In this document: in pieces, positions 1 to 64,000 of the stretch | Position numbering within the stretch: position 1 is the stretch's first letter | Layout of the letters: the number at the start of each line of letters is the position of its first letter | Source of the DNA: Cyanosarcina radialis HA8281-LM2 | GTDB lineage: Bacteria > Cyanobacteriota > Cyanobacteriia > Cyanobacteriales > CCAP-1448 | Assembly: GCA_019359615.1 (NCBI GenBank) | Contig: JAHHHA010000025.1 | Coordinates: forward strand, 1-64,000 | Reading direction: 5' to 3' | Length of the DNA stretch: 64,000 nt | The notes under the pieces: model-generated | What the model was told of the DNA's origin: nothing | The model's database searches: none | What the model saw: the letters and a program-made list of their open reading frames with translations, nothing else | Translations under genes and position numbers: made by a program

Positions 1-110
1 CGATAGAAGATTTAGAATATTTGTTGCACCAGCTTTTAAATGAAGGAGGATTGATTATTAAGTGGGGACGAAAACTCAAAAACAAGGGCAATGCTATTAT
101 CACAGTTTAA
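1..110 (+). CDS. 3' end of an unidentified protein gene (partial)
   Basis: The window opens inside an open frame, read from base 3, that runs 35 codons to a TAA at 108-110. The visible tail is hydrophilic and ends in a lysine-rich stretch (WGRKLKNKGN) followed by AIITV. Too little is present to assign a family. The 148 bases before the next gene contain a HIP1-like site and no other reading frame of note. Confidence 0.45.
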   Translation, partial: IEDLEYLLHQLLNEGGLIIKWGRKLKNKGNAIITV

Positions 111-258
111 ATGTACAACAGCTTAGCGATCGCCCAGCAGGATTAAGATAGTCTATCCTCTTAATTAGTAGTCAATCGCCAGTAGCGATTCTCAATTTCT
201 AAGCTTCTGTATTGCGTACTACATTTCCTCAATTAGTTCAGAGCGTAAATTAGTCCCT

Positions 259-2772
259 ATGAGAATTGAAGAATGTCCGATTCAAATTGAAGACGATCGC
301 ACCGGGTTAAGCATTGAAACTCTCAAACGAGCTTTTCTCGATAACCTGTTCTACATCCAGGGCAAATTTCCGGCGCTAGCCAGCATCAAAGACTACTACA
401 TGGCTCTAGCGTATACCGTGCGCGATCGCCTCTTGCAACGCTGGATTAACTCAGCCGAGGCTTACACTCAAAATGGGGCGCGTACCGTTTGCTATCTCTC
501 GGCCGAATTTTTGATGGGGCCGCATCTGGGCAATAATCTCATCAATCTGGGAATCTACGAGGAAGTACGAGAAGCTACTGCCCAATTGGGACTCAACTTA
601 GAACAATTATTGGCCCAAGAAGAAGAACCGGGCTTGGGTAATGGCGGTTTGGGCAGGTTAGCCGCCTGCTACCTCGACTCTTTGGCCACTTTAGAAATCC
701 CCACTCTAGGTTATGGGATTCGCTACGAGTTCGGCATCTTCGATCAAGAAATTCGCGATGGCTGGCAAGTCGAAATTACTGACAAATGGCTGCGATATGG
801 CAATCCTTGGGAAATTGCCCGTCCCGAATGGGCAGTTCAGGTGAAATTTGGCGGACACACTGAGTCCTACACCGACGACAAAGGGCGCTATCGGGTGCGG
901 TGGGTACCCCAGCAAGTAGTCAGCGGCATCCCTTACGATACTCCGATTTTGGGGTATAAGGTGAATACTGCCAATACCTTGCGGTTGTGGAAAGCCGAAG
1001 CGCCAGAATCGTTTGATTTTGCCGATTTTAATCGGGGAGATTACTACGGCGCGGTCCAAGAGAAGATCGTCTCCGAAAACATCACCAAAGTTCTCTATCC
1101 CAACGACGAACCGCTGCAAGGTAAACAATTGCGCCTGCAACAGCAATACTTTTTTGTCTGCTGTTCCTTGCAAGACACGATGCGCATTATGGCCGGGCAA
1201 AAGTTGCCGATGGAGAAGTTTCACGAAAAGTTTGCCATTCAGTTGAACGATACCCATCCAGCGATCGCGATTGCCGAGTTAATGCGGCTGTTGGTAGACG
1301 AACAGCACATGGAGTGGGAACTAGCTTGGCAGATTACTCAAAATACTTTTGCCTACACTAACCATACCCTGTTACCAGAGGCCCTAGAACGCTGGAGTTT
1401 GGAATTATTTGGCAGCCTGTTACCCAGGCATTTAGAAATTATTTACGAAATCAATCAACGATTTCTCGATCGAGTGCGGATTAAGTATCCCACAGATGGG
1501 GAACGTCTCTCGCGGATGTCGTTGATCGATGAAAGTGGTGGCAGATACGTTCGCATGGCGAACTTAGCTTGCGTGGGCAGTCATACGATTAATGGTGTAG
1601 CCGAACTGCATTCGGAACTGTTGAAGCAAACTGTATTGAGAGATTTCTACGAATTCTCGCCCGAAAAATTTAGTAACGTCACCAATGGAGTTACTCCCCG
1701 GCGCTGGATGGTTCTCAGCAATCCCAAATTAACTAAACTAATTAGTAGCAAAATTGGCGATAGTTGGATTAAAAACCTCCAAGAGTTGCAGCAGTTAGAA
1801 AAATTTGCTGACGATCTTAATTTTCATCAACAATGGCAGCAAATCGAACGCGAAATCAAAGCCGATTTGGCAGTAAAAATTAAAGAACGCACGGGAGTAA
1901 TAGTAAATCCTGACTCGCTATTCGATATTCAAGTCAAACGCTTGCACGAATACAAACGGCAACACCTGAACGTTCTACACATCATCACCCTTTACAATCG
2001 GCTCAAACACGATCGCAACTTAGACGTTCCCCCTCGCACCTTTATCTTTGGGGGTAAGGCGGCCCCAGGCTACTTCATGGCCAAGTCGATCATCAAGTTA
2101 ATCAACTCGGTGGCAGAAGTTGTCAACTCAGACCCAGATATAAGCGATCGCTTAAAAGTCGTCTTCTGGCCAGACTACAATGTGACCAACGGCCAACTAG
2201 TTTACCCCGCTGCCGACTTATCCGAACAAATCTCCACGGCTGGCAAAGAAGCATCGGGGACGGGGAACATGAAATTTGCCATGAACGGGGCGATTACGAT
2301 TGGCACTCTCGATGGCGCGAACGTAGAAATCCGGGAGGAAGTAGGGGCGGAAAATTTCTTTTTATTCGGTTTAACCGCCGAGGAAGTATTTACCCTGAAA
2401 GCAGAAGGGTACGATCCTTGGGAGTATTACGAGACTAATCCCAACTTGCACGCCGCGATCGAATTAATTGCTTCTGGGTTCTTTTCTCATGGGGATGTCA
2501 ATCTGTTCAAACCTTTGGTAGATTCGCTCTTGCACGACGATCCCTACCTGCTGCTGGCAGACTACCAATCTTACATCGACTGTCAAGATCGGGTGAGCGA
2601 GGCCTATCGAGATCGGCAGCGGTGGACGCGGATGTCAATTCTCAATGTAGCGCGGTCGGGCAAATTTTCTAGCGATCGCTCCATTCAAGAATATTGCGAT
2701 CGGATTTGGCGCGTCAAACCCGTACCGATTGAACTAGCAGAATACGTCCAAGCTAATCCTGGGTCGATGTAG
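259..2772 (+). CDS. glgP: glycogen/starch/alpha-glucan phosphorylase
   Basis: The protein (837 aa) is a full-length glycogen phosphorylase (GT35), which releases glucose-1-phosphate from stored alpha-1,4-glucan with pyridoxal phosphate as cofactor. Family signatures are clear: GNGGLGRLAACYLDS near residue 127, QLNDTHPAIAIAELMRLL near 330, DIQVKRLHEYKRQ near 555 and, around residues 667-680, EASGTGNMKFAMNGA with the PLP lysine region just upstream. It is cytoplasmic and acts at night when cyanobacteria mobilise glycogen. The ATG at 259 gives the normal family length. It stands alone, followed by a MITE-like repeat. Confidence 0.97.
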   Translation: MRIEECPIQIEDDRTGLSIETLKRAFLDNLFYIQGKFPALASIKDYYMALAYTVRDRLLQRWINSAEAYTQNGARTVCYLSAEFLMGPHLGNNLINLGIYEEVREATAQLGLNLEQLLAQEEEPGLGNGGLGRLAACYLDSLATLEIPTLGYGIRYEFGIFDQEIRDGWQVEITDKWLRYGNPWEIARPEWAVQVKFGGHTESYTDDKGRYRVRWVPQQVVSGIPYDTPILGYKVNTANTLRLWKAEAPESFDFADFNRGDYYGAVQEKIVSENITKVLYPNDEPLQGKQLRLQQQYFFVCCSLQDTMRIMAGQKLPMEKFHEKFAIQLNDTHPAIAIAELMRLLVDEQHMEWELAWQITQNTFAYTNHTLLPEALERWSLELFGSLLPRHLEIIYEINQRFLDRVRIKYPTDGERLSRMSLIDESGGRYVRMANLACVGSHTINGVAELHSELLKQTVLRDFYEFSPEKFSNVTNGVTPRRWMVLSNPKLTKLISSKIGDSWIKNLQELQQLEKFADDLNFHQQWQQIEREIKADLAVKIKERTGVIVNPDSLFDIQVKRLHEYKRQHLNVLHIITLYNRLKHDRNLDVPPRTFIFGGKAAPGYFMAKSIIKLINSVAEVVNSDPDISDRLKVVFWPDYNVTNGQLVYPAADLSEQISTAGKEASGTGNMKFAMNGAITIGTLDGANVEIREEVGAENFFLFGLTAEEVFTLKAEGYDPWEYYETNPNLHAAIELIASGFFSHGDVNLFKPLVDSLLHDDPYLLLADYQSYIDCQDRVSEAYRDRQRWTRMSILNVARSGKFSSDRSIQEYCDRIWRVKPVPIELAEYVQANPGSM

Positions 2773-2788
2773 GCACGCTCTGAGAGAT

Positions 2789-2917
2789 GATATAGCGTTT
2801 CTCAAATTAGTGGAATACAGACCTAACCCCCCTTCCCTTGTAGGGAAGGGGGGAAAGCCCCTCCCCTACGAGGGGAGAGGTCGAAGTGTATCGCATCAAA
2901 TCAAGAACCGCTATATC
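2789..2917. repeat. MITE-like element with GATATAGCG termini
   Basis: A 129-bp non-coding element begins GATATAGCGTTTCT and ends in the inverted match AGAACCGCTATATC (one mismatch over 14 bases). Its centre holds two palindromes of the CCCCTTCCC/GGGAAGGGG and CCCCTCCCC/GGGGAGAGG types that recur elsewhere in the window, for example in the linker of the CYP51 fusion. No transposase is encoded, so it would need to be mobilised in trans. No clear target-site duplication was seen. Confidence 0.6.
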
Positions 2918-3034
2918 TCATACTCTTACTAATTCGACTAGCACAATAAGTTCGACTCGATGCTAGCGCGATACTTGCTAACGCAAACGCTAGCGCGAAC
3001 GAATTAGAATAGCGATGCCAGTTACTTTGACTCG

Positions 3035-3847
3035 ATGAGAAATTATATGCACGCGATCGATGAAGAAGTAAAAGAATTTTGGGATCGAGTTGCCGAAGAT
3101 TGGGAAATTCAGGTGGGAGACGATGGCGACAATAATCGCCTGCTCAATTCCGATCCTGTTTTATGGCAATTTCTCGGAGATGTTCGAGGCTTTCGCGTTC
3201 TCGATGCTGGATGCGGGACGGGTTATTTAACTAGAAAACTGGTTCAAAACGATGCCTTAGTTACGGGGGTCGATATCTCTCCTAAAATGCTCGAAATTGC
3301 TCGCCGTAAGTCCATAGAAGCGGGACTAAATATTGAATATCATGTCGATTCGTGTTCTCAGTTAAAATCTTGTCGCGATGCTAGTTATGACACTATAGTT
3401 TCTAACTATGTCTTGATGGATATTCCCGATCTGGAAGCGACAATAAAAAGCTTCAATCGGGTTCTTAAACCTAAAGGCACTGCGGTTTTAGTTTTTTCTC
3501 ATCCATGTTTTCCTCAAGGAAAAGCAATAGCTATAGAACCAGATGAATTAGTGCTATATGAATGGAGCTTTTCATATTTTAAGCGGCAAAAATGTATAGA
3601 GAAACCTTGGGGACATTTTAAATCAGAATTTATCTGGTTTCACCGACCGCTATCAGATTATTGGAAGGCATTCAAAAGTTTTGGGTTTGATATTATTGAT
3701 TTTGAAGAACCCAGAATTACAGACGATCGCTTTCATTTAGCAAAAACAGAAAGAATACTTAAGAATTCTCGATTTAGACCTTATTCTGTCGCCTTTAAGC
3801 TTCAAAAAATAGAAGAAGTCGAAGCGAAAGCCGACACAAATAAGTAG
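3035..3847 (+). CDS. class I SAM-dependent methyltransferase
   Basis: The 270-aa protein has a Methyltransf_11-type Rossmann domain. Motif I is VLDAGCGTGYLTRKL (about residues 55-69), followed by the acidic strand-2 end VTGVDISPKMLEIAR that contacts SAM ribose and a VSNYVLMDIPDLEATIKSF motif IV/V region. The C-terminal third has aromatic residues that could form a substrate lid. It is predicted soluble. The substrate cannot be inferred and the flanks are repeats, so there is no operon context. A second in-frame ATG lies four codons downstream of the chosen start. Confidence 0.85.
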   Translation: MRNYMHAIDEEVKEFWDRVAEDWEIQVGDDGDNNRLLNSDPVLWQFLGDVRGFRVLDAGCGTGYLTRKLVQNDALVTGVDISPKMLEIARRKSIEAGLNIEYHVDSCSQLKSCRDASYDTIVSNYVLMDIPDLEATIKSFNRVLKPKGTAVLVFSHPCFPQGKAIAIEPDELVLYEWSFSYFKRQKCIEKPWGHFKSEFIWFHRPLSDYWKAFKSFGFDIIDFEEPRITDDRFHLAKTERILKNSRFRPYSVAFKLQKIEEVEAKADTNK

Positions 3848-3981
3848 TTTATTCGCCGGGCATCAATTTTATCGAACCAATTAGCTCCAATCTATCCCTC
3901 ATATCAAATCCGCTTAGCAAAAGTGGGTTTGCCCTCACCCCCAACCCCTCTCCCACCTCAAAGAAGCCCTCTCCTACAAGG

Positions 3982-4245
3982 CTACCGTGTATACACATCT
4001 CTAGTTTTGATGCTGAAATCCTCGCAGATCCCCCCTAGCCCCCCTTAAAAAGGGGGGAACCGGATCTCTTCGTCCCCCTGCTTGGTGCAAGCTGTATGGC
4101 GAGGAAACCTCGCCACGCTTGCATCCGCTGCTTGGTGCGCTTGTATGCGGAGGGAACCTCCGCACAGCGCATCCGCTTTTTAAGGGGGATTTAGGGGGAT
4201 CTACAAGGCCCAACTTCAGACCGATAACTTATGTATACACCGTAG
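3982..4245. mobile_element. MITE with 16-bp inverted termini and 9-bp target duplication
   Basis: The element starts CTACCGTGTATACACA and ends TGTATACACCGTAG; the last 16 bases are the inverse of the first with two mismatches. It is flanked on both sides by the identical 9-mer CCTACAAGG (3973-3981 and 4246-4254), and removing the element plus one copy restores a palindromic repeat of the CTCTCCTACAAGGAGAG type found elsewhere. Inside are CCCCCCTTnnnAAGGGGGG-type palindromes and two tandem TGCTTGGTGC units with GGCGAGGAAACCTCGCC or GGAGGGAACCTCC hairpins. There is no open transposase frame. Confidence 0.8.
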
Positions 4246-4254
4246 CCTACAAGG

Positions 4255-4555
4255 AGAGGGAAAAGGAAGTTTCTGTTATCTGAGGGGAGCCGGAGGCTCC
4301 TTTGAGGGCTGGATTCTATGGTTTTAAAAACCGGATTTGATATCAATGCTATATCTATCGAAAGAATTAGAAACTATACCTGAGAGCGATTCCCACTGGC
4401 ACCTAATTTATCATCATTGGAGTTTCAGCTTAAAGTGACATCGAAACAATTGTCAATTCGCAATTCGCAATTGAGTGTAGTCCATTCTGTTGGATATGCT
4501 CCCAGTCGGTCGCAAGCGATCGCCATAATTTAACCAGATTTTGTCGGAGGAACTC
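4255..4555. other. intergenic region with short repeats
   Basis: No gene is visible. The stretch includes the remainder of the palindrome split by the MITE and, at 4446-4473, a copy of an AATTCGCAATTCGCAATT-type repeat that also occurs near 23780 and 39485. A GGAGG ribosome-binding site at 4546-4550 belongs to the next gene. Confidence 0.5.
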
Positions 4556-5128
4556 ATGTCTAGAACCGATCGCGTCAGCTTCAAACAGCCGAGTTTACCA
4601 GGCACTATATCGATCGGCATTTTACTCGTAGTTATGGGGGGATTGGTAACACCGAGTCTAGCACAAACTATATGTCGTCCCCCGACCTCGACCCAACCGG
4701 GTCAAAATAGCGATCGCACTGCTGAAATTCTCACAATTCCTAACAGCACAACCTTAAACGCTCCCGATAGTGGTGTATTGCAGCCACCTTTACCCGAAGA
4801 GCAAATGAAAGCGGCTGCTAATGTCGAACTGGTGGGAGGAAAAATAAATGTCATGCTGAAAAATAATACCAATGCCCCGCTGACATATCAGGTAATGGGT
4901 CATACCTCAACGCGAACTTTGTTAGGACGAAAAGCAGTGGTTTTGCAAGATTTGCCAGCCCCAGTAACAATTAATATGAATCGAAATGATGGCGGTCTTT
5001 TAGTCGTTACTCCAGCAGCTAGCGATCGACCTGGAATGTTAAATGTAACGTTAGATGGCACTAATACTTTAAGCAGTCAACAAAGTACGATAAGCATCAA
5101 TAATGTCGGACAAGTGCTATTGAATTAA
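4556..5128 (+). CDS. secreted hypothetical protein
   Basis: This 190-aa protein starts at the ATG preceded by GGAGG at 6-10 bases, which is why the TTG fifteen bases upstream is rejected. The N-terminus holds a basic stretch and a hydrophobic segment, ISIGILLVVMGGLVTPSLAQ, ending in an Ala-x-Ala-like signal peptidase site around residue 37. The mature part is Asn/Thr-rich and predicted to be beta-rich (for example VELVGGKINVMLKNNT). It is probably periplasmic or exported. It precedes the DUF1772-like gene by 33 bases and may share its transcript. Function is not recognised. Confidence 0.75.
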   Translation: MSRTDRVSFKQPSLPGTISIGILLVVMGGLVTPSLAQTICRPPTSTQPGQNSDRTAEILTIPNSTTLNAPDSGVLQPPLPEEQMKAAANVELVGGKINVMLKNNTNAPLTYQVMGHTSTRTLLGRKAVVLQDLPAPVTINMNRNDGGLLVVTPAASDRPGMLNVTLDGTNTLSSQQSTISINNVGQVLLN

Positions 5129-5161
5129 GTAGATCGATCGCACTATTTTGGGAGTAAGAGG

Positions 5162-5671
5162 ATGACTTTAAAAACTGTCCGATTCGTCACGCTCATCCTG
5201 GCGGCCCTGTTTATGGGTTTAGAGTTTTGTCACGCTTTAGAACTACCTCCCAAAATCCAGTACGACGGCCGACTTTACGTTACGCTCCAAAATACTTTAT
5301 ATCAATATTTTGGATTTCCCGGCCCTGGGGCATTAGTTACGGTTGGAGCGGTTATATCGGCCTTAGTATTGTCTTTTCTGACCCGCAAGCGCCGACCGTC
5401 TTTTTACTGGACTCTATCAGGCACTATCTGCTTGGCGATCGCTTTTCCTGTAGTTTTCTTCTCATTCATCGAGCCTGTAAACATCATCATCAGGCAGGCA
5501 ACACCGACATCGATCCCAAGCGATTGGATGCGGTTGCGCTATCAGTGGGAATACGCCCATGCTGCCAACTTCGTTCTGACTTTAGTTGGATTTAGTGCCT
5601 TGCTGTTTTCTGTACTCGTCGAAACTTCGATCGATCGTTTTCGCACTCTGGGGAATGGAGCGAAATTATGA
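5162..5671 (+). CDS. DUF1772-like four-helix membrane protein
   Basis: The 169-aa protein has four hydrophobic segments (about residues 4-25, 54-73, 84-106 and 136-156). The pattern, with an N-terminal LALFMGLEFCHALE-like helix and a C-terminal WMRLRYQWEYAHAANFVLT motif, is that of the DUF1772/anthrone-oxygenase-like family. Its TGA stop overlaps the ATG of the next gene (ATGA), suggesting translational coupling with the DUF6335-like protein. The physiological role is unknown. Confidence 0.7.
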   Translation: MTLKTVRFVTLILAALFMGLEFCHALELPPKIQYDGRLYVTLQNTLYQYFGFPGPGALVTVGAVISALVLSFLTRKRRPSFYWTLSGTICLAIAFPVVFFSFIEPVNIIIRQATPTSIPSDWMRLRYQWEYAHAANFVLTLVGFSALLFSVLVETSIDRFRTLGNGAKL

Positions 5672-6078
5672 GCGACCAAACAGATAAAACTCAAAGCGAT
5701 CGCCAGGAAAATGAAGATGGCAGCGATCTGCCCCAAGCAATTACCGAGTCTTACGGTACGGGAGTTGAAGAACTGCCAGGGTATACGATCGGCGGGCGAA
5801 CTATGCGCCAACACGCTGCTAACTTTAATGCTGCCACTCCTACTCTTACCGGGGGCGATATCGATGCCAATTGGGAGCAAGCCAACGCTGTGGGAGATGA
5901 AGCGGTAGGGGGAACTGCTCCCACGCCAGACCAGGATATAGTGGACGAACTCGGAGCCGCTGTAGGACTGGAAATGGACGATCGGGCCCTCTTGCGGACT
6001 ACTGAGATCTTAGAGGAGCGAGACGATCGCCGCTGGGAACTCGATCCGGCCTCGTCTGAAGATTACGAAGAGCATTAA
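5668..6078 (+). CDS. DUF6335-like acidic protein
   Basis: The 136-aa protein is highly acidic and soluble. It has the cyanobacterial motif order LTGGDIDANWEQANAVGDEAVGG (residues 71-93) then PTPDQDIVDELGAAVG (96-111) and a short acidic tail. These match what I know as the DUF6335 family, which is common in cyanobacteria and of unknown function. It overlaps the preceding membrane-protein gene by four bases. Confidence 0.7.
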   Translation: MSDQTDKTQSDRQENEDGSDLPQAITESYGTGVEELPGYTIGGRTMRQHAANFNAATPTLTGGDIDANWEQANAVGDEAVGGTAPTPDQDIVDELGAAVGLEMDDRALLRTTEILEERDDRRWELDPASSEDYEEH

Positions 6079-6080
6079 CG

Positions 6081-6115
6081 AAGTCAGAAGTCAGAAGTCA
6101 GAAGTCAGAAGTCAG
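6081..6115. repeat. tandem heptamer AAGTCAG x5
   Basis: Five perfect head-to-tail copies of AAGTCAG begin three bases after the preceding stop codon. This is a short-sequence tandem repeat that could vary in copy number between strains. Confidence 0.9.
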
Positions 6116-6193
6116 GAGTAGGGTGTAAAGGGCAAGGATGAAAAGTTAAATGTTTCTTTTTTACTCTTTCCTTTTTAACCTTTTTCCTGTGAT

Positions 6194-6823
6194 ATGCCCC
6201 ACTTCAACTACAATTCGCCTCAAGACGAGAGCTTTAAATCCCCTGATTTTTTAGAAAGCAAATTGATGATGAAATTATCTTTACCACCACCTACCAAACA
6301 AAGATTTGCCGCTACGTTTCGAGTAGCTAGTCGATTTAGCTTTTGGATCCAACTAGCACTCGGTAGCGTTTCGGCGATCGCTTTATTATTTGCCATTTTT
6401 AGCCGCAATCTCGGTACTGTTGCCAATAATACACCGATGGGTTTCGGCATCTTTTTAGCGATCGTGGGACTTTTAATCTTAGGATTTAGAGTTTATTGGG
6501 CTTTCCGCTACAGACTTTTAGCTAAACGCTTGCAATCGGCAGAAAGCGCGAGCGATGTCAGCAAGCAAGATGTAATTCAAGCTTTACGTCTAGGCTTAAT
6601 CGTGAGTTTGTCGGGAGTCTTTGTAGCCTTTTTAGCATCAGAGATTAGCGTTGTCGCCGTGCTAGCCAAAGCTCTAGCAGAACCTCAAGGGATTGCCGTT
6701 TACAATCGGGAAAATGTGATTCGATCGCTCGATATTCTAGCCATCTTCTCTAATGTCAATTTGATTGGCGCTCACTTAGTCAGCACCGTCACTTCATTGG
6801 GTCTGCTCGAATGGCTAGAGTGA
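6194..6823 (+). CDS. DUF3611 family membrane protein
   Basis: The 209-aa protein has four hydrophobic segments (roughly residues 48-68, 82-102, 133-153 and 184-204) and the conserved ATFRVASRFSFWIQLALG entry to the first helix. This is the DUF3611 family, found in cyanobacteria and plastids. Likely in the thylakoid or plasma membrane; no biochemical role is established from sequence. An internal ATG at codon 25 or 26 is an alternative start, but the upstream ATG follows a T-rich leader and gives a typical length. Confidence 0.85.
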   Translation: MPHFNYNSPQDESFKSPDFLESKLMMKLSLPPPTKQRFAATFRVASRFSFWIQLALGSVSAIALLFAIFSRNLGTVANNTPMGFGIFLAIVGLLILGFRVYWAFRYRLLAKRLQSAESASDVSKQDVIQALRLGLIVSLSGVFVAFLASEISVVAVLAKALAEPQGIAVYNRENVIRSLDILAIFSNVNLIGAHLVSTVTSLGLLEWLE

Positions 6824-7251
6824 GCGTTAAAATTTTGCGAACGAAGTCTAAAAAGCTCAGCTATGAAGCCAGATGTAACAGGGATGCGATCGCCAGCAAG
6901 CTATGTCTATCAGCCTAGATAAGCTATCTCTTAGGTGAGAAGTGCTAACCCCAACACTTTAAATACAATAACTGAAAAACTGAACCCAATTGCCATCTTT
7001 TCTTCAAGCCTTTTGATGAGATCGTTCGGCGAGGAGTCAATTGCTACTGTATGGACTTCGATCGCTGGAACTAGCTTTTCGTCAGCCCTGGCATCAGGAA
7101 GAATAGAGGACAATAATCGCTCTGCTAAAAGTCAGTTTGGATTTTGGCATTTATCATTGCTCTTCACTCTAGCTCGCAATCAGAATAAATATCCATTTCC
7201 AACTGCCTCTACGCTCTTTTTAAGTTACTTATTTTAGAGAGCCAGGTAACT
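6824..7251. other. intergenic stretch without a convincing gene
   Basis: Short frames on both strands (for example 6935-7237 + and 6931-7113 -) lack recognisable motifs or plausible start regions. I see no RNA gene or strong terminator here. Confidence 0.5.
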
Positions 7252-7668
7252 ATGAATGCGCCTAATTTTGTTGTCAACCCTCAAGCCCAAAAGGTAAATT
7301 TGTCTGCGAAAATTTACCGTAAAAGATCTGAGTCAAATACTAATTCGATAGAGCCACAAGTTGAAGTAACTCCCTCCGAACTGGAGCAAATCAATGTTAA
7401 TAGAGTCGCCAACGATCTAGGAATAATATTAATAGTCTACTTGCTAGTAATGGTCGGGGCGATCGCTTTTGCTAAATTTTGGATTAATCGCAAGAGCGAA
7501 CAAAAACAAAATATTCAGTTTTGGAGACATTTAAATCGAGTTCCTTGTAAAAAATGTCAGTTTTTTGCTGAAAACAACCCTTATATTAAATGTGCAGTAA
7601 ACCCTTTTACTGTCCTTACTAAAGAAGCAGTTGATTGTTCGGATTACTGTCCGAAAACGAAAAAGTAG
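7252..7668 (+). CDS. single-pass membrane protein with cysteine-rich tail
   Basis: The 138-aa protein has a hydrophilic N-terminal half, one transmembrane helix (LGIILIVYLLVMVGAIAFAKF, about residues 62-82) and a short C-terminal domain with six cysteines arranged as CKKC (near residue 103), a single C, then CSDYC near the end. The spacing suggests a small metal-binding knuckle or redox module. No named family is recognised. The next gene on the strand is a tiny membrane ORF 50 bases on. Confidence 0.65.
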   Translation: MNAPNFVVNPQAQKVNLSAKIYRKRSESNTNSIEPQVEVTPSELEQINVNRVANDLGIILIVYLLVMVGAIAFAKFWINRKSEQKQNIQFWRHLNRVPCKKCQFFAENNPYIKCAVNPFTVLTKEAVDCSDYCPKTKK

Positions 7669-7718
7669 CTGGCCCGCAAATCCACCCCTTAAGTTAGAGA
7701 TTTAACCAGATAAATTAT

Positions 7719-7880
7719 ATGCTAGAGAGCTTAAATATTATTAAAAGGAATACTTTTTATTTAGCTATAATTGTAGTCTCATTAGCCGCGATCGCTAGCT
7801 GGCAATCTCCAGAAATCCAATTAGAAAAACAGAATCGAGGCAACATTATCTCTCCCCGATCTACGCGAGTTATTCAATAA
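7719..7880 (+). CDS. small single-helix membrane protein candidate
   Basis: A 53-codon frame with an ATG start encodes a basic N-terminus, one hydrophobic helix (residues 13-28) and a polar tail ending TRVIQ. The layout is that of a small membrane peptide rather than random sequence. The ribosome-binding site is weak. It sits between the cysteine-rich membrane protein and the helical carotenoid protein. Confidence 0.4.
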   Translation: MLESLNIIKRNTFYLAIIVVSLAAIASWQSPEIQLEKQNRGNIISPRSTRVIQ

Positions 7881-8039
7881 ATCAAAAACTGGCGATCGCG
7901 AATTACTAATTCTGAAATACCATCTATCTTTGGTTTAGTTATATGGTTATCTTTTAAAGAGCTTTAAACTATCTCTTTAGGAAGTTTAAGCCTGCTAGCT
8001 TTCTCGTTAAATTACATAAAGTGAGTTACAAACGTTTTT

Positions 8040-8540
8040 ATGACCTATACAACCTCGAATTCAGCTACCGATCTGGTTAGCTCTTTCCAAAGCTTAGATG
8101 CTGACCAGCAATTGGCTTTGTTCTACTTTGTCTATAAAGAGATGGGTAATTCAATTACACCAGCCGCACCACAAGCTAGCACTGTTTCTCCAGAAATTGC
8201 TGAAGGACTTTTTAACCAAGTTAAAGAGATATCTCACGAAGAACAGTTGCAGCTACAGCGAGATTTAATTGCCAAGAAAAATACTTTAATCTCTCGCGAG
8301 TACGGCGCTCTAAGCGATACTACTAAGTTGCTGTTTTGGTATCGTTTAGCTCAAGGAATGGATGATGGGACAATTATTCCCATGCCTCCCGATTACCAAC
8401 TTTCTCAGCAAGCCCAAACGCTATTAGGTCAAATCCAAGGGTTAGAATTCGAGCAACAGATTACCTTCTTCCGAGATATCGTTTCTCCGATGGGAGTCGA
8501 TCCTACCACTGCTCCAGCAGATAAGGCGACCGGATTGTAG
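8040..8540 (+). CDS. helical carotenoid protein (OCP N-terminal-domain homologue)
   Basis: The 166-aa protein is a stand-alone version of the all-helical carotenoid-binding domain of orange carotenoid protein. It has DQQLALFYFVYKEMG (residues 22-36), KLLFWYRLAQGM (96-107) and QITFFRDIV (140-148), which match OCP segments around Y44, W110 and R155. By this alignment Y32, W100 and R145 keep those residues, while the position of OCP W41 is Tyr29. HCPs quench singlet oxygen or excitation energy. There is no C-terminal NTF2-like domain, so photoswitching would need a separate partner. It is followed by a hairpin terminator. Confidence 0.9.
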   Translation: MTYTTSNSATDLVSSFQSLDADQQLALFYFVYKEMGNSITPAAPQASTVSPEIAEGLFNQVKEISHEEQLQLQRDLIAKKNTLISREYGALSDTTKLLFWYRLAQGMDDGTIIPMPPDYQLSQQAQTLLGQIQGLEFEQQITFFRDIVSPMGVDPTTAPADKATGL

Positions 8541-8557
8541 GCGATAACTTTTTCTTT

Positions 8558-8595
8558 CCCCACGAACCTAATTTGTGGGGATTTGGTTTTATCGC
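8558..8595 (+). terminator. probable intrinsic terminator after the carotenoid protein gene
   Basis: CCCCAC (8558-8563) and GTGGGG (8575-8580) form a 6-bp GC-rich stem with an 11-base loop, followed by an imperfect T tract (GGTTTT). It lies 18 bases after the stop codon. Confidence 0.6.
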
Positions 8596-8626
8596 TCGAT
8601 AAATAGTTTTAAATAGCAAACCCTAG

Positions 8627-9610
8627 TTAATAAAATTGCTGGCTCCAACGTCTATATTTCATAATTGCTCCCTCGCTCTCGCATAGAGTTGGGCGATCGC
8701 AATAAATTTTGTTTTCCCAAATTGAGATATCTTGTTCTAAATCTCGTCCGATTTTTTGCATCAATATTTTAGGCGCAAATAATTTAGTTAAAGTTTTGCT
8801 AAAAATTTTCCTCATGCTAAAAATCAAGTCAATCTCAAGTAATTTTTCCTCGATCGGTGTCAACATAAATATAGCCAAAAAATCGAGTTCTATAACTGTT
8901 TCAATGCAAGCGCGGCTGACTTGACACCCTAAACCGTAGTAACTTATCTCTAAAGAGCCTAGATTTTCTTTGCCTAGCAGTCCAGCAGCAAACGACAGAT
9001 TATAAATGGGTAATAATTGGTGAACTAAAATAGCACCATCAATCTCAATACTTTGACTTTTTAAAGAAACAAAGGTTTGACGGTGAAGGAAAGGAGAATG
9101 AGCGGTATCAACACCGTTTTCTGCTATTTCTTGAGGATTCGTCCTCACTTGCCATCGTCGTCGTTTAAACGGAATCCAATCTTTACAGGTATATTCTGGC
9201 AGCAATGGTATCTCCCAGTCTGGAGGTTTACGATCGGGATGATAATACATCAAGATCGTGCCGTTAACTTCGCGTACTTGCCAGGATTGAATTTGTACTT
9301 TGGGAAGAACTTTACAAGCGTACGGAATTTCGACACATTGGCCCTCACCATTAAAACGCCAGCCATGAAAAGGGCATTGAATTGTCTCGTCATTGACTTT
9401 TCCTCCATATCCTAAATGTGCGCCTAAGTGAGGACAATGAGCATCAAAGAGATGGAGTTTACTTGTTGCCGTGCGAAAGAGAACGAAGTCTCGATCGAAA
9501 TAGTGAAGCGCTCGCACTTGTCCCGGCAGCAATTCATCGCTATAAGCAATCCGAAACCAACCGCTAGGAAATGGTAAAGGAGCGTTTGTTGTCGACCTTT
9601 CATCGTTCAT
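8627..9610 (-). CDS. Rieske oxygenase, DAF-36/Neverland (sterol 7-desaturase)-like
   Basis: The 327-aa protein has an N-terminal Rieske [2Fe-2S] domain with ligands C59-P-H61 and C79-PF-H82 in CPHLGAHLGYGG...CPFHGW. A catalytic domain follows with a mononuclear iron site D168-x2-H171-x4-H176 (NGVDTAHSPFLH). The CPHLGA/IPY pattern resembles eukaryotic cholesterol 7-desaturases and bacterial KshA steroid hydroxylases. It is paralogous to the protein encoded at 16248-17231. It lies 15 bases downstream of the oxidosqualene cyclase stop, so it is likely cotranscribed. I infer a role in sterol desaturation or C4 demethylation; a reductase partner is needed but not identified. Confidence 0.85.
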   Translation of the reverse strand: MNDERSTTNAPLPFPSGWFRIAYSDELLPGQVRALHYFDRDFVLFRTATSKLHLFDAHCPHLGAHLGYGGKVNDETIQCPFHGWRFNGEGQCVEIPYACKVLPKVQIQSWQVREVNGTILMYYHPDRKPPDWEIPLLPEYTCKDWIPFKRRRWQVRTNPQEIAENGVDTAHSPFLHRQTFVSLKSQSIEIDGAILVHQLLPIYNLSFAAGLLGKENLGSLEISYYGLGCQVSRACIETVIELDFLAIFMLTPIEEKLLEIDLIFSMRKIFSKTLTKLFAPKILMQKIGRDLEQDISIWENKIYCDRPTLCESEGAIMKYRRWSQQFY

Positions 9611-9625
9611 CGCTGAATTTACTTA

Positions 9626-11674
9626 TTACTTATTACTTTCATACAACCCTAACGCCCACACGGGAAAATAACAGCGGTAAAGGACGTAATCTAGCAGTGC
9701 CGTCTTAAAAAAGACGCCCGCTGGATCTTGTTTTGGCCAAGTACCATCTTCACGCTGCGATCGCATCAAGAAATCTACACCTTTTTCTATTGCTCGATCG
9801 CGATACGTGCTTCCGCACGCGCTGGCGCGAACGGTTTTAGCTTCTAATAGTGCTTTCAATGCCCAAGCGGTTTGAATTACCTGACTTTCAGTGTGTTCGA
9901 CGTACTTCTGGGTCAAACAGCCTTCAAAATGCTCGCCCCAACCGCCATCCGCCCGTTGCTTGCTAAGTAACCAATCGCAAGCCTTGGCAATAGCTAGATC
10001 GTCAACCGCTTCTCTAAAGGCGAGTAAGCCTTGAATGCCGAACATGGTGCCATAGATAAAGTTGACTCCCCAAAAGCCCGCCCAACAACCATCAGGCTGT
10101 TGTTGGTGGTGCAACCAGGTTTTTCCTCGTCGGACGGCATTGTCGATTTCTCGATCGTCACTTCCAACCCCTCTCGACCTCACCCCCGGCCCCTCTCCTG
10201 CAAGGAGAGGGGAGACAGGAGAGGAGTAATGTTGGCGAAACGCATCTAATGCCGCCAAACACGAAGCCGTACACTCGACGTAGGAATATTCGGTCATCGA
10301 ATTAGCAAACATTTCTGCTGGATTCAGCCATTCCAAAGTTGAGGCTATTTTGCGTCGTTCGTAACTGCCAAACCCTCCATCTCGGTTCTGACAGCGCAGC
10401 AGGAAACAAATGGCAGCAGTAAAATCTACACCAGGCAGCGTTTTTGCCGATCGCCCCAACAATGCGAGCAGGGCTTCAGCGGTACAATCGCTCACGGGCC
10501 AGCCGTGCCAAACCCCTGCAAAACAAAAGCCGCCTTGAGGATCGATGCGAAAATAGCGAGCGCCATCTGCCAAAGAAGTCTGAATCTGTTGGGTAGCCAA
10601 AAATGCTTGAGATTTGGTCAAGCGAGCGCCTACATCTACGTAGGGACTGGCTGCTTGTAAAGCTTGAATGGCAAAACTCGTATCCCAAGTGCTGCTGCGG
10701 GCCCCAGCGATTCTCAAACCGTTCTCCTCATCCTGCCACATCCAAGCAGAAAAGCGATCGCGTGCTTTCTTGAGGTCTTCATCTTCAGGATCGTGCAACC
10801 ACAAGGCAATCAGATTCAGCAAGCCGCTAACAGGAGAAATGCAGGTATAATCGGTGGTTTGCAGTTCAAAACGGATGCGATCGACTATTTCATCCAGGAT
10901 TTGGTTTCGCAGTTTTGGGAGATGCCAGCGATCGAAAATGGCAGCAAAATTATAGAAAAGACACAATACTAACCCAGGAGGGCTATAAACCTCTGCTTCA
11001 CGGAGATTCGATCGGGCAGCTTTAAAGGAGATCGTTGCATAATCTCGTACATACAACTCTGCCCGCAACTGCTCGATTAACGGATTAACGGGGACTTGAA
11101 ATTTGCGACCGTAAATATAAGCCATACCCGCATAGATTAATCTGGTATGGCAGTAATAGTTAGCTGGATGGACGGGCAGCCAGCGGGGAAGTCGCCACAC
11201 TTCCGGCAAAACTGGATTCACTCCCCGCCAGTCGTAGAGATTTAACATCGCCAGCCAGAACTTGCCCCAAGAAGGAATTGCGATCGCTCCTCCCTGTTGG
11301 CGGATAAACTGATGGGCGGGAATCAGTAATGGATCGTCAGGTTCAATGCCTAGAACCCTGGCTGCTACATAAACTAATGTGGTGACAAACAGGTAGGGCT
11401 GCGACTTTTCGTGCAGTCCCCACAACCCATCTGGCAGACGTGTGGTTTCAAACTGATGCAACAGTGCTTTTCGTTCTTCAGCCGCAGTAGGTGTTTGGGT
11501 GATGTATTGCATCAGAATGTACTGCGCGGCTAACATCGGACACCAGACAACCTCGCCTTCCCAAGATCCATCTGGTGCTTGCTGCTGCAATAATGCCTGA
11601 ACACCGCGTTGCAAGGCAGTTAGAGATGTTTTTGAGGAGGTTTCTGGCATACGAGGTTCTAGAGCGATCGCCAT
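9626..11674 (-). CDS. oxidosqualene cyclase (sterol-type triterpene cyclase)
   Basis: The 682-aa protein cyclises 2,3-oxidosqualene to the first sterol. The catalytic motif is V394-S-D-C-T-A-E400; this VSDCTAE is the oxidosqualene-cyclase signature, whereas hopene cyclases have DxDDTA. Several QW repeats are visible (QQAPDGSWEGE at the N-terminus, QQQPDGCWAGFWGV, KQRADGGWGE, SQREDGTW) and the C-terminus reads YRCYFPVWALGLY, as in lanosterol and cycloartenol synthases. H390 and V394 occupy the positions of plant CAS H477 and I481; V at the latter favours lanosterol-type products. Residues 485-507 and about 612-628 are translated repeat DNA. A second ATG lies eight codons downstream. Confidence 0.93.
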   Translation of the reverse strand: MAIALEPRMPETSSKTSLTALQRGVQALLQQQAPDGSWEGEVVWCPMLAAQYILMQYITQTPTAAEERKALLHQFETTRLPDGLWGLHEKSQPYLFVTTLVYVAARVLGIEPDDPLLIPAHQFIRQQGGAIAIPSWGKFWLAMLNLYDWRGVNPVLPEVWRLPRWLPVHPANYYCHTRLIYAGMAYIYGRKFQVPVNPLIEQLRAELYVRDYATISFKAARSNLREAEVYSPPGLVLCLFYNFAAIFDRWHLPKLRNQILDEIVDRIRFELQTTDYTCISPVSGLLNLIALWLHDPEDEDLKKARDRFSAWMWQDEENGLRIAGARSSTWDTSFAIQALQAASPYVDVGARLTKSQAFLATQQIQTSLADGARYFRIDPQGGFCFAGVWHGWPVSDCTAEALLALLGRSAKTLPGVDFTAAICFLLRCQNRDGGFGSYERRKIASTLEWLNPAEMFANSMTEYSYVECTASCLAALDAFRQHYSSPVSPLLAGEGPGVRSRGVGSDDREIDNAVRRGKTWLHHQQQPDGCWAGFWGVNFIYGTMFGIQGLLAFREAVDDLAIAKACDWLLSKQRADGGWGEHFEGCLTQKYVEHTESQVIQTAWALKALLEAKTVRASACGSTYRDRAIEKGVDFLMRSQREDGTWPKQDPAGVFFKTALLDYVLYRCYFPVWALGLYESNK
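10178..10216. repeat. in-frame palindromic repeat inside the oxidosqualene cyclase gene
   Basis: CCCCTCTCCTGCAAGGAGAG-type palindrome preceded by CTCACCCCC. It is translated within the cyclase as SPLLAGEGPGVRS, between two QW-motif regions. The same repeat occurs at 19873-19911 in the CYP51 fusion. Confidence 0.8.
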
Positions 11675-11876
11675 TCAGGGTTTCCAGTAATATTCGATGT
11701 TGGGCTGCCCGTTGTTCGATCGTTTTTCGTCCCCACTCGCTAGCAGATAAGCGATCGCAGATGTATTTACTGACGTTCCAGTATATCTGAATCAGTTCTT
11801 GATTGGTGGTAGCGATGACTTTTTGCTGAGCAGTTTTAACAGGAATGCCCGGCAGTTCTGAAAGACTGGAAAACCA
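11675..11876 (-). pseudogene. DUF1016 (YhcG) N-terminal fragment
   Basis: The minus-strand translation just upstream of the cyclase start reads TTNQELIQIYWNVSKYI and then ASEWGRKTIEQRAAQ. This is the hallmark N-terminal segment of DUF1016/YhcG nuclease-like proteins. The homology stops at the cyclase start codon and the catalytic C-terminal domain is absent, so this is a remnant. It occupies the expected promoter region of the cyclase gene. Confidence 0.65.
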
Positions 11877-11946
11877 AGCTTAAGCACATATACTTATCGT
11901 TCAAAGCCAGTTACTTTCACCCTGAAGGTGCGAAGCGCGGGATGCG

Positions 11947-12031
11947 GTCTAACGACCAATTTAAGCGGCGACAGATAAAACTACAACGTAGCACACAACC
12001 TTCCATTCGCCGCTCTAACGACTTGTTACAC
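11947..12031 (-). other. integron attC-like recombination site (85 bp)
   Basis: Outer boxes GTCTAAC (11947-11953) and GTTACAC (12025-12031) bracket an imperfect inverted repeat. Inner arms GCGGCGA (11965-11971) and TCGCCGC (12007-12013) pair perfectly, and a small CTAC-GTAG hairpin sits in the centre. Read on the minus strand the downstream box is GTTAGAC, matching the GTTRRRY cleavage box, and the site begins eight bases after the stop of the darcynin gene, as in a gene cassette. The other outer box has one deviation from consensus. Confidence 0.65.
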
Positions 12032-12038
12032 CGTGTCT

Positions 12039-12392
12039 TTAACTGCGACTTGTGAGTGGTTCAACTTCATAATAAAGAGCATAAGCATTTTCAATAGCAG
12101 GAACGATTTCAACAATTTCAAAATACGTCCCCCAGAATAGCGTTTCTCGCAGATCCTCAACGAGACATTGATAGTCCTTCACTTCAGCAGTTTCCCACAT
12201 CAGAACATCAGTGTAACGTCCTGAAAAGGCTTCGGCATCAAAGAACCGCATCTTCACCATTGGGTGCTTCCGAAGAATTGGCGAAATTGCTGTGTCAAGA
12301 AACTGAAATCGCTCCTTTATTGAGAGTTGTAACCAAGTGTTTGTCGTCTTGACGAGCATGAAGTGGACATGATTCAGAGCAGTTGTTGTCAT
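12039..12392 (-). CDS. darcynin family protein
   Basis: The 117-aa protein matches the darcynin family of small alpha/beta-barrel-like proteins. Diagnostic stretches are VHFMLVKTTNTWLQL at the N-terminus, HPMVKMRFFDAEAF in the centre and FWGTYFEIVEIVPAIENAYA at the C-terminal end. Function is not established. It starts 13 bases downstream of the ferredoxin-like gene and is followed at once by an attC-like site, so it has the look of an integron cassette gene. Divergent TetR probably regulates the pair. Confidence 0.75.
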   Translation of the reverse strand: MTTTALNHVHFMLVKTTNTWLQLSIKERFQFLDTAISPILRKHPMVKMRFFDAEAFSGRYTDVLMWETAEVKDYQCLVEDLRETLFWGTYFEIVEIVPAIENAYALYYEVEPLTSRS

Positions 12393-12405
12393 ATTACCTC
12401 TTGAT

Positions 12406-12798
12406 TTATAAGTGGGTCGAAATTTGGCAGCGTTTTAGTGCGTGTCCTCGGACAAAGTGACTTTCCACGATTGCAGGCACATCAGCGCGAGTTAGATGAC
12501 CGTACAAACAGCGTTGAGGCGTGAAGAACCGTTGTAGTTTCAACCGCAATTTCGTGGGGAGCCAAGCAAACTCATTTCGGCGCGGTTGGTAGACGAATGC
12601 TACGGCTCCAGCTTCACAGCGATCCAAACATCCCGATCGACGAACTTCAATGCGATCGCCCAATTGCTGCCGCTGAATTTCAGCTTGGAAGGCTTGGTAA
12701 ATCTCCAATGCTCCTGTGTTGTAGCAACAGTCTTCAGTGCCATTTGCAGAACGTTGTTTGGTACAAACAAAAACGCGATACTGAGGTGACTTCATCAT
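12406..12798 (-). CDS. thioredoxin-like [2Fe-2S] ferredoxin-domain protein
   Basis: The 130-aa protein begins with a thioredoxin-fold ferredoxin. Candidate cluster ligands are C12, C24 or C25, C57 and C61 (CTKQR..., CCYN, SGCLDRCEAG), the spacing of Shethna-type (2Fe-2S) ferredoxins. The C-terminal half, with FFTPQRCLYGHLTRADVPAIVE, resembles cyanobacterial (2Fe-2S) ferredoxin-domain proteins. It could serve as an electron carrier, but nothing ties it directly to the Rieske oxygenases beyond proximity. It diverges from tetR across an 83-bp region with a strong palindrome. Confidence 0.75.
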   Translation of the reverse strand: MMKSPQYRVFVCTKQRSANGTEDCCYNTGALEIYQAFQAEIQRQQLGDRIEVRRSGCLDRCEAGAVAFVYQPRRNEFAWLPTKLRLKLQRFFTPQRCLYGHLTRADVPAIVESHFVRGHALKRCQISTHL

Positions 12799-12826
12799 TC
12801 ATTGCTGAAATACGAGCGATCGATCG

Positions 12827-12847
12827 TATAATACGAGTAATTACTCG
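12827..12847 (+). promoter_or_regulatory. TetR promoter with overlapping 14-bp palindromic operator
   Basis: A perfect -10 hexamer TATAAT (12827-12832) is followed directly by the exact palindrome CGAGTAATTACTCG (12834-12847). A second imperfect palindrome, TACGAGCGATCGATCGTA, lies at 12811-12828. Both sit between the divergent TetR and ferredoxin/darcynin genes, the usual place for a TetR-family autoregulatory operator. Confidence 0.65.
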
Positions 12848-12881
12848 CGTCTGGCAACTCGCATTTGGTGGAAGAATTTCA

Positions 12882-13502
12882 ATGCTCCGGAAACGTTCCA
12901 CAATTCCCCGTAAACTCCCGCAGCAAGACCGTTCCCGTCTGACTGTTGAAGCAATTTTGGAGGCAACGGCTCACATTTTGACGGAAGAAGGCTACGACAA
13001 AGCCACCACCAATCACATTGCAGAACGAGCAGGAATCAGTATCGGCTCGTTATACCAATACTTTCCGAATAAGGAGTCCTTGATGGCTGCATTGATGGAG
13101 CAACATTCCAATGAAATTGCTGCATTAGTGGAATCAAAATTGCAAGACTTATTTGATGCACCGCTAGAAATCGCCATCCCTGAACTTGTCAGAGCGGTAA
13201 TTGCTGCCCATGCCATCAATCCGCGTCTCCATCAAGTGTTGAATGAGGAAATTCCGCGCTCGGAACGGTTACAGCAAATGCAGAAGGCAGATGAACACAT
13301 TGCAAAACTACTAGGGGCATACCTGAGACGCTGGAGCGATCGTATTCATCCTCAAAATCTTGAAATGACGGTCTTCATCTTGAGTCGCACAGTTGAATCA
13401 TTATGTCATTCAGCCGTAATCGAACATCCAAGTTTTGTCAGTAACAGTCAGTTTGAGCAAGAGGTTTCTAATCTTCTACTACTCTACTTAACACGTGCTT
13501 AA
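12882..13502 (+). CDS. TetR/AcrR family transcriptional regulator
   Basis: The 206-aa protein has the TetR N-terminal domain: RSRLTVEAILEATAHILTEE, then the helix-turn-helix TTNHIAERAGISIGSLYQYF (about residues 42-61) followed by PNKESLMAAL. The C-terminal ligand-binding domain is helical and unassigned. The ATG at 12882 begins immediately before the conserved domain; an upstream in-frame extension would run through the divergent gene and is rejected. It likely represses itself and the ferredoxin-darcynin pair through the palindrome at 12834-12847. Its relation to the sterol genes is unknown, but it sits between squalene epoxidase and oxidosqualene cyclase. Confidence 0.9.
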   Translation: MLRKRSTIPRKLPQQDRSRLTVEAILEATAHILTEEGYDKATTNHIAERAGISIGSLYQYFPNKESLMAALMEQHSNEIAALVESKLQDLFDAPLEIAIPELVRAVIAAHAINPRLHQVLNEEIPRSERLQQMQKADEHIAKLLGAYLRRWSDRIHPQNLEMTVFILSRTVESLCHSAVIEHPSFVSNSQFEQEVSNLLLLYLTRA

Positions 13503-13598
13503 CTGCTCACAGATAACTCGTCAATTACACCCCAACCGACTAAACGAAGCGGCAGCACTATACCCAAACCTTTCTACTTCCCAACTAAAAATTGCGAT

Positions 13599-14939
13599 TC
13601 AGTCGTCTGGTATGGGAATTCTCTTTACCCTAATAGAGCAACCAAGACGCGGTAAACCGATCGCAATTGGTATATACAGCCACTCTTTAAAAGAACCGAT
13701 CGCTTGAAATATCTGTCGCCATTGTCGTTGAGTTGCCTTTTTTTGAATTAATTGTGCGATCGCTATTTTCAAACCCTTGAGGAAGGAACGGCTAAACGGT
13801 AACAATTTGGTTTCCATCGTTGCCAGCAGTTGCATTGTTCGTTGGCATTCGTTCGGATCTTGCCGCCACATTTGGTAAATTGCTTGACGTATGGCGATCG
13901 CGGTTTCATCCTGACGGGTAAATACTTGATAAAGCGCATGAGCGAGCAATTCCGGTACGTAAGTATTCATCAGGCGATCTTGTCTGAAGCGATCGAAGTT
14001 TTTACTAGTTACCAAAGCGATCGCATCTTTAAATCCCAACGTCATCCCTGTTGCGGTAATCGGGTGACAGTATCCGGTTGCATCCCCCACTAAAGCTTGT
14101 TCGGCTTGCCCGTAGTAGAGGCGGGGACAAAATTGATTGGCACACCATCCCAATTGCTTATGCTCTAATGCTTGTTGGAAGGCAGGTAAGAGTTTCTCTG
14201 GCAAAACGGAGCGATACATCTCCCATAAGTAAGCCGTTTTATTTCGGCTATCCCGAAAGTGCGAGATGGGTACGTCTAAACAAAGCCGAATGCGATCGAT
14301 CCCGATACGATAAGCCAGAACCGGGCCGGGGCCTCCCAAGAAGATATGTCCGAACCCTTCAAAGGGTAACTCTACGCCTTCTAGCATCACCCCAGCCATG
14401 TAGGATAGCGATCGACTATCGTTAGTAACTCCCATCTGTTGGCGAACGATCGAAGTTCGTCCGTCTGCGCCCACTATCTGTTCGGCCATGACAGAAATCG
14501 TGCCGCGATCTGGTTGAGAAAAACTTAATTCTCGATCGACAATTTTGTTGACTTTAGCAAACGGCAAATAATAAACGTTTGGATGTGCTGTCGCCGCTTC
14601 TCGGATGGTTGACACTAAAAGATTGTGTTCGCAACTGACCCCTTTTGCTCCATCGGGGTAGTTAAGACGAATAGGTTCGCTGCGATCGTCTGGAAACACT
14701 ACAAAGCCTTCTCCTTGAGGATAAGCTGAAGCGATCGCTCCTAACTCTACCTGCAAGTGCTTTAGGATCTCTACTCCTGGCGGGTGCAGCCATTCGCCAG
14801 CAAATCGCTTTGCCCTGTCTGGGTTGGCTTCCAATAAGAGGACAGATGCGCCTTGGTGGGCGAAGGCTAAGGCTGTAGCGCAGCCAACTGAGCCAGCACC
14901 AATAACAGCAACATCTGGGGTTTTAGGTAGCGTTTTCAT
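13599..14939 (-). CDS. squalene epoxidase-like FAD monooxygenase
   Basis: The 446-aa flavoprotein has DVAVIGAGSVGCATA (Rossmann GxGxxG, residues 14-19), GEWLHPPG (48-55, matching GELLQPGG of squalene monooxygenases), GADGRTS (157-163) and LVGDATGYCHPITATGMTLG (283-302), which aligns with the GDAxNMRHPLTGGGMT signature. I infer conversion of squalene to 2,3-oxidosqualene, the O2-dependent step feeding the cyclase. The ATG at 14939 is preferred because the region upstream is a dispersed repeat and the FAD motif follows at once. It lies between the C14 reductase and the TetR island. Confidence 0.87.
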   Translation of the reverse strand: MKTLPKTPDVAVIGAGSVGCATALAFAHQGASVLLLEANPDRAKRFAGEWLHPPGVEILKHLQVELGAIASAYPQGEGFVVFPDDRSEPIRLNYPDGAKGVSCEHNLLVSTIREAATAHPNVYYLPFAKVNKIVDRELSFSQPDRGTISVMAEQIVGADGRTSIVRQQMGVTNDSRSLSYMAGVMLEGVELPFEGFGHIFLGGPGPVLAYRIGIDRIRLCLDVPISHFRDSRNKTAYLWEMYRSVLPEKLLPAFQQALEHKQLGWCANQFCPRLYYGQAEQALVGDATGYCHPITATGMTLGFKDAIALVTSKNFDRFRQDRLMNTYVPELLAHALYQVFTRQDETAIAIRQAIYQMWRQDPNECQRTMQLLATMETKLLPFSRSFLKGLKIAIAQLIQKKATQRQWRQIFQAIGSFKEWLYIPIAIGLPRLGCSIRVKRIPIPDD

Positions 14940-14944
14940 ATTTA

Positions 14945-14997
14945 TTCTTGAGTCCGCGACGGCGGACTTCGATCGTGTAGCTGCGGTTTCAACCGCC
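14945..14997. repeat. dispersed repeat with two short palindromes
   Basis: GTCCGCGACGGCGGACTTCG followed by GCTGCGGTTTCAACCGCC. A closely similar copy lies at 53216-53272. Confidence 0.75.
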
Positions 14998-15009
14998 AAC
15001 ATAAATCTT

Positions 15010-16110
15010 TTAGTAGACAAACGGCATCATCCGAAACCGAGCCTTAGTACAATAAGTAGTCCACAAATCTCCGTACTTGCTGCGACAGCGGTGTTCGTCG
15101 CGCCTTGCCCGATGGATGAGGAGCAAGCACAACCACAAAGGTAGAAGGTAAGGAATAAACGAGTGGAAACCTGTAGTGAGAGCGATCGCTAAATACAAAC
15201 AAATTTCGCCCGTATAATTCAGCTTGCGACCGATTCCCCACCAGCCGGAAATCAATAGCTTTCCACCTACAGTTCGAGCGGGTTGACCCCAAATATTGGC
15301 ATTTGGATTTTGCTTGAATCTGTGTTTCTGTAAATTTGCTCCTCGAAATAACCACAAGCCAAATAGGTAAAGCAAGCTAATAGCCGCAACTGCATTCCAA
15401 GAAATTGGTTCTATGCGATCGACTAAAAACCAACCGACAATGCTGTAGAAAAATGGCACTAGCACCAAATCTCCCCACACCAGCATGAATCCAAACTTTT
15501 CGGCGATAACATCCCAGGTTGAGAGCATGAATTCTTCGTAGTAGTAGTGGCTGGCTAGGTACAACCACCAGAACGCCTGAAACATCCACATTGGAACCGA
15601 GATGCGATCGTAAGTTTCATATTGCACGAAAGCAAACGAAGCATTAATCAGTCCCAGTCCAATTAAAGAAGGTTGGTAGGCAAACATTTTTAGATCCACT
15701 CCCAACCAAGTTGGATTGAATTCGACTCCAAACCACAAATCGCTCAATATTTTACCCGGTAGAGGTTTTTCTCCCCCGCTTGCCCTTTTTCCTGTTACGT
15801 ACAAGATCCCAGTTCCAATAAAGGCAAACAGGTTAGCGACTGCGAACAAATACCAGAAGTATTCACGAACAGGTGCTAGAGACAGATTAAATAGTAGAGT
15901 ACCAGCAGCTACAGCGATCGTAGTTGCGACAAACAACGCCAATCCATTGAGTTTGTATAATTTGCAGGTTCCATCTGGTTGGATAGCTCCCTCTCGTAAC
16001 TTTCCAGGCAGGTACTTAGTGCCGATGAATGTAATAATTATAAAGCCTAGAAACATCAAAGTGGCGTATAGCGAATAAACTGGGCTTGTTAAGTGAAAGA
16101 TATTATTCAT
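15010..16110 (-). CDS. sterol C14 reductase (ERG4/ERG24/DHCR7 family)
   Basis: The 366-aa polytopic membrane protein has the two family signatures. The first is LSDLWFGVEFNP at residues 122-133, matching DxFxGxxxNP. The second is the C-terminal LLISGWWGIGRKLNYTGE (285-302) with HRARRDEHRCRSKYG (333-347) and a P-x-x-Y end, MMPFVY. The family uses NADPH to reduce sterol double bonds (C14, C7 or C24(28)). The adjacent CYP51 makes C14 reduction the best guess, but the paralogous activities cannot be told apart by eye. The start ATG precedes the first membrane helix. Confidence 0.92.
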   Translation of the reverse strand: MNNIFHLTSPVYSLYATLMFLGFIIITFIGTKYLPGKLREGAIQPDGTCKLYKLNGLALFVATTIAVAAGTLLFNLSLAPVREYFWYLFAVANLFAFIGTGILYVTGKRASGGEKPLPGKILSDLWFGVEFNPTWLGVDLKMFAYQPSLIGLGLINASFAFVQYETYDRISVPMWMFQAFWWLYLASHYYYEEFMLSTWDVIAEKFGFMLVWGDLVLVPFFYSIVGWFLVDRIEPISWNAVAAISLLYLFGLWLFRGANLQKHRFKQNPNANIWGQPARTVGGKLLISGWWGIGRKLNYTGEICLYLAIALTTGFHSFIPYLLPLWLCLLLIHRARRDEHRCRSKYGDLWTTYCTKARFRMMPFVY

Positions 16111-16247
16111 TTATATTTCTATACATCAAGCAAAAATTTGGTTTTATAACGCAGATGAATACAGATAAACGCTGATAAACGCTGATGTAGCTGATGAGCG
16201 ATCGACTTTAGGACAAGTTGAACGATCGCCACTCCCAAGATCTGTAA

Positions 16248-17231
16248 CTATGATGTATTTCCCCTGTAGAATTGGCTAGCCCAATGTCGATATTGAGCGA
16301 TCGCTCCTTCACTGTCGCAGAGTGCGGGTTGATTGCGGTAAGCTTTGTTTTCCCAAATGGGGATATCTTGGGAGATGGTATTTCGCCCTTCTCTAATTGC
16401 CTTCAACGTTAGCAGTTGAGTTATCGGTTCGTTCCAAACTTTTTTCATGCTAAAAACTCCGTTCAATTCGATATATTCCTCGTCGATTGGCGTTGAGAGA
16501 AACATAAATAGATACTGCAATTCCATCGGTTTCACTACTACCCTATTGACGGCACAACCCAAACCGTAGTAAGTAATTTCGTGAGGTCCTGCTACTTCTT
16601 GACCTGCCATTCTGGCAGCCCAGAATAGGTTATAAGTATGATTGATGAAATACCGCAGCACCGAACCTTCCACTTTTATACCGTCGTTCTCAATCTCTTT
16701 AGTTTGTTGGGGGTGAACTAAGGGGGCGTGGAAGATGTCTATGCCATTTTCGTTAATTTCTTGGACGTGCGATCGAATCTGCCAGCGTTGAAAGGCACGG
16801 AAAGGAACCCAATCTTGAGAGGTGTATTCGGGGAACTCGGGAATTTCCCAATCGGGCGGTTTTCCTTCGGCGTGGTAATAGGTAAAGATCGATCCGTTGA
16901 CTTCTTTCACTTGCCAGTTGTGCATCCGGGCTTTGGGTAAAATCTTGTTGGCATAGGGAATATTGGTGCAGCTTCCTTCGCCGTTGAAGCACCAACCGTG
17001 AAAGGGACATTGAATGGTTTCACCCTTAACTTTGCCCCCATAAGCCAAATTAGCTCCTAAGTGGGGGCAATGAGCATCAAGAATGTGGGGAATCCCTTTT
17101 TCTGTGCGGAACAGCACGAGGTTTTTGCCAAAATAATGCAGTGATTTAACAGTTCCTGATGGTAACTCATCGCTGGCAGCAACTCGGAACCAGCCGTTCG
17201 GAAAGGGTGTAAATGGAAAGCGGTATTTCAT
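16248..17231 (-). CDS. Rieske oxygenase, DAF-36/Neverland-like (second copy)
   Basis: This 327-aa protein is a clear paralogue of the Rieske protein at 8627-9610, with the same length and architecture. Rieske ligands are C55-P-H57 and C75-PF-H78; the mononuclear iron triad is D165-x2-H168-x4-H173 (NGIDIFHAPLVH). The CPHLGANLAYGGKV and IPYANKI segments resemble cholesterol 7-desaturases. Two such paralogues in one cluster suggest separate positions or successive oxidations on the sterol nucleus. It lies downstream of a third, more distant Rieske gene and upstream of the C14 reductase. Substrate is inferred from context. Confidence 0.87.
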   Translation of the reverse strand: MKYRFPFTPFPNGWFRVAASDELPSGTVKSLHYFGKNLVLFRTEKGIPHILDAHCPHLGANLAYGGKVKGETIQCPFHGWCFNGEGSCTNIPYANKILPKARMHNWQVKEVNGSIFTYYHAEGKPPDWEIPEFPEYTSQDWVPFRAFQRWQIRSHVQEINENGIDIFHAPLVHPQQTKEIENDGIKVEGSVLRYFINHTYNLFWAARMAGQEVAGPHEITYYGLGCAVNRVVVKPMELQYLFMFLSTPIDEEYIELNGVFSMKKVWNEPITQLLTLKAIREGRNTISQDIPIWENKAYRNQPALCDSEGAIAQYRHWASQFYRGNTS

Positions 17232-17352
17232 GCCTTTAGTTATTTGTTATTGGTGAAATTTAAAATATTTAATAATAACCACAGATGCACACAGATGGAC
17301 ACAGATGTGATTGATGAGTTATCGGTTTGCATGAAACAGATTACTAAAAATA

Positions 17353-18495
17353 TCAATCGGATAGTTTTTCATGTGAATTTCTAATTTTGGAAATCCCAGT
17401 TTTTCGCAGGAGGTATTTTGAATTTTTAATTCCTAAATGTTCTTCCCATTTATGAATTGTTAGCTTCTGAAATAAATGAACTGCGGGGTTGAGTTCTACT
17501 ACTTGCTTATTAAAATGAGTTTCATAACCCTCTTGTTCTGCCTCTACCGCAAAACCATCTTGACTTAATAAAGGTTTAATAAGTATGGGGTTGGCGATTT
17601 TGAGAACGTAGGTCATCAATTTTTGAGGAAATAGTATAGATGTAAATGGAATTTTGATCGCATTGAAATAGAACAAGAAGAATACACGACTTGTTCGCTC
17701 GTCAATTGGAAGAATAAAGCACCAATGCTTGATTTTATCTCCAGTATTCGACCATTGATAGGGATATTCATAGCAAAGATCGATCGCGTTGGTATTTACC
17801 TGTTGGCGATCGACAAATAATCCAGATATCTTACCGCCTCCAATTAAGGTTTCGTAGGAAACGAAAACGCGATCGCCCGCTTCTTCACACCTCGTCAGCT
17901 TAGCATCGACAAAAGGGCGATATTTGCGGTGCAAGTGAGCGTGAGTAAAATCGCTGACGTTATCGATAATCATCGAGTGGTGGGCTTTCCAAGTAAAATC
18001 TAACGGCACGCACGCCCAAGGATTTTCGCCTTCTAATTCGAGCAGATCGGGAATTTTTCTAATTTGAGATTGAGAGCGATCGCCAGGAAAAATCCAAATC
18101 AATCCATAACGCACCTGCACGGGATAAGTTTTTAATTGACAAGTTGGCATCGGCTTGTCAAAAAGTTCGTGGGGTATATGTACGAGTTTGCCCTGATTGT
18201 CATATGTCCAGCCGTGGTAAGCACAAACTAAATTATCGCGATCGACCTTTCCTAAAGAAAGCTTTAACTGCCGATGAGCGCAGCGGTTTTCTATAGCGTG
18301 TAATTGCTCGTTATTATCTCGATACAGAGCGATCGAATTGTGCCAAAACTTGACTTCTACTACCTGTTCTCGGCGAACTTTACTGTCATACTCTACGGCG
18401 TACCAATAATCGGGGTGCATTCCAGCCGATCGGGCTTTTTGCAGCCGATTTCTCGCTTCTGTAAATGACGGAGGAGATAAATTATCTGTGTTCAT
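17353..18495 (-). CDS. Rieske oxygenase of ring-hydroxylating type (possible sterol C4 demethylase)
   Basis: The 380-aa protein has Rieske ligands C72-A-H74 and C91-AY-H94 (NRCAHRQL, CAYHGWTYDNQGKL) and an iron site D182-x2-H185-x3-H189 (NVSDFTHAHLH). It is only distantly related to the two Neverland-like copies. Bacterial C4 sterol demethylation in Methylococcus uses a Rieske oxygenase (SdmA) with an NAD(P)-dependent dehydrogenase (SdmB). The NSDHL-like module encoded six bases upstream makes an equivalent pairing plausible here; this is inference. The start codon is embedded in an ACACAGATGA repeat, so the exact N-terminus is uncertain. Confidence 0.82.
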   Translation of the reverse strand: MNTDNLSPPSFTEARNRLQKARSAGMHPDYWYAVEYDSKVRREQVVEVKFWHNSIALYRDNNEQLHAIENRCAHRQLKLSLGKVDRDNLVCAYHGWTYDNQGKLVHIPHELFDKPMPTCQLKTYPVQVRYGLIWIFPGDRSQSQIRKIPDLLELEGENPWACVPLDFTWKAHHSMIIDNVSDFTHAHLHRKYRPFVDAKLTRCEEAGDRVFVSYETLIGGGKISGLFVDRQQVNTNAIDLCYEYPYQWSNTGDKIKHWCFILPIDERTSRVFFLFYFNAIKIPFTSILFPQKLMTYVLKIANPILIKPLLSQDGFAVEAEQEGYETHFNKQVVELNPAVHLFQKLTIHKWEEHLGIKNSKYLLRKTGISKIRNSHEKLSD

Positions 18496-18501
18496 CTGTG
18501 T

Positions 18502-20985
18502 TCATCTGTGGTTAAAAAAAATCGATCGATATCGCACCAAACAAGGTTGCTTCGGTCCGACCACAAAAGTTGAGTAATTAGGTTCGTATTTAGGTTGTAC
18601 CAACTCCAACTCAAACCGCTGTAACAAAATGCTCCAAATCACCTTAACCTGTTGGTAAGCGAATGCCTGACCGATACAGCGATGCCTGCCACCCCCAAAT
18701 CCAATCAAGGCATACTTACTTTGGAGGTGTTCCTCGCGTCCAGGGGCAAAGCGATCGAGATCGTACTTTTCGGGATGGCCAAAAACTTCCGGGAGGTGGT
18801 GAGAAACAGCGGGCGAAATCATGGCTAATTCTCCAGCCGGGATCGAATATCCTTCGTACTCAAAATCTCGCAAAATCTTTCGCATCAACATCACCAACGG
18901 TGGCCGCATCCGTTCGGCTTCGCGAATAGCTCGTTCCAAGCAAACCAATTTTCCTAACGCTTCCAGGGAAATTTCTTGCCTGCTGCCAAACACCTCTTGT
19001 TGCTCTTGCAAAATGGCAGACAGATATTGAGGATGCTGCAACAGTAAAATCCCAGTCCAAGCAGCTAAAACGGCGCTAGTATGCTGTCCGGCGAATAACA
19101 GCGTTAGTAACAACCCAGTGATATTGTCATCACTCAAGGCAGTACCATCGGCATAGGAAGCAGTCATCAGAGTTTGCAAGAAATCTTCGGTTTCTGTCAA
19201 GAGCGATCGCCTGTCAGCGATAATCTGAGAAATCAGTTCGACCATCCGCACTCTAGCTCGATCGCGTCGTTGAAAAGAAGGTAGCGGCAAGTAAGGATGG
19301 AAAAACGCCAAAAAATTGATTCCACCTTCGAGATCGTAGTACAACTTAGCAAATTCAGCCGTCAAGTGAGTGCGAAATTCCTTACCGATGAGGCAACGAC
19401 CAGCAATGAAAATCGTCAGTTCGTTCATTGCCGTTAGTAAGTCAATCTCCCCAGACTCTCCCCAATTATCCAAGTAAGCTTGCGCCTCCTGAGCCATAAC
19501 CTGAGCGTAAGCTTGCATCCTCTCTTCCCGCAAAGCCGGAAACACGAATCCCAGTTGCTCGTCCATCATTTCTGGACTGGTATCGTAAGCAATCCCCTTC
19601 CCAAAAATTGGCACGGTAAACTGATAGGCTTCCTTAGCACTAAATTGGTCGTCAGGGGCGCGAAAGAAAGCCTGATTCGCCTTCGGTCCCGTCAGTACCG
19701 TTACCCGATTGCCCAACAACAGAAAAGAGAAAATCTCGCCAAAGCGTTCTCGTCCCCGCTGGAGCAACCCCACCGGATCGCGGGCAAATTCTACAGCGTG
19801 TCCCAAGTAGGGCAATCCTCCTTGTAGTTCTGGGGGAGTTTTCGTTTTCGATCTCACCCCCAACTCCTTTCGGCCCTCACCCCCAACCCCTCTCCTGCAA
19901 GGAGAGGGGAGAACGAGAGAAGGAGCAAGGGAGTTCATTTCCCCCCTTCCCTTGTAGGGAAGGGGGGCTAGGGGGGTTAGGTTTGTCTTAACGATCGCTC
20001 CCCGCCGTTTAAAATCTGCATAAGCCTCCTCAACTGCCTCTCGAATCGACGTTGGCTGATATCCCAATTCTTCGATCGCTTTATGACAATCTGCCTGTCG
20101 ATTCATCCTGAGAATGCGAACTGCCCCGGAAGTAAAACGCCTTGGTACTTGGGGAAAAAATCGCGGCAAGATCGAGTCCGCCACCTTCGCAATTCCTGCC
20201 ATCACCGCTCCTGGCAACCGTAAAGCCGGACGGGGATGTCCGGTGACTTCCTCAAAAATTCCCATCAGTTCGTCAACCGTTAGAAACTGAGTGCTAAAGA
20301 TATATTTTTGTCCGCCGCGCCCCTTTTCCATCGCCAAAATATGTCCTTCAACAATATCTTTGGCAGCGACAAACTCAAACCCTCCAGGAACGTATGCCAG
20401 GAGTTTTCCGTTGGCAAAATCTACCAGCGTCCGTCCCATGCGCGAGGGCTTGTAATCGTGAGGGCCTAAAATGGCACAAGAAACGGCAACTACCACGTTC
20501 AATCCGTCGGCAAAAGCTTTCAGACACTCGTGTTCGACAAAGATTTTGGTAAATCCGTAGGGCAAGTGGGGAGTAAAAGGATAAAAAGGTACAGTTTCGT
20601 CACTAGGTCGAGTAGGATGATGACCAACAGCACTAAAAGAACCAGAAACTACAACTTTGCTTACCCCAGTTTCTAAAGCAGCGCGAAGGATGTTTTGAGT
20701 GCCAATAACGTTGCAGTCATAAATTTCTCGATCGAAACTGGCATTGCCATCTAAGGTAGAGACTAAAGCCGCACAGTGATAAATGCGATCGCACCCCTTC
20801 ACTGCCGTCACTATAGCTTCCCAGTCCCGCAAATCTCCATACACCCGTTCCACATCCAGACCATCAACCGCTGCATTGTTGCTGCCCTCTCGCAACAGTA
20901 CCCGCACGGTTTGCCCGTCGTCCAGCAACCGCCGCACTAAGTTAGCACCTAAATGACCGCTTGCACCAGTAACTAAGATTGTCAT
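18502..20985 (-). CDS. fusion of NSDHL-like 3beta-hydroxysteroid dehydrogenase and CYP51 sterol 14-demethylase
   Basis: The 827-aa product joins two sterol enzymes. Residues 1-333 form an extended SDR of the 3beta-HSD/NSDHL type (TGASGHLG 6-13; catalytic YGFTK 143-147). Residues about 384-820 form a CYP51: substrate-recognition stretch FGKGIAYDTSPEMMDEQ (461-477), I-helix FAGQHTS (631-637), ExxR as E689-R692 and heme loop FGGGRHRC (763-770, Cys770). The linker, 334-383, is translated from two palindromic repeats (19873-19911 and 19939-19980). CYP51 removes the 14-methyl group; NSDHL-type enzymes oxidise and decarboxylate at C4. The final residues and TGA come from an AACCACAGATGA repeat. Confidence 0.93.
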   Translation of the reverse strand: MTILVTGASGHLGANLVRRLLDDGQTVRVLLREGSNNAAVDGLDVERVYGDLRDWEAIVTAVKGCDRIYHCAALVSTLDGNASFDREIYDCNVIGTQNILRAALETGVSKVVVSGSFSAVGHHPTRPSDETVPFYPFTPHLPYGFTKIFVEHECLKAFADGLNVVVAVSCAILGPHDYKPSRMGRTLVDFANGKLLAYVPGGFEFVAAKDIVEGHILAMEKGRGGQKYIFSTQFLTVDELMGIFEEVTGHPRPALRLPGAVMAGIAKVADSILPRFFPQVPRRFTSGAVRILRMNRQADCHKAIEELGYQPTSIREAVEEAYADFKRRGAIVKTNLTPLAPLPYKGRGEMNSLAPSLVLPSPCRRGVGGEGRKELGVRSKTKTPPELQGGLPYLGHAVEFARDPVGLLQRGRERFGEIFSFLLLGNRVTVLTGPKANQAFFRAPDDQFSAKEAYQFTVPIFGKGIAYDTSPEMMDEQLGFVFPALREERMQAYAQVMAQEAQAYLDNWGESGEIDLLTAMNELTIFIAGRCLIGKEFRTHLTAEFAKLYYDLEGGINFLAFFHPYLPLPSFQRRDRARVRMVELISQIIADRRSLLTETEDFLQTLMTASYADGTALSDDNITGLLLTLLFAGQHTSAVLAAWTGILLLQHPQYLSAILQEQQEVFGSRQEISLEALGKLVCLERAIREAERMRPPLVMLMRKILRDFEYEGYSIPAGELAMISPAVSHHLPEVFGHPEKYDLDRFAPGREEHLQSKYALIGFGGGRHRCIGQAFAYQQVKVIWSILLQRFELELVQPKYEPNYSTFVVGPKQPCLVRYRSIFFNHR
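19873..19980. repeat. two palindromic repeats forming the NSDHL-CYP51 linker
   Basis: First unit 19873-19911 (CTCACCCCC then CCCCTCTCCTGCAAGGAGAG); second unit 19939-19980 (CCCCCCTTCCCTTGTAGGGA then GGGGGGTTAGG). Both families occur intergenically elsewhere in the window. Here they carry no stop in the minus-strand frame and bridge two enzyme domains. Confidence 0.8.
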
Positions 20986-21054
20986 GCCGAGTCCGAGCTA
21001 GTAACTATTCCCTTCTCAAAAAACATCGCAAATCAGTTTCATTATCTGACAGTT

Positions 21055-21567
21055 CTATCTATAACTTTGTTGTTGGACAAGCTCTTGACGGCGCTGTTGG
21101 TAACGTTGATAGGCTTGTTGATATTCTCCTGCCTTAATAAAATTTTGAATGCTTATTGTCGCACCAAAAATGATAAAAAAGACTCCAAAAAGCGGAAAAA
21201 TCAGAGAAAAAATCGTGAAAGGTCAAAAAAAACCAAGACTTCCGACTGCACCAAAACCCGTCATGCTTGCAGCCGTAAAAGTCCAAAATATGCCAAAACA
21301 AACAATAAATATACCGCCAATTAAACTTTCTACTTTTCCAGGAATATATTTGCATCCGTATTTTCCGGTAGCCATATAGTTTTCGCGTTCTAATTCCCAC
21401 TCTCGGTCTAACTGAGCGATCTGATTTTGAATCCTCAATTCTTCCAGGTTGTCCGATCGAGCAGTACCGCTCAAAACCTGGTGTTTCGCTAACTCGAATT
21501 CCTCACGCGAAAGTGTTCCGGCTTCATAAAGTGCTTTGAGTTTTTCGATTTCGTCGGATATGCTCAT
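21055..21567 (-). pseudogene. SHOCT-domain membrane protein interrupted by an in-frame TGA
   Basis: The first 114 codons encode a SHOCT motif (EIEKLKALYEAGTLSREEFE, residues 6-25), a charged segment and a membrane helix. A TGA at 21223-21225 stops translation after GSLGFF. The same frame then continues without interruption for 55 codons to TAG at 21055: PFTIFSLIFPLFGVFFIIFG, a second helix, and a QQ-rich polar tail. The continuity says this was one 170-aa protein with a single nonsense change, for example GGA or CGA to TGA, or a sequencing error. The role of the family is unclear. Confidence 0.7.
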
Positions 21568-21717
21568 TTCTCGACCTCTAGCCCAACTATTTTTAATTAA
21601 TTAGATGTCTGGCCATAAATTAGAAAAGGAGCAGATAGTTTGTGTTTATTCTCAAACTATGTCAATCTCTTCTTCTCCCCTCACCCCTCCCCGCGTCTCC
21701 CCTCTCCTCCCTCTCTC

Positions 21718-22814
21718 TCAAGCTCCAGCCAATGCCCATAACAAAACATCTTTAACTGGTTTGAGCGCACCAAATCGCAGTGCCAGATCTAAAATCGGGG
21801 TTTTTGCAGTTTGTAAAAATAGATGACCCGCCATCAGGCGCTGACCGAGCTTTTTTTGCATTAGCTTAGTGTAGGGTAAAAGATTTTCTGCCGAAGGTTG
21901 AATTCCTCGATCGAATAGAGAACCCAAAAATTCACCTGCTAGCAATCCACTGGCCAAGGCAGTATGAATTCCTTCAGCGGTAGCCGGATCGACCAAATTG
22001 CCAGCTTCCCCAGCTATTAGCATCCCCTGTTGCGATAAAGCTGTGGGTTTGTGATTGACAGCGATCGGGTGAGATACCAGATAATCGATCTGACTGGCAA
22101 ATTTTATCCGTTGGCTCAAACGACTATCGAGAAATGCTTGAAAGCGTTGCTGGGCGTTGAGGTTGCCAAACGCCGGATCGTAGCAAATCCCAATATTTAC
22201 CCGTTGTTGGCTTTCAGGAAAAACCCATCCATAGTAGGGTTTGACTGCCGGATCGAAATAGATTTCTACCGCGTCAGCAACATCTGCTACGCCTTCATAC
22301 CATCCCATGAGAGCGCGTAAAGTAGTTTTGGGTGATCGCCCGGAGCTAGCTTACTCGTACCGCCGTTACAGATAATGACCGCATCCGCTTCGATTTCTTC
22401 GCGATCGCATCTTACCCCTACCAAACGTCCTCCATCTCGCACCAATTCCCGAACGCGCATCCCTTCTAAAAGTTTTGCACCCCGCCTAGCTGCTTCATCA
22501 GCCAGCAAAGTGTCAAAACGCGATCGCAACAGCACGGCAGCCTCATACTTGCTTCGCAATTCAACAACTGTTCCCCCAGCACCACCGACCAAACCTGCCC
22601 GAATCGGGTAAGCCTCCTGACGAATCGTTTGTCCCATACCCATTTGATCGAGCAGATCGAGCGTCCAAGGAGAAAGCCCGCTACCGCAAGGTTTACGCCG
22701 AGGAAAAGTGGCTTTATCCAGCAGCAGCACCTCAATTTGAGAAAATTTGCTCAAGCTCATCGCTGCTGCCGCACCCGCTGGTCCCGCCCCGATAACGATC
22801 GCCCGTTTGCCCAA
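21718..22814 (-). pseudogene. geranylgeranyl-reductase-family flavoprotein with a frameshift
   Basis: Two overlapping frames make one protein. The first (22814 to 22287) has AIVIGAGPAGAAAAMSLS and KPCGSGLSPWTLDLLD; the second (to 21718) has PYYGWVFPESQQRVNIGI and MLIAGEAGNLVDPATAEGIH. These are the FAD-binding, substrate and GD-motif regions of the GGR/ChlP family. Shifting frame near 22335 yields KTTLRALMGWYEGVADV, joining the halves into about 365 aa. The family saturates isoprenoid double bonds. Within this cluster a sterol side-chain (Δ24) reduction is imaginable. It is either a recent frameshift or a sequencing error. Confidence 0.78.
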
Positions 22815-22909
22815 AATTACCTCCTTTAACCCGAAAAACTTCCTCTTATTACCTATTACCCTTCGGCAGGTGTAACAGTGAGCCTGTCGAACTGCTCAGG
22901 GCAAGCTTA

Positions 22910-23728
22910 TTACTTATTTGCGATCGCTTCTTCAACCAAGCTCATCACGGCGTTTCGACTGAGTTTGGCTTCCCCGCGTTCTAAAGCATCAACAGTCGCA
23001 TGGGCTAAGGCCAAAGGAATGCGGCAAAAATCTAAAGCCGGGCCGTTGGGAAGAGCGTGGGTGTAGGCATCAGCCAAGAAGAGATTTCGACGAGCATATG
23101 TCATCATCCGCTCTTGACTCCAATCATCGGGAAAGAAATCTACCCCGCGTGCCAAGTCTTCAGCATGGTTGCGGAGAATATTGACCGCTTGCAAGCCCCG
23201 GCCGAAGCCAATTCCGTGAGTGCGGTTGGTTTGAGTCCCATCGTACCAAGCCCACAAATCTGAAAGCAACAGACCCACAGCCCCAGCGACCCCAAAGGTG
23301 TAGCGATCTAAATCTGCCTCAGTTTGTACCTGCCAGTTTCGATCGGCCCAGTATGCCATGCGTTCTGCCATAGCTGCCGTGCCGTCCCAAATCCGGGGAG
23401 CGATGGTTTTGGGAGCCAACATCGCCCATTCTCGAATTCTGAGCGTTACTTCTGGCAATACATTCTGATAAGCTGCCAGCGGGGAAAAGGCATGAGGCGA
23501 AAAGCCATCGGTTCCTTCTTGTAGCGTCTGGCTAATGGTGCGTAACAGCGAGGCTTTAGCGGGGTTATCTAGTTCTGGATGGTCTTCTATTTCATCGATC
23601 GCTCGCATACATAAATACGCACCAGCCACCGCAGCTTGTAACCCGGATGGTAGCAGCGCGATCGGAATGTAGAAAGTTCGACTGGTTTCTTTGAGAACGT
23701 CCAAGGCATCTTTTTTAGCAATATCCAT
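22910..23728 (-). CDS. squalene/phytoene synthase family protein, candidate squalene synthase
   Basis: The 272-aa protein belongs to the trans-isoprenyl head-to-head synthases. It shows KETSRTFYIPIALLP (13-27), YLCMRAIDEIED (38-49, first Asp-rich motif), DRYTFGVAGAVGLLL (141-155) and GRGLQAVNILRNHAEDLARG (177-196, second Asp-rich motif). The DRYTFGVAG and NILRNHAED segments are closer to squalene than phytoene synthases by eye. It would condense two FPP to squalene at the head of the sterol pathway. The ATG at 23728 is preferred; the longer frame to 23833 runs through a dispersed AATTCGCAATT repeat. It has no C-terminal membrane anchor. Confidence 0.85.
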   Translation of the reverse strand: MDIAKKDALDVLKETSRTFYIPIALLPSGLQAAVAGAYLCMRAIDEIEDHPELDNPAKASLLRTISQTLQEGTDGFSPHAFSPLAAYQNVLPEVTLRIREWAMLAPKTIAPRIWDGTAAMAERMAYWADRNWQVQTEADLDRYTFGVAGAVGLLLSDLWAWYDGTQTNRTHGIGFGRGLQAVNILRNHAEDLARGVDFFPDDWSQERMMTYARRNLFLADAYTHALPNGPALDFCRIPLALAHATVDALERGEAKLSRNAVMSLVEEAIANK

Positions 23729-24128
23729 TTCTTTTATTCCTCTGGCGATCGAACAATAATCTAACCCGACCAAAACAATTGTCAATTCGCAATTCGCAAT
23801 TGTTAATTCCGGTTTCAGAGCTACTGGATTCATCCATCTTTATGGTGCATATTAGAGCCAGCACGACTCAGCCTGCTGTTGTTAGACGTTATTGAGATAA
23901 TGAGGTATCTTCAAACGCAATTTCCTTGTTTTAAACCTGTTGCCAGCAATAATGCCTCGAATATAACCTACCCTTTTGTGCGCTCTTATGCTTTTGGCGA
24001 TCGACTGGGAACGGACAGCCCTAGATCGATCGAACTCTAGTCCAAAATCCGACTGCTTTTCGATCGGTTTTTCAATTCCAGATAAAAGGGTTATGGACTA
24101 ATCGGTTGTAATAATTCTTAATAATATA
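23729..24128. other. divergent intergenic region between squalene synthase and the ERG2-like gene
   Basis: A 400-bp region with no gene. It contains an AATTGTCAATTCGCAATTCG repeat (about 23775-23823, also at 4446 and 39482) and several GATCGATC-rich palindromes. Promoters for both diverging genes should lie here. An AT-rich TAATAATTCTTAATAATATA run immediately precedes the ERG2-like start. Confidence 0.5.
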
Positions 24129-24692
24129 ATGCGCTACCTATTCGACCCCGATATTTTGCACGAAATCGCCAAACAGGGTATGAATTTACCCTACGAAGAA
24201 ATGTTTGAAACCATTCGATCGACTCTAGAACAAAAGTATCCCGGTCATATTTGCCCCCAAATTGAATGGATTATCAATAACGCTGGGGGCTGTATGTATT
24301 CTATTGCCGTGCTACACGCATCTTTGCACGAATACATATTAATTTTTGGCACTTCTATTGGCACTTCAGGACATACAGGACGGCACTGTACTGAAATCTA
24401 TGATTTCGTAATCGATGGTGAGTTATGGTATTTTTCTGAGGATCGTCCCTTCGATCGAATCGTTCGTCGAGCAGGCGATCGCTACGAGCTAAGTAGGTTT
24501 CACAGCGAAGGATTGAGAATAGGCGATCGGGCTTGGGTATTAGAATATGCTAGAGGGCCGATTCCATTAATGCTACCCTTTGGCTTCGCTGATTCTATTT
24601 TCAGTACCCTCGATTTTAGAACTGTTCTCCGCACGTTATGGATTTACGGCAAATTAGTAGTAAAAGAACTTTTGCTGTTTCCTAAAAGTTGA
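24129..24692 (+). CDS. ERG2/sigma-1 receptor family protein, candidate sterol C8 isomerase
   Basis: The 187-aa protein matches fungal ERG2 and animal sigma-1 receptor over nearly its whole length. Landmarks are YLFDPDILHEIA (3-14), EWIINNAGGCMYS (46-58), VLHASLHEYILIFGTSIGTS (61-80), GHTGRH (81-86), WVLEYARG (136-143; E139 aligns with the catalytic or ligand-binding Glu of the family) and MLPFGFADSIFSTLDF (148-163). The N-terminal transmembrane helix of the eukaryotic proteins is missing. ERG2 moves the Δ8 double bond to Δ7, which would follow C14 demethylation and reduction by the neighbouring enzymes. It diverges from the squalene synthase gene. Confidence 0.88.
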   Translation: MRYLFDPDILHEIAKQGMNLPYEEMFETIRSTLEQKYPGHICPQIEWIINNAGGCMYSIAVLHASLHEYILIFGTSIGTSGHTGRHCTEIYDFVIDGELWYFSEDRPFDRIVRRAGDRYELSRFHSEGLRIGDRAWVLEYARGPIPLMLPFGFADSIFSTLDFRTVLRTLWIYGKLVVKELLLFPKS

Positions 24693-24766
24693 GATAATTA
24701 GTCGGGCAAAAGTGGCAATTATCTAGCAGAGATGCAAAGGACTCAGAGCTTGATTTTGGAAGGACT

Positions 24767-25048
24767 ATGCCGATCGAACTGAGTTGTGATAATCGAGCGC
24801 CCTTAAGGAGGCTGTTCGATCGTTATCCATGCTTTCGCGGCTTCCAGACCCACGATGGGTTTCGTCGCCGAGGGTTAGCCAGGGCGGTTGCCGCAGCCAT
24901 GGTACTGTATTGCCTCGATCGCGGGTTAGAGCCATGTTGGGATGCGGCGAATGAGCCGTCTTCAGCCCTCGCGCGACAACTGGGGTTTCGCTCGATGGGG
25001 AAATACGAGGCCCTGAATCTGCCGGATGACGGGAGTGCCGCAGGTTGA
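24767..25048 (+). pseudogene. degenerate GNAT acetyltransferase (cassette remnant)
   Basis: The frame encodes a GNAT C-terminal half: HDGFRRRGLARAVAAAMVLY (acetyl-CoA loop), CLDRGLEPCWDAANEPSS and ALARQLGFRSMGKYEAL. Only about 30 non-conserved residues precede this, so the N-terminal half of the fold is lost. Base composition is clearly GC-richer than the flanks. The stop at 25048 is 20 bases before an attC-type box, consistent with arrival as an integron cassette. Confidence 0.65.
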
Positions 25049-25068
25049 ACGCTGGTGTCGCACTGCAC

Positions 25069-25095
25069 ACCTAACACTTGATTGGAGCGGACTGA
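25069..25095 (+). other. left half of an attC site (truncated)
   Basis: ACCTAAC (25069-25075) matches the RYYYAAC box and is followed by ACTTGATTGGAGCGGACTG. That is nearly the same as the left arm of the complete attC at 27585 (TAACAACACAATGGAGCGGA). The right arm and GTTRRRY box are absent, so it is a deletion remnant. Confidence 0.5.
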
Positions 25096-25187
25096 GTATT
25101 CTCTGAGAAGCCTCATAACCTTCAAGTCATAAGTCAAGGGCGCTGGTATATATAATTAGTGTAGAGTGGCATATTAGACGCAAGGAT

Positions 25188-25543
25188 GTGAAAGCGGTGC
25201 GATCGTGCTTTGATGTAGCGAGTTACTTTATCGATCTAGCCAATAAAACTGGAAATACGGTCAATAACTTGAAGCTCCAAAAGTTAGTGTACTATTCTCA
25301 AGCATGGCATTTAGCTATTCACGGAACCCCTCTCTTTGAGGAAGATTTCCAGGCTTGGATACACGGGCCTGTTATTCCTGAGTTGAAGCACCCTGGAATC
25401 AAGCTAGAGGAGATCTACCGCCGGATTCCCCTTCTAATGCAGCAATTGAAAAAGAGTGGATGAAGGAGTATTACGGCGGGCGTGGCGAAGAAAATACAGA
25501 AGACGAAACTGAAACCACCTCAAGGTATCAGCTTTTCGTTTAA
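25188..25543 (+). pseudogene. decayed DUF4065/Panacea (SocA-like) antitoxin gene
   Basis: The N-terminal part is intact: VASYFIDLANKTGNTVNNLK, KLQKLVYYSQAWHLAIHG and FEEDFQAWIHGPVIPEL. This is the Panacea/DUF4065 signature of antitoxins and proteolysis adaptors. The central region is then deleted and the frame shifts: the first frame stops at 25463, while the typical C-terminus (AAIEKEWMKEYYGG) continues in another frame to TAA at 25541-25543. The GTG start is by default. No toxin partner is visible. Confidence 0.6.
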
Positions 25544-25611
25544 ATATTTGCAAGACAAGCACAGTAAGTTTTCTTGCGATTGCAGAGATATTACTTACTT
25601 AGGACTACTGT

Positions 25612-26532
25612 ATGAAAACACAAGAGCACGTAGTCAAGCTTGATTTCAGTCAAGAGAAGGCAACAGATTTTCTGCTTCCTAAACCTGCTGCCCTTTCAAG
25701 CTTTGACTGTTGGAAGAACCTCCATTTTGAACTTCACCAACAACCTAAGTTTGATACACCAGAACATGAAGGTACATGGCACGTCGTTGCCCAAGGTCTT
25801 TCCTACTTATCCGCAGCACAACCGTCAGCAGGAGAACGATGGTTGGATGGAAAACTTAGTAGAGAAAGGCGCGATCGGGGAGACATTGCAATTATCCCTG
25901 CCAATGTTTCCCAGCGCTGTAATTGGAATACTTCAGCCGAATTTGCGATTTTAGCAATTGACCCTGCACTCCTCAAACAAGTCGGTCAAGATTTAGTCGA
26001 TCCCGATCGCATTCAACTCATTCCTCGGTTTATGAGCGAGCAAGATGTGCTGATTCAAGGGATTTTCTCGGCTGTGAGAGAAGAATTAGAGTTTGGCAAA
26101 ATCGGGGGCGATCTGCTGATCGATCGTCTCACAACGACATTGGCAATTCACCTATTACGGAAATATTGCACTACGCAACCGAAGCTCTCTAGCTATGCCG
26201 ATGGATTATCAAAATCAAAGCTGCAACAAGTGACAGAATATATCAACTCACATCTCGATCGAGACTTAAAGCTAATTGAGTTGGCCGGAATCGCTCAAAT
26301 TAGTCCGTATCACTTTTTACGCTTGTTTAAGCAAAGTTTGGGAATAACACCGCATCAGTACATCTTGCAGCGTCGGATTGAAAAAGCCAAATATCTATTG
26401 CAGCACGGTCAACTCAGCATTGCAGATATTGCTGTCAGGGTAGGGTTTTGCGATCGAAGTCACATGACTCGATGTTTTAAACGCATCGTTGGCGTTACAC
26501 CGAAACAACTGTTGCCAGCCCGATCGCAATAA
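25612..26532 (+). CDS. AraC family transcriptional regulator
   Basis: The 306-aa protein has a variable N-terminal cupin-like sensing region and a C-terminal double helix-turn-helix AraC domain (about residues 205-303). The latter contains LIELAGIAQISPYHFLRLFK, TPHQYILQRRIEKAKYLL and IADIAVRVGFCDRSHMTRCF, ending GVTPKQL. It likely controls the dienelactone hydrolase gene that starts 95 bases downstream on the same strand. The ATG at 25612 gives the normal length. Confidence 0.92.
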   Translation: MKTQEHVVKLDFSQEKATDFLLPKPAALSSFDCWKNLHFELHQQPKFDTPEHEGTWHVVAQGLSYLSAAQPSAGERWLDGKLSRERRDRGDIAIIPANVSQRCNWNTSAEFAILAIDPALLKQVGQDLVDPDRIQLIPRFMSEQDVLIQGIFSAVREELEFGKIGGDLLIDRLTTTLAIHLLRKYCTTQPKLSSYADGLSKSKLQQVTEYINSHLDRDLKLIELAGIAQISPYHFLRLFKQSLGITPHQYILQRRIEKAKYLLQHGQLSIADIAVRVGFCDRSHMTRCFKRIVGVTPKQLLPARSQ

Positions 26533-26627
26533 TTTACCAAAATCCCGCAATTTTTTTCTAGCATCCTGGATAGTAAGTTTTCTAAACTATCAGCAGCAGA
26601 CCAAAATTGAGTAGGCAAGGGTAAATA

Positions 26628-27425
26628 ATGCAAACGAAAAACATCGAAATCAATGCAACCTACATCAAAATACCTAATAATGACTTGCAAATCGATGCTT
26701 ACTTAGCGCAACCTGTTAATACAGGAACCTTTGGTGCAGTTATCGTTTTTCAAGAAGCTTTTGGAGTCAACAATAACACTAGGGATATTACCGAACTAAT
26801 CGCGAAACAAGGATATGTGGCAGTAGCACCTGCGATGTATCAGCGGATTGCTCCCGGTTTTGAATTTGGTCTTTGCCAAGAAGATGTAGTAGGGTATAGC
26901 CCAGAAGCTTATCGGCTGGGCTTGCAATACTATCAACAAGTAAAGTATCAAGAAATATTCAGCGATATTCAAGCTGCGATCGCCTACCTAAAAACTTTAC
27001 CCAATGTAAAAACCGATCGCATTGGTGCTATTGGTTTCTGTTTTGGCGGTCATGTTGCTTACATGGCTGCCACCTTACCCGATATCAAAGCAACAGCTTC
27101 ATTCTATGGTGGTGGAATTACCACTTCTAGTTATGGAGAAGACACACCAACGATCGATCGTACTTCCGAAATTCAAGGCACAATTTATACGTTTTTTGGG
27201 ACAAGGGATGCGGTGGTTTCACAGGAAGAAAACGAAAAAATTGAGGCGGAATTAAAGAAACATCAAATCAATCATCGTGTATTTCGATATGATGCAGGGC
27301 ATGGATTCTTCGCCGGATTCTTCAAAGATAAGTACCCAGCCATAGAGCAGCACCCAAGCTACAATGGAGAAGCTGCGGCTGATGCTTGGAAACACGTTCT
27401 AGCACTGTTTAAAAACAACTTGTGA
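26628..27425 (+). CDS. dienelactone hydrolase family protein
   Basis: The 265-aa alpha/beta hydrolase has a VIVFQEAFGVNNN oxyanion/Glu region, a cysteine nucleophile in GAIGFCFGGH, an Asp in FFGTRDAVVS and the catalytic His in DAGHGFF. This Cys-Asp-His triad with the upstream Glu is typical of carboxymethylenebutenolidase-like enzymes. The natural substrate in cyanobacteria is unknown. It follows an AraC regulator and precedes a small cassette ORF and attC site. Confidence 0.9.
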   Translation: MQTKNIEINATYIKIPNNDLQIDAYLAQPVNTGTFGAVIVFQEAFGVNNNTRDITELIAKQGYVAVAPAMYQRIAPGFEFGLCQEDVVGYSPEAYRLGLQYYQQVKYQEIFSDIQAAIAYLKTLPNVKTDRIGAIGFCFGGHVAYMAATLPDIKATASFYGGGITTSSYGEDTPTIDRTSEIQGTIYTFFGTRDAVVSQEENEKIEAELKKHQINHRVFRYDAGHGFFAGFFKDKYPAIEQHPSYNGEAAADAWKHVLALFKNNL

Positions 27426-27452
27426 AACTTACATAGGTTTCACTAATGCAAG

Positions 27453-27590
27453 ATGAAACCCTATCTGCATCTGTTGCCGTTAAAATGGTTTACCAATGGG
27501 GGTTACTCAATAATCTTCGGCATATACTTGGTATTGGTTGCGTGGGTATTTGCTCTAAAAACGTTCAGGCAATTCGGTAATGACAGCTAA
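27453..27590 (+). CDS. 45-aa single-helix membrane ORF ending inside attC
   Basis: An ATG at 27453 opens a frame with a positive N-terminus, one transmembrane helix (YSIIFGIYLVLVAWVFALKT, about residues 18-37) and a stop TAA at 27588-27590. The stop lies within the AGCTAAC box of the attC-like site, a layout often seen in integron gene cassettes. The product is too short for family assignment. Confidence 0.45.
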   Translation: MKPYLHLLPLKWFTNGGYSIIFGIYLVLVAWVFALKTFRQFGNDS

Positions 27591-27670
27591 CAACACAATG
27601 GAGCGGACAGTATAAAGTCTTCGCGCTTCGTTTGACTGTTGATTGCTGCCGCTCACTTTAGCCGTTAAAC
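27585..27670 (+). other. integron attC-like recombination site (86 bp)
   Basis: The outer boxes are AGCTAAC (27585-27591) and GTTAAAC (27664-27670); the latter fits GTTRRRY. Arms GAGCGGACAG and CTGCCGCTC pair with one unpaired A in the left arm, the extrahelical base that gives attC strand polarity. A variable central stem includes CTTCGCG/CGCTTCG-type sequence. The left arm is shared with the half-site at 25069. No integrase gene is in the window. Confidence 0.65.
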
Positions 27671-27782
27671 TTCCAAGCTGTCTGCGGAGATGCAATGGTT
27701 GCTTAGTTCGGAACGGTATAGAGGATGAGAGGATGCTCTAGAATGGTCAAAAATTGAATGTTGTGACTGAGTCTGATGAGTC

Positions 27783-28505
27783 ATGTCAGAACAAAATAGA
27801 AAACCATCTTCAACCGAAAAGCCAGTTGGAGGCAGCCATATGAACACTTTTATATCGAGCATCGCAGTTCTGCTGTCTGTAATTGCGCTAGGAGGTACGG
27901 GCTTTGCGATCGCTCAAATATTTCAATTACAGCAAAACTTTCGCGAACTCAACGCCTCTGTGCAAAATTCACCTGTTGCTTCTGAATCACCACAGTCTCC
28001 GCCAACAGCTAGTCCATCTACCGTTCCAACGACTGAATTTAACCAGCAGGCGAACACTGAAATCCAGCCTGGTCAATTTGTGCAGTATGCGTTTAAAGAT
28101 AGGGCACAGGTCGAACTATTATCTGTCAAGCGGATTCAAAATCCAGATAACGGGCAGCGAAATGTTGTAAACGTCCAAATGCGGGTTCGCAACCTTGAGG
28201 GCAGAATAAACAACGTAATTGTGCCAGACCAGACAATAGCACGAAATCCTCAAACCAGCGAACGTTACGAATCCTACGATCGGGTGACTGACAAGGCAGC
28301 AAGGGAACAGTCCCGGAGGGACGGTACCAAGATAGATCGTTCGGGCAGAATCGATCGTGCCACTGGGGCCATTTCTATGGGTTTAGTGAAAAAAGGATCG
28401 TCTGTTGATGGCTATGTATGGCTGCTCATCCCTGAAGAAGTCCAAACGATCGATCTGATAATTCCAGAGACAGCAACATTTGTAGCAGTACCGATCTCAA
28501 ACTAA
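27783..28505 (+). CDS. membrane-anchored hypothetical protein with extracytoplasmic beta domain
   Basis: The 240-aa protein has a short polar N-terminus, a signal-anchor helix (SSIAVLLSVIALGGTGFAIA, about residues 25-44), a Ser/Pro/Thr-rich linker (70-90) and a globular domain with VELLSVKRIQNP, VNVQMRVRNLEG and VDGYVWLLIPEEVQTIDL. That pattern resembles DUF4352-like telokin-type beta domains. An alternative ATG lies 19 codons in. Probably exported and tethered; function unknown. Confidence 0.7.
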   Translation: MSEQNRKPSSTEKPVGGSHMNTFISSIAVLLSVIALGGTGFAIAQIFQLQQNFRELNASVQNSPVASESPQSPPTASPSTVPTTEFNQQANTEIQPGQFVQYAFKDRAQVELLSVKRIQNPDNGQRNVVNVQMRVRNLEGRINNVIVPDQTIARNPQTSERYESYDRVTDKAAREQSRRDGTKIDRSGRIDRATGAISMGLVKKGSSVDGYVWLLIPEEVQTIDLIIPETATFVAVPISN

Positions 28506-28542
28506 AACGCCTGCTTGCCGCAGCTACAGTTTAATACGCACA

Positions 28543-29766
28543 ATGGAAAGAACAGAAGCTCGCATCCTCAGCACAAACAACATCCTGGTCGCGCTATCTA
28601 AGTTAGAAAATGAAAGCTCGATCGCAGGCTTTTGCGGATCGACGATCTCTGTAGGCGACCTTTCTCCCGCTCTGCCTAGCTTCTCCCAGAAAACCATTTA
28701 CCTGTGCGGCGACTTATCCCAGGTCAACTGCCACAATTTCAGTGCAGCCGATCGAATATTCGCGATCCGGGAGCTTTCGCACGGCTACCGCGAGGACGAC
28801 GACAGCAAGTTCTGGACGCTGGTAGACCTGGGCCAGGTACCCATTCTCGTGCATGGTGTCGGCGCGTACTATCGACGCTTTTTCGATCTGGGCTTCGACT
28901 ACTTCAACCGAATCTGCACGGAGCACGCTTTCCAGTCCCTCACGGAGTCTACCAAGCCCGGAACTGCCCATCGCACGGGAATCTATCTAACACCCATCCA
29001 GCAGGACGGTGAAGCGCTACACTTCCACCTGCTCAGATGCTCTACGAATCTATCGGGACCGACCGAGAACTTTCGCGCGCAAGATAAGTACATCGTCGAT
29101 GCCCTGAACCAGGAGGCAGGCTTTATCTTCCAGAACCACGCGCCACTGAATCACGTCCTAGCGCAGATCTACCACAACACCCCCGCTACCGCCGCGCAAA
29201 AGCAGTCCAAGGCCAAGATCTCGGCGCACGCAGACAAGACCAAGGATATGCCTGTAAATGGCATCATGGCCTTTTGCACCTTCTACGATCGACTCGATAA
29301 GCTACAGCCCTTGACCCAAGACCCCTTTGATTATGGCTATAAAGGAGTCAGCGGGCTTACCAAGCTACACTTTCATCTCAAAAAGTCGATCGCAGAACTT
29401 CCTGGATGCAACCTCCCCCATCAGTTCGTCTTGACCTTGTACCCCAACTCTGTATTCTTCATGCCGTTGTCCACTAACCGACTCTATACGCACGAGATCC
29501 GCTCGTCTACACTGGATGCCGAGTTGCTCCCGACCCGCCTGGGATACGTGGTTCGCTGTTCGATCGCTGAGGCCGTTCACGAGCATGGCCATACCTTCAT
29601 CAAGATGGATGGAAAGCTGGTGAAGCTAGAACCACCTACGATTGAGGGCATGACTGAGTTGCGCAAGTTGTATGCAGAAGAGAACAAGACTCAAGCCTTC
29701 ATCGATTACGGCGATCGGTTTCTCTTTAGTATGAACGCAGGAGATTACCTTGCCCCCCAAATATAA
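28543..29766 (+). CDS. 2OG-Fe(II) oxygenase-like protein A
   Basis: The 407-aa protein has no obvious family name, but the C-terminal half carries a plausible iron/2-oxoglutarate site. This comprises H229-x-D231 (SAHADKTKDM), a distal H317 (NRLYTHEIRS) and R338 (GYVVRCS) for 2-oxoglutarate. Order and spacing match the overlapping downstream protein, so the two may be paralogues or partners. Base composition is richer in G and C than the surroundings, which hints at horizontal acquisition. The stop overlaps the next start by 17 bases, so they are translated together. Confidence 0.6.
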   Translation: MERTEARILSTNNILVALSKLENESSIAGFCGSTISVGDLSPALPSFSQKTIYLCGDLSQVNCHNFSAADRIFAIRELSHGYREDDDSKFWTLVDLGQVPILVHGVGAYYRRFFDLGFDYFNRICTEHAFQSLTESTKPGTAHRTGIYLTPIQQDGEALHFHLLRCSTNLSGPTENFRAQDKYIVDALNQEAGFIFQNHAPLNHVLAQIYHNTPATAAQKQSKAKISAHADKTKDMPVNGIMAFCTFYDRLDKLQPLTQDPFDYGYKGVSGLTKLHFHLKKSIAELPGCNLPHQFVLTLYPNSVFFMPLSTNRLYTHEIRSSTLDAELLPTRLGYVVRCSIAEAVHEHGHTFIKMDGKLVKLEPPTIEGMTELRKLYAEENKTQAFIDYGDRFLFSMNAGDYLAPQI

Positions 29767-30547
29767 AATCACGGACGAGATTCGAGCGTACAATTTAGTT
29801 ACTGAAGGCAATCTTTTTGAGGAGTTGCTGGCATCGGTTCGGTTTGAAGACGTGGGCAAAGGTCGGCAGGGAGCGGTGCTGATAAAGCTCGACCAGCTAT
29901 GTAACATCCCGATCGTCCGCACCACCACCAGATATAGCGTCCCAGCGCAACTCTTTCGCTCGGTACACGATCGGTTAGCACAGCAGATTAAAACGACTGC
30001 GTTGCTTTCGGCTGACTTTAACAACGCTCTCATCGAAAACTACACTAACGCTTACACCACCATGGGCAGTCATTCCGACCAAGCCCTAGATCTGGCAGAC
30101 GAGTCGTTCATCGCTATTTTCTCCTGCTACAAGCATCCTGAGAGGGCAAACCCGCCGAGGAAGCTGCTCGTCGAATCGAAGGAGTCTGGCAGCGATCGGA
30201 TCGAGATCCCCTTAATTCACAATAGTGTCGTCGCGTTCGACCTTGACACTAATCGGCGGCTCAAGCACAAGATCGTGCTAGACAGATCCGTCCAAACGCC
30301 TGAGAACCAATGGTTGGGCATTACCTTCCGCACGTCAAAGACCTTTGTGCGGTTTCGCGACGAATCTCCATACTTTCTGGACGATACGAGGCTGACGTTG
30401 GCTGACGACGAACAAAGGCAAGAATTCTACCATCTGCGACATCGAGAAAACAATGAAACGGACTTCACCTACCCTCGGATTACTTACACCATCAGCGAGA
30501 GCGACACGATCTCACCCGAACCCCAAATCCCGAATCCCGAATGCTAA
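29750..30547 (+). CDS. 2OG-Fe(II) oxygenase-like protein B
   Basis: The 265-aa protein shows H108-x-D110 (MGSHSDQALDL), H173 (RRLKHKI) and R194 (GITFRTSKTF), the double-stranded beta-helix signature of AlkB-like 2-oxoglutarate/Fe(II) dioxygenases. NNALIENYTNAYTTMG before HxD resembles the AlkB substrate lid. The reaction could be hydroxylation or demethylation of a nucleic acid, protein or small molecule; sequence alone does not decide. It overlaps the preceding oxygenase-like gene. Confidence 0.65.
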   Translation: MPPKYKITDEIRAYNLVTEGNLFEELLASVRFEDVGKGRQGAVLIKLDQLCNIPIVRTTTRYSVPAQLFRSVHDRLAQQIKTTALLSADFNNALIENYTNAYTTMGSHSDQALDLADESFIAIFSCYKHPERANPPRKLLVESKESGSDRIEIPLIHNSVVAFDLDTNRRLKHKIVLDRSVQTPENQWLGITFRTSKTFVRFRDESPYFLDDTRLTLADDEQRQEFYHLRHRENNETDFTYPRITYTISESDTISPEPQIPNPEC

Positions 30548-30566
30548 TCGATCGCGCGAAATAATT

Positions 30567-31112
30567 CTACAATAAATAAACTTGATACTTCTCGATCTTT
30601 TCATAAAGTCGATCGCCTAAAAATTTGCTGGCATCTTTGAGGAGATCGTAGATATAGATTGCTTCTTCCCTGTAGCTCTTAATTTTATCTTTTGTCCAGT
30701 AAGGTGGCGGAGATTGTAAATTAGAAATTCTATCTGCCAGTTTGACCATCCAAATTTCTGCTGGTTGTTGTTTAATTCTTTTCAAACTATCCTCTATTTG
30801 CAGGTGTTTTTCTAAGGTAATGTCCTTGGTTAACGCTAGAACACCGTTGGCTACCGCCTTGCCAAATTCAGCTTCGAGGCGATCGAAAGTTATATCAGTA
30901 TCTTCGATCGCATCGTGCAACAGAGCGCACTGAATGGCTAAATTGCCATCGCGATTGCTTTCTACATTCAAAGCTGCTATAACTTCCATGCAAACAAAAC
31001 TTAAGTGCATGATATAAGGCAAATCCGTACCGGGATATTTCTGCCCTTGGTGGGCTTGGGCGGCGAATTTATAGGCTTTGATATAGCAATCTTGCGACCA
31101 GTAGCTTGACAT
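30567..31112 (-). CDS. HD-domain hydrolase, (p)ppGpp hydrolase-like
   Basis: The 181-aa protein has the SpoT/MESH1-type HD fold: AAQAHQGQKYPGTDLPYIMH, then the catalytic pair in LLHDAIEDTDITFDRLEAEF, and VKLADRISNLQSPP. No synthetase, TGS or ACT domain is present, so it is a stand-alone small alarmone hydrolase candidate. It is cytoplasmic. It runs convergent to the 2OG oxygenase pair and 22 bases downstream of the pectate-lyase-like gene. Confidence 0.82.
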   Translation of the reverse strand: MSSYWSQDCYIKAYKFAAQAHQGQKYPGTDLPYIMHLSFVCMEVIAALNVESNRDGNLAIQCALLHDAIEDTDITFDRLEAEFGKAVANGVLALTKDITLEKHLQIEDSLKRIKQQPAEIWMVKLADRISNLQSPPPYWTKDKIKSYREEAIYIYDLLKDASKFLGDRLYEKIEKYQVYLL

Positions 31113-31134
31113 CGATCTTTAATTAGGTAAGTTT

Positions 31135-33075
31135 TCATTTTTGGAGGATAGCCATCTTGGCTGTCCCAAACTTAATTCCAAATAAGCTACAATTTTTCTC
31201 TTCTCCCTTTACTTTAGTGTTAGTAGGAGCTAATTGTTTAGAACCGGGATATAAAGGAATTACGCTGCCACCACCCCGCCGAGGAACTGAATTATTTTCC
31301 AAATTTCTAGTTTCTCCATTTCTAGTTTCTCGAATTAGCGTTTGATAGCGGCCGCCTCTACCATGTTGAGATTCGGCGATTACTACCGAAATTTGAGATT
31401 CTTGACTTAAAAACGCTGGTTGGTCGGTGGGAATTTGAGACGAAGCCGGATATAGCAATCCACCTAGCAATTCGGTTTTGCCCCCGTTAATAGTTTCGAT
31501 CGCCGTGCCAGGTTTTTCAGTTTTAAATCCCAAAATCCATAACTTACCGCCATTATTTAAGATTTTTCTGCCATTATTTTCGGAATTCAATTGTCTCGCC
31601 CACACTTCCTGTTGGTTAAATTCCCACGATCTCCCAGCAGCATCTTCAATAAACAAACGTCCGGCTACGGTGTTGCGATAGGGACCTATCATCACATTTC
31701 GGAGAACTAAAGTTCGAGAACTTGCTTGTTCTACCCAATATTTAGCATTGAAACCATATTGCGCCCACAACCGTTCTAAAACTACAACGCTCTGTTCGCC
31801 ATCTTCCAATCGAAAAACGGGCTTTTCTGAATTATTAAAAGCATTACCTTTAGCCAGAATAGCCGATTCCATGCCGATAATTCGCCTGACGTTACCGCGA
31901 ATCCGAATTGTATCAGTAACTAGATACTGTCCTTTAGGGAAGTAGATAGTTGTTTTACCAGAATCTATCGCTTTTTGAATGGCCTTAGTCGAGTCTTTCT
32001 TAAATCCTGTTATCGCTCCATAATCGGTAATGCTGGCCCAATTACTGAAGTCGTCTTCGGGCACGCTTGGCACTTCTTGGATCGGCAGTTGCAATGAGGT
32101 TTTATCTGTTGAAAACAGGCTGGGTGTATCTTGAGAAATAAATTCTCTTACAGTGTTCTCGGCAATAACTTTATTACCGTTTTTAATGGCCGATCGATAT
32201 CCTGAAGCTTCAATATTGCGAGTATAGAGTACGCCGCGACGATTATCGATCGCCACAGTTTTGGCAGAACCGCCGCTAAAGTTACCGTTGACGACTACCA
32301 CCAAACCGCGATCGTCTCCTAAATTTTGAATTACAGGCACGGAATTTTCGCTAACTAATCTGCGGATACTTAAGATATTTCCTCGATTTTCAATCCCAGC
32401 AGTTTTTTGATTTTGTAGGGTCAAATTTTCAAACACCATACTATATTCTGGATGTTGAACTTTTACCCCATAATCGAAACCGACGATTTTGACGTTTTTA
32501 ATTAAACCCGGACCCGGCCAAGCTTTGGTGAGTGCCAGTCCTATTGCTCCTCGACGTTTGGGATCGCTAGAAATCAGATTGACGTTGCGAATACCGCCTT
32601 GATTGTTGTTGAGAAATCGAATTGCGATCGCTCCGGGATTGCCCGTTCCTACATCTACCGTCAGGTCGTAAATCGAATTGCGAAAAGCCTCTCCCGTACT
32701 TTTACCTTCAAAGGTGGTAATTACGGGTTTGGGTTGTTGGCGGTTGTCGAAGCCGCGACATTTATCTTGCAGGCGAATGATGGTGCGATCGCGGCTTTGT
32801 CCTTCTAATACTATGCGTTTGTGTGGCTTGCCCCACTCTAAGGTCCCGCAAACCAAATAAGTCCCATGGGGAATATAGACTAGCTTATTTGCGCCTTGCA
32901 AAGCTTGTTGGATAGCCTTGGTGTCGTCAGTAACGCCATCTCCTTTAGCTCCCAAGTCTCTCACATTAACGGCCCCAGAATTTTCTGGTAGGGGTGCAGC
33001 AGCAGCGGGAAGCGACAAAGAGTTAAAACTCAGGAAGCAAATTAGACACAAGGTAAGTAAAGAAAATTTACGCAT
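31135..33075 (-). CDS. secreted pectate-lyase-3-like right-handed beta-helix protein
   Basis: The 646-aa protein starts with a signal peptide (LLTLCLICFLSFNSLSLPAAAA). It then has two copies of the Pectate_lyase_3/GH28-like entry motif: VNVRDLGAKGDGVTDDTKAI near residue 37 and ITDYGAITGFKKDSTKAIQKAI near 345, each followed by YxPxGxYLV. The repeated IRNV/ENLTL rungs fit a parallel beta-helix. It probably acts on or binds extracellular polysaccharide. The exact enzymatic activity is uncertain because catalytic acids cannot be placed by eye. Confidence 0.85.
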   Translation of the reverse strand: MRKFSLLTLCLICFLSFNSLSLPAAAAPLPENSGAVNVRDLGAKGDGVTDDTKAIQQALQGANKLVYIPHGTYLVCGTLEWGKPHKRIVLEGQSRDRTIIRLQDKCRGFDNRQQPKPVITTFEGKSTGEAFRNSIYDLTVDVGTGNPGAIAIRFLNNNQGGIRNVNLISSDPKRRGAIGLALTKAWPGPGLIKNVKIVGFDYGVKVQHPEYSMVFENLTLQNQKTAGIENRGNILSIRRLVSENSVPVIQNLGDDRGLVVVVNGNFSGGSAKTVAIDNRRGVLYTRNIEASGYRSAIKNGNKVIAENTVREFISQDTPSLFSTDKTSLQLPIQEVPSVPEDDFSNWASITDYGAITGFKKDSTKAIQKAIDSGKTTIYFPKGQYLVTDTIRIRGNVRRIIGMESAILAKGNAFNNSEKPVFRLEDGEQSVVVLERLWAQYGFNAKYWVEQASSRTLVLRNVMIGPYRNTVAGRLFIEDAAGRSWEFNQQEVWARQLNSENNGRKILNNGGKLWILGFKTEKPGTAIETINGGKTELLGGLLYPASSQIPTDQPAFLSQESQISVVIAESQHGRGGRYQTLIRETRNGETRNLENNSVPRRGGGSVIPLYPGSKQLAPTNTKVKGEEKNCSLFGIKFGTAKMAILQK

Positions 33076-33171
33076 TGGTTAGAGAAGTTGAGAACGCGAT
33101 CGCTCGTACTGGGTCGATCCGATCGAATCAAAAGTTCATGTTAATCTGGTTCTGCTTAATAATTTAATACC

Positions 33172-33321
33172 ATGCTTGATGACCCAGACGCTAAAACTGA
33201 AGAATGGGAGGATAACATTTTTGCCTCTTCTCAGACAGAAGCAGAACGAAAATGTCAGCAGCTTGCAGAAAAATATACTCTCAGTGGCGGCTCTCTAGTT
33301 ACTTCAACCGGAGCAAAGTAG
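33172..33321 (+). CDS. small acidic hypothetical protein (49 aa)
   Basis: A 50-codon frame from ATG encodes an acidic peptide (DDPDAKTEEWEDN at the N-terminus, ending SLVTSTGAK). It is short and unrecognised. It is positioned just before the 33368 gene with a consistent orientation, so a small real gene is possible. Confidence 0.3.
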   Translation: MLDDPDAKTEEWEDNIFASSQTEAERKCQQLAEKYTLSGGSLVTSTGAK

Positions 33322-33367
33322 ATTAAGGACAAGCTATACAAATGTAAACTTAGAAGCGAAATGAATC

Positions 33368-33694
33368 ATGAGTAAGTACCAACTTCAGTTGAAACCGAAT
33401 CCCGGTCAGTGGTTGCTCTACGTGGATTTAGAGGAAATCAAATCTAAGTCAGTAATTCAAGTGCTGACTTTGTTGGAACAAATGGGATACGATCCTCAAT
33501 TGCGCTATTTAGAAACCGATCGAGGAGTAAAGCTATATGCTCTCCTCAAAGAGGAACAACACGAGCCTACACAGTCGATTTCTGACGAACACGGATTCGG
33601 CGAACTGATAGCTCTTTATGAAGCCTTTAAAGATGAAGATATGGCAATTAGAAGTTCTCGCGGTTTGCCGATTAAAGCACCTGTAACAGCGTAG
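33368..33694 (+). CDS. hypothetical protein (108 aa)
   Basis: A soluble protein with alternating charged and hydrophobic residues. The first 60 residues read as a compact alpha/beta unit (WLLYVDLEEIKSKSVIQVLT), and the C-terminal part includes GELIALYEAFKDEDMAI. No known family is recognised. Confidence 0.6.
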   Translation: MSKYQLQLKPNPGQWLLYVDLEEIKSKSVIQVLTLLEQMGYDPQLRYLETDRGVKLYALLKEEQHEPTQSISDEHGFGELIALYEAFKDEDMAIRSSRGLPIKAPVTA

Positions 33695-33711
33695 GTAAGA
33701 TCGGGATTAGC

Positions 33712-33912
33712 TCAAGATTTCCCTACCGTTTCTGAGGATAGATCGAATTCTTGAATTAGCTTTTGACAGTTTTTAGATGCTACTACTGCTGCTTTCATTA
33801 ATTCCTTGCCTCGCTTCCAATCCTTCGACTCAAAAGCCGTTCGTGCCTCTTGACTTAACTGCGCTGCTCGGCTTGACTCATACTTAATTTGGGTTTCAAT
33901 ATCGTTCAGCAT
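33712..33912 (-). CDS. small helical hypothetical protein (66 aa)
   Basis: The 66-aa protein is predicted all-helical with heptad-like spacing (IETQIKYESSRAAQLSQEAR, then GKELMKAAVVASKNCQKLI). It is convergent with the preceding gene, 17 bases apart. Function is unknown. Confidence 0.5.
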   Translation of the reverse strand: MLNDIETQIKYESSRAAQLSQEARTAFESKDWKRGKELMKAAVVASKNCQKLIQEFDLSSETVGKS

Positions 33913-33964
33913 GGTTATTCCTCATACCATTTTGCCAAATACCTGCTACACATAATTTTCCCGT

Positions 33965-33988
33965 AGGGGCGCAATGCTTTGCGCCCCT
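33965..33988. repeat. REP-like palindrome AGGGGCGCAA...
   Basis: A 24-bp near-perfect palindrome of the form AGGGGCGCAA-TGCT-TTGCGCCCCT. A fully symmetrical copy occurs at 63802-63825. Both are intergenic. Confidence 0.8.
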
Positions 33989-34126
33989 ACCCAAGATGTG
34001 TTGCTGCTCTACCGCTCTATAGGTTATGATGGCAACGATCGCAAGGCGAGACGTTGGTACTCTTCGAGGTTGCTTGCTGTTGCCGATTTAAGGCATTAAA
34101 CCCAACTTTGGAGGAGCGACAAAGCT

Positions 34127-34393
34127 ATGCCGATCGTTATATTAATCGCTTGTAGCATTCTAGTTTTTATTCATGCAAGACGGAAAGGGCGTAGTGGCAT
34201 ATTTTGGATAGTTTTATTGTGGATATCCTGTATAACTATGGGTGCTGCCGTATATGTTTTAAACAGCTTTAGCAGCTTAAATAGACCGCCTAGTTACCTT
34301 GCTTACATAACAACGATTGTTGGCACATTACCCATCTTCATTTTAGTTAACCGGAATCCATCTGATAAAAGCAAGCAGCACTCAAAATACTAA
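34127..34393 (+). CDS. small polytopic membrane protein (88 aa)
   Basis: Three hydrophobic segments (about residues 2-14, 24-46 and 58-76) separated by short basic loops (HARRKGRSG) make an integral membrane protein. It is preceded by GGAGGAGC-type purine-rich sequence as a ribosome-binding site. No family is recognised. Confidence 0.6.
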   Translation: MPIVILIACSILVFIHARRKGRSGIFWIVLLWISCITMGAAVYVLNSFSSLNRPPSYLAYITTIVGTLPIFILVNRNPSDKSKQHSKY

Positions 34394-34472
34394 GCAATGT
34401 TAATAGATGCAGCCAGGATCGCCATAATTAATGTAATTTTTTTAACCATCGAGTTCTGCCAAAACACAAGTC

Positions 34473-35480
34473 TTAAGAGTAATCTACTGACAATCGATCG
34501 AGCGTTTGCCAGATTTGTGCTAGTAAAGCTTCGAGTCCGGTACGCGCTACAGCAGAGATGAGGAAAATAGGGACTGAAGTAAGTTGGGCGAGTTTGCTAA
34601 CTACTAATTCTTGAGTTTCTTTATCGACAGCATCGACTTTATTCAGTGCCAGGATTTGGGGACGTTCTGGTAAATCGCGTCCGTAGGCGAGCAATTCCTG
34701 CTGAATGGTCTGATAGGCGGCAACCGGATCTTCGTCAGTGATGTCAACTAAATGTACTAGTAAACGGGTGCGTTCGATGTGGCGCAAGAAATCGTGACCT
34801 AAGCCAGCGCCTTGGGAAGCACCTGCAATCAGTCCTGGAATGTCGGCGAATACCGTCCCGTCACCTGTAGGTTTGCGGACGACACCGAGATTGGGAATTA
34901 GGGTAGTAAAGGGGTAATCGGCAATTTTGGGACGGGCGGCGGAAAGGGCGGCGATTAAAGTCGATTTCCCAGCATTGGGCAAGCCGATGATGCCGACTTC
35001 TGCGAGTAACTTCAGTTCTAATCGCAGTAACCTCTTTTCTCCCGGTAGTCCCGGTAAGGCATATTCTGGGGCGCGGTTGCTGTTGCTCAAGAAATGCTTG
35101 TTTCCCAAACCGCCTTTGCCGCCTTGGGCGACGCAAAGAGTTTGTCCGGGTGTGACTAAATCGCCCAGCAATTCCCCGGTATCAGCATCGTAAACTACCG
35201 TACCGACTGGAACTTGAATTATGCGATCGCTTCCACTAGCCCCAGTCCGATTGTTCGGCCCGCCGCGTTCCCCGTTCTCACCCTGAAAGCGGCGCTCGTA
35301 TTTGAAATCCAGCAGGGTTTGCAGGTGGTCTGCGACTTCCAAGCACACGGAACCACCGCGTCCGCCATTACCGCCAGCGGGACCGCCAGCAGGAACGTAT
35401 TTTTCCCGGCGGAAGGCGACTATGCCGTCTCCCCCTTTTCCGCCCTCGACTTCGATTTCGGCGCGATCGATAAATTGCAT
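34473..35480 (-). CDS. obgE: GTPase Obg/CgtA
   Basis: The 335-aa protein has the glycine-rich Obg fold (residues 1-158, with [18 protein letters not shown] and [13 protein letters not shown]). The G domain follows: G1 GLPNAGKST (166-174), G2 YPFTT, G3 DIPG (213-216), G4 NKVD and G5 SAVA. It acts in 50S ribosome assembly and stringent-response coupling. The variable C-terminal OCT domain is short or absent, as in many cyanobacteria. Downstream lies a dispersed repeat rather than rpmA or rplU. Confidence 0.97.
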
Positions 35481-35520
35481 AAGCTGTTATACATCTAAAG
35501 TGTCTGATTTCATTAATCGC

Positions 35521-35575
35521 TTGCTTGGTGCAAGCTGCACGGCGAGGAAACCTCGCCGCGACTTGCATCCGCTTT
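35521..35575. repeat. dispersed GCTTGGTGCAAGC repeat
   Basis: GCTTGGTGCAAGCTGCACGG then a GGCGAGGAAACCTCGCC hairpin and CTTGCATCCGC. It is a copy of the tandem units inside the MITE at 3982-4245. Confidence 0.75.
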
Positions 35576-35640
35576 GTCAATTGTCAGTGGCTAACCGTTC
35601 GATCGCTAACTCTTAACTACTGACAACTAACCACTGACCG

Positions 35641-36360
35641 CTAACAATATTTAGACACATCTTCGCCGCGATCGTCTGCCAGATAAGATAGAGCGCGGAA
35701 TCGCAAACCGACTAACTGTTCGTAAAGGGGATTGAGCTTGCACAAGGGGGGAATATGGACGATTTTTTGGCCGAATAATTTGACATCCCGCTCGAACGGA
35801 CACTGAGGCGGAATCATTTTGCACAAGAATCTGGCTACTCGCGGATCGTCCATTTCTAATCCATCCAGCCAGACTCGCACTGGTTTGAGTACATCTTTGG
35901 GCGCTTTAGCTACAACTGCTGCTCCATCTAACTTGGATGTTGTTGCTGAAGGCTCGTAAAGGGTATGACGTAGCGCCTTGAGAGGGATTGGTTCTCGTCC
36001 CAACGCTTCGTAGAACTGGTGTAATAATTGGTCTTCCGACGGGGTATAGATACCATCTGCCAGGGCTACCATTACCGCTGTCCGCAAGAAATTTTCTGCC
36101 CCGTGAGGATTTTCGCTCCAAGCTGCTGCCAATTCGTCGGGCGCAATTGGCTCTATCGGACCTAAATCGATTTTGGGGGCGATGCGATCTTGAGTGATGG
36201 AGGCAATTAATTTCTGTTCTTCTTCGTCGAAGTTGCCGTCTGCCCAAGCAACGGTTAGCAAGCCACGCAGCCAAACGGCTATCTGCTCGTCAGTATAGGG
36301 AGATGTAGTGACATTAGACATAAATTTATTGGCGAACTCATCTGGGTAGTAGCTAGTCAA
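35641..36360 (-). CDS. TerB-like plus Mo-dependent nitrogenase C-terminal domain protein
   Basis: The 239-aa protein has an N-terminal TerB-like helical region (WLRGLLTVAWADGNFDEEEQ). It ends in the cyanobacterial Mo-nitro_C domain: VRVWLDGLEMDDPRVARFLC, IPPQCPFERDVKLFGQ and IPPLCKLNPLYEQLVGLRFR, ending CGED-like with a terminal Cys. Despite the domain name, such proteins are widespread in non-diazotrophic cyanobacteria and their role is unknown. No nif genes are seen in the window. Confidence 0.85.
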   Translation of the reverse strand: MTSYYPDEFANKFMSNVTTSPYTDEQIAVWLRGLLTVAWADGNFDEEEQKLIASITQDRIAPKIDLGPIEPIAPDELAAAWSENPHGAENFLRTAVMVALADGIYTPSEDQLLHQFYEALGREPIPLKALRHTLYEPSATTSKLDGAAVVAKAPKDVLKPVRVWLDGLEMDDPRVARFLCKMIPPQCPFERDVKLFGQKIVHIPPLCKLNPLYEQLVGLRFRALSYLADDRGEDVSKYC

Positions 36361-36974
36361 GTTGGCTAACAGCTAACCTCTAACTATCCCATCCTCGATT
36401 TTAATGAGTATTCCTGCTCGTTGCAGTTAAAGTTAACCGAATATCAAGGTTTATTATCAACACTTGCAGATCTAGGGTGGTGGAGGTTAAGCAACGGGCG
36501 TACCTCGATCGAGTACAAAAAACGCTTTAGAGTGCCATCATATCATCTCCGCTTGAATACCCATAGTTAAGATTGGCACGGGAAAGCAGAGGGTAGAGCG
36601 GAGAGATTTAATTACAAATAATCGACCTGATTCGAGATCGGGTGCGATCGATTAAGTGCGCGTTGGCAGAGAAACGGGATCGGTTGTCGTGTAAGTCCGA
36701 AAGCCCAAGTCATACCATTTTTGATGGCGAATAGGCTTCTCCGTCTCGGTTTGGCTAATCTTTCTACACCACATTTGAGATCTGCTGTGGATTTTCTTCG
36801 ATCGAAAACTGCATTAAGCGATTTTATCTATTTATTTGATACAAGATATTATAAATACTCTGCATTAATTGTAAAACTTAAGATAATCTTTAAGTTTTTG
36901 TTATACTTACTTAAGCAAGTATCTCAAATAAACTATTATACATTTAATATATTATTTAGTGCTTTTTTAGCAAC
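36361..36974. other. AT-rich intergenic region
   Basis: About 600 bases without a convincing gene. An open frame at 36721-37005 has no motif and is strongly AT-driven. The last 200 bases are AT-rich and abut the recombinase 3' end. I see no tRNA or clear attachment site. Confidence 0.5.
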
Positions 36975-37874
36975 TTATTTTAAGCAAAAGTGTATACCTT
37001 TTTGATAGCGTAATGTTGTCTGAATAGTTTCATGTCCCATCAAGGCGCTCAATTCCTCTATCCCCATCAGTCCAACTCGTTCGATCGCGAAGGTATGTCG
37101 CAAGTCGTGGAGCCGAAATCCTTGTAATCGATCGCTTTTCTCGATTACGTGGCTCCAATCTCGATAAGCAGTTCGGTAACTTAAGCGGGTAACTTCTTTA
37201 GTAAAAGGCTGTTGGGCGGTGAATAAAGCTGGATGTCCTTGGTGACGATAATGTTTGAGATAGATTTCTAGAATCTCGGCTGCATCTTCGCTATAAAAAC
37301 ACCACCGCTGCTCGTTCCCTCTGCCAGTAACTTGAAATTGACGATCGGTTAAATCCAGTCGATCGCAATCTAAAGCTAAGACTTCAGAAATTGTCGCCCC
37401 GCTGCGGTGTAGCAAGATAACCAAGGTTCGCAGTCGGGCAATTTCCCGCTGATAGGAATTATCTTTTAAGAGTTGGTATAAGATGCCAAGCTGTTCTGGG
37501 CTGAGGTAGCGGGTGGGTTCTGCACTCTTAGGATCGGTTTGTCGTCGTTTGAGTCGAGCGATGGGGTTGGCACTGAGATAACCCTCTTCGACAGCAAAGT
37601 TTAACAGCGATTGCAGGATAGCTCGGTGGCGGTTGTGAGTGCTGCGAGCTAGGTGGGAAAGGCGATCGAGATATGCTTCTAGTTGTTGGCGAGTTAGTCG
37701 CTCGATCGGCAAGCGTCCGTATTGTTCCAACAGAGGCAGCAATGTCGATTCGTAAGACCGAATAGTATTCTGACTCAGGTGCGATCGCTCTAGAAATTTT
37801 GTAGTTACACTTGCTACTGTGATACTCACTTTAGCTTTAAGCAAATTTCGAGAAGTTAGTTTATCATTTTTCAA
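36975..37874 (-). CDS. tyrosine recombinase/phage integrase family protein with altered catalytic arginine
   Basis: The 299-aa protein has an N-terminal SAM-like DNA-binding domain and a C-terminal catalytic domain. Visible active-site residues are H256-xx-R259 (LHDLRH), H281 (LMGHE) and nucleophile Y290 (TLRYQKG). The first catalytic Arg, normally in GxRxSE, is T161 in RSGATISEVLAL. This could impair catalysis or mark a specialised lineage. There is no IntI-specific insertion visible, so it is not the integrase expected for the attC sites. It diverges from a HTH gene. Confidence 0.82.
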   Translation of the reverse strand: MKNDKLTSRNLLKAKVSITVASVTTKFLERSHLSQNTIRSYESTLLPLLEQYGRLPIERLTRQQLEAYLDRLSHLARSTHNRHRAILQSLLNFAVEEGYLSANPIARLKRRQTDPKSAEPTRYLSPEQLGILYQLLKDNSYQREIARLRTLVILLHRSGATISEVLALDCDRLDLTDRQFQVTGRGNEQRWCFYSEDAAEILEIYLKHYRHQGHPALFTAQQPFTKEVTRLSYRTAYRDWSHVIEKSDRLQGFRLHDLRHTFAIERVGLMGIEELSALMGHETIQTTLRYQKGIHFCLK

Positions 37875-37882
37875 AACTAGAT

Positions 37883-37914
37883 GTATACTTTTAGCGATTA
37901 ATATCTATACTTTT
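37883..37914. promoter_or_regulatory. direct repeats TATACTTTTA between recombinase and HTH genes
   Basis: Two copies of TATACTTTTA about 20 bases apart lie in the 40-bp divergent gap immediately before the HTH protein start. They are candidate operators for that HTH protein; no experiment is implied. Confidence 0.4.
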
Positions 37915-38364
37915 ATGACTACTAATATTATCGATAACCTGCCTGGAGACGAAGAAACCCTAGCTCAATACCTGCGGCGAGTCAGAACCAGCCTCAAACT
38001 GAGTCAGGCAGATATGGCAGCTAGGGCAGGAATTCACATTCAAAGCTTGGGCAAAATCGAGTCGGGGAAGACGACTCGACTGAATGCAAAGACTAAAACC
38101 GGGCTTTCCAGGGTGCTAGGAATTCCAGAACATTATCTCGATGCGGTTTGCCGGGGTATGAGCGTGAGGCAAATACAGGCATTAAAAATCTGTCCCCGCT
38201 GCTGGAAGCCTGGAACGCAAGCCGAACCGATTTGGTTGGAATGGCGATCGAAGTATTGTTTTATATGCGGGCATCAGTTGCGCGATCGCTGTCGGCAATG
38301 TAACGAGCCGATTATGTCGCTGAATTTTAGGTTTTGTCCTTATTGCGGCCAGCCTTATAAATGA
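37915..38364 (+). CDS. XRE-type HTH protein with zinc ribbon tail
   Basis: The 149-aa protein has an N-terminal Cro/CI-type helix-turn-helix (LKLSQADMAARAGIHIQSLG, about residues 28-47). A C-terminal double zinc ribbon follows with paired cysteines CPRC, CFIC, CRQC and CPYC (residues about 97-146). The start at 37915 precedes the HTH directly; a longer frame would overlap the divergent recombinase. It may regulate the recombinase from the repeats in the short intergenic gap. Confidence 0.8.
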   Translation: MTTNIIDNLPGDEETLAQYLRRVRTSLKLSQADMAARAGIHIQSLGKIESGKTTRLNAKTKTGLSRVLGIPEHYLDAVCRGMSVRQIQALKICPRCWKPGTQAEPIWLEWRSKYCFICGHQLRDRCRQCNEPIMSLNFRFCPYCGQPYK

Positions 38365-38371
38365 CTCCATT

Positions 38372-38488
38372 TATCTGCAACAAGTGAGCGATGAGTGGCA
38401 AGGGGCCTTTCCTGGTCTGGTGAGTTATCAACGCTTTGCCCTTCTGGATGCCTTAGCTCCTCAAAGGTCTGTGTGGCTCTCGTCTTAG
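38372..38488 (+). pseudogene. IS982-like transposase fragment
   Basis: A 39-codon stretch reads VSDEWQGAFPGLVSYQRFAL followed by LDALAP, resembling the region after the N-terminus of IS982-family transposases (FPxLxSYxRF). It is preceded directly by another gene and ends at TAG (38486-38488). No DDE residues or terminal repeats are found, so this is only a scrap. Confidence 0.45.
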
Positions 38489-38586
38489 CTGACCGTGGTT
38501 ATGTCTCTGGCGTGTCTCGATCGCCTATTTGACAAAGTAGATGTTAGTGTTAAGAATTATTGCTAGTATCAGTGAACCTCAAAACC

Positions 38587-39480
38587 ATGCTCGACTCAAA
38601 ACCTTTGGCCGCAGATGAGTACAAAAAGTTAGAAGAGATCCTCGCGATCGCCCGTCCGATCGCTTGGGAAGCAGCAGATATCCTGCGGACTTACTATCGG
38701 GGCGAGAATCCTAGCGGCCAGTTGGGGGTGCAAGAAAAGTCAGGGGAACCAGTCACTGCTGCCGATCTAGCTGTAAATCATTACATCCTGGAAAAACTCC
38801 GAATTGCTTTAGGTTCTCAAGACTTTGGCTATCTCAGCGAAGAAACCTACGAGCCTGGAACCTCAAGCGCGATCGAAAATTCTTGGGTTTGGATTATCGA
38901 TCCTCTAGATGGGACGCGAGATTTTATCGACAAAACGGGCGAATACGCTATCCACCTTGCTTTAACCTACCAGGGCAGGCCGAAGCTATCGGTAGTAGCC
39001 TGGCCCGAAGCCGAGAAATTGTATTACGCGATCGAAGGTGGGGGTACGTTTGTCGAAACCCGCGACGGGGCGATCGCACCTTTGAAGGTATCCACTCGCA
39101 ACTCGGCGGCAGATTTAACCTTAGTGGCCAGCCGCACCCACCGAGATGAAAGATTCAATCGGCTACTGCAAAATTTACCTTTAAAAAAGCAACATTATGT
39201 CGGCAGCGTCGGTTGTAAGATTGCCACGATTTTGGAACAAAAAGCTGATGTCTACATTTCCCTTTCGGGCAAATCTGCTCCCAAAGACTGGGACATGGCA
39301 GCCCCAGAATTACTCTTGACGGAAGCTGGTGGGCGGTTTACCCATGCTAATGGTAGCCCCTTGAAATATAACCAAGGAGATGTCAATCAGTGGGGTTGCC
39401 TAATTGCCAGCAACGGTTACTGTCACGAAGAACTTTGCACTCAAACTCAGGAGATGCTGACACAGTTAGATGGGCAATAA
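38587..39480 (+). CDS. cysQ: 3'(2'),5'-bisphosphate nucleotidase CysQ / inositol monophosphatase family
   Basis: The 297-aa protein has the lithium-sensitive phosphatase motifs. These are GEPVTAADLAVNHYI, LSEETYEPG with the metal-binding EE, WIIDPLDGTRDFIDKTGEYA (motif A, D-P-L-D-G-T) and, late, KDWDMAAPELLLTEAGG (motif B, WDxAA). It removes 3'-phosphate from PAP during sulfate assimilation or acts on inositol phosphates; CysQ is the closer match by motif. The ATG at 38587 is chosen over a TTG 27 bases upstream. Confidence 0.85.
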   Translation: MLDSKPLAADEYKKLEEILAIARPIAWEAADILRTYYRGENPSGQLGVQEKSGEPVTAADLAVNHYILEKLRIALGSQDFGYLSEETYEPGTSSAIENSWVWIIDPLDGTRDFIDKTGEYAIHLALTYQGRPKLSVVAWPEAEKLYYAIEGGGTFVETRDGAIAPLKVSTRNSAADLTLVASRTHRDERFNRLLQNLPLKKQHYVGSVGCKIATILEQKADVYISLSGKSAPKDWDMAAPELLLTEAGGRFTHANGSPLKYNQGDVNQWGCLIASNGYCHEELCTQTQEMLTQLDGQ

Positions 39481-39481
39481 T

Positions 39482-39529
39482 AATTGACAATTCGCAATTC
39501 GCAATTGTTAATTGCGGTTCAGAGCTCCT
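39482..39529. repeat. dispersed AATTCGCAATTCGCAATT repeat
   Basis: AATTGACAATTCGCAATTCG then GTTAATTGCGGTTCAGAGCT. It matches the copy at about 23775-23823 (inside the rejected N-terminal extension of squalene synthase) and partly the copy at 4446. Confidence 0.75.
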
Positions 39530-39641
39530 AGATTTAGCCATAGACAAAAAATTTTATTCCCGATCTCAGGGCTAGTGCCTATGCCTGCGGCAGTCCGCGC
39601 CAACTGACATGGGTTTAATTGCGAACTGCGAATTGATATAA

Positions 39642-41549
39642 CTAACCAACTAATGAAGGCTGTTTGCTAAAGAAAGCAGTGCGTATCCGTTCGGCAATTT
39701 GAGGGCTAGTCAAACCTAAGTCAGCTAGAGACTCTTCTGGTTTGGCATGATCGACTAAGATGTCGGGTACGCCGATGCGCTTGACTGGCACCACCACATC
39801 AGCATCTAGTAGGGCTTCTGCCACGCCAGAACCAAAACCGCCCATGACGCAGCCTTCTTCTAGGGTGACAACTCGACCGATCCGTTGTGCTAGGGGCAAA
39901 ATTAGCTCTGTATCCAAAGGTTTGGCAAATCGGGCGTTGATGACAGTCGCTTCAATCCCGTGTTCGCCCAGCAGTTCCGCCGCTTGCATCGCTGGGTAGA
40001 CCATCGAACCGTAAGCTAGTATCAGCACGTCGTCGCCTTGGCGCAAAATTTCACCTTTGCCTATAGGCAGCGGTTCCCAACCTTCTTCCATCAACGGCAC
40101 GCCGTAACCGTTACCGCGAGGATAGCGCAGAGCGATCGGTCCGTCGGTATATGCTACACCCGTAGCTACCATCCGTTGCAATTCGGCTTCGTCTTTGGGG
40201 GCCATCAACACCATGTTGGGCAAGCAGCGTAAATAGGCAATGTCGTACATTCCCTGGTGAGTGGGACCGTCGCTACCGACGACTCCTGCCCGATCCATGC
40301 AGAAGAAGACGGGAAGGTTTTGAATGCAAACATCGTGAACTATTTGGTCGTAAGCTCGTTGCAAAAAGGTAGAGTAAATTGCAGCTACTGGGCGCATTCC
40401 TTCGCAGGCTAACCCTGCTGCTAGAGTAACGGCGTGTTGTTCGGCAATGCCCACGTCGATGTATTGTTTCGGTAATTTGGCTTGAAATTTGTCCAATCCA
40501 GTGCCCGTGGCCATGGCGGCGGTAATCGCGATCGCCTGGGGATTGTTCTCAGCTAGTTTGATGAGGGTTTCAGCAAAGACTTTGGAGTAGCTAGGAGGCT
40601 TGGGCGAACTGGCTGGTTTGGCTTTTCCAGTAGCTAAGTCGAAGGGGTTTTGAGCGTGATAGCCTACTCGATCTTGTTCGGCGATTTCATAGCCTTTGCC
40701 CTTGAGAGTGGCGACGTGTACTAACACCGGGCCTGGGTGTTTGTGTGCCTCTTGGAAGGTAGAAATCAATTCTTCTAAATTGTGGCCGTCTACGGGGCCG
40801 ATGTAAGTAAAGCCCAATTCTTCAAATACAGCCCCAACTTTAGGAACTGCGAGGCGCTTCATCCCTTCTTTAACGCGCTTCAGTTCCGGGGAAAGAGATT
40901 CGCCTAAGAAAGGCAAATTCTTCACCTGTTCGCCAAAGTTATCCGAGAGAAACTGAACTGGAGGACTCAAGCGCATTTTGTTCAAGTAGCGAGAAATAGC
41001 CCCCACGTTCGGAGAAATCGACATTTCGTTGTCGTTGAGGACTACTAACAGTTTGGTTTTGGGTAAATGTCCGGCATGGTTGATGGCCTCTAATGCCATC
41101 CCTCCAGTTAGGGCCCCATCGCCAATTACGGCTACAGATTTGAAGTTTTCGCCCTTGAGATCTCGGGCCAGTGCCATGCCTAAAGCCGCAGAAATGCTAG
41201 TAGAGGCGTGTCCGGCTCCAAAATGGTCGAATTTACTTTCGCACCGCTTCAGATACCCGGCGACCCCGTCTTTTTGTCGCAGAGTCGAGAAGCGATCGTA
41301 TCTGCCAGTAATCAGTTTGTGGGGATAGGCTTGGTGGCCGACATCCCAAATGACTTTATCGCGGTCTAGATCTAGGGTCTGATACAGCCCTAGAGTTAGT
41401 TCTACTACACCCAACCCCGGTCCCAAATGACCGCCGCTGGCGGCTACAGTTTGCAGATGCTTTTCCCGAATTTGTCTGGCAATTTGTTCTAGCTGACGAA
41501 TTGACAAACCGTGCAACTGGTTGGGATGGGTGATTTCGCTCAGGTGCAT
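39642..41549 (-). CDS. dxs: 1-deoxy-D-xylulose-5-phosphate synthase
   Basis: The 635-aa thiamine-diphosphate enzyme makes DXP from pyruvate and GAP, the entry step of the MEP isoprenoid pathway. Motifs visible are [35 protein letters not shown], the ThDP motif [18 protein letters not shown], the catalytic Glu region in [17 protein letters not shown] and [15 protein letters not shown]. The start [20 protein letters not shown] is the standard cyanobacterial N-terminus, so the upstream 16 codons are excluded. MEP flux supplies the FPP needed by the sterol cluster. Confidence 0.97.
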
Positions 41550-41737
41550 TGACGTGGTTCCCCCTGCCATCGCTATCGAATTTTTTATCTTCTTCAACTG
41601 TAATTGATTTGGGGCGATCGCTCGATCGCTCCCCTATGAGATTTTAGATTTGAGACGATCGGCTCCGATCCTGGTTCGATCGGTATAATCCTTATAAAGT
41701 CCTGGCGCGATCGCTAAATGAGACCCTACTGAATGCA

Positions 41738-42418
41738 GTGCCTAAATCAAAGATGAAAACAGATTCAGATTTATCAGCTAACGAAACACCAGACATTTCG
41801 GGTGCGGAAGCATCATCGCTCGGAGCAGAACAATACCGCAAAAAAATGCAGCGGCGCAAAGAAGTTCAAGAAGAGCGATTATCGCAAGCGTCTTCAGATA
41901 AAGGCTTAATTATCGTTCACACTGGTAACGGTAAAGGAAAAACTACGGCTGCATTAGGGATGGTACTGCGATCGCTCGGTCATGGCTACCAAGTGGCGAT
42001 CGTTCAATTTATCAAAGGTGCTTGGGAGCCAGCAGAAAAAGCGATCTTCGGTCGCTTTTCCGGTCAGTTAGAATTTCATGCCATGGGAGAAGGTTTCACT
42101 TGGGAAACCCAAGATCGAGAACGGGATATCGAAAAAGCTCGAGCAGCATGGAGCAAGGGGCTAGAATTTATTCGTAACCCGGACTATAAGCTAGTGCTGT
42201 TAGATGAAATTAACGTCGCCCTCAAGCTGGGATATTTGAGAGTTGAGGAAGCGCTCGCTGGATTAGAGCAAAAACCACCTCAATCTCATCTAATTTTGAC
42301 AGGTAGGGGGGCACCAGCAGAGTTAATCGCTAGAGCAGATTTGGTGACAGAAATGACCTTAATCAAGCATCCCCTGCGAGAACAAGGTATTAAAGCCCAA
42401 CCGGGGATTGAGTATTAA
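41738..42418 (+). CDS. cobO: cob(I)yrinic acid a,c-diamide adenosyltransferase
   Basis: The 226-aa CobO/BtuR-type enzyme transfers the 5'-deoxyadenosyl group of ATP to corrinoids. It has the P-loop GNGKGKTT (63-70), VAIVQFIKGAWEPAEKAIF, a catalytic-region VLLDEINVALKLGYL and LTGRGAP near the C-terminus. The start is GTG at 41738, or ATG five codons on. No cobalamin riboswitch is seen upstream. Confidence 0.93.
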   Translation: MPKSKMKTDSDLSANETPDISGAEASSLGAEQYRKKMQRRKEVQEERLSQASSDKGLIIVHTGNGKGKTTAALGMVLRSLGHGYQVAIVQFIKGAWEPAEKAIFGRFSGQLEFHAMGEGFTWETQDRERDIEKARAAWSKGLEFIRNPDYKLVLLDEINVALKLGYLRVEEALAGLEQKPPQSHLILTGRGAPAELIARADLVTEMTLIKHPLREQGIKAQPGIEY

Positions 42419-42439
42419 CAAAAGTCGTAGGGGCTTATA

Positions 42440-42562
42440 GCCTGCGGCATTCTCGCGTTTCATAACGATATGTTCTCGTGCGCGCACGATTTCAAAGCCT
42501 AATAACTCAAATGCTTTGATAACTTGCTTCTTGGAGGCATCAACCGGAAATTTGGGCATCAA
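42440..42562 (-). pseudogene. truncated HicA toxin gene
   Basis: Residues FPVDASKKQVIKAFELLGFE and AREHIVMKREN are the first half of a HicA/YcfA dsRBD-like mRNA interferase. After KRENA the frame runs into a GCCTGCGGCATTCTCGCG-type repeat and the conserved HxxIxxGTL part is missing. The toxin is therefore probably dead, while its antitoxin partner upstream remains intact. Confidence 0.7.
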
Positions 42563-42813
42563 ACGGCAACCCCTGCCTCAGCAACGAACACCTCGATCGC
42601 AGGAGTATCTTCCAGCATCTCCTTCCCAAACACCTCAACATAGCAGGCAATGGCAGACTTCACATCTGATAAAGCCTCTTCGTAGGTATCTCCCTGTCCC
42701 ACGATCGCACCTACAACCCCAATGGGGTAAGCAACGTAGCCATCCGAATGCTTCTCAATAACGATCTTGAACTGTTTGAGGGATTTCTCGGTAATAGCAG
42801 GATGCTGGTTCAT
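42559..42813 (-). CDS. HicB family antitoxin
   Basis: This protein of about 84 aa (starting at the internal MNQHPAITEK) has the partial RNase-H fold of HicB: KIVIEKHSDGYVAYPIGVVG, GQGDTYEEALSDVKSAI and a C-terminal tail. It overlaps the start of the broken hicA by four bases. With the toxin decayed it may be an orphan antitoxin. Confidence 0.78.
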   Translation of the reverse strand: MNQHPAITEKSLKQFKIVIEKHSDGYVAYPIGVVGAIVGQGDTYEEALSDVKSAIACYVEVFGKEMLEDTPAIEVFVAEAGVAV

Positions 42814-43046
42814 TTGGCTGAAGCGTGAATTGATACTCTCATGCTGCCACAAATATCAGTGTAGGAGCAACAGCCAGTCGAACTGTAAATATTAATTGTA
42901 GCGATCGTACTGAAGATTAAACCCAATCGCCTAATTAGAAGATAAACGCCATTGCCCTATTTACAACTTCATGCGATCGCCCAATTTCAAGCCCAAATCG
43001 AATCGTGAGTCGAATAATTAGGTGAGTTGAATTGAGGAAAAATAAC

Positions 43047-43457
43047 CTACAATATCTGTTGTAGAACCTCTTCGACCGTTAAAACAGGAATTAGTGTACT
43101 GGAAAAATCGGCATCGCGAGTGGCGATCGCATCAAATCCTTGAGCAATAGCACAAGCTATCTGAACGGCATCTTCAAAATCTATCAACCCAGAGGCAAAT
43201 GCTGATTCCAAAATTGCTCGATTAACTGGGCAAATAGCCATTACAGTTAGGGTTTCTGAAATGGCTTGCCGCGCTTGTTCGATGCTACCATTATGCCTGC
43301 GGGCAATGTAAAAAATATCTGTCAGAGTTGTTGCTGTGACGTATCCCACAACGGAACCGGAATCGATCGATTGAAATAGCAAGTCTGCGTTTTGGAAAAA
43401 TGGCTCTCGCTGCAAGAGAAAATCTAGGATGATATTAGTATCGATTAAAACTCTCAT
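43047..43457 (-). CDS. PIN-domain ribonuclease toxin
   Basis: The 136-aa VapC-like protein has MRVLIDTNIILDFLL (first Asp), a central Glu/Asp-bearing TLTDIFYIARR, DFEDAVQIACAIA (second acidic pair) and IATRDADFS (last Asp). This is the PIN metal-binding set. It overlaps its putative antitoxin gene by four bases, a standard toxin-antitoxin arrangement. Confidence 0.85.
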   Translation of the reverse strand: MRVLIDTNIILDFLLQREPFFQNADLLFQSIDSGSVVGYVTATTLTDIFYIARRHNGSIEQARQAISETLTVMAICPVNRAILESAFASGLIDFEDAVQIACAIAQGFDAIATRDADFSSTLIPVLTVEEVLQQIL

Positions 43458-43684
43458 CCAAGATACTTCTCCACCTGCCGCTCTTCTAACAGGGTAACTA
43501 CTTCTTCATCTGTCGGTGCCGATCGATCTGTTTTGAGTAAACCTCTCATTCGTCCAATCGCCCTAGAGCGTTCGGGTGAAGAACTGGGCATTTCTTGCAA
43601 AGACTCAATAATGGCACTTATCAATGAGAGGCGATCTCTTACTGATAGTTTGAATGCCTGCTCTTTGAGTTCTTGGAGAGACAT
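43454..43684 (-). CDS. antitoxin partner of the PIN toxin
   Basis: The 76-aa protein starts LKEQAFKLSVRDRLSLISAI and is acidic at its C-terminus (TDEEVVTLLEERQVEKYLG). This layout is common for antitoxins of cyanobacterial PIN pairs. It lies directly upstream of the toxin with a four-base overlap. The assignment rests mainly on context. Confidence 0.65.
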   Translation of the reverse strand: MSLQELKEQAFKLSVRDRLSLISAIIESLQEMPSSSPERSRAIGRMRGLLKTDRSAPTDEEVVTLLEERQVEKYLG

Positions 43685-43733
43685 AGGTCAATTTTATAAT
43701 CCTGTTACTTGCATTCTATCTCAACCCGATCAC

Positions 43734-43810
43734 CTACTTGTTTTATCATCTCACCATTGAAATGCGTTGGCGCAGCCTGTGCGTAGCACGTATCGCCTCA
43801 CTTCAAGCCC
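43734..43810. repeat. direct repeat copy 1 flanking a hicAB locus
   Basis: About 75 bp: CCTACTTGTTTTATCATCTC, then GCGTTGGCGCAGCCTGTGCG, TAGCACGTATCGCC and CTTCAAGC. The same sequence with few changes recurs at 44403-44480, and the two copies bracket the hicAB genes at 43849-44311. Confidence 0.85.
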
Positions 43811-43848
43811 AACCGAATCACCTCACCGCAAACTCCAACCGATCGCAC

Positions 43849-44061
43849 TCACGCAGAAATCAAGTGGGGTTTTGGTTCGGGGATTAAACGCCCTAACTCT
43901 TTAGCTGTTTCTACCCACTCTTGCATAATAATTTCGACATTTTGCACTGCTTCTCGATAAGTTTGACCGTCAGCCATACAACCTGGTAATTCTGGTACTT
44001 CTGCAATAAATGCGTTATCTTCTTCGCTCCAATAGATGAGAATTTCATAGCGAAGTGTCAT
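43849..44061 (-). CDS. HicB family antitoxin (second locus)
   Basis: The 70-aa protein has YEILIYWSEEDNAFIAEVPE, LPGCMADGQTYREAVQNVE and QEWVETAKELGR, the classical HicB core. Its start overlaps the end of the hicA gene by 17 bases, so the two are translationally coupled. Confidence 0.88.
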   Translation of the reverse strand: MTLRYEILIYWSEEDNAFIAEVPELPGCMADGQTYREAVQNVEIIMQEWVETAKELGRLIPEPKPHLISA

Positions 44062-44311
44062 TTCGATCTCCTAAATTGTACTTAATAATTACTGTACGTA
44101 CTTGCTTGACTTGATAAGCTTTTGCTTGCGAACCTTTAGGTTGAAGATTTAGTATTTCTTCTACGCCTTCCTTGGTGAAAATATGGTGACTGCCGCGAAT
44201 GCGCTCGTCAAACCCCAAGCTGCGTAACAATTGACATAGCTGGGAAAATGGAATGTTGGCATCCGATGCTCCCAATAAGATTTTAGCTAGAATTTTGTTT
44301 TGTTGGCTCAC
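44045..44311 (-). CDS. HicA family toxin (second locus)
   Basis: The 88-aa protein has the HicA mRNA interferase fold. It contains LCQLLRSLGFDERIRGSHHI with the catalytic His, FTKEGVEEILNLQPKG and AYQVKQVRTVIIKYNL. It precedes hicB. The locus is flanked by two long direct repeats. Confidence 0.85.
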   Translation of the reverse strand: MSQQNKILAKILLGASDANIPFSQLCQLLRSLGFDERIRGSHHIFTKEGVEEILNLQPKGSQAKAYQVKQVRTVIIKYNLGDRNDTSL

Positions 44312-44402
44312 GATTTCGAGTTATTATCCGAGCTTGACATCTAAAAGAAAACTGTCAATGCCAAATACACCACTCAAATATTTCAGTTTCTAAATAGCGA
44401 TC

Positions 44403-44480
44403 GCCTACTGGTTTTATCATCTCACCGTTGAGATACGTTGGCGCAGCCTGTGCGTAGCACGTATCGCCCTACTTCAAGCT
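44403..44480. repeat. direct repeat copy 2 flanking a hicAB locus
   Basis: Same sequence family as 43734-43810 (GCGTTGGCGCAGCCTGTGCG conserved exactly, CACCATTGAAATG changed to CACCGTTGAGATA). Confidence 0.85.
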
Positions 44481-44530
44481 CGTTGGACTTTTCTTGACTG
44501 TCGAGATAGTGTCAAATTATGATACTATGA

Positions 44531-44848
44531 ATGCAGCTAACTAAAAAACATCAAAAAACCCTCTATAAGATCTTTGAAAAACCAGTCAGAGCAGATATCG
44601 TCTGGACTGATGTTGAATCAATGCTGAAAGCGATGGGAGCGGAAATTTCTGAGGGCAGAGGTTCAAGAGTACGAATTGCCTTACAAGGTGTCAAAGCAGT
44701 ATTTCATAGGCCGCACCCTGAAAAGGAAACAGACAAGGGATCTGTAGTTTCTCTGAGACGCTTTTTAATTGAAGCAGGGGTGATGGAAGCAGTCGAGGAC
44801 GAGGATAAGGAAGGGGATCTAGAGGATGATGAAGTACAAGACTTATGA
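44531..44848 (+). CDS. HicA family toxin (third locus)
   Basis: The 105-aa protein has IVWTDVESMLKAMGAEISEG, then GSRVRIALQGVKAVFHRPHP and LRRFLIEAGVM. This is the HicA variant with the catalytic His in FHRPHP. It ends in a run of acidic residues (EDEDKEGDLEDDEVQDL) that is unusual for the family. It overlaps hicB by 23 bases. Confidence 0.82.
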   Translation: MQLTKKHQKTLYKIFEKPVRADIVWTDVESMLKAMGAEISEGRGSRVRIALQGVKAVFHRPHPEKETDKGSVVSLRRFLIEAGVMEAVEDEDKEGDLEDDEVQDL

Positions 44849-45173
44849 AGCCAAAGTTTCATTTGATGATGAAGCAGGTATATTCCATGGTGAAGTTATA
44901 GGGATTCGAGATGTCATTACTTTTCAAGGCGAGAGTGTTTCGCAGTTAAGAAGGGCTTTTGCCAAGTCAGTGGATGATTATCTGGCTTTTTGTGCCGATC
45001 GAGGAGAAGAGCCGGATAAGCCATTTTCCGGTCGTTTTGTTCTCAGAATTAAGCCGGAATTGCACAAGCAGATTTATCTGGCAGCTAAACAGGAAGGGAA
45101 AAGTCTAAACGCTTGGATTGAAGAGAAACTGTTACAAGAATTGCCCAATGTTAAATTTAAGGCGATCGCCTAA
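44826..45173 (+). CDS. HicB family antitoxin with ribbon-helix-helix tail (third locus)
   Basis: The 115-aa protein has a HicB core (KVSFDDEAGIFHGEVIGIRD and LRRAFAKSVDDYLAFCADRG). A C-terminal DNA-binding HicB/Arc-type tail follows: FVLRIKPELHKQIYLAAKQE and GKSLNAWIEEKLLQE. It probably autoregulates the operon. Confidence 0.88.
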   Translation: MMKYKTYEAKVSFDDEAGIFHGEVIGIRDVITFQGESVSQLRRAFAKSVDDYLAFCADRGEEPDKPFSGRFVLRIKPELHKQIYLAAKQEGKSLNAWIEEKLLQELPNVKFKAIA

Positions 45174-45188
45174 TTGAAAGATAAACCC

Positions 45189-45263
45189 GATCGCCTGACC
45201 TCAAACCCAATCCGATCGCCTCACCTCAAACTCCAAGCGATCGCCTCACTTCAAACCCAATTT
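45189..45263. repeat. 25-bp tandem repeat x3
   Basis: Three near-identical units start at 45189, 45214 and 45239, each GATCGCCTnACnTCAAAC followed by a variable CCAA end. It lies between hicB and the convergent methyltransferase gene. Confidence 0.85.
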
Positions 45264-45302
45264 TCCCCATCCTAAATTCGGTAGAGCCGGATTGGGCTAG
45301 AT

Positions 45303-46307
45303 TTAGACTTTTATTAACAACAGTTGAACACAATCTCTACTCATTTGTTCGAGCTTACTATTTTTATTTAAGACTTTAACCTCACACTCTGCAATATATT
45401 GAGCAAGACAGGAAGCCACATACTCAGCAAGCTTAACAGGCACAGCGTTACCGATTAATTGTTCGACATCGGTTTTGGAACCATGAAATACAAAATTATC
45501 TGGAAAGGTTTGTATATAGCTTCTTTCAATGGTAGTCAAAGGACGTACATTTGATGATATTAAAGCTGCATCTCCAGGATGGGGCTTATATGTTTTTGGA
45601 ACAGGTCTATTAACTCCTCTAACTGTTGGACTTGGCTCATCAATGCTAAACACACCGCGTCTTTTATAACTCCTCGGATGTCTGTAGTAATGCTCAATAT
45701 TCAAAGCTTTACCTATACTATTAAAATATTGCCTAACAGTCATGGAGTGACTAGCTAGATTATTTTCTAAATAAGGCTCTATTTTTTTATCTTCCCCCTC
45801 AAGCTCACCGATACAAAAAAATCTTTTTCTACTTTGCGGAACACCACATAAACTGGCATCAATTATTTTTTCGCTGAGTCCATAATTAGCAGATTTAAAT
45901 AGTTTTCTTGCTTCTTGATACTTGGTACTTTTGACAAATCTATCTACATTTTCCATAATAAAAAAACGAGGCTTAATAGCAGTAATAATTTCAGTAAAAG
46001 AAATGGTTAGATCTCCTCTCCCTAAACTTTCATCTCGTTTTCCAGCGACGGAAAAATCTTGACATGGTGGACCTCCAGCTATAATATCTGGGTTAAATCT
46101 CTGGATTATGTCAAACTCTCCTTGAAGATTACCTAAGTCAACCAAAAATGCTGGGTGTTTAAAGTTTTGTTGATACAGACCAATAGCTAATTTCCAATTG
46201 TCAAAACCTGCAACTACATCAAACCCAGCATTTTGAATTCCCAGCGATAATCCACCACAACCTGAAAAAAGATCTACGACCTTAAGATTTCTTAGTTTAG
46301 TTTCCAT
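45303..46307 (-). CDS. DNA (cytosine-5-)-methyltransferase
   Basis: The 334-aa C5-methyltransferase has motif I VDLFSGCGGLSLGIQNAGF (11-29), the catalytic loop GGPPCQDFS with Cys82, motif VI ENV (119-121), motif VIII GVPQSRKRFF and motifs IX/X (RPLTTIERSYIQTFPDNF, QLIGNAVPVKLAEY). The target-recognition region lies between VIII and IX. It follows the restriction endonuclease gene by 18 bases and would protect host DNA at the same site. Confidence 0.95.
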   Translation of the reverse strand: METKLRNLKVVDLFSGCGGLSLGIQNAGFDVVAGFDNWKLAIGLYQQNFKHPAFLVDLGNLQGEFDIIQRFNPDIIAGGPPCQDFSVAGKRDESLGRGDLTISFTEIITAIKPRFFIMENVDRFVKSTKYQEARKLFKSANYGLSEKIIDASLCGVPQSRKRFFCIGELEGEDKKIEPYLENNLASHSMTVRQYFNSIGKALNIEHYYRHPRSYKRRGVFSIDEPSPTVRGVNRPVPKTYKPHPGDAALISSNVRPLTTIERSYIQTFPDNFVFHGSKTDVEQLIGNAVPVKLAEYVASCLAQYIAECEVKVLNKNSKLEQMSRDCVQLLLIKV

Positions 46308-46325
46308 TTTGAAAAATTCACTGCT

Positions 46326-47432
46326 CTAACTAAAGAGTTCTGGATTGCTTAAAATAGCAGCATCAAATCGTCTTTCAGGACTAAGAAAATTTTGCCCGCC
46401 ACCGAGAACGATATTTCTAATCTCATCTTTTTTAATTCTGGGACTTGTTAGTTCTGAACAAGCCATATATTGATTCGTGTTAGCACCGTTTAGTGCAAAT
46501 GCTTTATCAGTCTGAGCATTATAAGCAAGTGTTTTTATAATATCTGCATGAGGAATTCTACCTTCTAGGGCAAAATCAAGAAGCATTCTTGAGAGCCAAA
46601 TAACAGACCTTGCATATCGATCTATTTCTTGCTTCTTACTTAGGGCATCCCTCGCTGCATTAAAGAAAAGCCTTGTGAATGCGAAATCACTCCATACGAA
46701 AACATCCAAACAATTTTCATGCAACTTCGCTGTTCTTCCATTTGTTTTCCAAACGGGTTGTAAAACAAATGGCTCTTGTAAGCTTAATGCTGACATTAAA
46801 ATCAAATCTATATCACTTGTTAGATCTAGAATATAACCTATAACATTTTCTACATCCCACCAAGCTGATGCTCTACGAACAAAGTTTGGATCTAGATAGT
46901 TAAGCAATACTTCCGGGGAATCCTTAAATTTGTATGCAATTCCTAGAGCCAGATAAACAATGGTAGTTGGTCTAACAACAATTTCACAACCATATTGAGT
47001 CTCTGGCAACTTGTAAGTTGAATTGTCAGGTAATGCTGTAAGCTTGACCTCTAAGCTATGCAAGCAGGAATTTTTTGCACTTTTGTTAAGGGTTACTAAA
47101 TCAGTTCTTGGAAATTTACCCGTAACAATTGTTCTGTAGGGCGTAAAGTCAGTTTCAAAAGAAAAGAAAAGTTCAGATGAAAGTGGATTCAACCCAAAAA
47201 TAGAGGAAACGTCAATTTTCTCATGTTTAATTTGAGCGTTTGTATCTAAGATTAGGTAAACTGGCTTTAATCCTTTGCTAGCCATATAGCAAGATAAAGA
47301 TACGGGAAAAGCATTATTAAATTTGTTTTTACCCCAACTTTCCTCTTTTGAAAAATCTCTATTGGAGCGTCCCCTTTCTAATCCAAATAAACCTGGCTCT
47401 ACACCAAATAAACTAGTTTGGGTACGTATCAT
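46326..47432 (-). CDS. type II restriction endonuclease, HindVP-like
   Basis: The 368-aa protein has a PD-(D/E)xK-like core: D111 (FPRTDLVTLN) and E128-V-K130 (HSLEVKLTALPDNSTY), followed by YGCEIVVRPTTIVYLALGIA. This looks like the HindVP family, whose characterised members cut GRCGYC. The neighbouring C5-methyltransferase completes a type II R-M system. Both genes are AT-richer than the host average. The family call is from memory of motif order and is moderately certain. Confidence 0.7.
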   Translation of the reverse strand: MIRTQTSLFGVEPGLFGLERGRSNRDFSKEESWGKNKFNNAFPVSLSCYMASKGLKPVYLILDTNAQIKHEKIDVSSIFGLNPLSSELFFSFETDFTPYRTIVTGKFPRTDLVTLNKSAKNSCLHSLEVKLTALPDNSTYKLPETQYGCEIVVRPTTIVYLALGIAYKFKDSPEVLLNYLDPNFVRRASAWWDVENVIGYILDLTSDIDLILMSALSLQEPFVLQPVWKTNGRTAKLHENCLDVFVWSDFAFTRLFFNAARDALSKKQEIDRYARSVIWLSRMLLDFALEGRIPHADIIKTLAYNAQTDKAFALNGANTNQYMACSELTSPRIKKDEIRNIVLGGGQNFLSPERRFDAAILSNPELFS

Positions 47433-47471
47433 ACGAAGTTGTACTACAGATCGAGCGCATTATCTAAAGTG

Positions 47472-47502
47472 TGTAGAGACATTGTAACGCAACGTCTCTA
47501 CA
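47472..47502. repeat. palindrome TGTAGAGAC...GTCTCTACA
   Basis: Nine-bp inverted arms with a 13-base loop in the gap between chlH and the restriction gene. It could act as a terminator for chlH transcription; it resembles a common cyanobacterial intergenic palindrome. Confidence 0.6.
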
Positions 47503-47519
47503 TCAAAAATGTCAACCAA

Positions 47520-50500
47520 CTATTCTACACCTTCAATCCGGTCTTCTACCTCCTGATACAATTCGCGCAACAATTGCAAGTTGCTTTCGCTGGTTTCCCA
47601 ATAACCGCGTCCGTGGACTTCTAAGAGAGTCGATACCACCTTGCGGAAAGAATGAGGATTGAGATTCATCAACCGTTGCCGCATCGCTTCATCTTGGATA
47701 AACGTAGTATTAGTATCCTCGTAAATCCAGTTATCGACTGCCCCAGCCGTGGCACTCCATCCCATGGTATTTACTAACCGTTTGGATAGTTCGCGCACGC
47801 CTTCGTAACCGTGATTTAGCATCCCTTCATACCACTTGGGATTTAATAACTTGGTACGGGCATCTAAACGCACTGTTTCTGATAGAGTGCGGACTTGGGC
47901 GTTGGCTGTGGTGGTATCTGCCATGTAAGCGGCTGGTTTCTTCCCGTCTCCCCGCAAACTAGTAACAACTTTGGTCGGATCGGAGTCGAAATAGTGGCTG
48001 ACATCGGTGACGCTAATTTCGGAAGAATCGAGATTTTGGAAGGTAACTTCCGCCGTCTTTAAAGCCGATTCAAATATCTGCCGAGACTGGGCCATCACTC
48101 CTGGGTTGTCGCCATCGAAGGCAAAAGATTTCCGCGCCAGGTACATATCTTGCAACTCAGATTCGTTTTCCCAAGTGCTGTTTTCTACTGCTAAGTTGAC
48201 GTTAGAAGAATAGGAACCAGAAGCATTAGAAAAGACGCGAGTGGCAGCTTGCCGCAAGTTAATTCCCATTTCTTGTGCCTGTTGCATGGCGTGTTTGCGA
48301 ACGAAGTTCATTTCTACAGGTTCGTCTGCTTCGGCTGCCATTTTCACCGCCCGATCGAGCAAATTCATCTGATTGAGGAACAAGTCGCGGAACACTCCCG
48401 AACAGTTGATTACTACGTCGATCCGAGGTCGTCCCAACTCTTCCAGGGGAATCAGTTCTAACTTGTTGACTCGTCCCAACGCATCGGGGACGGGTTTGAC
48501 ACCCACCATCCACATGATTTGCGCTAGGGATTCGCCGTAGGTTTTGATGTTGTCGGTTCCCCAAAGGACGCTGGCGATCGTCTCTGGATATTTGCCCATT
48601 TCGGCTTTCTGGCGTTCTAGGAGGCGATCGACTACGATCTTGGCAGATTTGACCGCCGCTACCGTAGGAATCGATTGCGGATCGAGGGCGTGGATGTTTT
48701 TCCCGGTGGGGAGAACGTCGGGGTTGCGAATCGGATCGCCGCCAGGTCCGGGAAGGATGTATTCGCCTTCGAGGGATTTGAGTAAAGCACCGAGTTCGTT
48801 ATCGGCACAAACTTGTTTCAGGCAGAATTCCAGATATTCAAATAGGGGTTTGATGGCTTCGTTATCGACTTTGGCATAGCCGGATTGATGCAAGGCTTCG
48901 ATCCAAGGCTCTTTTTTGCCCATATTGAAGAAATTCAGCCGGGAAACTAGGGAAACCCGACCGTCAGCGTCGGTTTGTTCTTTGACGAGGGCGCTAACGG
49001 CGGCGCGGGTGGCGAGGGTAATGTCTTGCAATAATTGGACATCTGCTAATACGCCGCGATCGTTGTTTTGGTAGATCTCGTCGATGTTGCGGCCGATGCT
49101 GTTGGCGATAATTCGCGGTAGGCTGAGAATTTCCTCTTCATTGCGATCGAGGCTGGCAATATTAACCAAGGTAGCGATCGCTTCCTCGGCACTTGGCGGT
49201 TTGCCGACGACGTGCAATCCGCAAGGTAACAGCCGCGATTCGATTTCCATCAACTGCTTGTAAACCAAACCTACCAAAGCGTCGCGCTGTTCGGCTGTCA
49301 TATCTTTGGCATCGGTTGATGGCAGATCGATATCTTTGTCGAGATTCACCAACCGACATTTATCGACGATCGTATTGACGATCGGGATACCGCGTCCGGT
49401 TTCTTTTAAGGTTTGATAGGAGGCGATTAACTCGCTTAATTCCTTCAATCCTTTGTACAATCCGGCATTTTCGGCGGGTGGCGTGAGATAGCTGATGGTT
49501 TCGGCGTAGCTGCGACGTTTGGCGATCGTCGCTTCTGAAGGGTTGTTGGCGGCGTAGTAATAAATGTTGGGAGTTTTGCCGATCAAAGAGTCAGGGTAAC
49601 ATTCCCCAGACATCCCCATTTGCTTCCCTGGCATGAATTCCAAAGATCCGTGAGTGCCGAAGTGCAATACTGCGTCGGCTTGCCAAACTTGTTCTAAGTA
49701 GGTGTAGTAAGCGGCAAAACCGTGATGGGGACTCGCGGAACGAGAGAATAACAGCCGCATCGGATCGCCTTCGTAACCAAATGTCGGTTGCACGCCGATA
49801 AAGATGTTGCCGAAGGACTTACCGTAAATCAGTAAATTCTCACCGTCGCTGTTGAGGTGTCCCGGTGCCGGTCCCCAATTTTCTTGCAAGCGTTCGTAGT
49901 AGGGTGTCAGCCGTTCGTACTGTTCCACCGACATCCGGTAAGCAATATTCAGTTCGGGACTGCTGTATTGTGCCTGTGCGTCGTGAATTACCTCTTGCAT
50001 CAACTTTTCTGGCGATTCCGGTAATTCCGGTACGTCGTAGCCGTTGTGCTTGAGTGCTTTCATCACCTCGTAGATCGAACCAAACACGTCCAGATATGCA
50101 GCCGTACCGACGTTACCTTTATCAGGCGGGAAGCTGAAGATGGTGATGGCAACTTTCTTGTCTAATTTGGGTTTGCGACGCAGATTTGCCCACTTGAGGG
50201 CGCGAGTGGTAATCGCTTCGATCCGATCTTGCAAAGCGATCGCTTTTCCTGTAGTTCCATCCCTGCCCGACATGATAATCGGTTCGATCGCCCCATCCAA
50301 TTCTGGAATCGCAATTTGCAACGCAACTTGAATCGGGTGCAAGCCTAAATCGCTATCTTGCCATTCTTCGGTGGTTTGAAACACTAAAGGTAATGCCACC
50401 ATGTAGGGACGATTCAAACGTTTGAGAGATTCGATCGCTTTCGGATGATCTTGCCGCGCGGGACCTCCGACTAAAGCAAAGCCAGTCAAGGAAACGACGG

Positions 50501-51503
50501 TATCGACGATCGTAGTTTGACTCACCGGATCGTAGAAGTAAGCATCGACGGGTTTAGAGAAATCCAACCCGCCAGCAAACACGGGAATTACCCTCGCGCC
50601 CATGGCTTCTAGTTCTTGTACTATAGCGACGTAGTGGGCATCATCGCCCGTAACTAGGTGGGTGCGTTGCAGCACTAAGCCAATGCAAGGGGCAAGGGGA
50701 TCTTTGAGATCGGCTGAAATATGTTGGCGGCTGTTGTACCAGTTGAGGTACTCCTTAACATCCTCAAACATCGTGGTGGCTAGAGGATGCCAAATTCCCA
50801 TGTCTGGGTAAGTGACAGGATCTTTGTATTTCAGAGAACCGAAATTCGGTCTTTCTACTCCTTTGAGGACGTACTTATCGGCCAGCATCAGCAGAAAGTT
50901 TTCCAGATTTTGGGGGGAACCTCCCAGCCAATACTGGAAACTCAACATGAAGTTGCGGGCATCCTGGGCTTTATCTATCGGCAGGTATTTGAGGACGTTC
51001 GGCAAAGTTTGCAGCAGTTTCAGCATTCCATCTTGAAAGCTAGAACCAGCTTGTTCTTTCCGCTTCCGCATGAATTGAGCGATCGCACTTTTCGATTGTC
51101 CCAGTTGGGCCATGGAAAAGCTGCCCATCTTATTCAGGCGCATTACCTGGGGCATCGAGGGGAAGACCACGGCGACATCTAGGCGATCGCGGTAGGGTTC
51201 GACAGCGGCGACAATCTTATCGGCCAGATCTTCCAAAAAGATCAGCGAGGCGATGAATATATTGGCCCGCGAGACATCTTCCTGGAAGTTTTGGTAATTT
51301 TCCGAGTCCCGAAGTTCTTCTAACAGGTAGCCGCTAATTTCGATCGCCAGATTGGGGTGATTGAGGTTGATGGACTTTACCGCCTGGGAGATCGCACTTT
51401 GATATTGGGGTTCTAGGACGACATAGACCACCTTGATCGAATATCTACCGTTGAGGTTATCTGGGGCAATGTGGCGAATGGTGGACTTGACGTGTGTGAA
51501 CAT
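47520..51503 (-). CDS. chlH: magnesium chelatase subunit H
   Basis: This 1327-aa protein is the large porphyrin-binding subunit of the ATP-dependent magnesium chelatase that commits protoporphyrin IX to chlorophyll. It matches cyanobacterial ChlH from [18 protein letters not shown] near the N-terminus through the CobN/Mg-chelatase segments [38 protein letters not shown] and [20 protein letters not shown]. The length is normal for the family. It is soluble or loosely membrane-associated and works with ChlD and ChlI, not in this window. Confidence 0.98.
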
Positions 51504-51788
51504 TCAGTTTAGCTCCTGGTGTGGTCGTTAGGTATCGATCGGCAGTCATTAGCACAGGACAATTGACGGATGCACTATGACTGTTTCTACCAGAAAATGC
51601 CTGCCCACTGAGGCTTTGAGAGCTTATCTGACACAATTTGATAAGAACCGGGTAATATTTGTTTACTTTTGTTTAGAAGATGAGAAGTAGTTACTTACAA
51701 GCTTGGTTACAAAAGTTAGCGATCGGCTTAGGGTTGAGTTCCGAAACTATAGACAGAGGATAACTGAGCGATCTGAGAAGGCGATCGC

Positions 51789-52631
51789 CTAAGACTCAAC
51801 ATCGGCTTTTTGAGGAAACGGTATGGAGTTACCATGTTCGGCAAAGATTTTGAAGCCGTCTGAAAACTCGATGGCGGCTTCATTTTCTGAATGTGGTTTA
51901 TATTCCTCGTCAAGGATTATCGTACATGGGCGATCGCAAACCAAGCAGAAATCTTGAAAGAAGAATGTCCAACCACAGTCAGCAACAAATGTTTTGAGTA
52001 ACTGCCAAAGATGTTCTTCAGGAGTACAGTGCAGTACAGAAATACAATAATCCAGTAGGCAACAAACGCTACATTTTGAATCTGCCGTTACTAGCCCTCT
52101 CGCTAGGAAACGCCACAATTGTTCCAATTCTATTTGCTGATTAGGTTTTGCAGATTTCCAGATTACAGATAGCTTCTCTTTATCCTTCAAGTTTACATCT
52201 ATAAGACCACTGAAAGGCGACCAAAAGTGCAATTCTTTTTCCAGATAGTGCCATAATTTCATATCCACCTGTTTGCCGATTATTTCGACCAATGGCATGA
52301 CGATTTGTTGGAAAAAATACTGGCCGATATACTTCTTCAAAAATTGTTTTTTTATTCGTCTGATAAGATTATTGAGCTTTTTAGGATTACACCAATTTTC
52401 TGTAGGATAGAGACTGTGAATAAAACTTAGATCGGCAATAGCGACAGGACTATCAAAAAAATATATATCGAAATCTACGTCTTGAGATAATTTTTTATGA
52501 ATGGCTTCAATAATCTGAGTCGCTTTCTGCTTGTCGAGCGCTTGTGTAGAGAGTGCGGCTAGTTGCCACTTTTTCTTGTATTCAAGCAGCAGAGTTTCTT
52601 GCTGGGCTGTCAATTTTGAAATTTGCTGCAT
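51789..52631 (-). CDS. DUF6745-like hypothetical protein
   Basis: The 280-aa protein starts with LTAQQETLLLEYKKKWQLAA and an IFFxDSP-like stretch (DIYFFDSPVAIADLSFIHSL). It ends with FCLVCDRPCTIILDEEYKPH and AIEFSDGFKIFAEHG. I recognise this N- and C-terminal pairing as the DUF6745 family, widespread in cyanobacteria and of unknown function. The CVCDRP motif may bind metal, with further cysteines in SKCSVCCLLDYC. Confidence 0.65.
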   Translation of the reverse strand: MQQISKLTAQQETLLLEYKKKWQLAALSTQALDKQKATQIIEAIHKKLSQDVDFDIYFFDSPVAIADLSFIHSLYPTENWCNPKKLNNLIRRIKKQFLKKYIGQYFFQQIVMPLVEIIGKQVDMKLWHYLEKELHFWSPFSGLIDVNLKDKEKLSVIWKSAKPNQQIELEQLWRFLARGLVTADSKCSVCCLLDYCISVLHCTPEEHLWQLLKTFVADCGWTFFFQDFCLVCDRPCTIILDEEYKPHSENEAAIEFSDGFKIFAEHGNSIPFPQKADVES

Positions 52632-52731
52632 TTCTAGCCTACCTAATTTTAATAAGCAATTCTAACTCATTCGATCGGTCTAATAACGAGGTGAAGAGTC
52701 TAGCAACTTCAACTGGTAAAACATCTATGTC

Positions 52732-53154
52732 TTACGCTTCATCAACTAGATCTAAAATCCTATTGTATAAAGCTGAAGATACTCTAAAATCTGATGTAGC
52801 AATCAGGGCATCCATCAAAGGTTTGACGGCAACAAGTAAATTTTTCTGTTTGGCCTCAACTAAAAGACCCAGCAAACCAGTAATCTTTACTCCTAGACGA
52901 TCGGCCTCTGCTCTGCCACGACGCTCATCAATCAACAACAAATCGGCATTGAGTTCCAAGGCCAGAGCTATAGCTTCAGATTCACCAGGATCTAACCTCA
53001 CCTCACTTTGAAGGCGTTCGACAACCTCACGGTTAACCACTGCTCTTACTTCTAGCCAAGAAGCCGTTTGAACTTCGAGGGTTCCTGGAACGGGCGGCTC
53101 GATATCTGCAAGTTCGCGATACACAGCTTCAGGAATTGTGACTCGATCGTATAG
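52732..53154 (-). pseudogene. DUF3368 (PIN-like) gene lacking its N-terminus
   Basis: The reading runs YDRVTIPEAVYRELADIEPP, then LDPGESEAIALALELNADLL, LIDERRGRAEADRLG and GLLGLLVEAK, a nearly complete DUF3368 domain. The usual N-terminal VSDTSPITNLAAIG segment, with the first metal-binding Asp, is missing upstream of TATACGATCG. Without it the nuclease would be inactive. A second DUF3368 remnant lies 400 bases away in opposite orientation. Confidence 0.65.
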
Positions 53155-53215
53155 TTAAGGCAGAAGATTCAAACAATCGATTGCTGCCAATCTAATTGCG
53201 ATCTCCCCAGTTTCT

Positions 53216-53272
53216 TACAGTCCGCGTAGGCGGGCTTCGATCGCCAAGGCTGCGGTTTCAACCGCCAGCGTA
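53216..53272. repeat. dispersed repeat, second copy
   Basis: AGTCCGCGTAGGCGGGCTTC then GCTGCGGTTTCAACCGCC, matching 14945-14997. Confidence 0.75.
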
Positions 53273-53313
53273 AAATGAGATTAGAATCACCCAACTTTCT
53301 GCGGTAGAGAGCA

Positions 53314-53559
53314 ATGAGCGTCATAATTCCTGATGATATCCTCCAAGCCACCAAGATGACTGAAGACGAACTCAGACTAGAGATTGCCATCATGCTATAC
53401 AAGCAAGAAAAAATCAGCAGTGGCAAAGTTCGCGCTTGGACTGGGCTAACAGTCATTGAATTCCAACACGAATTAGCGAAATGGGGACTGTGTATTAACT
53501 ATGATGTCGAAGATTTTCAGTCAGATGTTAAAATGCTACAATCGCTGGGTTTGATTTGA
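53314..53559 (+). CDS. UPF0175 family antitoxin-like protein
   Basis: The 81-aa protein has IPDDILQATKMTEDELRLEI, AIMLYKQEKISSGKVRAWTG and FQHELAKWGLCINYDVEDFQ. This is the UPF0175 family, usually encoded directly upstream of a DUF3368 PIN-like toxin. Its stop overlaps the TTG start of such a gene here, now broken. It is probably a DNA-binding antitoxin. Confidence 0.85.
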   Translation: MSVIIPDDILQATKMTEDELRLEIAIMLYKQEKISSGKVRAWTGLTVIEFQHELAKWGLCINYDVEDFQSDVKMLQSLGLI

Positions 53560-53966
53560 TAGTTGTCAGCGATACCTCACCCATTACCAATCTAGCTGCT
53601 ATTGGTCAGTTAGATCTGCTGCGCCAACTGTACGTAACAATCGTTATTCCTGAAGCTGTTTACAACGAAATGGTAGCCGTCGATAGACTGGTTCCTGGTG
53701 CAGTTTAAGTCCAGACTCTGCCTTGGATTCAAACTCAAACTGTTGCTAATACTCAAAGTGTTATAAACGTTCAAACTAGACAGGATAACATCGATCTTGG
53801 TAAAGCTGAAGCAATTGTTTTAGCACTGGAAATCGAAGCAGACTTGCTACTAATAGATGAGCGTCGTGGGAGAAACTTGGCTATAAAAAATGCGGTATTA
53901 GAATCAATAAAATTATTTAATATACCGATGTGTGGTCCAAATTCCCCAGACGTATTCAGATATTAG
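53556..53966 (+). pseudogene. DUF3368 toxin gene with nonsense codon
   Basis: The frame starts IVVSDTSPITNLAAIGQLDL and LLRQLYVTIVIPEAVYNEM, with the first catalytic Asp present. It meets TAA at 53706-53708 (codon 51). The same frame then continues with LGKAEAIVLALEIEADLLLI and DERRGRNLAI before the C-terminus degenerates to a stop at 53964-53966. The toxin of this UPF0175/DUF3368 pair is therefore inactivated. Confidence 0.7.
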
Positions 53967-54297
53967 AGAATTTATGCAAGTTTACGATCGCTCTCGCTCG
54001 TCTGCTGTCTAGAGGTGTTGTAGTGATGCGATCGTCTGTGAGTTCGCGATACAGGGCTTCAGGAATCTTGGTGGTGCAAAAGCTAGCGCGATCGAGGTTA
54101 AAACGCTAGAGTTGCCAAAGATGTAGCGGCTGCTGATATATATTGGCGATCGCTAGCTCGATCGTCGAGATCGTTGACGATCCTTCCTCGCCAGGATCTG
54201 GGGAAAAACATTTTAATGTTAAGATAGTTGGGCAACCTTTGACTCAGCCGCTAACAGCGCCGATTTAAGGTTGAAATTTCCCTCTTAGTTCAGATCT
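53967..54297. other. intergenic region
   Basis: No gene recognised. It includes a short duplicate of the DUF3368-locus sequence (GAGTTCGCGATACAGGGCTTCAGGAATCTTG, cf. 53110-53137), suggesting recombination between the decayed toxin loci. The tRNA promoter must lie at its end. Confidence 0.4.
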
Positions 54298-54379
54298 GCG
54301 GATGTGGCGGAATTGGTATACGCGCACGTTTGAGGGGCGTGTGGCGCAAGCCTTGCGAGTTCGAGTCTCGCCATCCGCA
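54298..54379 (+). tRNA. tRNA-Leu (anticodon GAG)
   Basis: A class II tRNA: acceptor arms GCGGATG and CATCCGC pair fully, the D-arm has GGAATTGGTA, the anticodon stem CACGT/GCGTG encloses loop TTGAGGG (anticodon GAG, codons CUC/CUU), and a long variable arm and T-arm TTCGAGTC follow. The CCA end is not encoded. Confidence 0.96.
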
Positions 54380-54521
54380 CTTTTTAAAAGTGTGGAGTGT
54401 GGAGTGTGGAGTTAATAAATTCTCTGCTCGCCCTCCTCGCTCTCTCCTCTCTCCTCTAGTAGGTTTTACTGCTTAGATAGTCTATGATAGGAGATAGATA
54501 AGTTAAGTTTTGTAAATAAAA

Positions 54522-55124
54522 TTGACTGCAATTATTCGATCGGCTGACAGCGCTACCCTGCTAAATACCTGGCACGCTCTCGATCCCATCTGGCAGGGTA
54601 CAGAAGAAGACGTTCAAAAAGGGTTGCCTCACTCTCAATTGGCACCAGCTTGGCAGATATTACTCTTGGGTGACGGTTCTCCCACTCGCCACCTGCAACT
54701 TTTGACCGGGGAACCTACAGAAGTCGATGTCATCGATATGTCGGCAATCGGGATGGATGCCGATGGAGCGCCAGCCCAGCTTCAGGCAGTACCAGGGCCG
54801 CGCATCCGTCGCCAAGTATGGCTGCGAACTGCTTCAGGACAGAGATTGGCTTATGCTACCTCTTGGTGGGAAGCTAGCCATGTAGATGAATATTTAGAAA
54901 ATCGCTCTTTGCCAATTTGGGCTAGTCTGGCTCGCCTGCGGACTGAGTTATATCGGGACGTGCAGGGAATTTATTACGGGAAATCCCCAGCATTAGAGGA
55001 AGCCTTCGGGCAAAAAGGCCCTTTTTGGGGCCGTCATTATCTATTTTGGCATCACAAACAGCCATTTACATTAATTTATGAAGTATTTTCTCCTTATTTG
55101 ACTAAATATCTAGGTTCGACCTGA
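54522..55124 (+). CDS. chorismate lyase (DUF98 family), plastoquinone pathway
   Basis: The 200-aa protein matches the cyanobacterial DUF98/UbiC-type chorismate pyruvate-lyase, which gives 4-hydroxybenzoate for plastoquinone. Conserved parts are PSWQILLLGDGSPTRHLQLL-like (residues 43-62), IRRQVWLRTASGQRLAYATS and LPIWASLARLRTELYRDV. The start is TTG at 54522; no ATG fits before the conserved region. It is 18 bases upstream of the beta-lactamase homologue. Confidence 0.82.
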   Translation: MTAIIRSADSATLLNTWHALDPIWQGTEEDVQKGLPHSQLAPAWQILLLGDGSPTRHLQLLTGEPTEVDVIDMSAIGMDADGAPAQLQAVPGPRIRRQVWLRTASGQRLAYATSWWEASHVDEYLENRSLPIWASLARLRTELYRDVQGIYYGKSPALEEAFGQKGPFWGRHYLFWHHKQPFTLIYEVFSPYLTKYLGST

Positions 55125-55141
55125 TTTCTTGTGAGGAAGAG

Positions 55142-56002
55142 ATGCGCTTCTCGCCCAAATCAATCAGACTAGCTTTGTCGATCGCTTTTGGCATCATCCT
55201 GTTGTTCGCTTGCAGTCTGACAGTTCGATCGCAATTCGCACCAACAGATTTAACGGCTTCTGGGGAAATAGCGATTGCTAAAACCCCCAATCTGGAGAAA
55301 GCATTCCAGGAATTAAGGATAAACGGCTCGATCGCAATCTACGACAAAAATAACCAGCAGTTCTACGAACGCAATCCGGCCCGCAATAATACTGCTTTCT
55401 TTCCCGGTTCTACCTTCAAAATCTTGAATGCACTCATATCCTTAGAAACCGGGACGGTTCGGGATGATGTGGCGGTGCTAACTTGGGATGGGATCGTCCG
55501 GCAAATACCCGCTTGGAACCGCGATACCAACTTGCGCCAAGCCTTCAAAGACTCCACCGTTTGGTTTTATCAAGTTCTAGCGCGGAAAAACGGACACGAG
55601 CGGATGCAGAACTTCGTCGAGCAATCGGGCTATGGCAACCGTCAGATCGGTACCCCTGACAAGATCGATCGGTTTTGGTTAGAAGGGCCCTTGCAAATTA
55701 CGCCGAAGCAGCAAATCGAGTTTTTGCAAAGATTGGAACGTAACGACTTGCCCTTTTCTCAACGGGCGATCGATCTGGTCAAAGACATCATGATTATAGA
55801 AAAAACCCCAGAATATACTTGGCGCAGTAAGACGGGTTGGATCGATAGCGTTAACCCTAATATAGGTTGGATCGTAGGCTATTTGGAACAAAACGATAAT
55901 GTCTATTTCTTTGCCACTAACATGGTGATGACCGATGCCAAAGATGCCCCCAAGCGGCTAGAAGTGACTCGTCGTAGCTTCAAAGCACTAGGGTTGCTCT
56001 AA
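55142..56002 (+). CDS. class D beta-lactamase family protein
   Basis: The 286-aa exported protein has all OXA-type active-site motifs: S90-T-F-K93 (PGSTFKILNALI), S138-T-V140 (KDSTVWFYQVLARK), Y164-G-N166, W178 in FWLEGPLQITPKQQ and K230-T-G232 in RSKTGW. The N-terminus is a hydrophobic signal with LLFAC that could be a lipobox. It is likely periplasmic or membrane-tethered. Activity could be true beta-lactam hydrolysis or sensing; the intact motifs favour an active serine enzyme. Confidence 0.93.
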   Translation: MRFSPKSIRLALSIAFGIILLFACSLTVRSQFAPTDLTASGEIAIAKTPNLEKAFQELRINGSIAIYDKNNQQFYERNPARNNTAFFPGSTFKILNALISLETGTVRDDVAVLTWDGIVRQIPAWNRDTNLRQAFKDSTVWFYQVLARKNGHERMQNFVEQSGYGNRQIGTPDKIDRFWLEGPLQITPKQQIEFLQRLERNDLPFSQRAIDLVKDIMIIEKTPEYTWRSKTGWIDSVNPNIGWIVGYLEQNDNVYFFATNMVMTDAKDAPKRLEVTRRSFKALGLL

Positions 56003-56038
56003 CTAGAATACTGCCAGCGATCGAGTTGATGGCGCTCG

Positions 56039-57181
56039 TCAACTGGTAGGGCTAGAACTACAAAATTTTTGACGTTGAACCACGCTGCGGTAATAACTTT
56101 GTAACTGCCGGGTAGCTGCCGACCAACTCCAGCGTTCGGCTTCGAGACGGGCGTGGTGGCGGAAGGCTTCTCGCATCGATCGATCGCTCAACAGGCGTTG
56201 GGTAGCTGCGATCGCACCCTCCTCATCGGCTGGATCGAACAGGTAGCCGTTGACCCCATCTTGCACGATATCGGGAATCCCTCCAGAACGGGCAGCAATG
56301 ACCGGACAGCCAGCCGCCATCGCTTCCAATAAAACTAGTCCCAAAGTTTCGGTACGCGAGGGAAAGATAAAAGCATCAGCCGAAGCATAAGCGGTTGCCA
56401 GTTGCAGTCCTCGCAGGTAGCCGACAAAATAGGTAGGCGTACCAGCAAAGTATTTTTCTAAAGCTTGGCGATGGGGTCCGTCTCCGACTAAAGCCAAACG
56501 CGCTTGGGGAATGGCTTCGAGGATAGGTTTAATCCGTTCGATTTCTTTTTCTGCCCCCAAACGACCGACGTAGAGAAATAAGGGGCCTTCTGGGTATCCT
56601 TGACTGAGGTGCGATCGCATTTCTGGACAGGTTAAATGGGGCTGAAAGGTTTCGGTATCGACTCCCCGTTGCCACAAATCTACCCGTTCGATCCCATGGG
56701 CCAGTAGTTCCTCAACCATGGCCGTAGAGGTACACAGGTTGATCTGAGCCTGATTGTGCATGGTTTTCAGCAGTTCCCACAACAAGCCTTCTAGCATTCC
56801 CAAGCCGTAGTGGTGGATGTATCGAGGCAAATGGGTATGGTACGAAGCCACTAAAGGAATCTCCATCGTCTTGGCGTAATATATGCCTGCCACTCCTAAC
56901 ACTGCTGGATTGACGACGTGAACCAGATCGGGCTGAAATTGCTCTAAAGCGCGGCCGATCGAGGGGCGGGGAAATGCCAGCTTTAACTCTGGGTAGAGAG
57001 GCAAGGGAAAGGCAGAAACTCCGTGAATTTTGGCTCCTTGGTACTCTTTTAGCCCGCCGTCGGGGGAAAAGACTAAGACGCGATCGCCTTGGCGTTGTAA
57101 GTGTTTGACTGTATGTTTGAGGCGAGTAACAATCCCATCGATCTTAGGGAGAAAGGTTTCAGTAAACAGAGCGATTCGCAT
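56039..57181 (-). CDS. sqdX: UDP-sulfoquinovose:DAG sulfoquinovosyltransferase
   Basis: The 380-aa GT4 glycosyltransferase adds sulfoquinovose to diacylglycerol, making the thylakoid sulfolipid SQDG. The N-terminus MRIALFTETFLPKIDGIVTR, VLVFSPDGGLKEYQGAKIHG and PLYPELKLAFPRPSIG are characteristic of cyanobacterial SqdX. The C-terminal donor site has FPSRTETLGLVLLEAMAAG. The start is set at MRIALF, four codons after the frame's first ATG. No sqdB is adjacent. It overlaps nothing and follows a DUF4291 gene by 12 bases. Confidence 0.93.
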   Translation of the reverse strand: MRIALFTETFLPKIDGIVTRLKHTVKHLQRQGDRVLVFSPDGGLKEYQGAKIHGVSAFPLPLYPELKLAFPRPSIGRALEQFQPDLVHVVNPAVLGVAGIYYAKTMEIPLVASYHTHLPRYIHHYGLGMLEGLLWELLKTMHNQAQINLCTSTAMVEELLAHGIERVDLWQRGVDTETFQPHLTCPEMRSHLSQGYPEGPLFLYVGRLGAEKEIERIKPILEAIPQARLALVGDGPHRQALEKYFAGTPTYFVGYLRGLQLATAYASADAFIFPSRTETLGLVLLEAMAAGCPVIAARSGGIPDIVQDGVNGYLFDPADEEGAIAATQRLLSDRSMREAFRHHARLEAERWSWSAATRQLQSYYRSVVQRQKFCSSSPTS

Positions 57182-57193
57182 ACAAAAGGGCAA

Positions 57194-57835
57194 TTACCAA
57201 GGGGATAATCCTAATCTTTCGGCAACGTCGGTATTGGCGACGGGATATACAGATTCGGATGGGGTTAATAGATCTCTCCAGTCACCACTTTTAGCATATA
57301 GGTGTTGCTGCTGCACGAATTTAGAAATATCCTCGATCTCGACGATCGAATCTCTGGCATAGCGAGATAGAATCTCGCCCCGCAACCCCAACTGAATCGC
57401 TTTTCGCGGCAATCTCGCCCCTGATGGGTAGCGATCGGGGTCCCATTGCAACCGCACGTCGGAACGCTGAAGCGATCGCTTCCATTCCTTTTCGCTGAGA
57501 TAAACCTCTGGGACGAATTTAGAATGAACTGCGGCTGCCAAAATTTCATCGAAGGCGGAACGTTGCAATTTCACCGCCAAAATGACTTCTTGCCCGACTT
57601 TGGTTCCCCACTCCGATCGATACATCATCCACAGGAAATTAGGTTTTATCCAACTCATGCGATCGAGGCTAAATTCACCACCAAAATAACCGTTTTGAGC
57701 GGCAAAGTTGCCGATCGCTAGACGATAAGCTTGGTAGACAACGATCGAATTATCATCAAATTGAGCCAAAATATGACGGCCGGATTTTGGCGATCGCTCT
57801 TCTTGAATTAAATATGGTTCTGTTAGCAGCCTCAT
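57194..57835 (-). CDS. DUF4291 family protein
   Basis: The 213-aa soluble protein has ILAQFDDNSIVVYQAYRLAI, FSLDRMSWIKPNFLWMMYRS, GTKVGQEVILAVKLQRSAFD and VRLQWDPDRYPSGARLPRKA, IQLGLRGEI. These are the DUF4291 landmarks. Function is not established. Its start overlaps the upstream membrane-protein gene by four bases (ATGA). Confidence 0.88.
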   Translation of the reverse strand: MRLLTEPYLIQEERSPKSGRHILAQFDDNSIVVYQAYRLAIGNFAAQNGYFGGEFSLDRMSWIKPNFLWMMYRSEWGTKVGQEVILAVKLQRSAFDEILAAAVHSKFVPEVYLSEKEWKRSLQRSDVRLQWDPDRYPSGARLPRKAIQLGLRGEILSRYARDSIVEIEDISKFVQQQHLYAKSGDWRDLLTPSESVYPVANTDVAERLGLSPW

Positions 57836-58143
57836 TTAACCTTTGAGGTTTCCGATTTTGGTATAGTACACATTCCATGAATGCCGATCGACATAATTGC
57901 TATTCCTAACAATGCTCCTACTCCTTCGGCAAAGCAATTAATGCGATGTCTGTTTTCTGCTGCTTGGGCGATCGCTAAATCCTCGATCTCGCGAGTAGGA
58001 GATTTAGCCACTCGTTCGTGACGTTGATAGCTAGCATCTAAAGCTGCCCATTCGGGAAAGAGATAATAAACACAGATACCAGTAGTTGCTATTCCTGGCA
58101 ACACTACCAAAACTAATAGGACTAAGTAGCGCGGCTTCATCAT
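57832..58143 (-). CDS. small membrane protein (103 aa)
   Basis: Two hydrophobic helices (LVLLVLVVLPGIATTGICVY near residues 7-26 and GVGALLGIAIMSIGIHGMC near 74-92) are separated by a charged loop. It is cotranscribed with the DUF4291 gene. No family is recognised. Confidence 0.6.
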   Translation of the reverse strand: MMKPRYLVLLVLVVLPGIATTGICVYYLFPEWAALDASYQRHERVAKSPTREIEDLAIAQAAENRHRINCFAEGVGALLGIAIMSIGIHGMCTIPKSETSKVK

Positions 58144-58184
58144 TTTCTTTTATGATGATTAGACGATCGATTTAAATTTAAATA

Positions 58185-58559
58185 CTACCATCTTGCATAG
58201 ATATAGTTATTCAATATATTTTGGTCTTTGCTCAGTAATATGTTGTTGTTTATCTGAGCATTTGCCGTAATAATCCGATCGAAAGGATCGCCAGTCCAAT
58301 TAATCGTTAAAGTAATGCTAACAATCTCATTACAGTTTTTATTACATACTTGTAAATTAATCAGATCCGACAGATCGGCAACGATCGCATTGAGTCTATC
58401 TGTAATGCGCTTTATTTCATATAAATACTGTAATTCTAGTCGAACAATTGTCGATATATAAACTTCATTTGCATTAAGTAAACTTTTAGCAATGTCACTT
58501 AATTTATCTGTTAAACCAGAATAGAGCCACACTACTACATGGGTATCAAGGTAAACCAA
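58185..58559 (-). CDS. PIN-domain toxin (VapC-like)
   Basis: The 124-aa protein has MVYLDTHVVVWLYSG (first Asp), STIVRLELQYLYE (Glu), WTGDPFDRIITANAQ (two Asp) and LLSKDQNI. This is the PIN active-site set. It overlaps the antitoxin gene by 14 bases. Confidence 0.88.
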   Translation of the reverse strand: MVYLDTHVVVWLYSGLTDKLSDIAKSLLNANEVYISTIVRLELQYLYEIKRITDRLNAIVADLSDLINLQVCNKNCNEIVSITLTINWTGDPFDRIITANAQINNNILLSKDQNILNNYIYARW

Positions 58560-58782
58560 TATTAATCTCCTGCTCCCAAGTTACATTAACTAAATCATCG
58601 GGATTTCCTCGCATAACATCTGGTTTAAAAGTCAAATTTTTGAGCTTGTCTATTTGTTCTACAGGAGCGATCTTAAGTAATTTGCCATTTTTGTTAATTT
58701 CTATGGGGATGCCTGTTTCTAGTACCTCATCTAGTATACGCTCGATATTATTACTCAATTCCGTTAGCGTAACCTTTTTCAT
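58546..58782 (-). CDS. Phd/YefM-like antitoxin
   Basis: The 78-aa protein starts KKVTLTELSNNIERILDEVL, then GIPIEINKNGKLLKIAPVEQ, the fold typical of Phd/AbrB-like antitoxins that precede PIN toxins. The acidic C-terminus (NPDDLVNVTWEQE) would neutralise the toxin. Confidence 0.8.
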   Translation of the reverse strand: MKKVTLTELSNNIERILDEVLETGIPIEINKNGKLLKIAPVEQIDKLKNLTFKPDVMRGNPDDLVNVTWEQEINIGLP

Positions 58783-58861
58783 TGCTTTACCTAAAAATTT
58801 AGATTATTTTATGAATTCACATATTCCAGCAAAAATTTTTGGACAATGATAATGATGCAGT

Positions 58862-58987
58862 TATGAAGGACACTCTCTAGCGATCGTCCAAAAAATTGCT
58901 CGTGCTTTGAATCAACAGCTAGAGATTTATTTCACTCCAACCGAACAAGAGTCATCTTTAACCACATCATTAATCTCTAAGGAATGA
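58862..58987 (+). pseudogene. C-terminal remnant of an XRE-type HTH gene
   Basis: The plus-strand reading GHSLAIVQKIARALNQQLEI then YFTPTEQ ends at TGA (58985-58987). It resembles the end of a HigA-like helix-turn-helix antitoxin. There is no start or N-terminal half, and the end overlaps the leuS 3' end. Confidence 0.4.
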
Positions 58988-61589
58988 TGACAAAATTGAC
59001 CAATTTTTCAGGAACGACGATCGCTTTTTTAATCTCCTTACCTTCAATGAAACGTCGAGCCAATTCTGACTCGCGAGCGAGTTTTTCTTGTTCTTCCTTA
59101 GTAGTTTGAGACGGTACTTGAATCGTGCCTTTGGTTTTACCCATAATTTGAATTACTAAGGTGATTTCCTCGGCAATTAAGGCTTCAGGCTCGAATTTCG
59201 GCCAAGCTTGAATGTGAACCGATTCGGTATTACCCAGACGGTGCCACAATTCATCAGCAATGTGGGGAGCAAACGGAGCCAATAACAGCACCAAAGTATA
59301 GATGCCTTCGGCATAAACGGGAGAGTCTTTACAATTAGCCTCGCCCATCGCATTGCTCAATTTCATCAACTCAGCCACAGCCGTGTTGAATTGATATTCG
59401 CCCTCCAAATCTTCAGTGATTTCTTTAATTGCCGTGTGAATCGCCCGCCGCAAATCCTTTTCGATTTTGGATAGCGGACTATCCCCCCTTTTTAAGGGGG
59501 GTAGGGGGGATCTGGTTTTGGATTTTTCTGGTTTCTGGGCTGATGGCTGTTCGACAAATTCTACTGCCATGCGCCAGACGCGGTTTAAAAACCGAAATTG
59601 CCCTTCCACGCCAGCATCGTCCCATTCCAAATCTTTTTCTGGCGGCGCTTGGAATAAAACAAACATCCTGCCCGTATCTGCGCCGTATTTACCGACGACT
59701 TCTTCCGGAGGAATGCCGTTATATTTCGACTTCGACATCTTTTCGTAAAAAACTTTCAGCGCTTCTCCGGTATCCGGATCTAGAGGGTTAGATCGATCGA
59801 CACTTTCAGGTGGAAAATATTTGCCTGTCACCGGATTTTTGTAGGCGGTGGCCTGCACCATGCCTTGAGTTAACAGGCGTTTGAAAGGTTCGTCGAAGTT
59901 CAACAAACCGCGATCGCGCAGTGCCTTGGTAAAAAAGCGGGAATACAATAAGTGCAAAATTGCGTGTTCGATCCCGCCGACGTATTGATCGACGGGCATC
60001 CAATCGTTGGTTTTAGCCGGATCGAAGGCTTGGCGATCGTTATTAGCATCGGGATAGCGCAAGAAGTACCACGAAGAATCGATAAACGTATCCATCGTGT
60101 CGGTTTCCCGTTTGGCAGCAGTACCGCAACTGGGGCAAGCGACGTTTACCCAACGATCTAATTTTGCTAATGGGGAAGCCCCGCGCCCGCTAAATTCGAC
60201 ATCTTCTGGTAACTTGACGGGTAAATCTGCTTCTGGTACTGGGACTGCACCGCAGTTAGGACAGTGAATTATCGGAATCGGTACGCCCCAATACCGCTGC
60301 CTGGAAATCAACCAATCGCGCAAGCGATACTGAATTCGCGCCTTACCCCATCCCTTTTCTTCCGCATATTGGACGATCGCACCTTTAGCCTCAACTGAAG
60401 CCATACCATCGAATCGATCGGAATTAACTATCGTTCCTGGTTCGGTATAGGCCTCTTGTAAGGGCTTTTCATGAAACGTCTCTACATTTTCTGGGGGCAC
60501 AATTACCACCTGAATCGGCAATTGATTTTGGTTGGCAAATTGGAAATCTCTGACATCGTGTGCCGGAACGCCCATTACTGCCCCAGTGCCGTATTCGTAC
60601 AGCACGTAGTCAGCAATCCAAATCGGGATTTTCTGGCCAGTAAAGGGGTTGATAGCTTGGCCGCCCGTGGGAATGCCTCGTTTGGGTTTATCTTCAGCCG
60701 TGCGCTCGATCTCGCTTTGGGCGGAAACTTCTTTGATAAACTTTTCTACAGCGGCTTTTTGCTTCGATTTAGTTACCTTTTTTGTCAGAGGGTGTTCTGG
60801 GGCTAACACCACGTAAGTCACCCCATAAACCGTATCGGGACGAGTGGTAAACACGCCGATTTTTTCTTCCGAACCGACGATCGGAAATTCTAAATAGGCT
60901 CCTACCGATTTACCGATCCAGTTGGCTTGCATTAATTTGACGCGATCGGGCCAGCCTGTCAACTGTTCTAAATCCTTCAGCAATTCTTCGGCATAAGCCG
61001 TAATTTTAAAGAACCATTGCCGCAATAATTTGCGTTCGACGATCGCCCCGCTGCGCCAGGATTTACCTTCGTTATCTACCTGTTCGTTGGCTAATACCGT
61101 TTGGTCTATCGGGTCCCAATTTACCGCTGCTTCTTTTTGATAAGCTAATCCAGCTTGAAAGAACTGCAAGAAAATCCACTGCGTCCACTTATAGTAATCT
61201 GGCGAGCAAGTAGCAATCTCTCGACTCCAATCGATCGACAACCCCAGCATTCCCAATTGCTTTTTCATGTGGGCGATATTTTCATACGTCCACTTTGCCG
61301 GGGGAACTCCCCGTTCGATCGCGGCATTCTCGGCTGGAAGTCCGAAAGCATCCCAACCCATCGGCTGAAGCACTCGATACCCTTGCATCCGCTTCAAGCG
61401 GGCAATGACATCGGCAATAGCGTAGTTGCGGCTGTGTCCGATGTGGAGATTGCCAGAGGGATAGGGGAACATCGACAAGGCATAGAATTTCGGCTTACTG
61501 GTATCTGTAGAAGTGCGATCTAAGCCTTGTTCTGCCCAAGTTTTCTGCCACTTTTCCTCAATTTCTGCTGGGTTGTATTTCGACTCCAC
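58977..61589 (-). CDS. leuS: leucyl-tRNA synthetase
   Basis: The 870-aa class I synthetase has HIGH ([20 protein letters not shown]), the CP1 editing domain and KMSKS ([10 protein letters not shown]). The start is GTG at 61589 ([20 protein letters not shown]), the standard cyanobacterial N-terminus; the longer frame adds 59 unrelated residues and is rejected. Around residue 697 the peptide [12 protein letters not shown] is translated from a palindromic repeat (59479-59512) inserted before the anticodon-binding domain. It is essential, so the insertion must be tolerated. Confidence 0.96.
59479..59512. repeat. in-frame palindromic repeat inside leuS
   Basis: CCCCCCTTTTTAAGGGGGG followed by GTAGGGGGGATC. 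The same family is found in the MITE at about 4030-4065. Translated on the minus strand as [11 protein letters not shown]. Confidence 0.8.
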
Positions 61590-61722
61590 GACTAAAACTC
61601 CTACTGAGCCTGCAAGGGGATGGGTTTTAATATTCTGGCATATGGCGATGAGGAAGAGCGATCCTTTAGAGTGTTGGCGAACAGACCCCAAAACTCCATC
61701 ACTAGCCGATCGAGGCAATTTT

Positions 61723-62211
61723 ATGGCAAACCCGTACAAAATATATATGGATATGTGCTGTCTCAATCGCCCGCTAGACGATTCTCTACAAGAGCGGATT
61801 CGTTTGGAAGCAGAAGCAGTTTTGCTGATTTACCGAAAATGCAGAATCGGAGAGTGGCAGCTAATTAGCAGTGAGGTAATTGAATTAGAAATCGCTCAAA
61901 CTAAAGATATTCAACGGCTGGAACAACTTCGATCGGCAATTTCTATCGCTCTGGATAAATGTATGCTAACGGATGCGATCGAGCAACGGACGATCGAGTT
62001 AACCCAATTGGGCTTTAAGTCTTTTGATGCCGCTCATCTCGCCAGTACAGAGCATAGCAACGTAGATATTTTTCTGACAACAGACGATCGCTTGTTGAAG
62101 CGAGCCACCCGCTATAGAGATCTGATAAAAGTTAAGGTAAAGAACCCTGTCAACTGGTTTATTGAGGTTAGCCAACCCCAAGGAGACGAAAATAATGATG
62201 ACACCACTTGA
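61723..62211 (+). CDS. PIN-domain protein
   Basis: The 162-aa protein has [15 protein letters not shown] (first Asp), [24 protein letters not shown] (second acidic site) and [14 protein letters not shown] (last Asp). This is a PIN nuclease of the type common in cyanobacteria with a small downstream partner. The ATG at 61723 is chosen because the upstream frame runs through the leuS start region. It overlaps the next gene by 17 bases. Confidence 0.85.
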
Positions 62212-62434
62212 AATCAACCGTGTGGGATATAAAGCTTTGATAGATGCTCTTGGCTTTGATGGCACCATCCGGTTTTTGCGGCAGTTTGAGCCAGGATCGG
62301 GCGACTATACCAAAGAGCGACATCAATGGTTAGATAAACTCACAGCAGAAGATATCTTTGCCCAAATCCGACAACTCAGAGAAGATGAGAATCGGCTAAA
62401 TAGCCTACAAGAAGGGGAAACACATCAACTTTAA
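62195..62434 (+). CDS. small partner protein of the PIN gene (putative antitoxin)
   Basis: The 79-aa protein starts at ATGATG preceded by AAGGAG. It has [40 protein letters not shown] and a charged helical tail. Comparable small proteins accompany this type of PIN protein; antitoxin function is inferred from overlap and order. Confidence 0.68.
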   Translation: MMTPLEINRVGYKALIDALGFDGTIRFLRQFEPGSGDYTKERHQWLDKLTAEDIFAQIRQLREDENRLNSLQEGETHQL

Positions 62435-62447
62435 ACTCCAAAAATTT

Positions 62448-63701
62448 ATGTTTCCCAACAAGCACTTGAAAGTTCTAATTGCTGCCTATGCTTGCCGACC
62501 GAATAAAGGCTCCGAACCAGGAGTCGGTTGGAATTTATGTCGAGAAGTAGCCAAGGAGCGTGAGGTTTGGGTGATTACTCGTTCTAACAATCGTTCCGCG
62601 ATCGAGGCAGAATTGGAAAAAAATCCGATCGCTAAGTTGCACTTTATCTACTGCGATCTACCTGGGTGGTTCGCCCGCTGGCAACCCAAAAGCTGGGAGT
62701 TACAACCGATTTACTATCTCTGGCAAATTGGGGCTTATTTTACCGTCCGCCAGTTGCACCAAGACGTAGGCTTTGATGTCTCCCATCACGTCACCTACGG
62801 CAGATATTGCGCTCCTAGTTTCCTCGCCTTTCTGCCAATCCCGTTCGTTTGGGGGCCTGTAGGCGGTGGAGAATCTGCTCCTCATGCTTTCTGGCGAGAT
62901 TTTGGCTTTAAGGGGCAAATATACGAACTTTTGCGAAATTTAACTCGATCGCTAGGAGAAGTGGGTTTCTTCGTCCGCCGAACTGCGGCTAATTGCACGA
63001 TCGCGATCGCTTCTACTGCTGAAACTGCCACCCGTTTAGAGCGTTTGGGAGTAAAGCGCATTGAAATGGTTCCCGGACAAACGGGGATAAATCGATCGGA
63101 GTTATTAGAGTTAAGCCAGCTAAGAAGTACGGCAAGCGATCGATCGATTAAGTTTCTCAGTTTGGGTCGTTTGTTGCACTGGAAAGGGTTTCATTTAGGC
63201 TTGCAAGCTTTCGCTCGAACCGACTTACCAGGTGCAGAATATTGGATTGTGGGTAACGGGCCGCAAAGGCAGCGGTTAGAAAAACTAGCTGAAGAATTAG
63301 GAATTAGCGATCGCGTGCGATTCTTAGGTGAAATCCCCCGAAAACACGCTCTATCGACTCTAGGGGAATGCGATATTTTAGTTCACCCCAGCCTGCACGA
63401 TTTTTCCCCTACTGTTTGCTTAGAAGCCATGGCAGCCGGAAAACCCGTGATTTGTCTCGATTTAGGCGGTCCTGCCATCCAAATTACTGCCGAGACGGGT
63501 TTAAAGATTAAAGCTAATAACCCCCAACAAGCGATCGCCGATTTAGCCCAAGCGATGACTCGTCTCGCCACCGATGCCGAACTGCGCGATCGCCTGGGAA
63601 AAGCAGGACAACAGCGAGTTAGCGAATCTTATCTTTGGGAAACTAAAGGAGAGTTTTTGGCGAAACTTTATGAAGAGGCGATCGGATCTCAAAGCGTCTA
63701 A
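62448..63701 (+). CDS. GT4 family glycosyltransferase
   Basis: The 417-aa protein has a Glyco_transf_4-type acceptor domain (AAYACRPNKGSEPGVGWNLC at the N-terminus) and a C-terminal GT-B donor domain (FLSLGRLLHWKGFHLGLQAF, VRFLGEIPRKHALS and the E-x7-E motif in SPTVCLEAMAAGKPVICLDL). It probably acts in polysaccharide or glycolipid synthesis. No other cell-wall genes adjoin it, so the acceptor is unknown. Confidence 0.9.
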   Translation: MFPNKHLKVLIAAYACRPNKGSEPGVGWNLCREVAKEREVWVITRSNNRSAIEAELEKNPIAKLHFIYCDLPGWFARWQPKSWELQPIYYLWQIGAYFTVRQLHQDVGFDVSHHVTYGRYCAPSFLAFLPIPFVWGPVGGGESAPHAFWRDFGFKGQIYELLRNLTRSLGEVGFFVRRTAANCTIAIASTAETATRLERLGVKRIEMVPGQTGINRSELLELSQLRSTASDRSIKFLSLGRLLHWKGFHLGLQAFARTDLPGAEYWIVGNGPQRQRLEKLAEELGISDRVRFLGEIPRKHALSTLGECDILVHPSLHDFSPTVCLEAMAAGKPVICLDLGGPAIQITAETGLKIKANNPQQAIADLAQAMTRLATDAELRDRLGKAGQQRVSESYLWETKGEFLAKLYEEAIGSQSV

Positions 63702-63801
63702 TTTTTAGTGGCGATCGTTAGCTGGCTTGCTTATTACAAGCCGTGACCGATCCCCTCAGACACACCATCGCACGACCTACGCAGAAATCACACCTCATAG
63801 C

Positions 63802-63825
63802 AGGGGCGCAAAGCTTTGCGCCCCT
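63802..63825. repeat. perfect REP-like palindrome
   Basis: AGGGGCGCAAAG-CTTTGCGCCCCT, a perfect 24-bp palindrome between the glycosyltransferase and hisH, with a near-identical copy at 33965-33988. Confidence 0.85.
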
Positions 63826-63846
63826 ACCATTGGGTAGGCAACAGTA

Positions 63847-64000
63847 TCAAGCGCATAAGGCCAGTCGATTTTGAGCGACGAAATTAGACAAAATCTGTAA
63901 GCCCGTGGTAGAAGACTTTTCGGGGTGAAACTGAACTGCCATTAAATTATCTTTCGCGATCGCGGCCGTTACCGTTTGACTGCCATGAGTGATGGTGGCC
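63847..64000 (-). CDS. hisH: imidazole glycerol phosphate synthase subunit HisH (3' end)
   Basis: The visible 50 C-terminal residues, truncated by the window edge, read [20 protein letters not shown] then [20 protein letters not shown]. The FHPEKS segment contains the catalytic His-Glu pair of the HisH glutaminase domain, which feeds ammonia to HisF in histidine synthesis. The end ALCA is slightly extended. Confidence 0.9.

Follow-up and report, generated by a model that had tools for sequence, protein, structure and literature searches.

ERG2 or C-8 isomerase genes from bacteria are already in print. The text of PMC10202945, which recalls that cyanobacterial sterol synthesis has historically been controversial, describes in Calothrix sp. 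NIES-4105 a 21-kb cluster in which oxidosqualene production and cyclisation, C-14 demethylation and C-8 isomerisation are each represented by homologues, as is SdmAB. According to the same text, the Calothrix SdmAB works, and the enzymes used by bacteria for C4 demethylation share no homology with those of eukaryotes. In sponge symbionts, several sterol clusters contain ERG2 together with ERG24, CYP51 and ERG7, as reported in the text of PMC9531527. A C-8 isomerase is also mentioned for Methylotuvimicrobium in the text of PMC13277303, and cyclase homologues are listed in Prochloron, Planktothrix and Westiella in that of PMC4919349.

The locus analysed here is contained in the contig JAHHHA010000025.1 of Cyanosarcina radialis HA8281-LM2, and the term window refers to the whole stretch of DNA that was analysed (64,000 nucleotides). 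Like the Calothrix system, the locus is a cyanobacterial sterol cluster with a C-8 isomerisation homologue. It shares with the sponge-symbiont clusters the presence of a bacterial ERG2 gene alongside ERG24 and CYP51, and differs from them in its host, since the classes listed with clusters in the text of PMC9531527 include no cyanobacteria.

The sterol gene cluster and the rest of the genome

The ERG2 gene occupies positions 24129..24692 of the plus strand and encodes a protein of 187 aa. Its nearest neighbour is a divergent squalene synthase gene (22910..23833, minus strand), which matches the Pfam family SQS_PSY over its cut-off and gave TIGR01559 as best NCBIfam match (76.2 bits, below the cut-off of 286.75). 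All the other cluster genes considered here are on the minus strand as well. A geranylgeranyl-reductase-like gene, recognised by a domain match, extends over 21718..22814 in two reading frames (22287-22814 and 21718-22308); it was compared to Bsr, the C-24 sterol reductase of PMC12004948, and by analogy with the text of that paper it may have the same function. In the related cyanobacterial loci L004, L015 and L016 the Bsr-like reductase is unbroken and corresponds to single ORFs (364 aa). An 827-aa ORF (18502..20985) consists of an SdmB-like dehydrogenase (aa 1-331; best match NF052578, 341.3 bits, below the cut-off of 600) joined to CYP51 (about aa 381-819; CYP51 match with E 9.3e-121), and next to it lies the gene of an SdmA-like Rieske oxygenase of C-4 demethylation (17353..18495; NF052579, 398.7 bits, below the cut-off of 600). 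The functions of these SdmA- and SdmB-like proteins are putative, being assigned by analogy with the published systems. The cluster also includes a KshA-type Rieske oxygenase (16248..17231; Pfam and similarity), the sterol C14 reductase ERG24 (15010..16110; Pfam, nearest solved relative 4quv, E 1e-65), a squalene epoxidase (13599..15020; Pfam SE, PF08491), an oxidosqualene cyclase with a VSDCTA motif (9626..11674; nearest solved relative lanosterol synthase 1w6k, E 1.7e-135) and a second Rieske oxygenase (8627..9610), which matched Rieske models only and is presumably KshA-like on the basis of its similarity to the first one.

With this set of genes, squalene would be converted into its epoxide and cyclised, and the product would undergo C14 demethylation by CYP51, C14 reduction and C4 demethylation by the SdmA/SdmB-like proteins. 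The sequence-only reading had placed the ERG2 gene beside CYP51 and the C14 reductase. The genes do belong to the same cluster, but they are not adjacent, CYP51 and the C14 reductase being about 3 kb and 8 kb off, respectively, and on the other strand.

At two sites of the cluster, the reading frame runs through a short dispersed repeat. At 19843-20007 this repeat joins the SdmB-like part to the CYP51 part within the 827-aa ORF, and at 10160-10222 it adds about 19 residues to the oxidosqualene cyclase. The two sites share 38 nt at 95% identity, and exact pieces of 27 nt and 23 nt are present at 2827-2853 and 3931-3953, respectively.

EBP and plant HYD1 are delta8-delta7 isomerases, from which the same reaction is expected, and their fold is unrelated to that of ERG2. 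The genome under study differs from systems of this type, in that a genome-wide search gave no EBP match. The only ERG4/ERG24 gene detected was the cluster's own, and no second gene of this type, which might represent a dedicated delta7 reductase, was found in the genome. The ORF at 24129-24692 is therefore the sole candidate that emerged for the delta8-delta7 step. Six FA_hydroxylase genes are also present in this genome. A remnant of a second ERG2 gene is located on another contig (G000:C37:7110-7265, minus strand; L021) and corresponds to the C-terminal 52 residues, with one internal stop. It is 83% identical to the window copy, which is its closest match (39/47 residues), and lies near a P450 gene and three distant Rieske genes.

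An ERG2/sigma-1 receptor family protein without an N-terminal anchor

The ORF product is a member of the ERG2_Sigma1R domain family, an already known kind of protein. PF04622 is the only Pfam family detected in it (E 3.4e-57, 193.6 bits with respect to a cut-off of 21), and the match spans residues 2-182 of the protein and positions 21-207 of the 210 of the model. The EBP domain (PF05241) was absent from the product in the Pfam scan, and a search of NCBIfam gave no matching model. When the PDB was searched by sequence with E values up to 1, only sigma-1 receptors (S1R) were retrieved, the best of them with an E of 2.3e-34 over residues 3-180. The alignment with ERG2 and S1R along the whole length, which had been claimed from the letters alone, is thus confirmed, and coordinates, strand, protein length and each of the motifs quoted with that claim proved correct. 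Yeast ERG2 and a Xenopus S1R fragment are each 38% identical to the product, and human S1R is 35% identical to it, as compared to 32% between human S1R and yeast ERG2. The yeast ERG2 sequence used in these comparisons fits the ten residues and the residue numbers that are printed in the text of PMC8230181.

A chance ORF, or an ORF called on the wrong strand, was excluded on the basis of the PF04622 match and of the stops on the opposite strand, which in frame 1 has many of them across the ORF; no minus-strand ORF of at least 100 aa overlaps 24129-24692. Contamination is thought unlikely, considering that the gene contains a cyanobacterial HIP1 octamer at position 24475, that its GC content (0.43) falls within the range of the cluster (0.41-0.50), and that relatives are found in similar clusters of eight other genomes.

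An AlphaFold2 model of the protein, built from nine sequences, was of modest confidence (pLDDT 58.9, pTM 0.54). Among the best 50 Foldseek matches listed, the top 42 were sigma-1 receptors (TMq up to 0.72, E 5.3e-14), and those listed after them were cupins, KdgF and a quercetinase among them. The comparison by VIA-align 2 gave Z scores of 14.1-15.1 for the S1R entries, with 175 aligned residues and an rmsd of 3.7 at Z 15.1, and a Z of 8.4 for the next fold. This result agrees with the cupin-like fold of S1R, for which a check by structure prediction had been suggested. In fact, the predicted structure resembles that of the solved S1R: helices, two of them N-terminal and two C-terminal, flank a cupin-like barrel, and a transmembrane anchor is missing.

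The lack of the N-terminal transmembrane helix had also been noticed in the sequence-only reading, and it holds. The first upstream in-frame stop is found at 24099, so that the ATG is preceded by nine in-frame codons only, which leaves no room for such a helix and excludes an anchor hidden upstream in the same frame. The maximum hydropathy over 19 N-terminal residues was -0.14, whereas human S1R reaches 2.24 and yeast ERG2 2.30. Across the nine cyanobacterial proteins of the family this value did not exceed 1.14, an N-terminal transmembrane helix was seen by hydropathy in none of the eight relatives, and the longest N-terminal extension among them is of 11 residues (L015). With no anchor, the product falls outside the eukaryotic ER-anchored ERG2/S1R subgroup. 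To call it soluble would overreach, since the C-terminal helix pair is kept, with a strongly hydrophobic first helix (mean 0.61 vs. 0.51 in S1R) and an amphipathic second one (moment 0.44 vs. 0.36 in S1R). These C-terminal helices may hold the protein on the membrane face.

In the article texts searched, we found no description of a missing anchor in bacterial ERG2 or cyanobacterial sterol isomerases, and no anchor analysis of the sponge-symbiont ERG2 was found in the text of PMC9531527. The common lack of the anchor therefore appears to be a detail for which no published description was found, although one may still exist in print. An anchorless homologue may crystallise more easily than ERG2 or the sigma-1 receptor, and could help explain the change from a sterol isomerase to a drug-binding receptor.

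Pocket residues and the proposed reaction

Ten ligand-contacting residues of yeast ERG2, derived from docking, are listed in the text of PMC8230181, and at eight of these positions the window protein has the yeast residue. N50, Y69, L121, E139 and L149 (window numbers) are kept in 9/9 cyanobacterial proteins, where nine stands for about seven lineages, since three near-identical proteins come from one genus and L018 equals L019. M148 is kept in 8/9, T83 in 6/9 (S in the other three) and H86 in 6/9 (Y in the other three). The position of yeast I107 is occupied by L (8) or V (1), and that of yeast Y164 by L (6) or V (3). Y69 corresponds to S1R Y103 and yeast Y105, and E139, whose codon is at 24543..24545 on the plus strand, to S1R Glu172 and yeast ERG2 Glu174. 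Other residues are S1R-like, namely D92 (D in six proteins, E in three) and R85, R142 and Y173 (9/9 each). Residues in or close to the pocket that are unlike both S1R and yeast ERG2 include I49, C55, Y57, I59 and L129. The two S1R rows of the alignment agree with each other and differ from yeast in 77 columns, of which the window protein is S1R-like in 19, yeast-like in 22 and neither in 36; ten ERG2-like and ten S1R-like columns are fixed in all nine cyanobacterial proteins. The pocket positions that tell ERG2 from S1R (N50, T83, H86, M148 and G152) lean towards ERG2 in the window protein. The S1R G91 position is a tyrosine (Y57) in 9/9 proteins. The GXXXG motif of S1R is located at G87-G91. 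This motif bears on S1R oligomers, according to the text of PMC4106346, so that with Y57 at this position oligomer packing may differ; as it lacks the motif, the product is not classed as a sigma-1 receptor.

With respect to yeast ERG2, the window protein therefore shares the domain family, the Asn/Tyr/Thr/His/Leu/Glu/Met pattern of the pocket (from the list in PMC8230181) and the setting in a sterol pathway, and differs in the missing N-terminal helix, in sequence (38% identity), in its bacterial C4 demethylation partners and in the residue at the S1R D126 position, which is Asp in the window protein and Phe in yeast. With vertebrate S1R (5hk1, 7w2b) it shares the fold, the equivalents of Glu172 and Asp126 and the C-terminal helix pair, and differs in the absence of the anchor and of the G91 glycine, in the ERG2-like pocket and in the location within a biosynthetic gene cluster.

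Delta8-delta7 isomerisation, the role proposed when only the letters had been seen, stands as the best inference. We consider it quite probable that the ORF product is a working ERG2-type isomerase, which would convert the delta8 sterols of the surrounding cluster into delta7 sterols by shifting the nuclear double bond, and would sit on a membrane face via its C-terminal helices. The isomerase chemistry consists of protonation at C9 and proton loss at C7. E139 would be the key carboxylate and, with D92 nearby, likely forms an acid/base or cation-stabilising site.

The protein might catalyse another nuclear double-bond shift, e.g. towards 8(14) or from delta7 to delta8, or act on a related steroid. 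The substrate may indeed be unusual, given the KshA-type Rieske oxygenases of the clusters and the methyltransferase found at two of the nine loci, and some pocket residues are specific to the cyanobacterial proteins; a related case is a worm C-8 isomerase orthologue, for which the text of PMC13277303 relates the hypothesis that it makes 8(14) sterols. We regard this as unlikely, however, since the window protein retains the yeast residue at most of the listed pocket positions, and the CYP51, C14 reductase and SdmA/SdmB-like set of the same cluster would yield a delta8 sterol. Considerably less probable is a non-catalytic, S1R-like binder of sterols or other ligands. The overall identity to S1R is about the same as that to ERG2, the diagnostic columns are divided between the two, and the four residues D92, R85, R142 and Y173 are those of the receptor; the residues at the five positions that tell ERG2 from S1R, the tyrosine at the G91 position, the absence of the anchor and the location in a biosynthetic cluster at 9/9 loci all argue against it.

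The least probable explanation, to which we give hardly any weight, is that the gene is a relic with no present role in a decaying cluster. Signs of decay do exist: the Bsr-like gene is in two frames, a repeat is read through in both the SdmB-CYP51 ORF and the cyclase, a broken 52-aa copy of ERG2 is present elsewhere in the genome, cluster genes are in pieces in the loci L017 and L020, and the text of PMC10202945 reports that a Calothrix strain ceased sterol production in culture. The ERG2 frame, on the contrary, is intact, E139 and Y69 are present, and the gene appears to be under purifying selection across the clade. As regards the preferred delta8-delta7 isomerase, the presence of an intact and conserved enzyme in a cluster that is almost complete implies that the products go further than delta8 sterols. 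The pathway is presumably still running in this strain, although the split of the Bsr-like neighbour suggests that it may be failing.

Distribution, constraint and origin

Full-length PF04622 genes were found in nine distinct cyanobacterial genomes, this one included. The gene was present in 1/386 genomes drawn from the phylum and in 1/40 near relatives (this genome in both cases), in 5/217 genomes of family f33, in 3/10 of family f5 and in 5/388 of the order (this genome included), in draws that overlap and in which two genomes occur under two handles each. The rarity that had been supposed for bacterial ERG2 homologues is therefore true inside cyanobacteria. No match was obtained in 14 control genomes, and the ERG2 search in viral contigs and plasmids gave nothing. 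A contig scan of genomes with two peptide patterns retrieved two loci, both cyanobacterial; these patterns are strict, being absent from L015, L016, L017 and L018-L020, and their silence on other phyla means little.

ERG2 is accompanied by an oxidosqualene cyclase and by SdmA-like and SdmB-like genes at 9/9 loci, and by CYP51 and ERG24 at 8/9 each, in some cases fragmented or truncated where the contig ends. At 6/9 loci ERG2 directly adjoins the cyclase; the window copy is encoded on the other strand and lies past the squalene synthase gene. Among the genomes of the order, ERG2 was present in 5/6 of those with a full or near-full ERG24 (230.9 bits or more, the remaining matches being at most 41.3 bits) and in 0/382 of the others (Fisher p 8e-11, kinship ignored), where the ERG2 and ERG24 draws were taken as the same 388 genomes, since number and handles agree. 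The two genes are not obligate partners. In fact, genome G603 has no ERG2 in spite of its ERG24, CYP51 and SdmB-like genes, and G405 (locus L015) contains ERG2, with no CYP51 or ERG24 within 20 kb and no ERG24 match genome-wide. In L015, a distant P450 (26% identity) is found between the cyclase and ERG2.

The dN/dS ratio was estimated on seven of the nine genes, with L019 and L020 omitted since they hardly differ from L018. It was 0.08-0.22 in the eight pairs with a finite dS, which are rough values considering that five of the eight dS estimates exceed 1.6, whereas dS was saturated in 13/21 pairs; dN over all pairs was 0.05-0.45. These sequence comparisons suggest that the ERG2 gene is under purifying selection and old in its cyanobacterial group.

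Trees were calculated from 12 rows, comprising nine cyanobacterial proteins (two identical), two S1R and the yeast sequence as the sole fungal ERG2. The LG+C20 tree places the S1R rows with three cyanobacterial rows (51/84) and yeast with L004 (36/40), both with weak support, whereas with LG+G4 the nine cyanobacterial rows group together (73/93). The eukaryotic branches are very long, and the two models disagree on where they attach, so that the trees favour neither of the origins considered in the sequence-only reading, an ancient bacterial form or a transfer from a eukaryote. A tentative and, in our opinion, rather doubtful proposal is that the anchorless bacterial protein is ancestral, in which case ERG2-type isomerases would have arisen in bacteria as a domain only touching the membrane; its eukaryotic descendants, the ERG2 and S1R lines, would have acquired the N-terminal anchor later. 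The mixture of ERG2-like and S1R-like fixed residues, together with the bacterial C4 demethylation partners, is compatible with an ancestral anchorless form and does not demonstrate it. These partners fit a bacterial pathway, and say nothing direct on the origin of ERG2 itself. The ORF is a gene with which a bacterial or a eukaryotic origin of the late sterol steps can be tested.

The nine clusters also differ in the state of individual genes. ERG24 is in pieces in L017 (1254-1682 and 5376-5891), and the cyclase and the SdmB-like gene are in pieces in L020 (8593-9596 and 10530-12802), as if the pathway had been repeatedly lost, or as a consequence of assembly errors. A SAM-type methyltransferase, possibly a C-24 sterol methyltransferase, is encoded in two of the clusters (L003:6010-6921 and L017:13722-14600). 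In two loci, squalene epoxidase and oxidosqualene cyclase form one ORF of 1114-1115 aa (L004:6541-9885 and L016:10271-13618).
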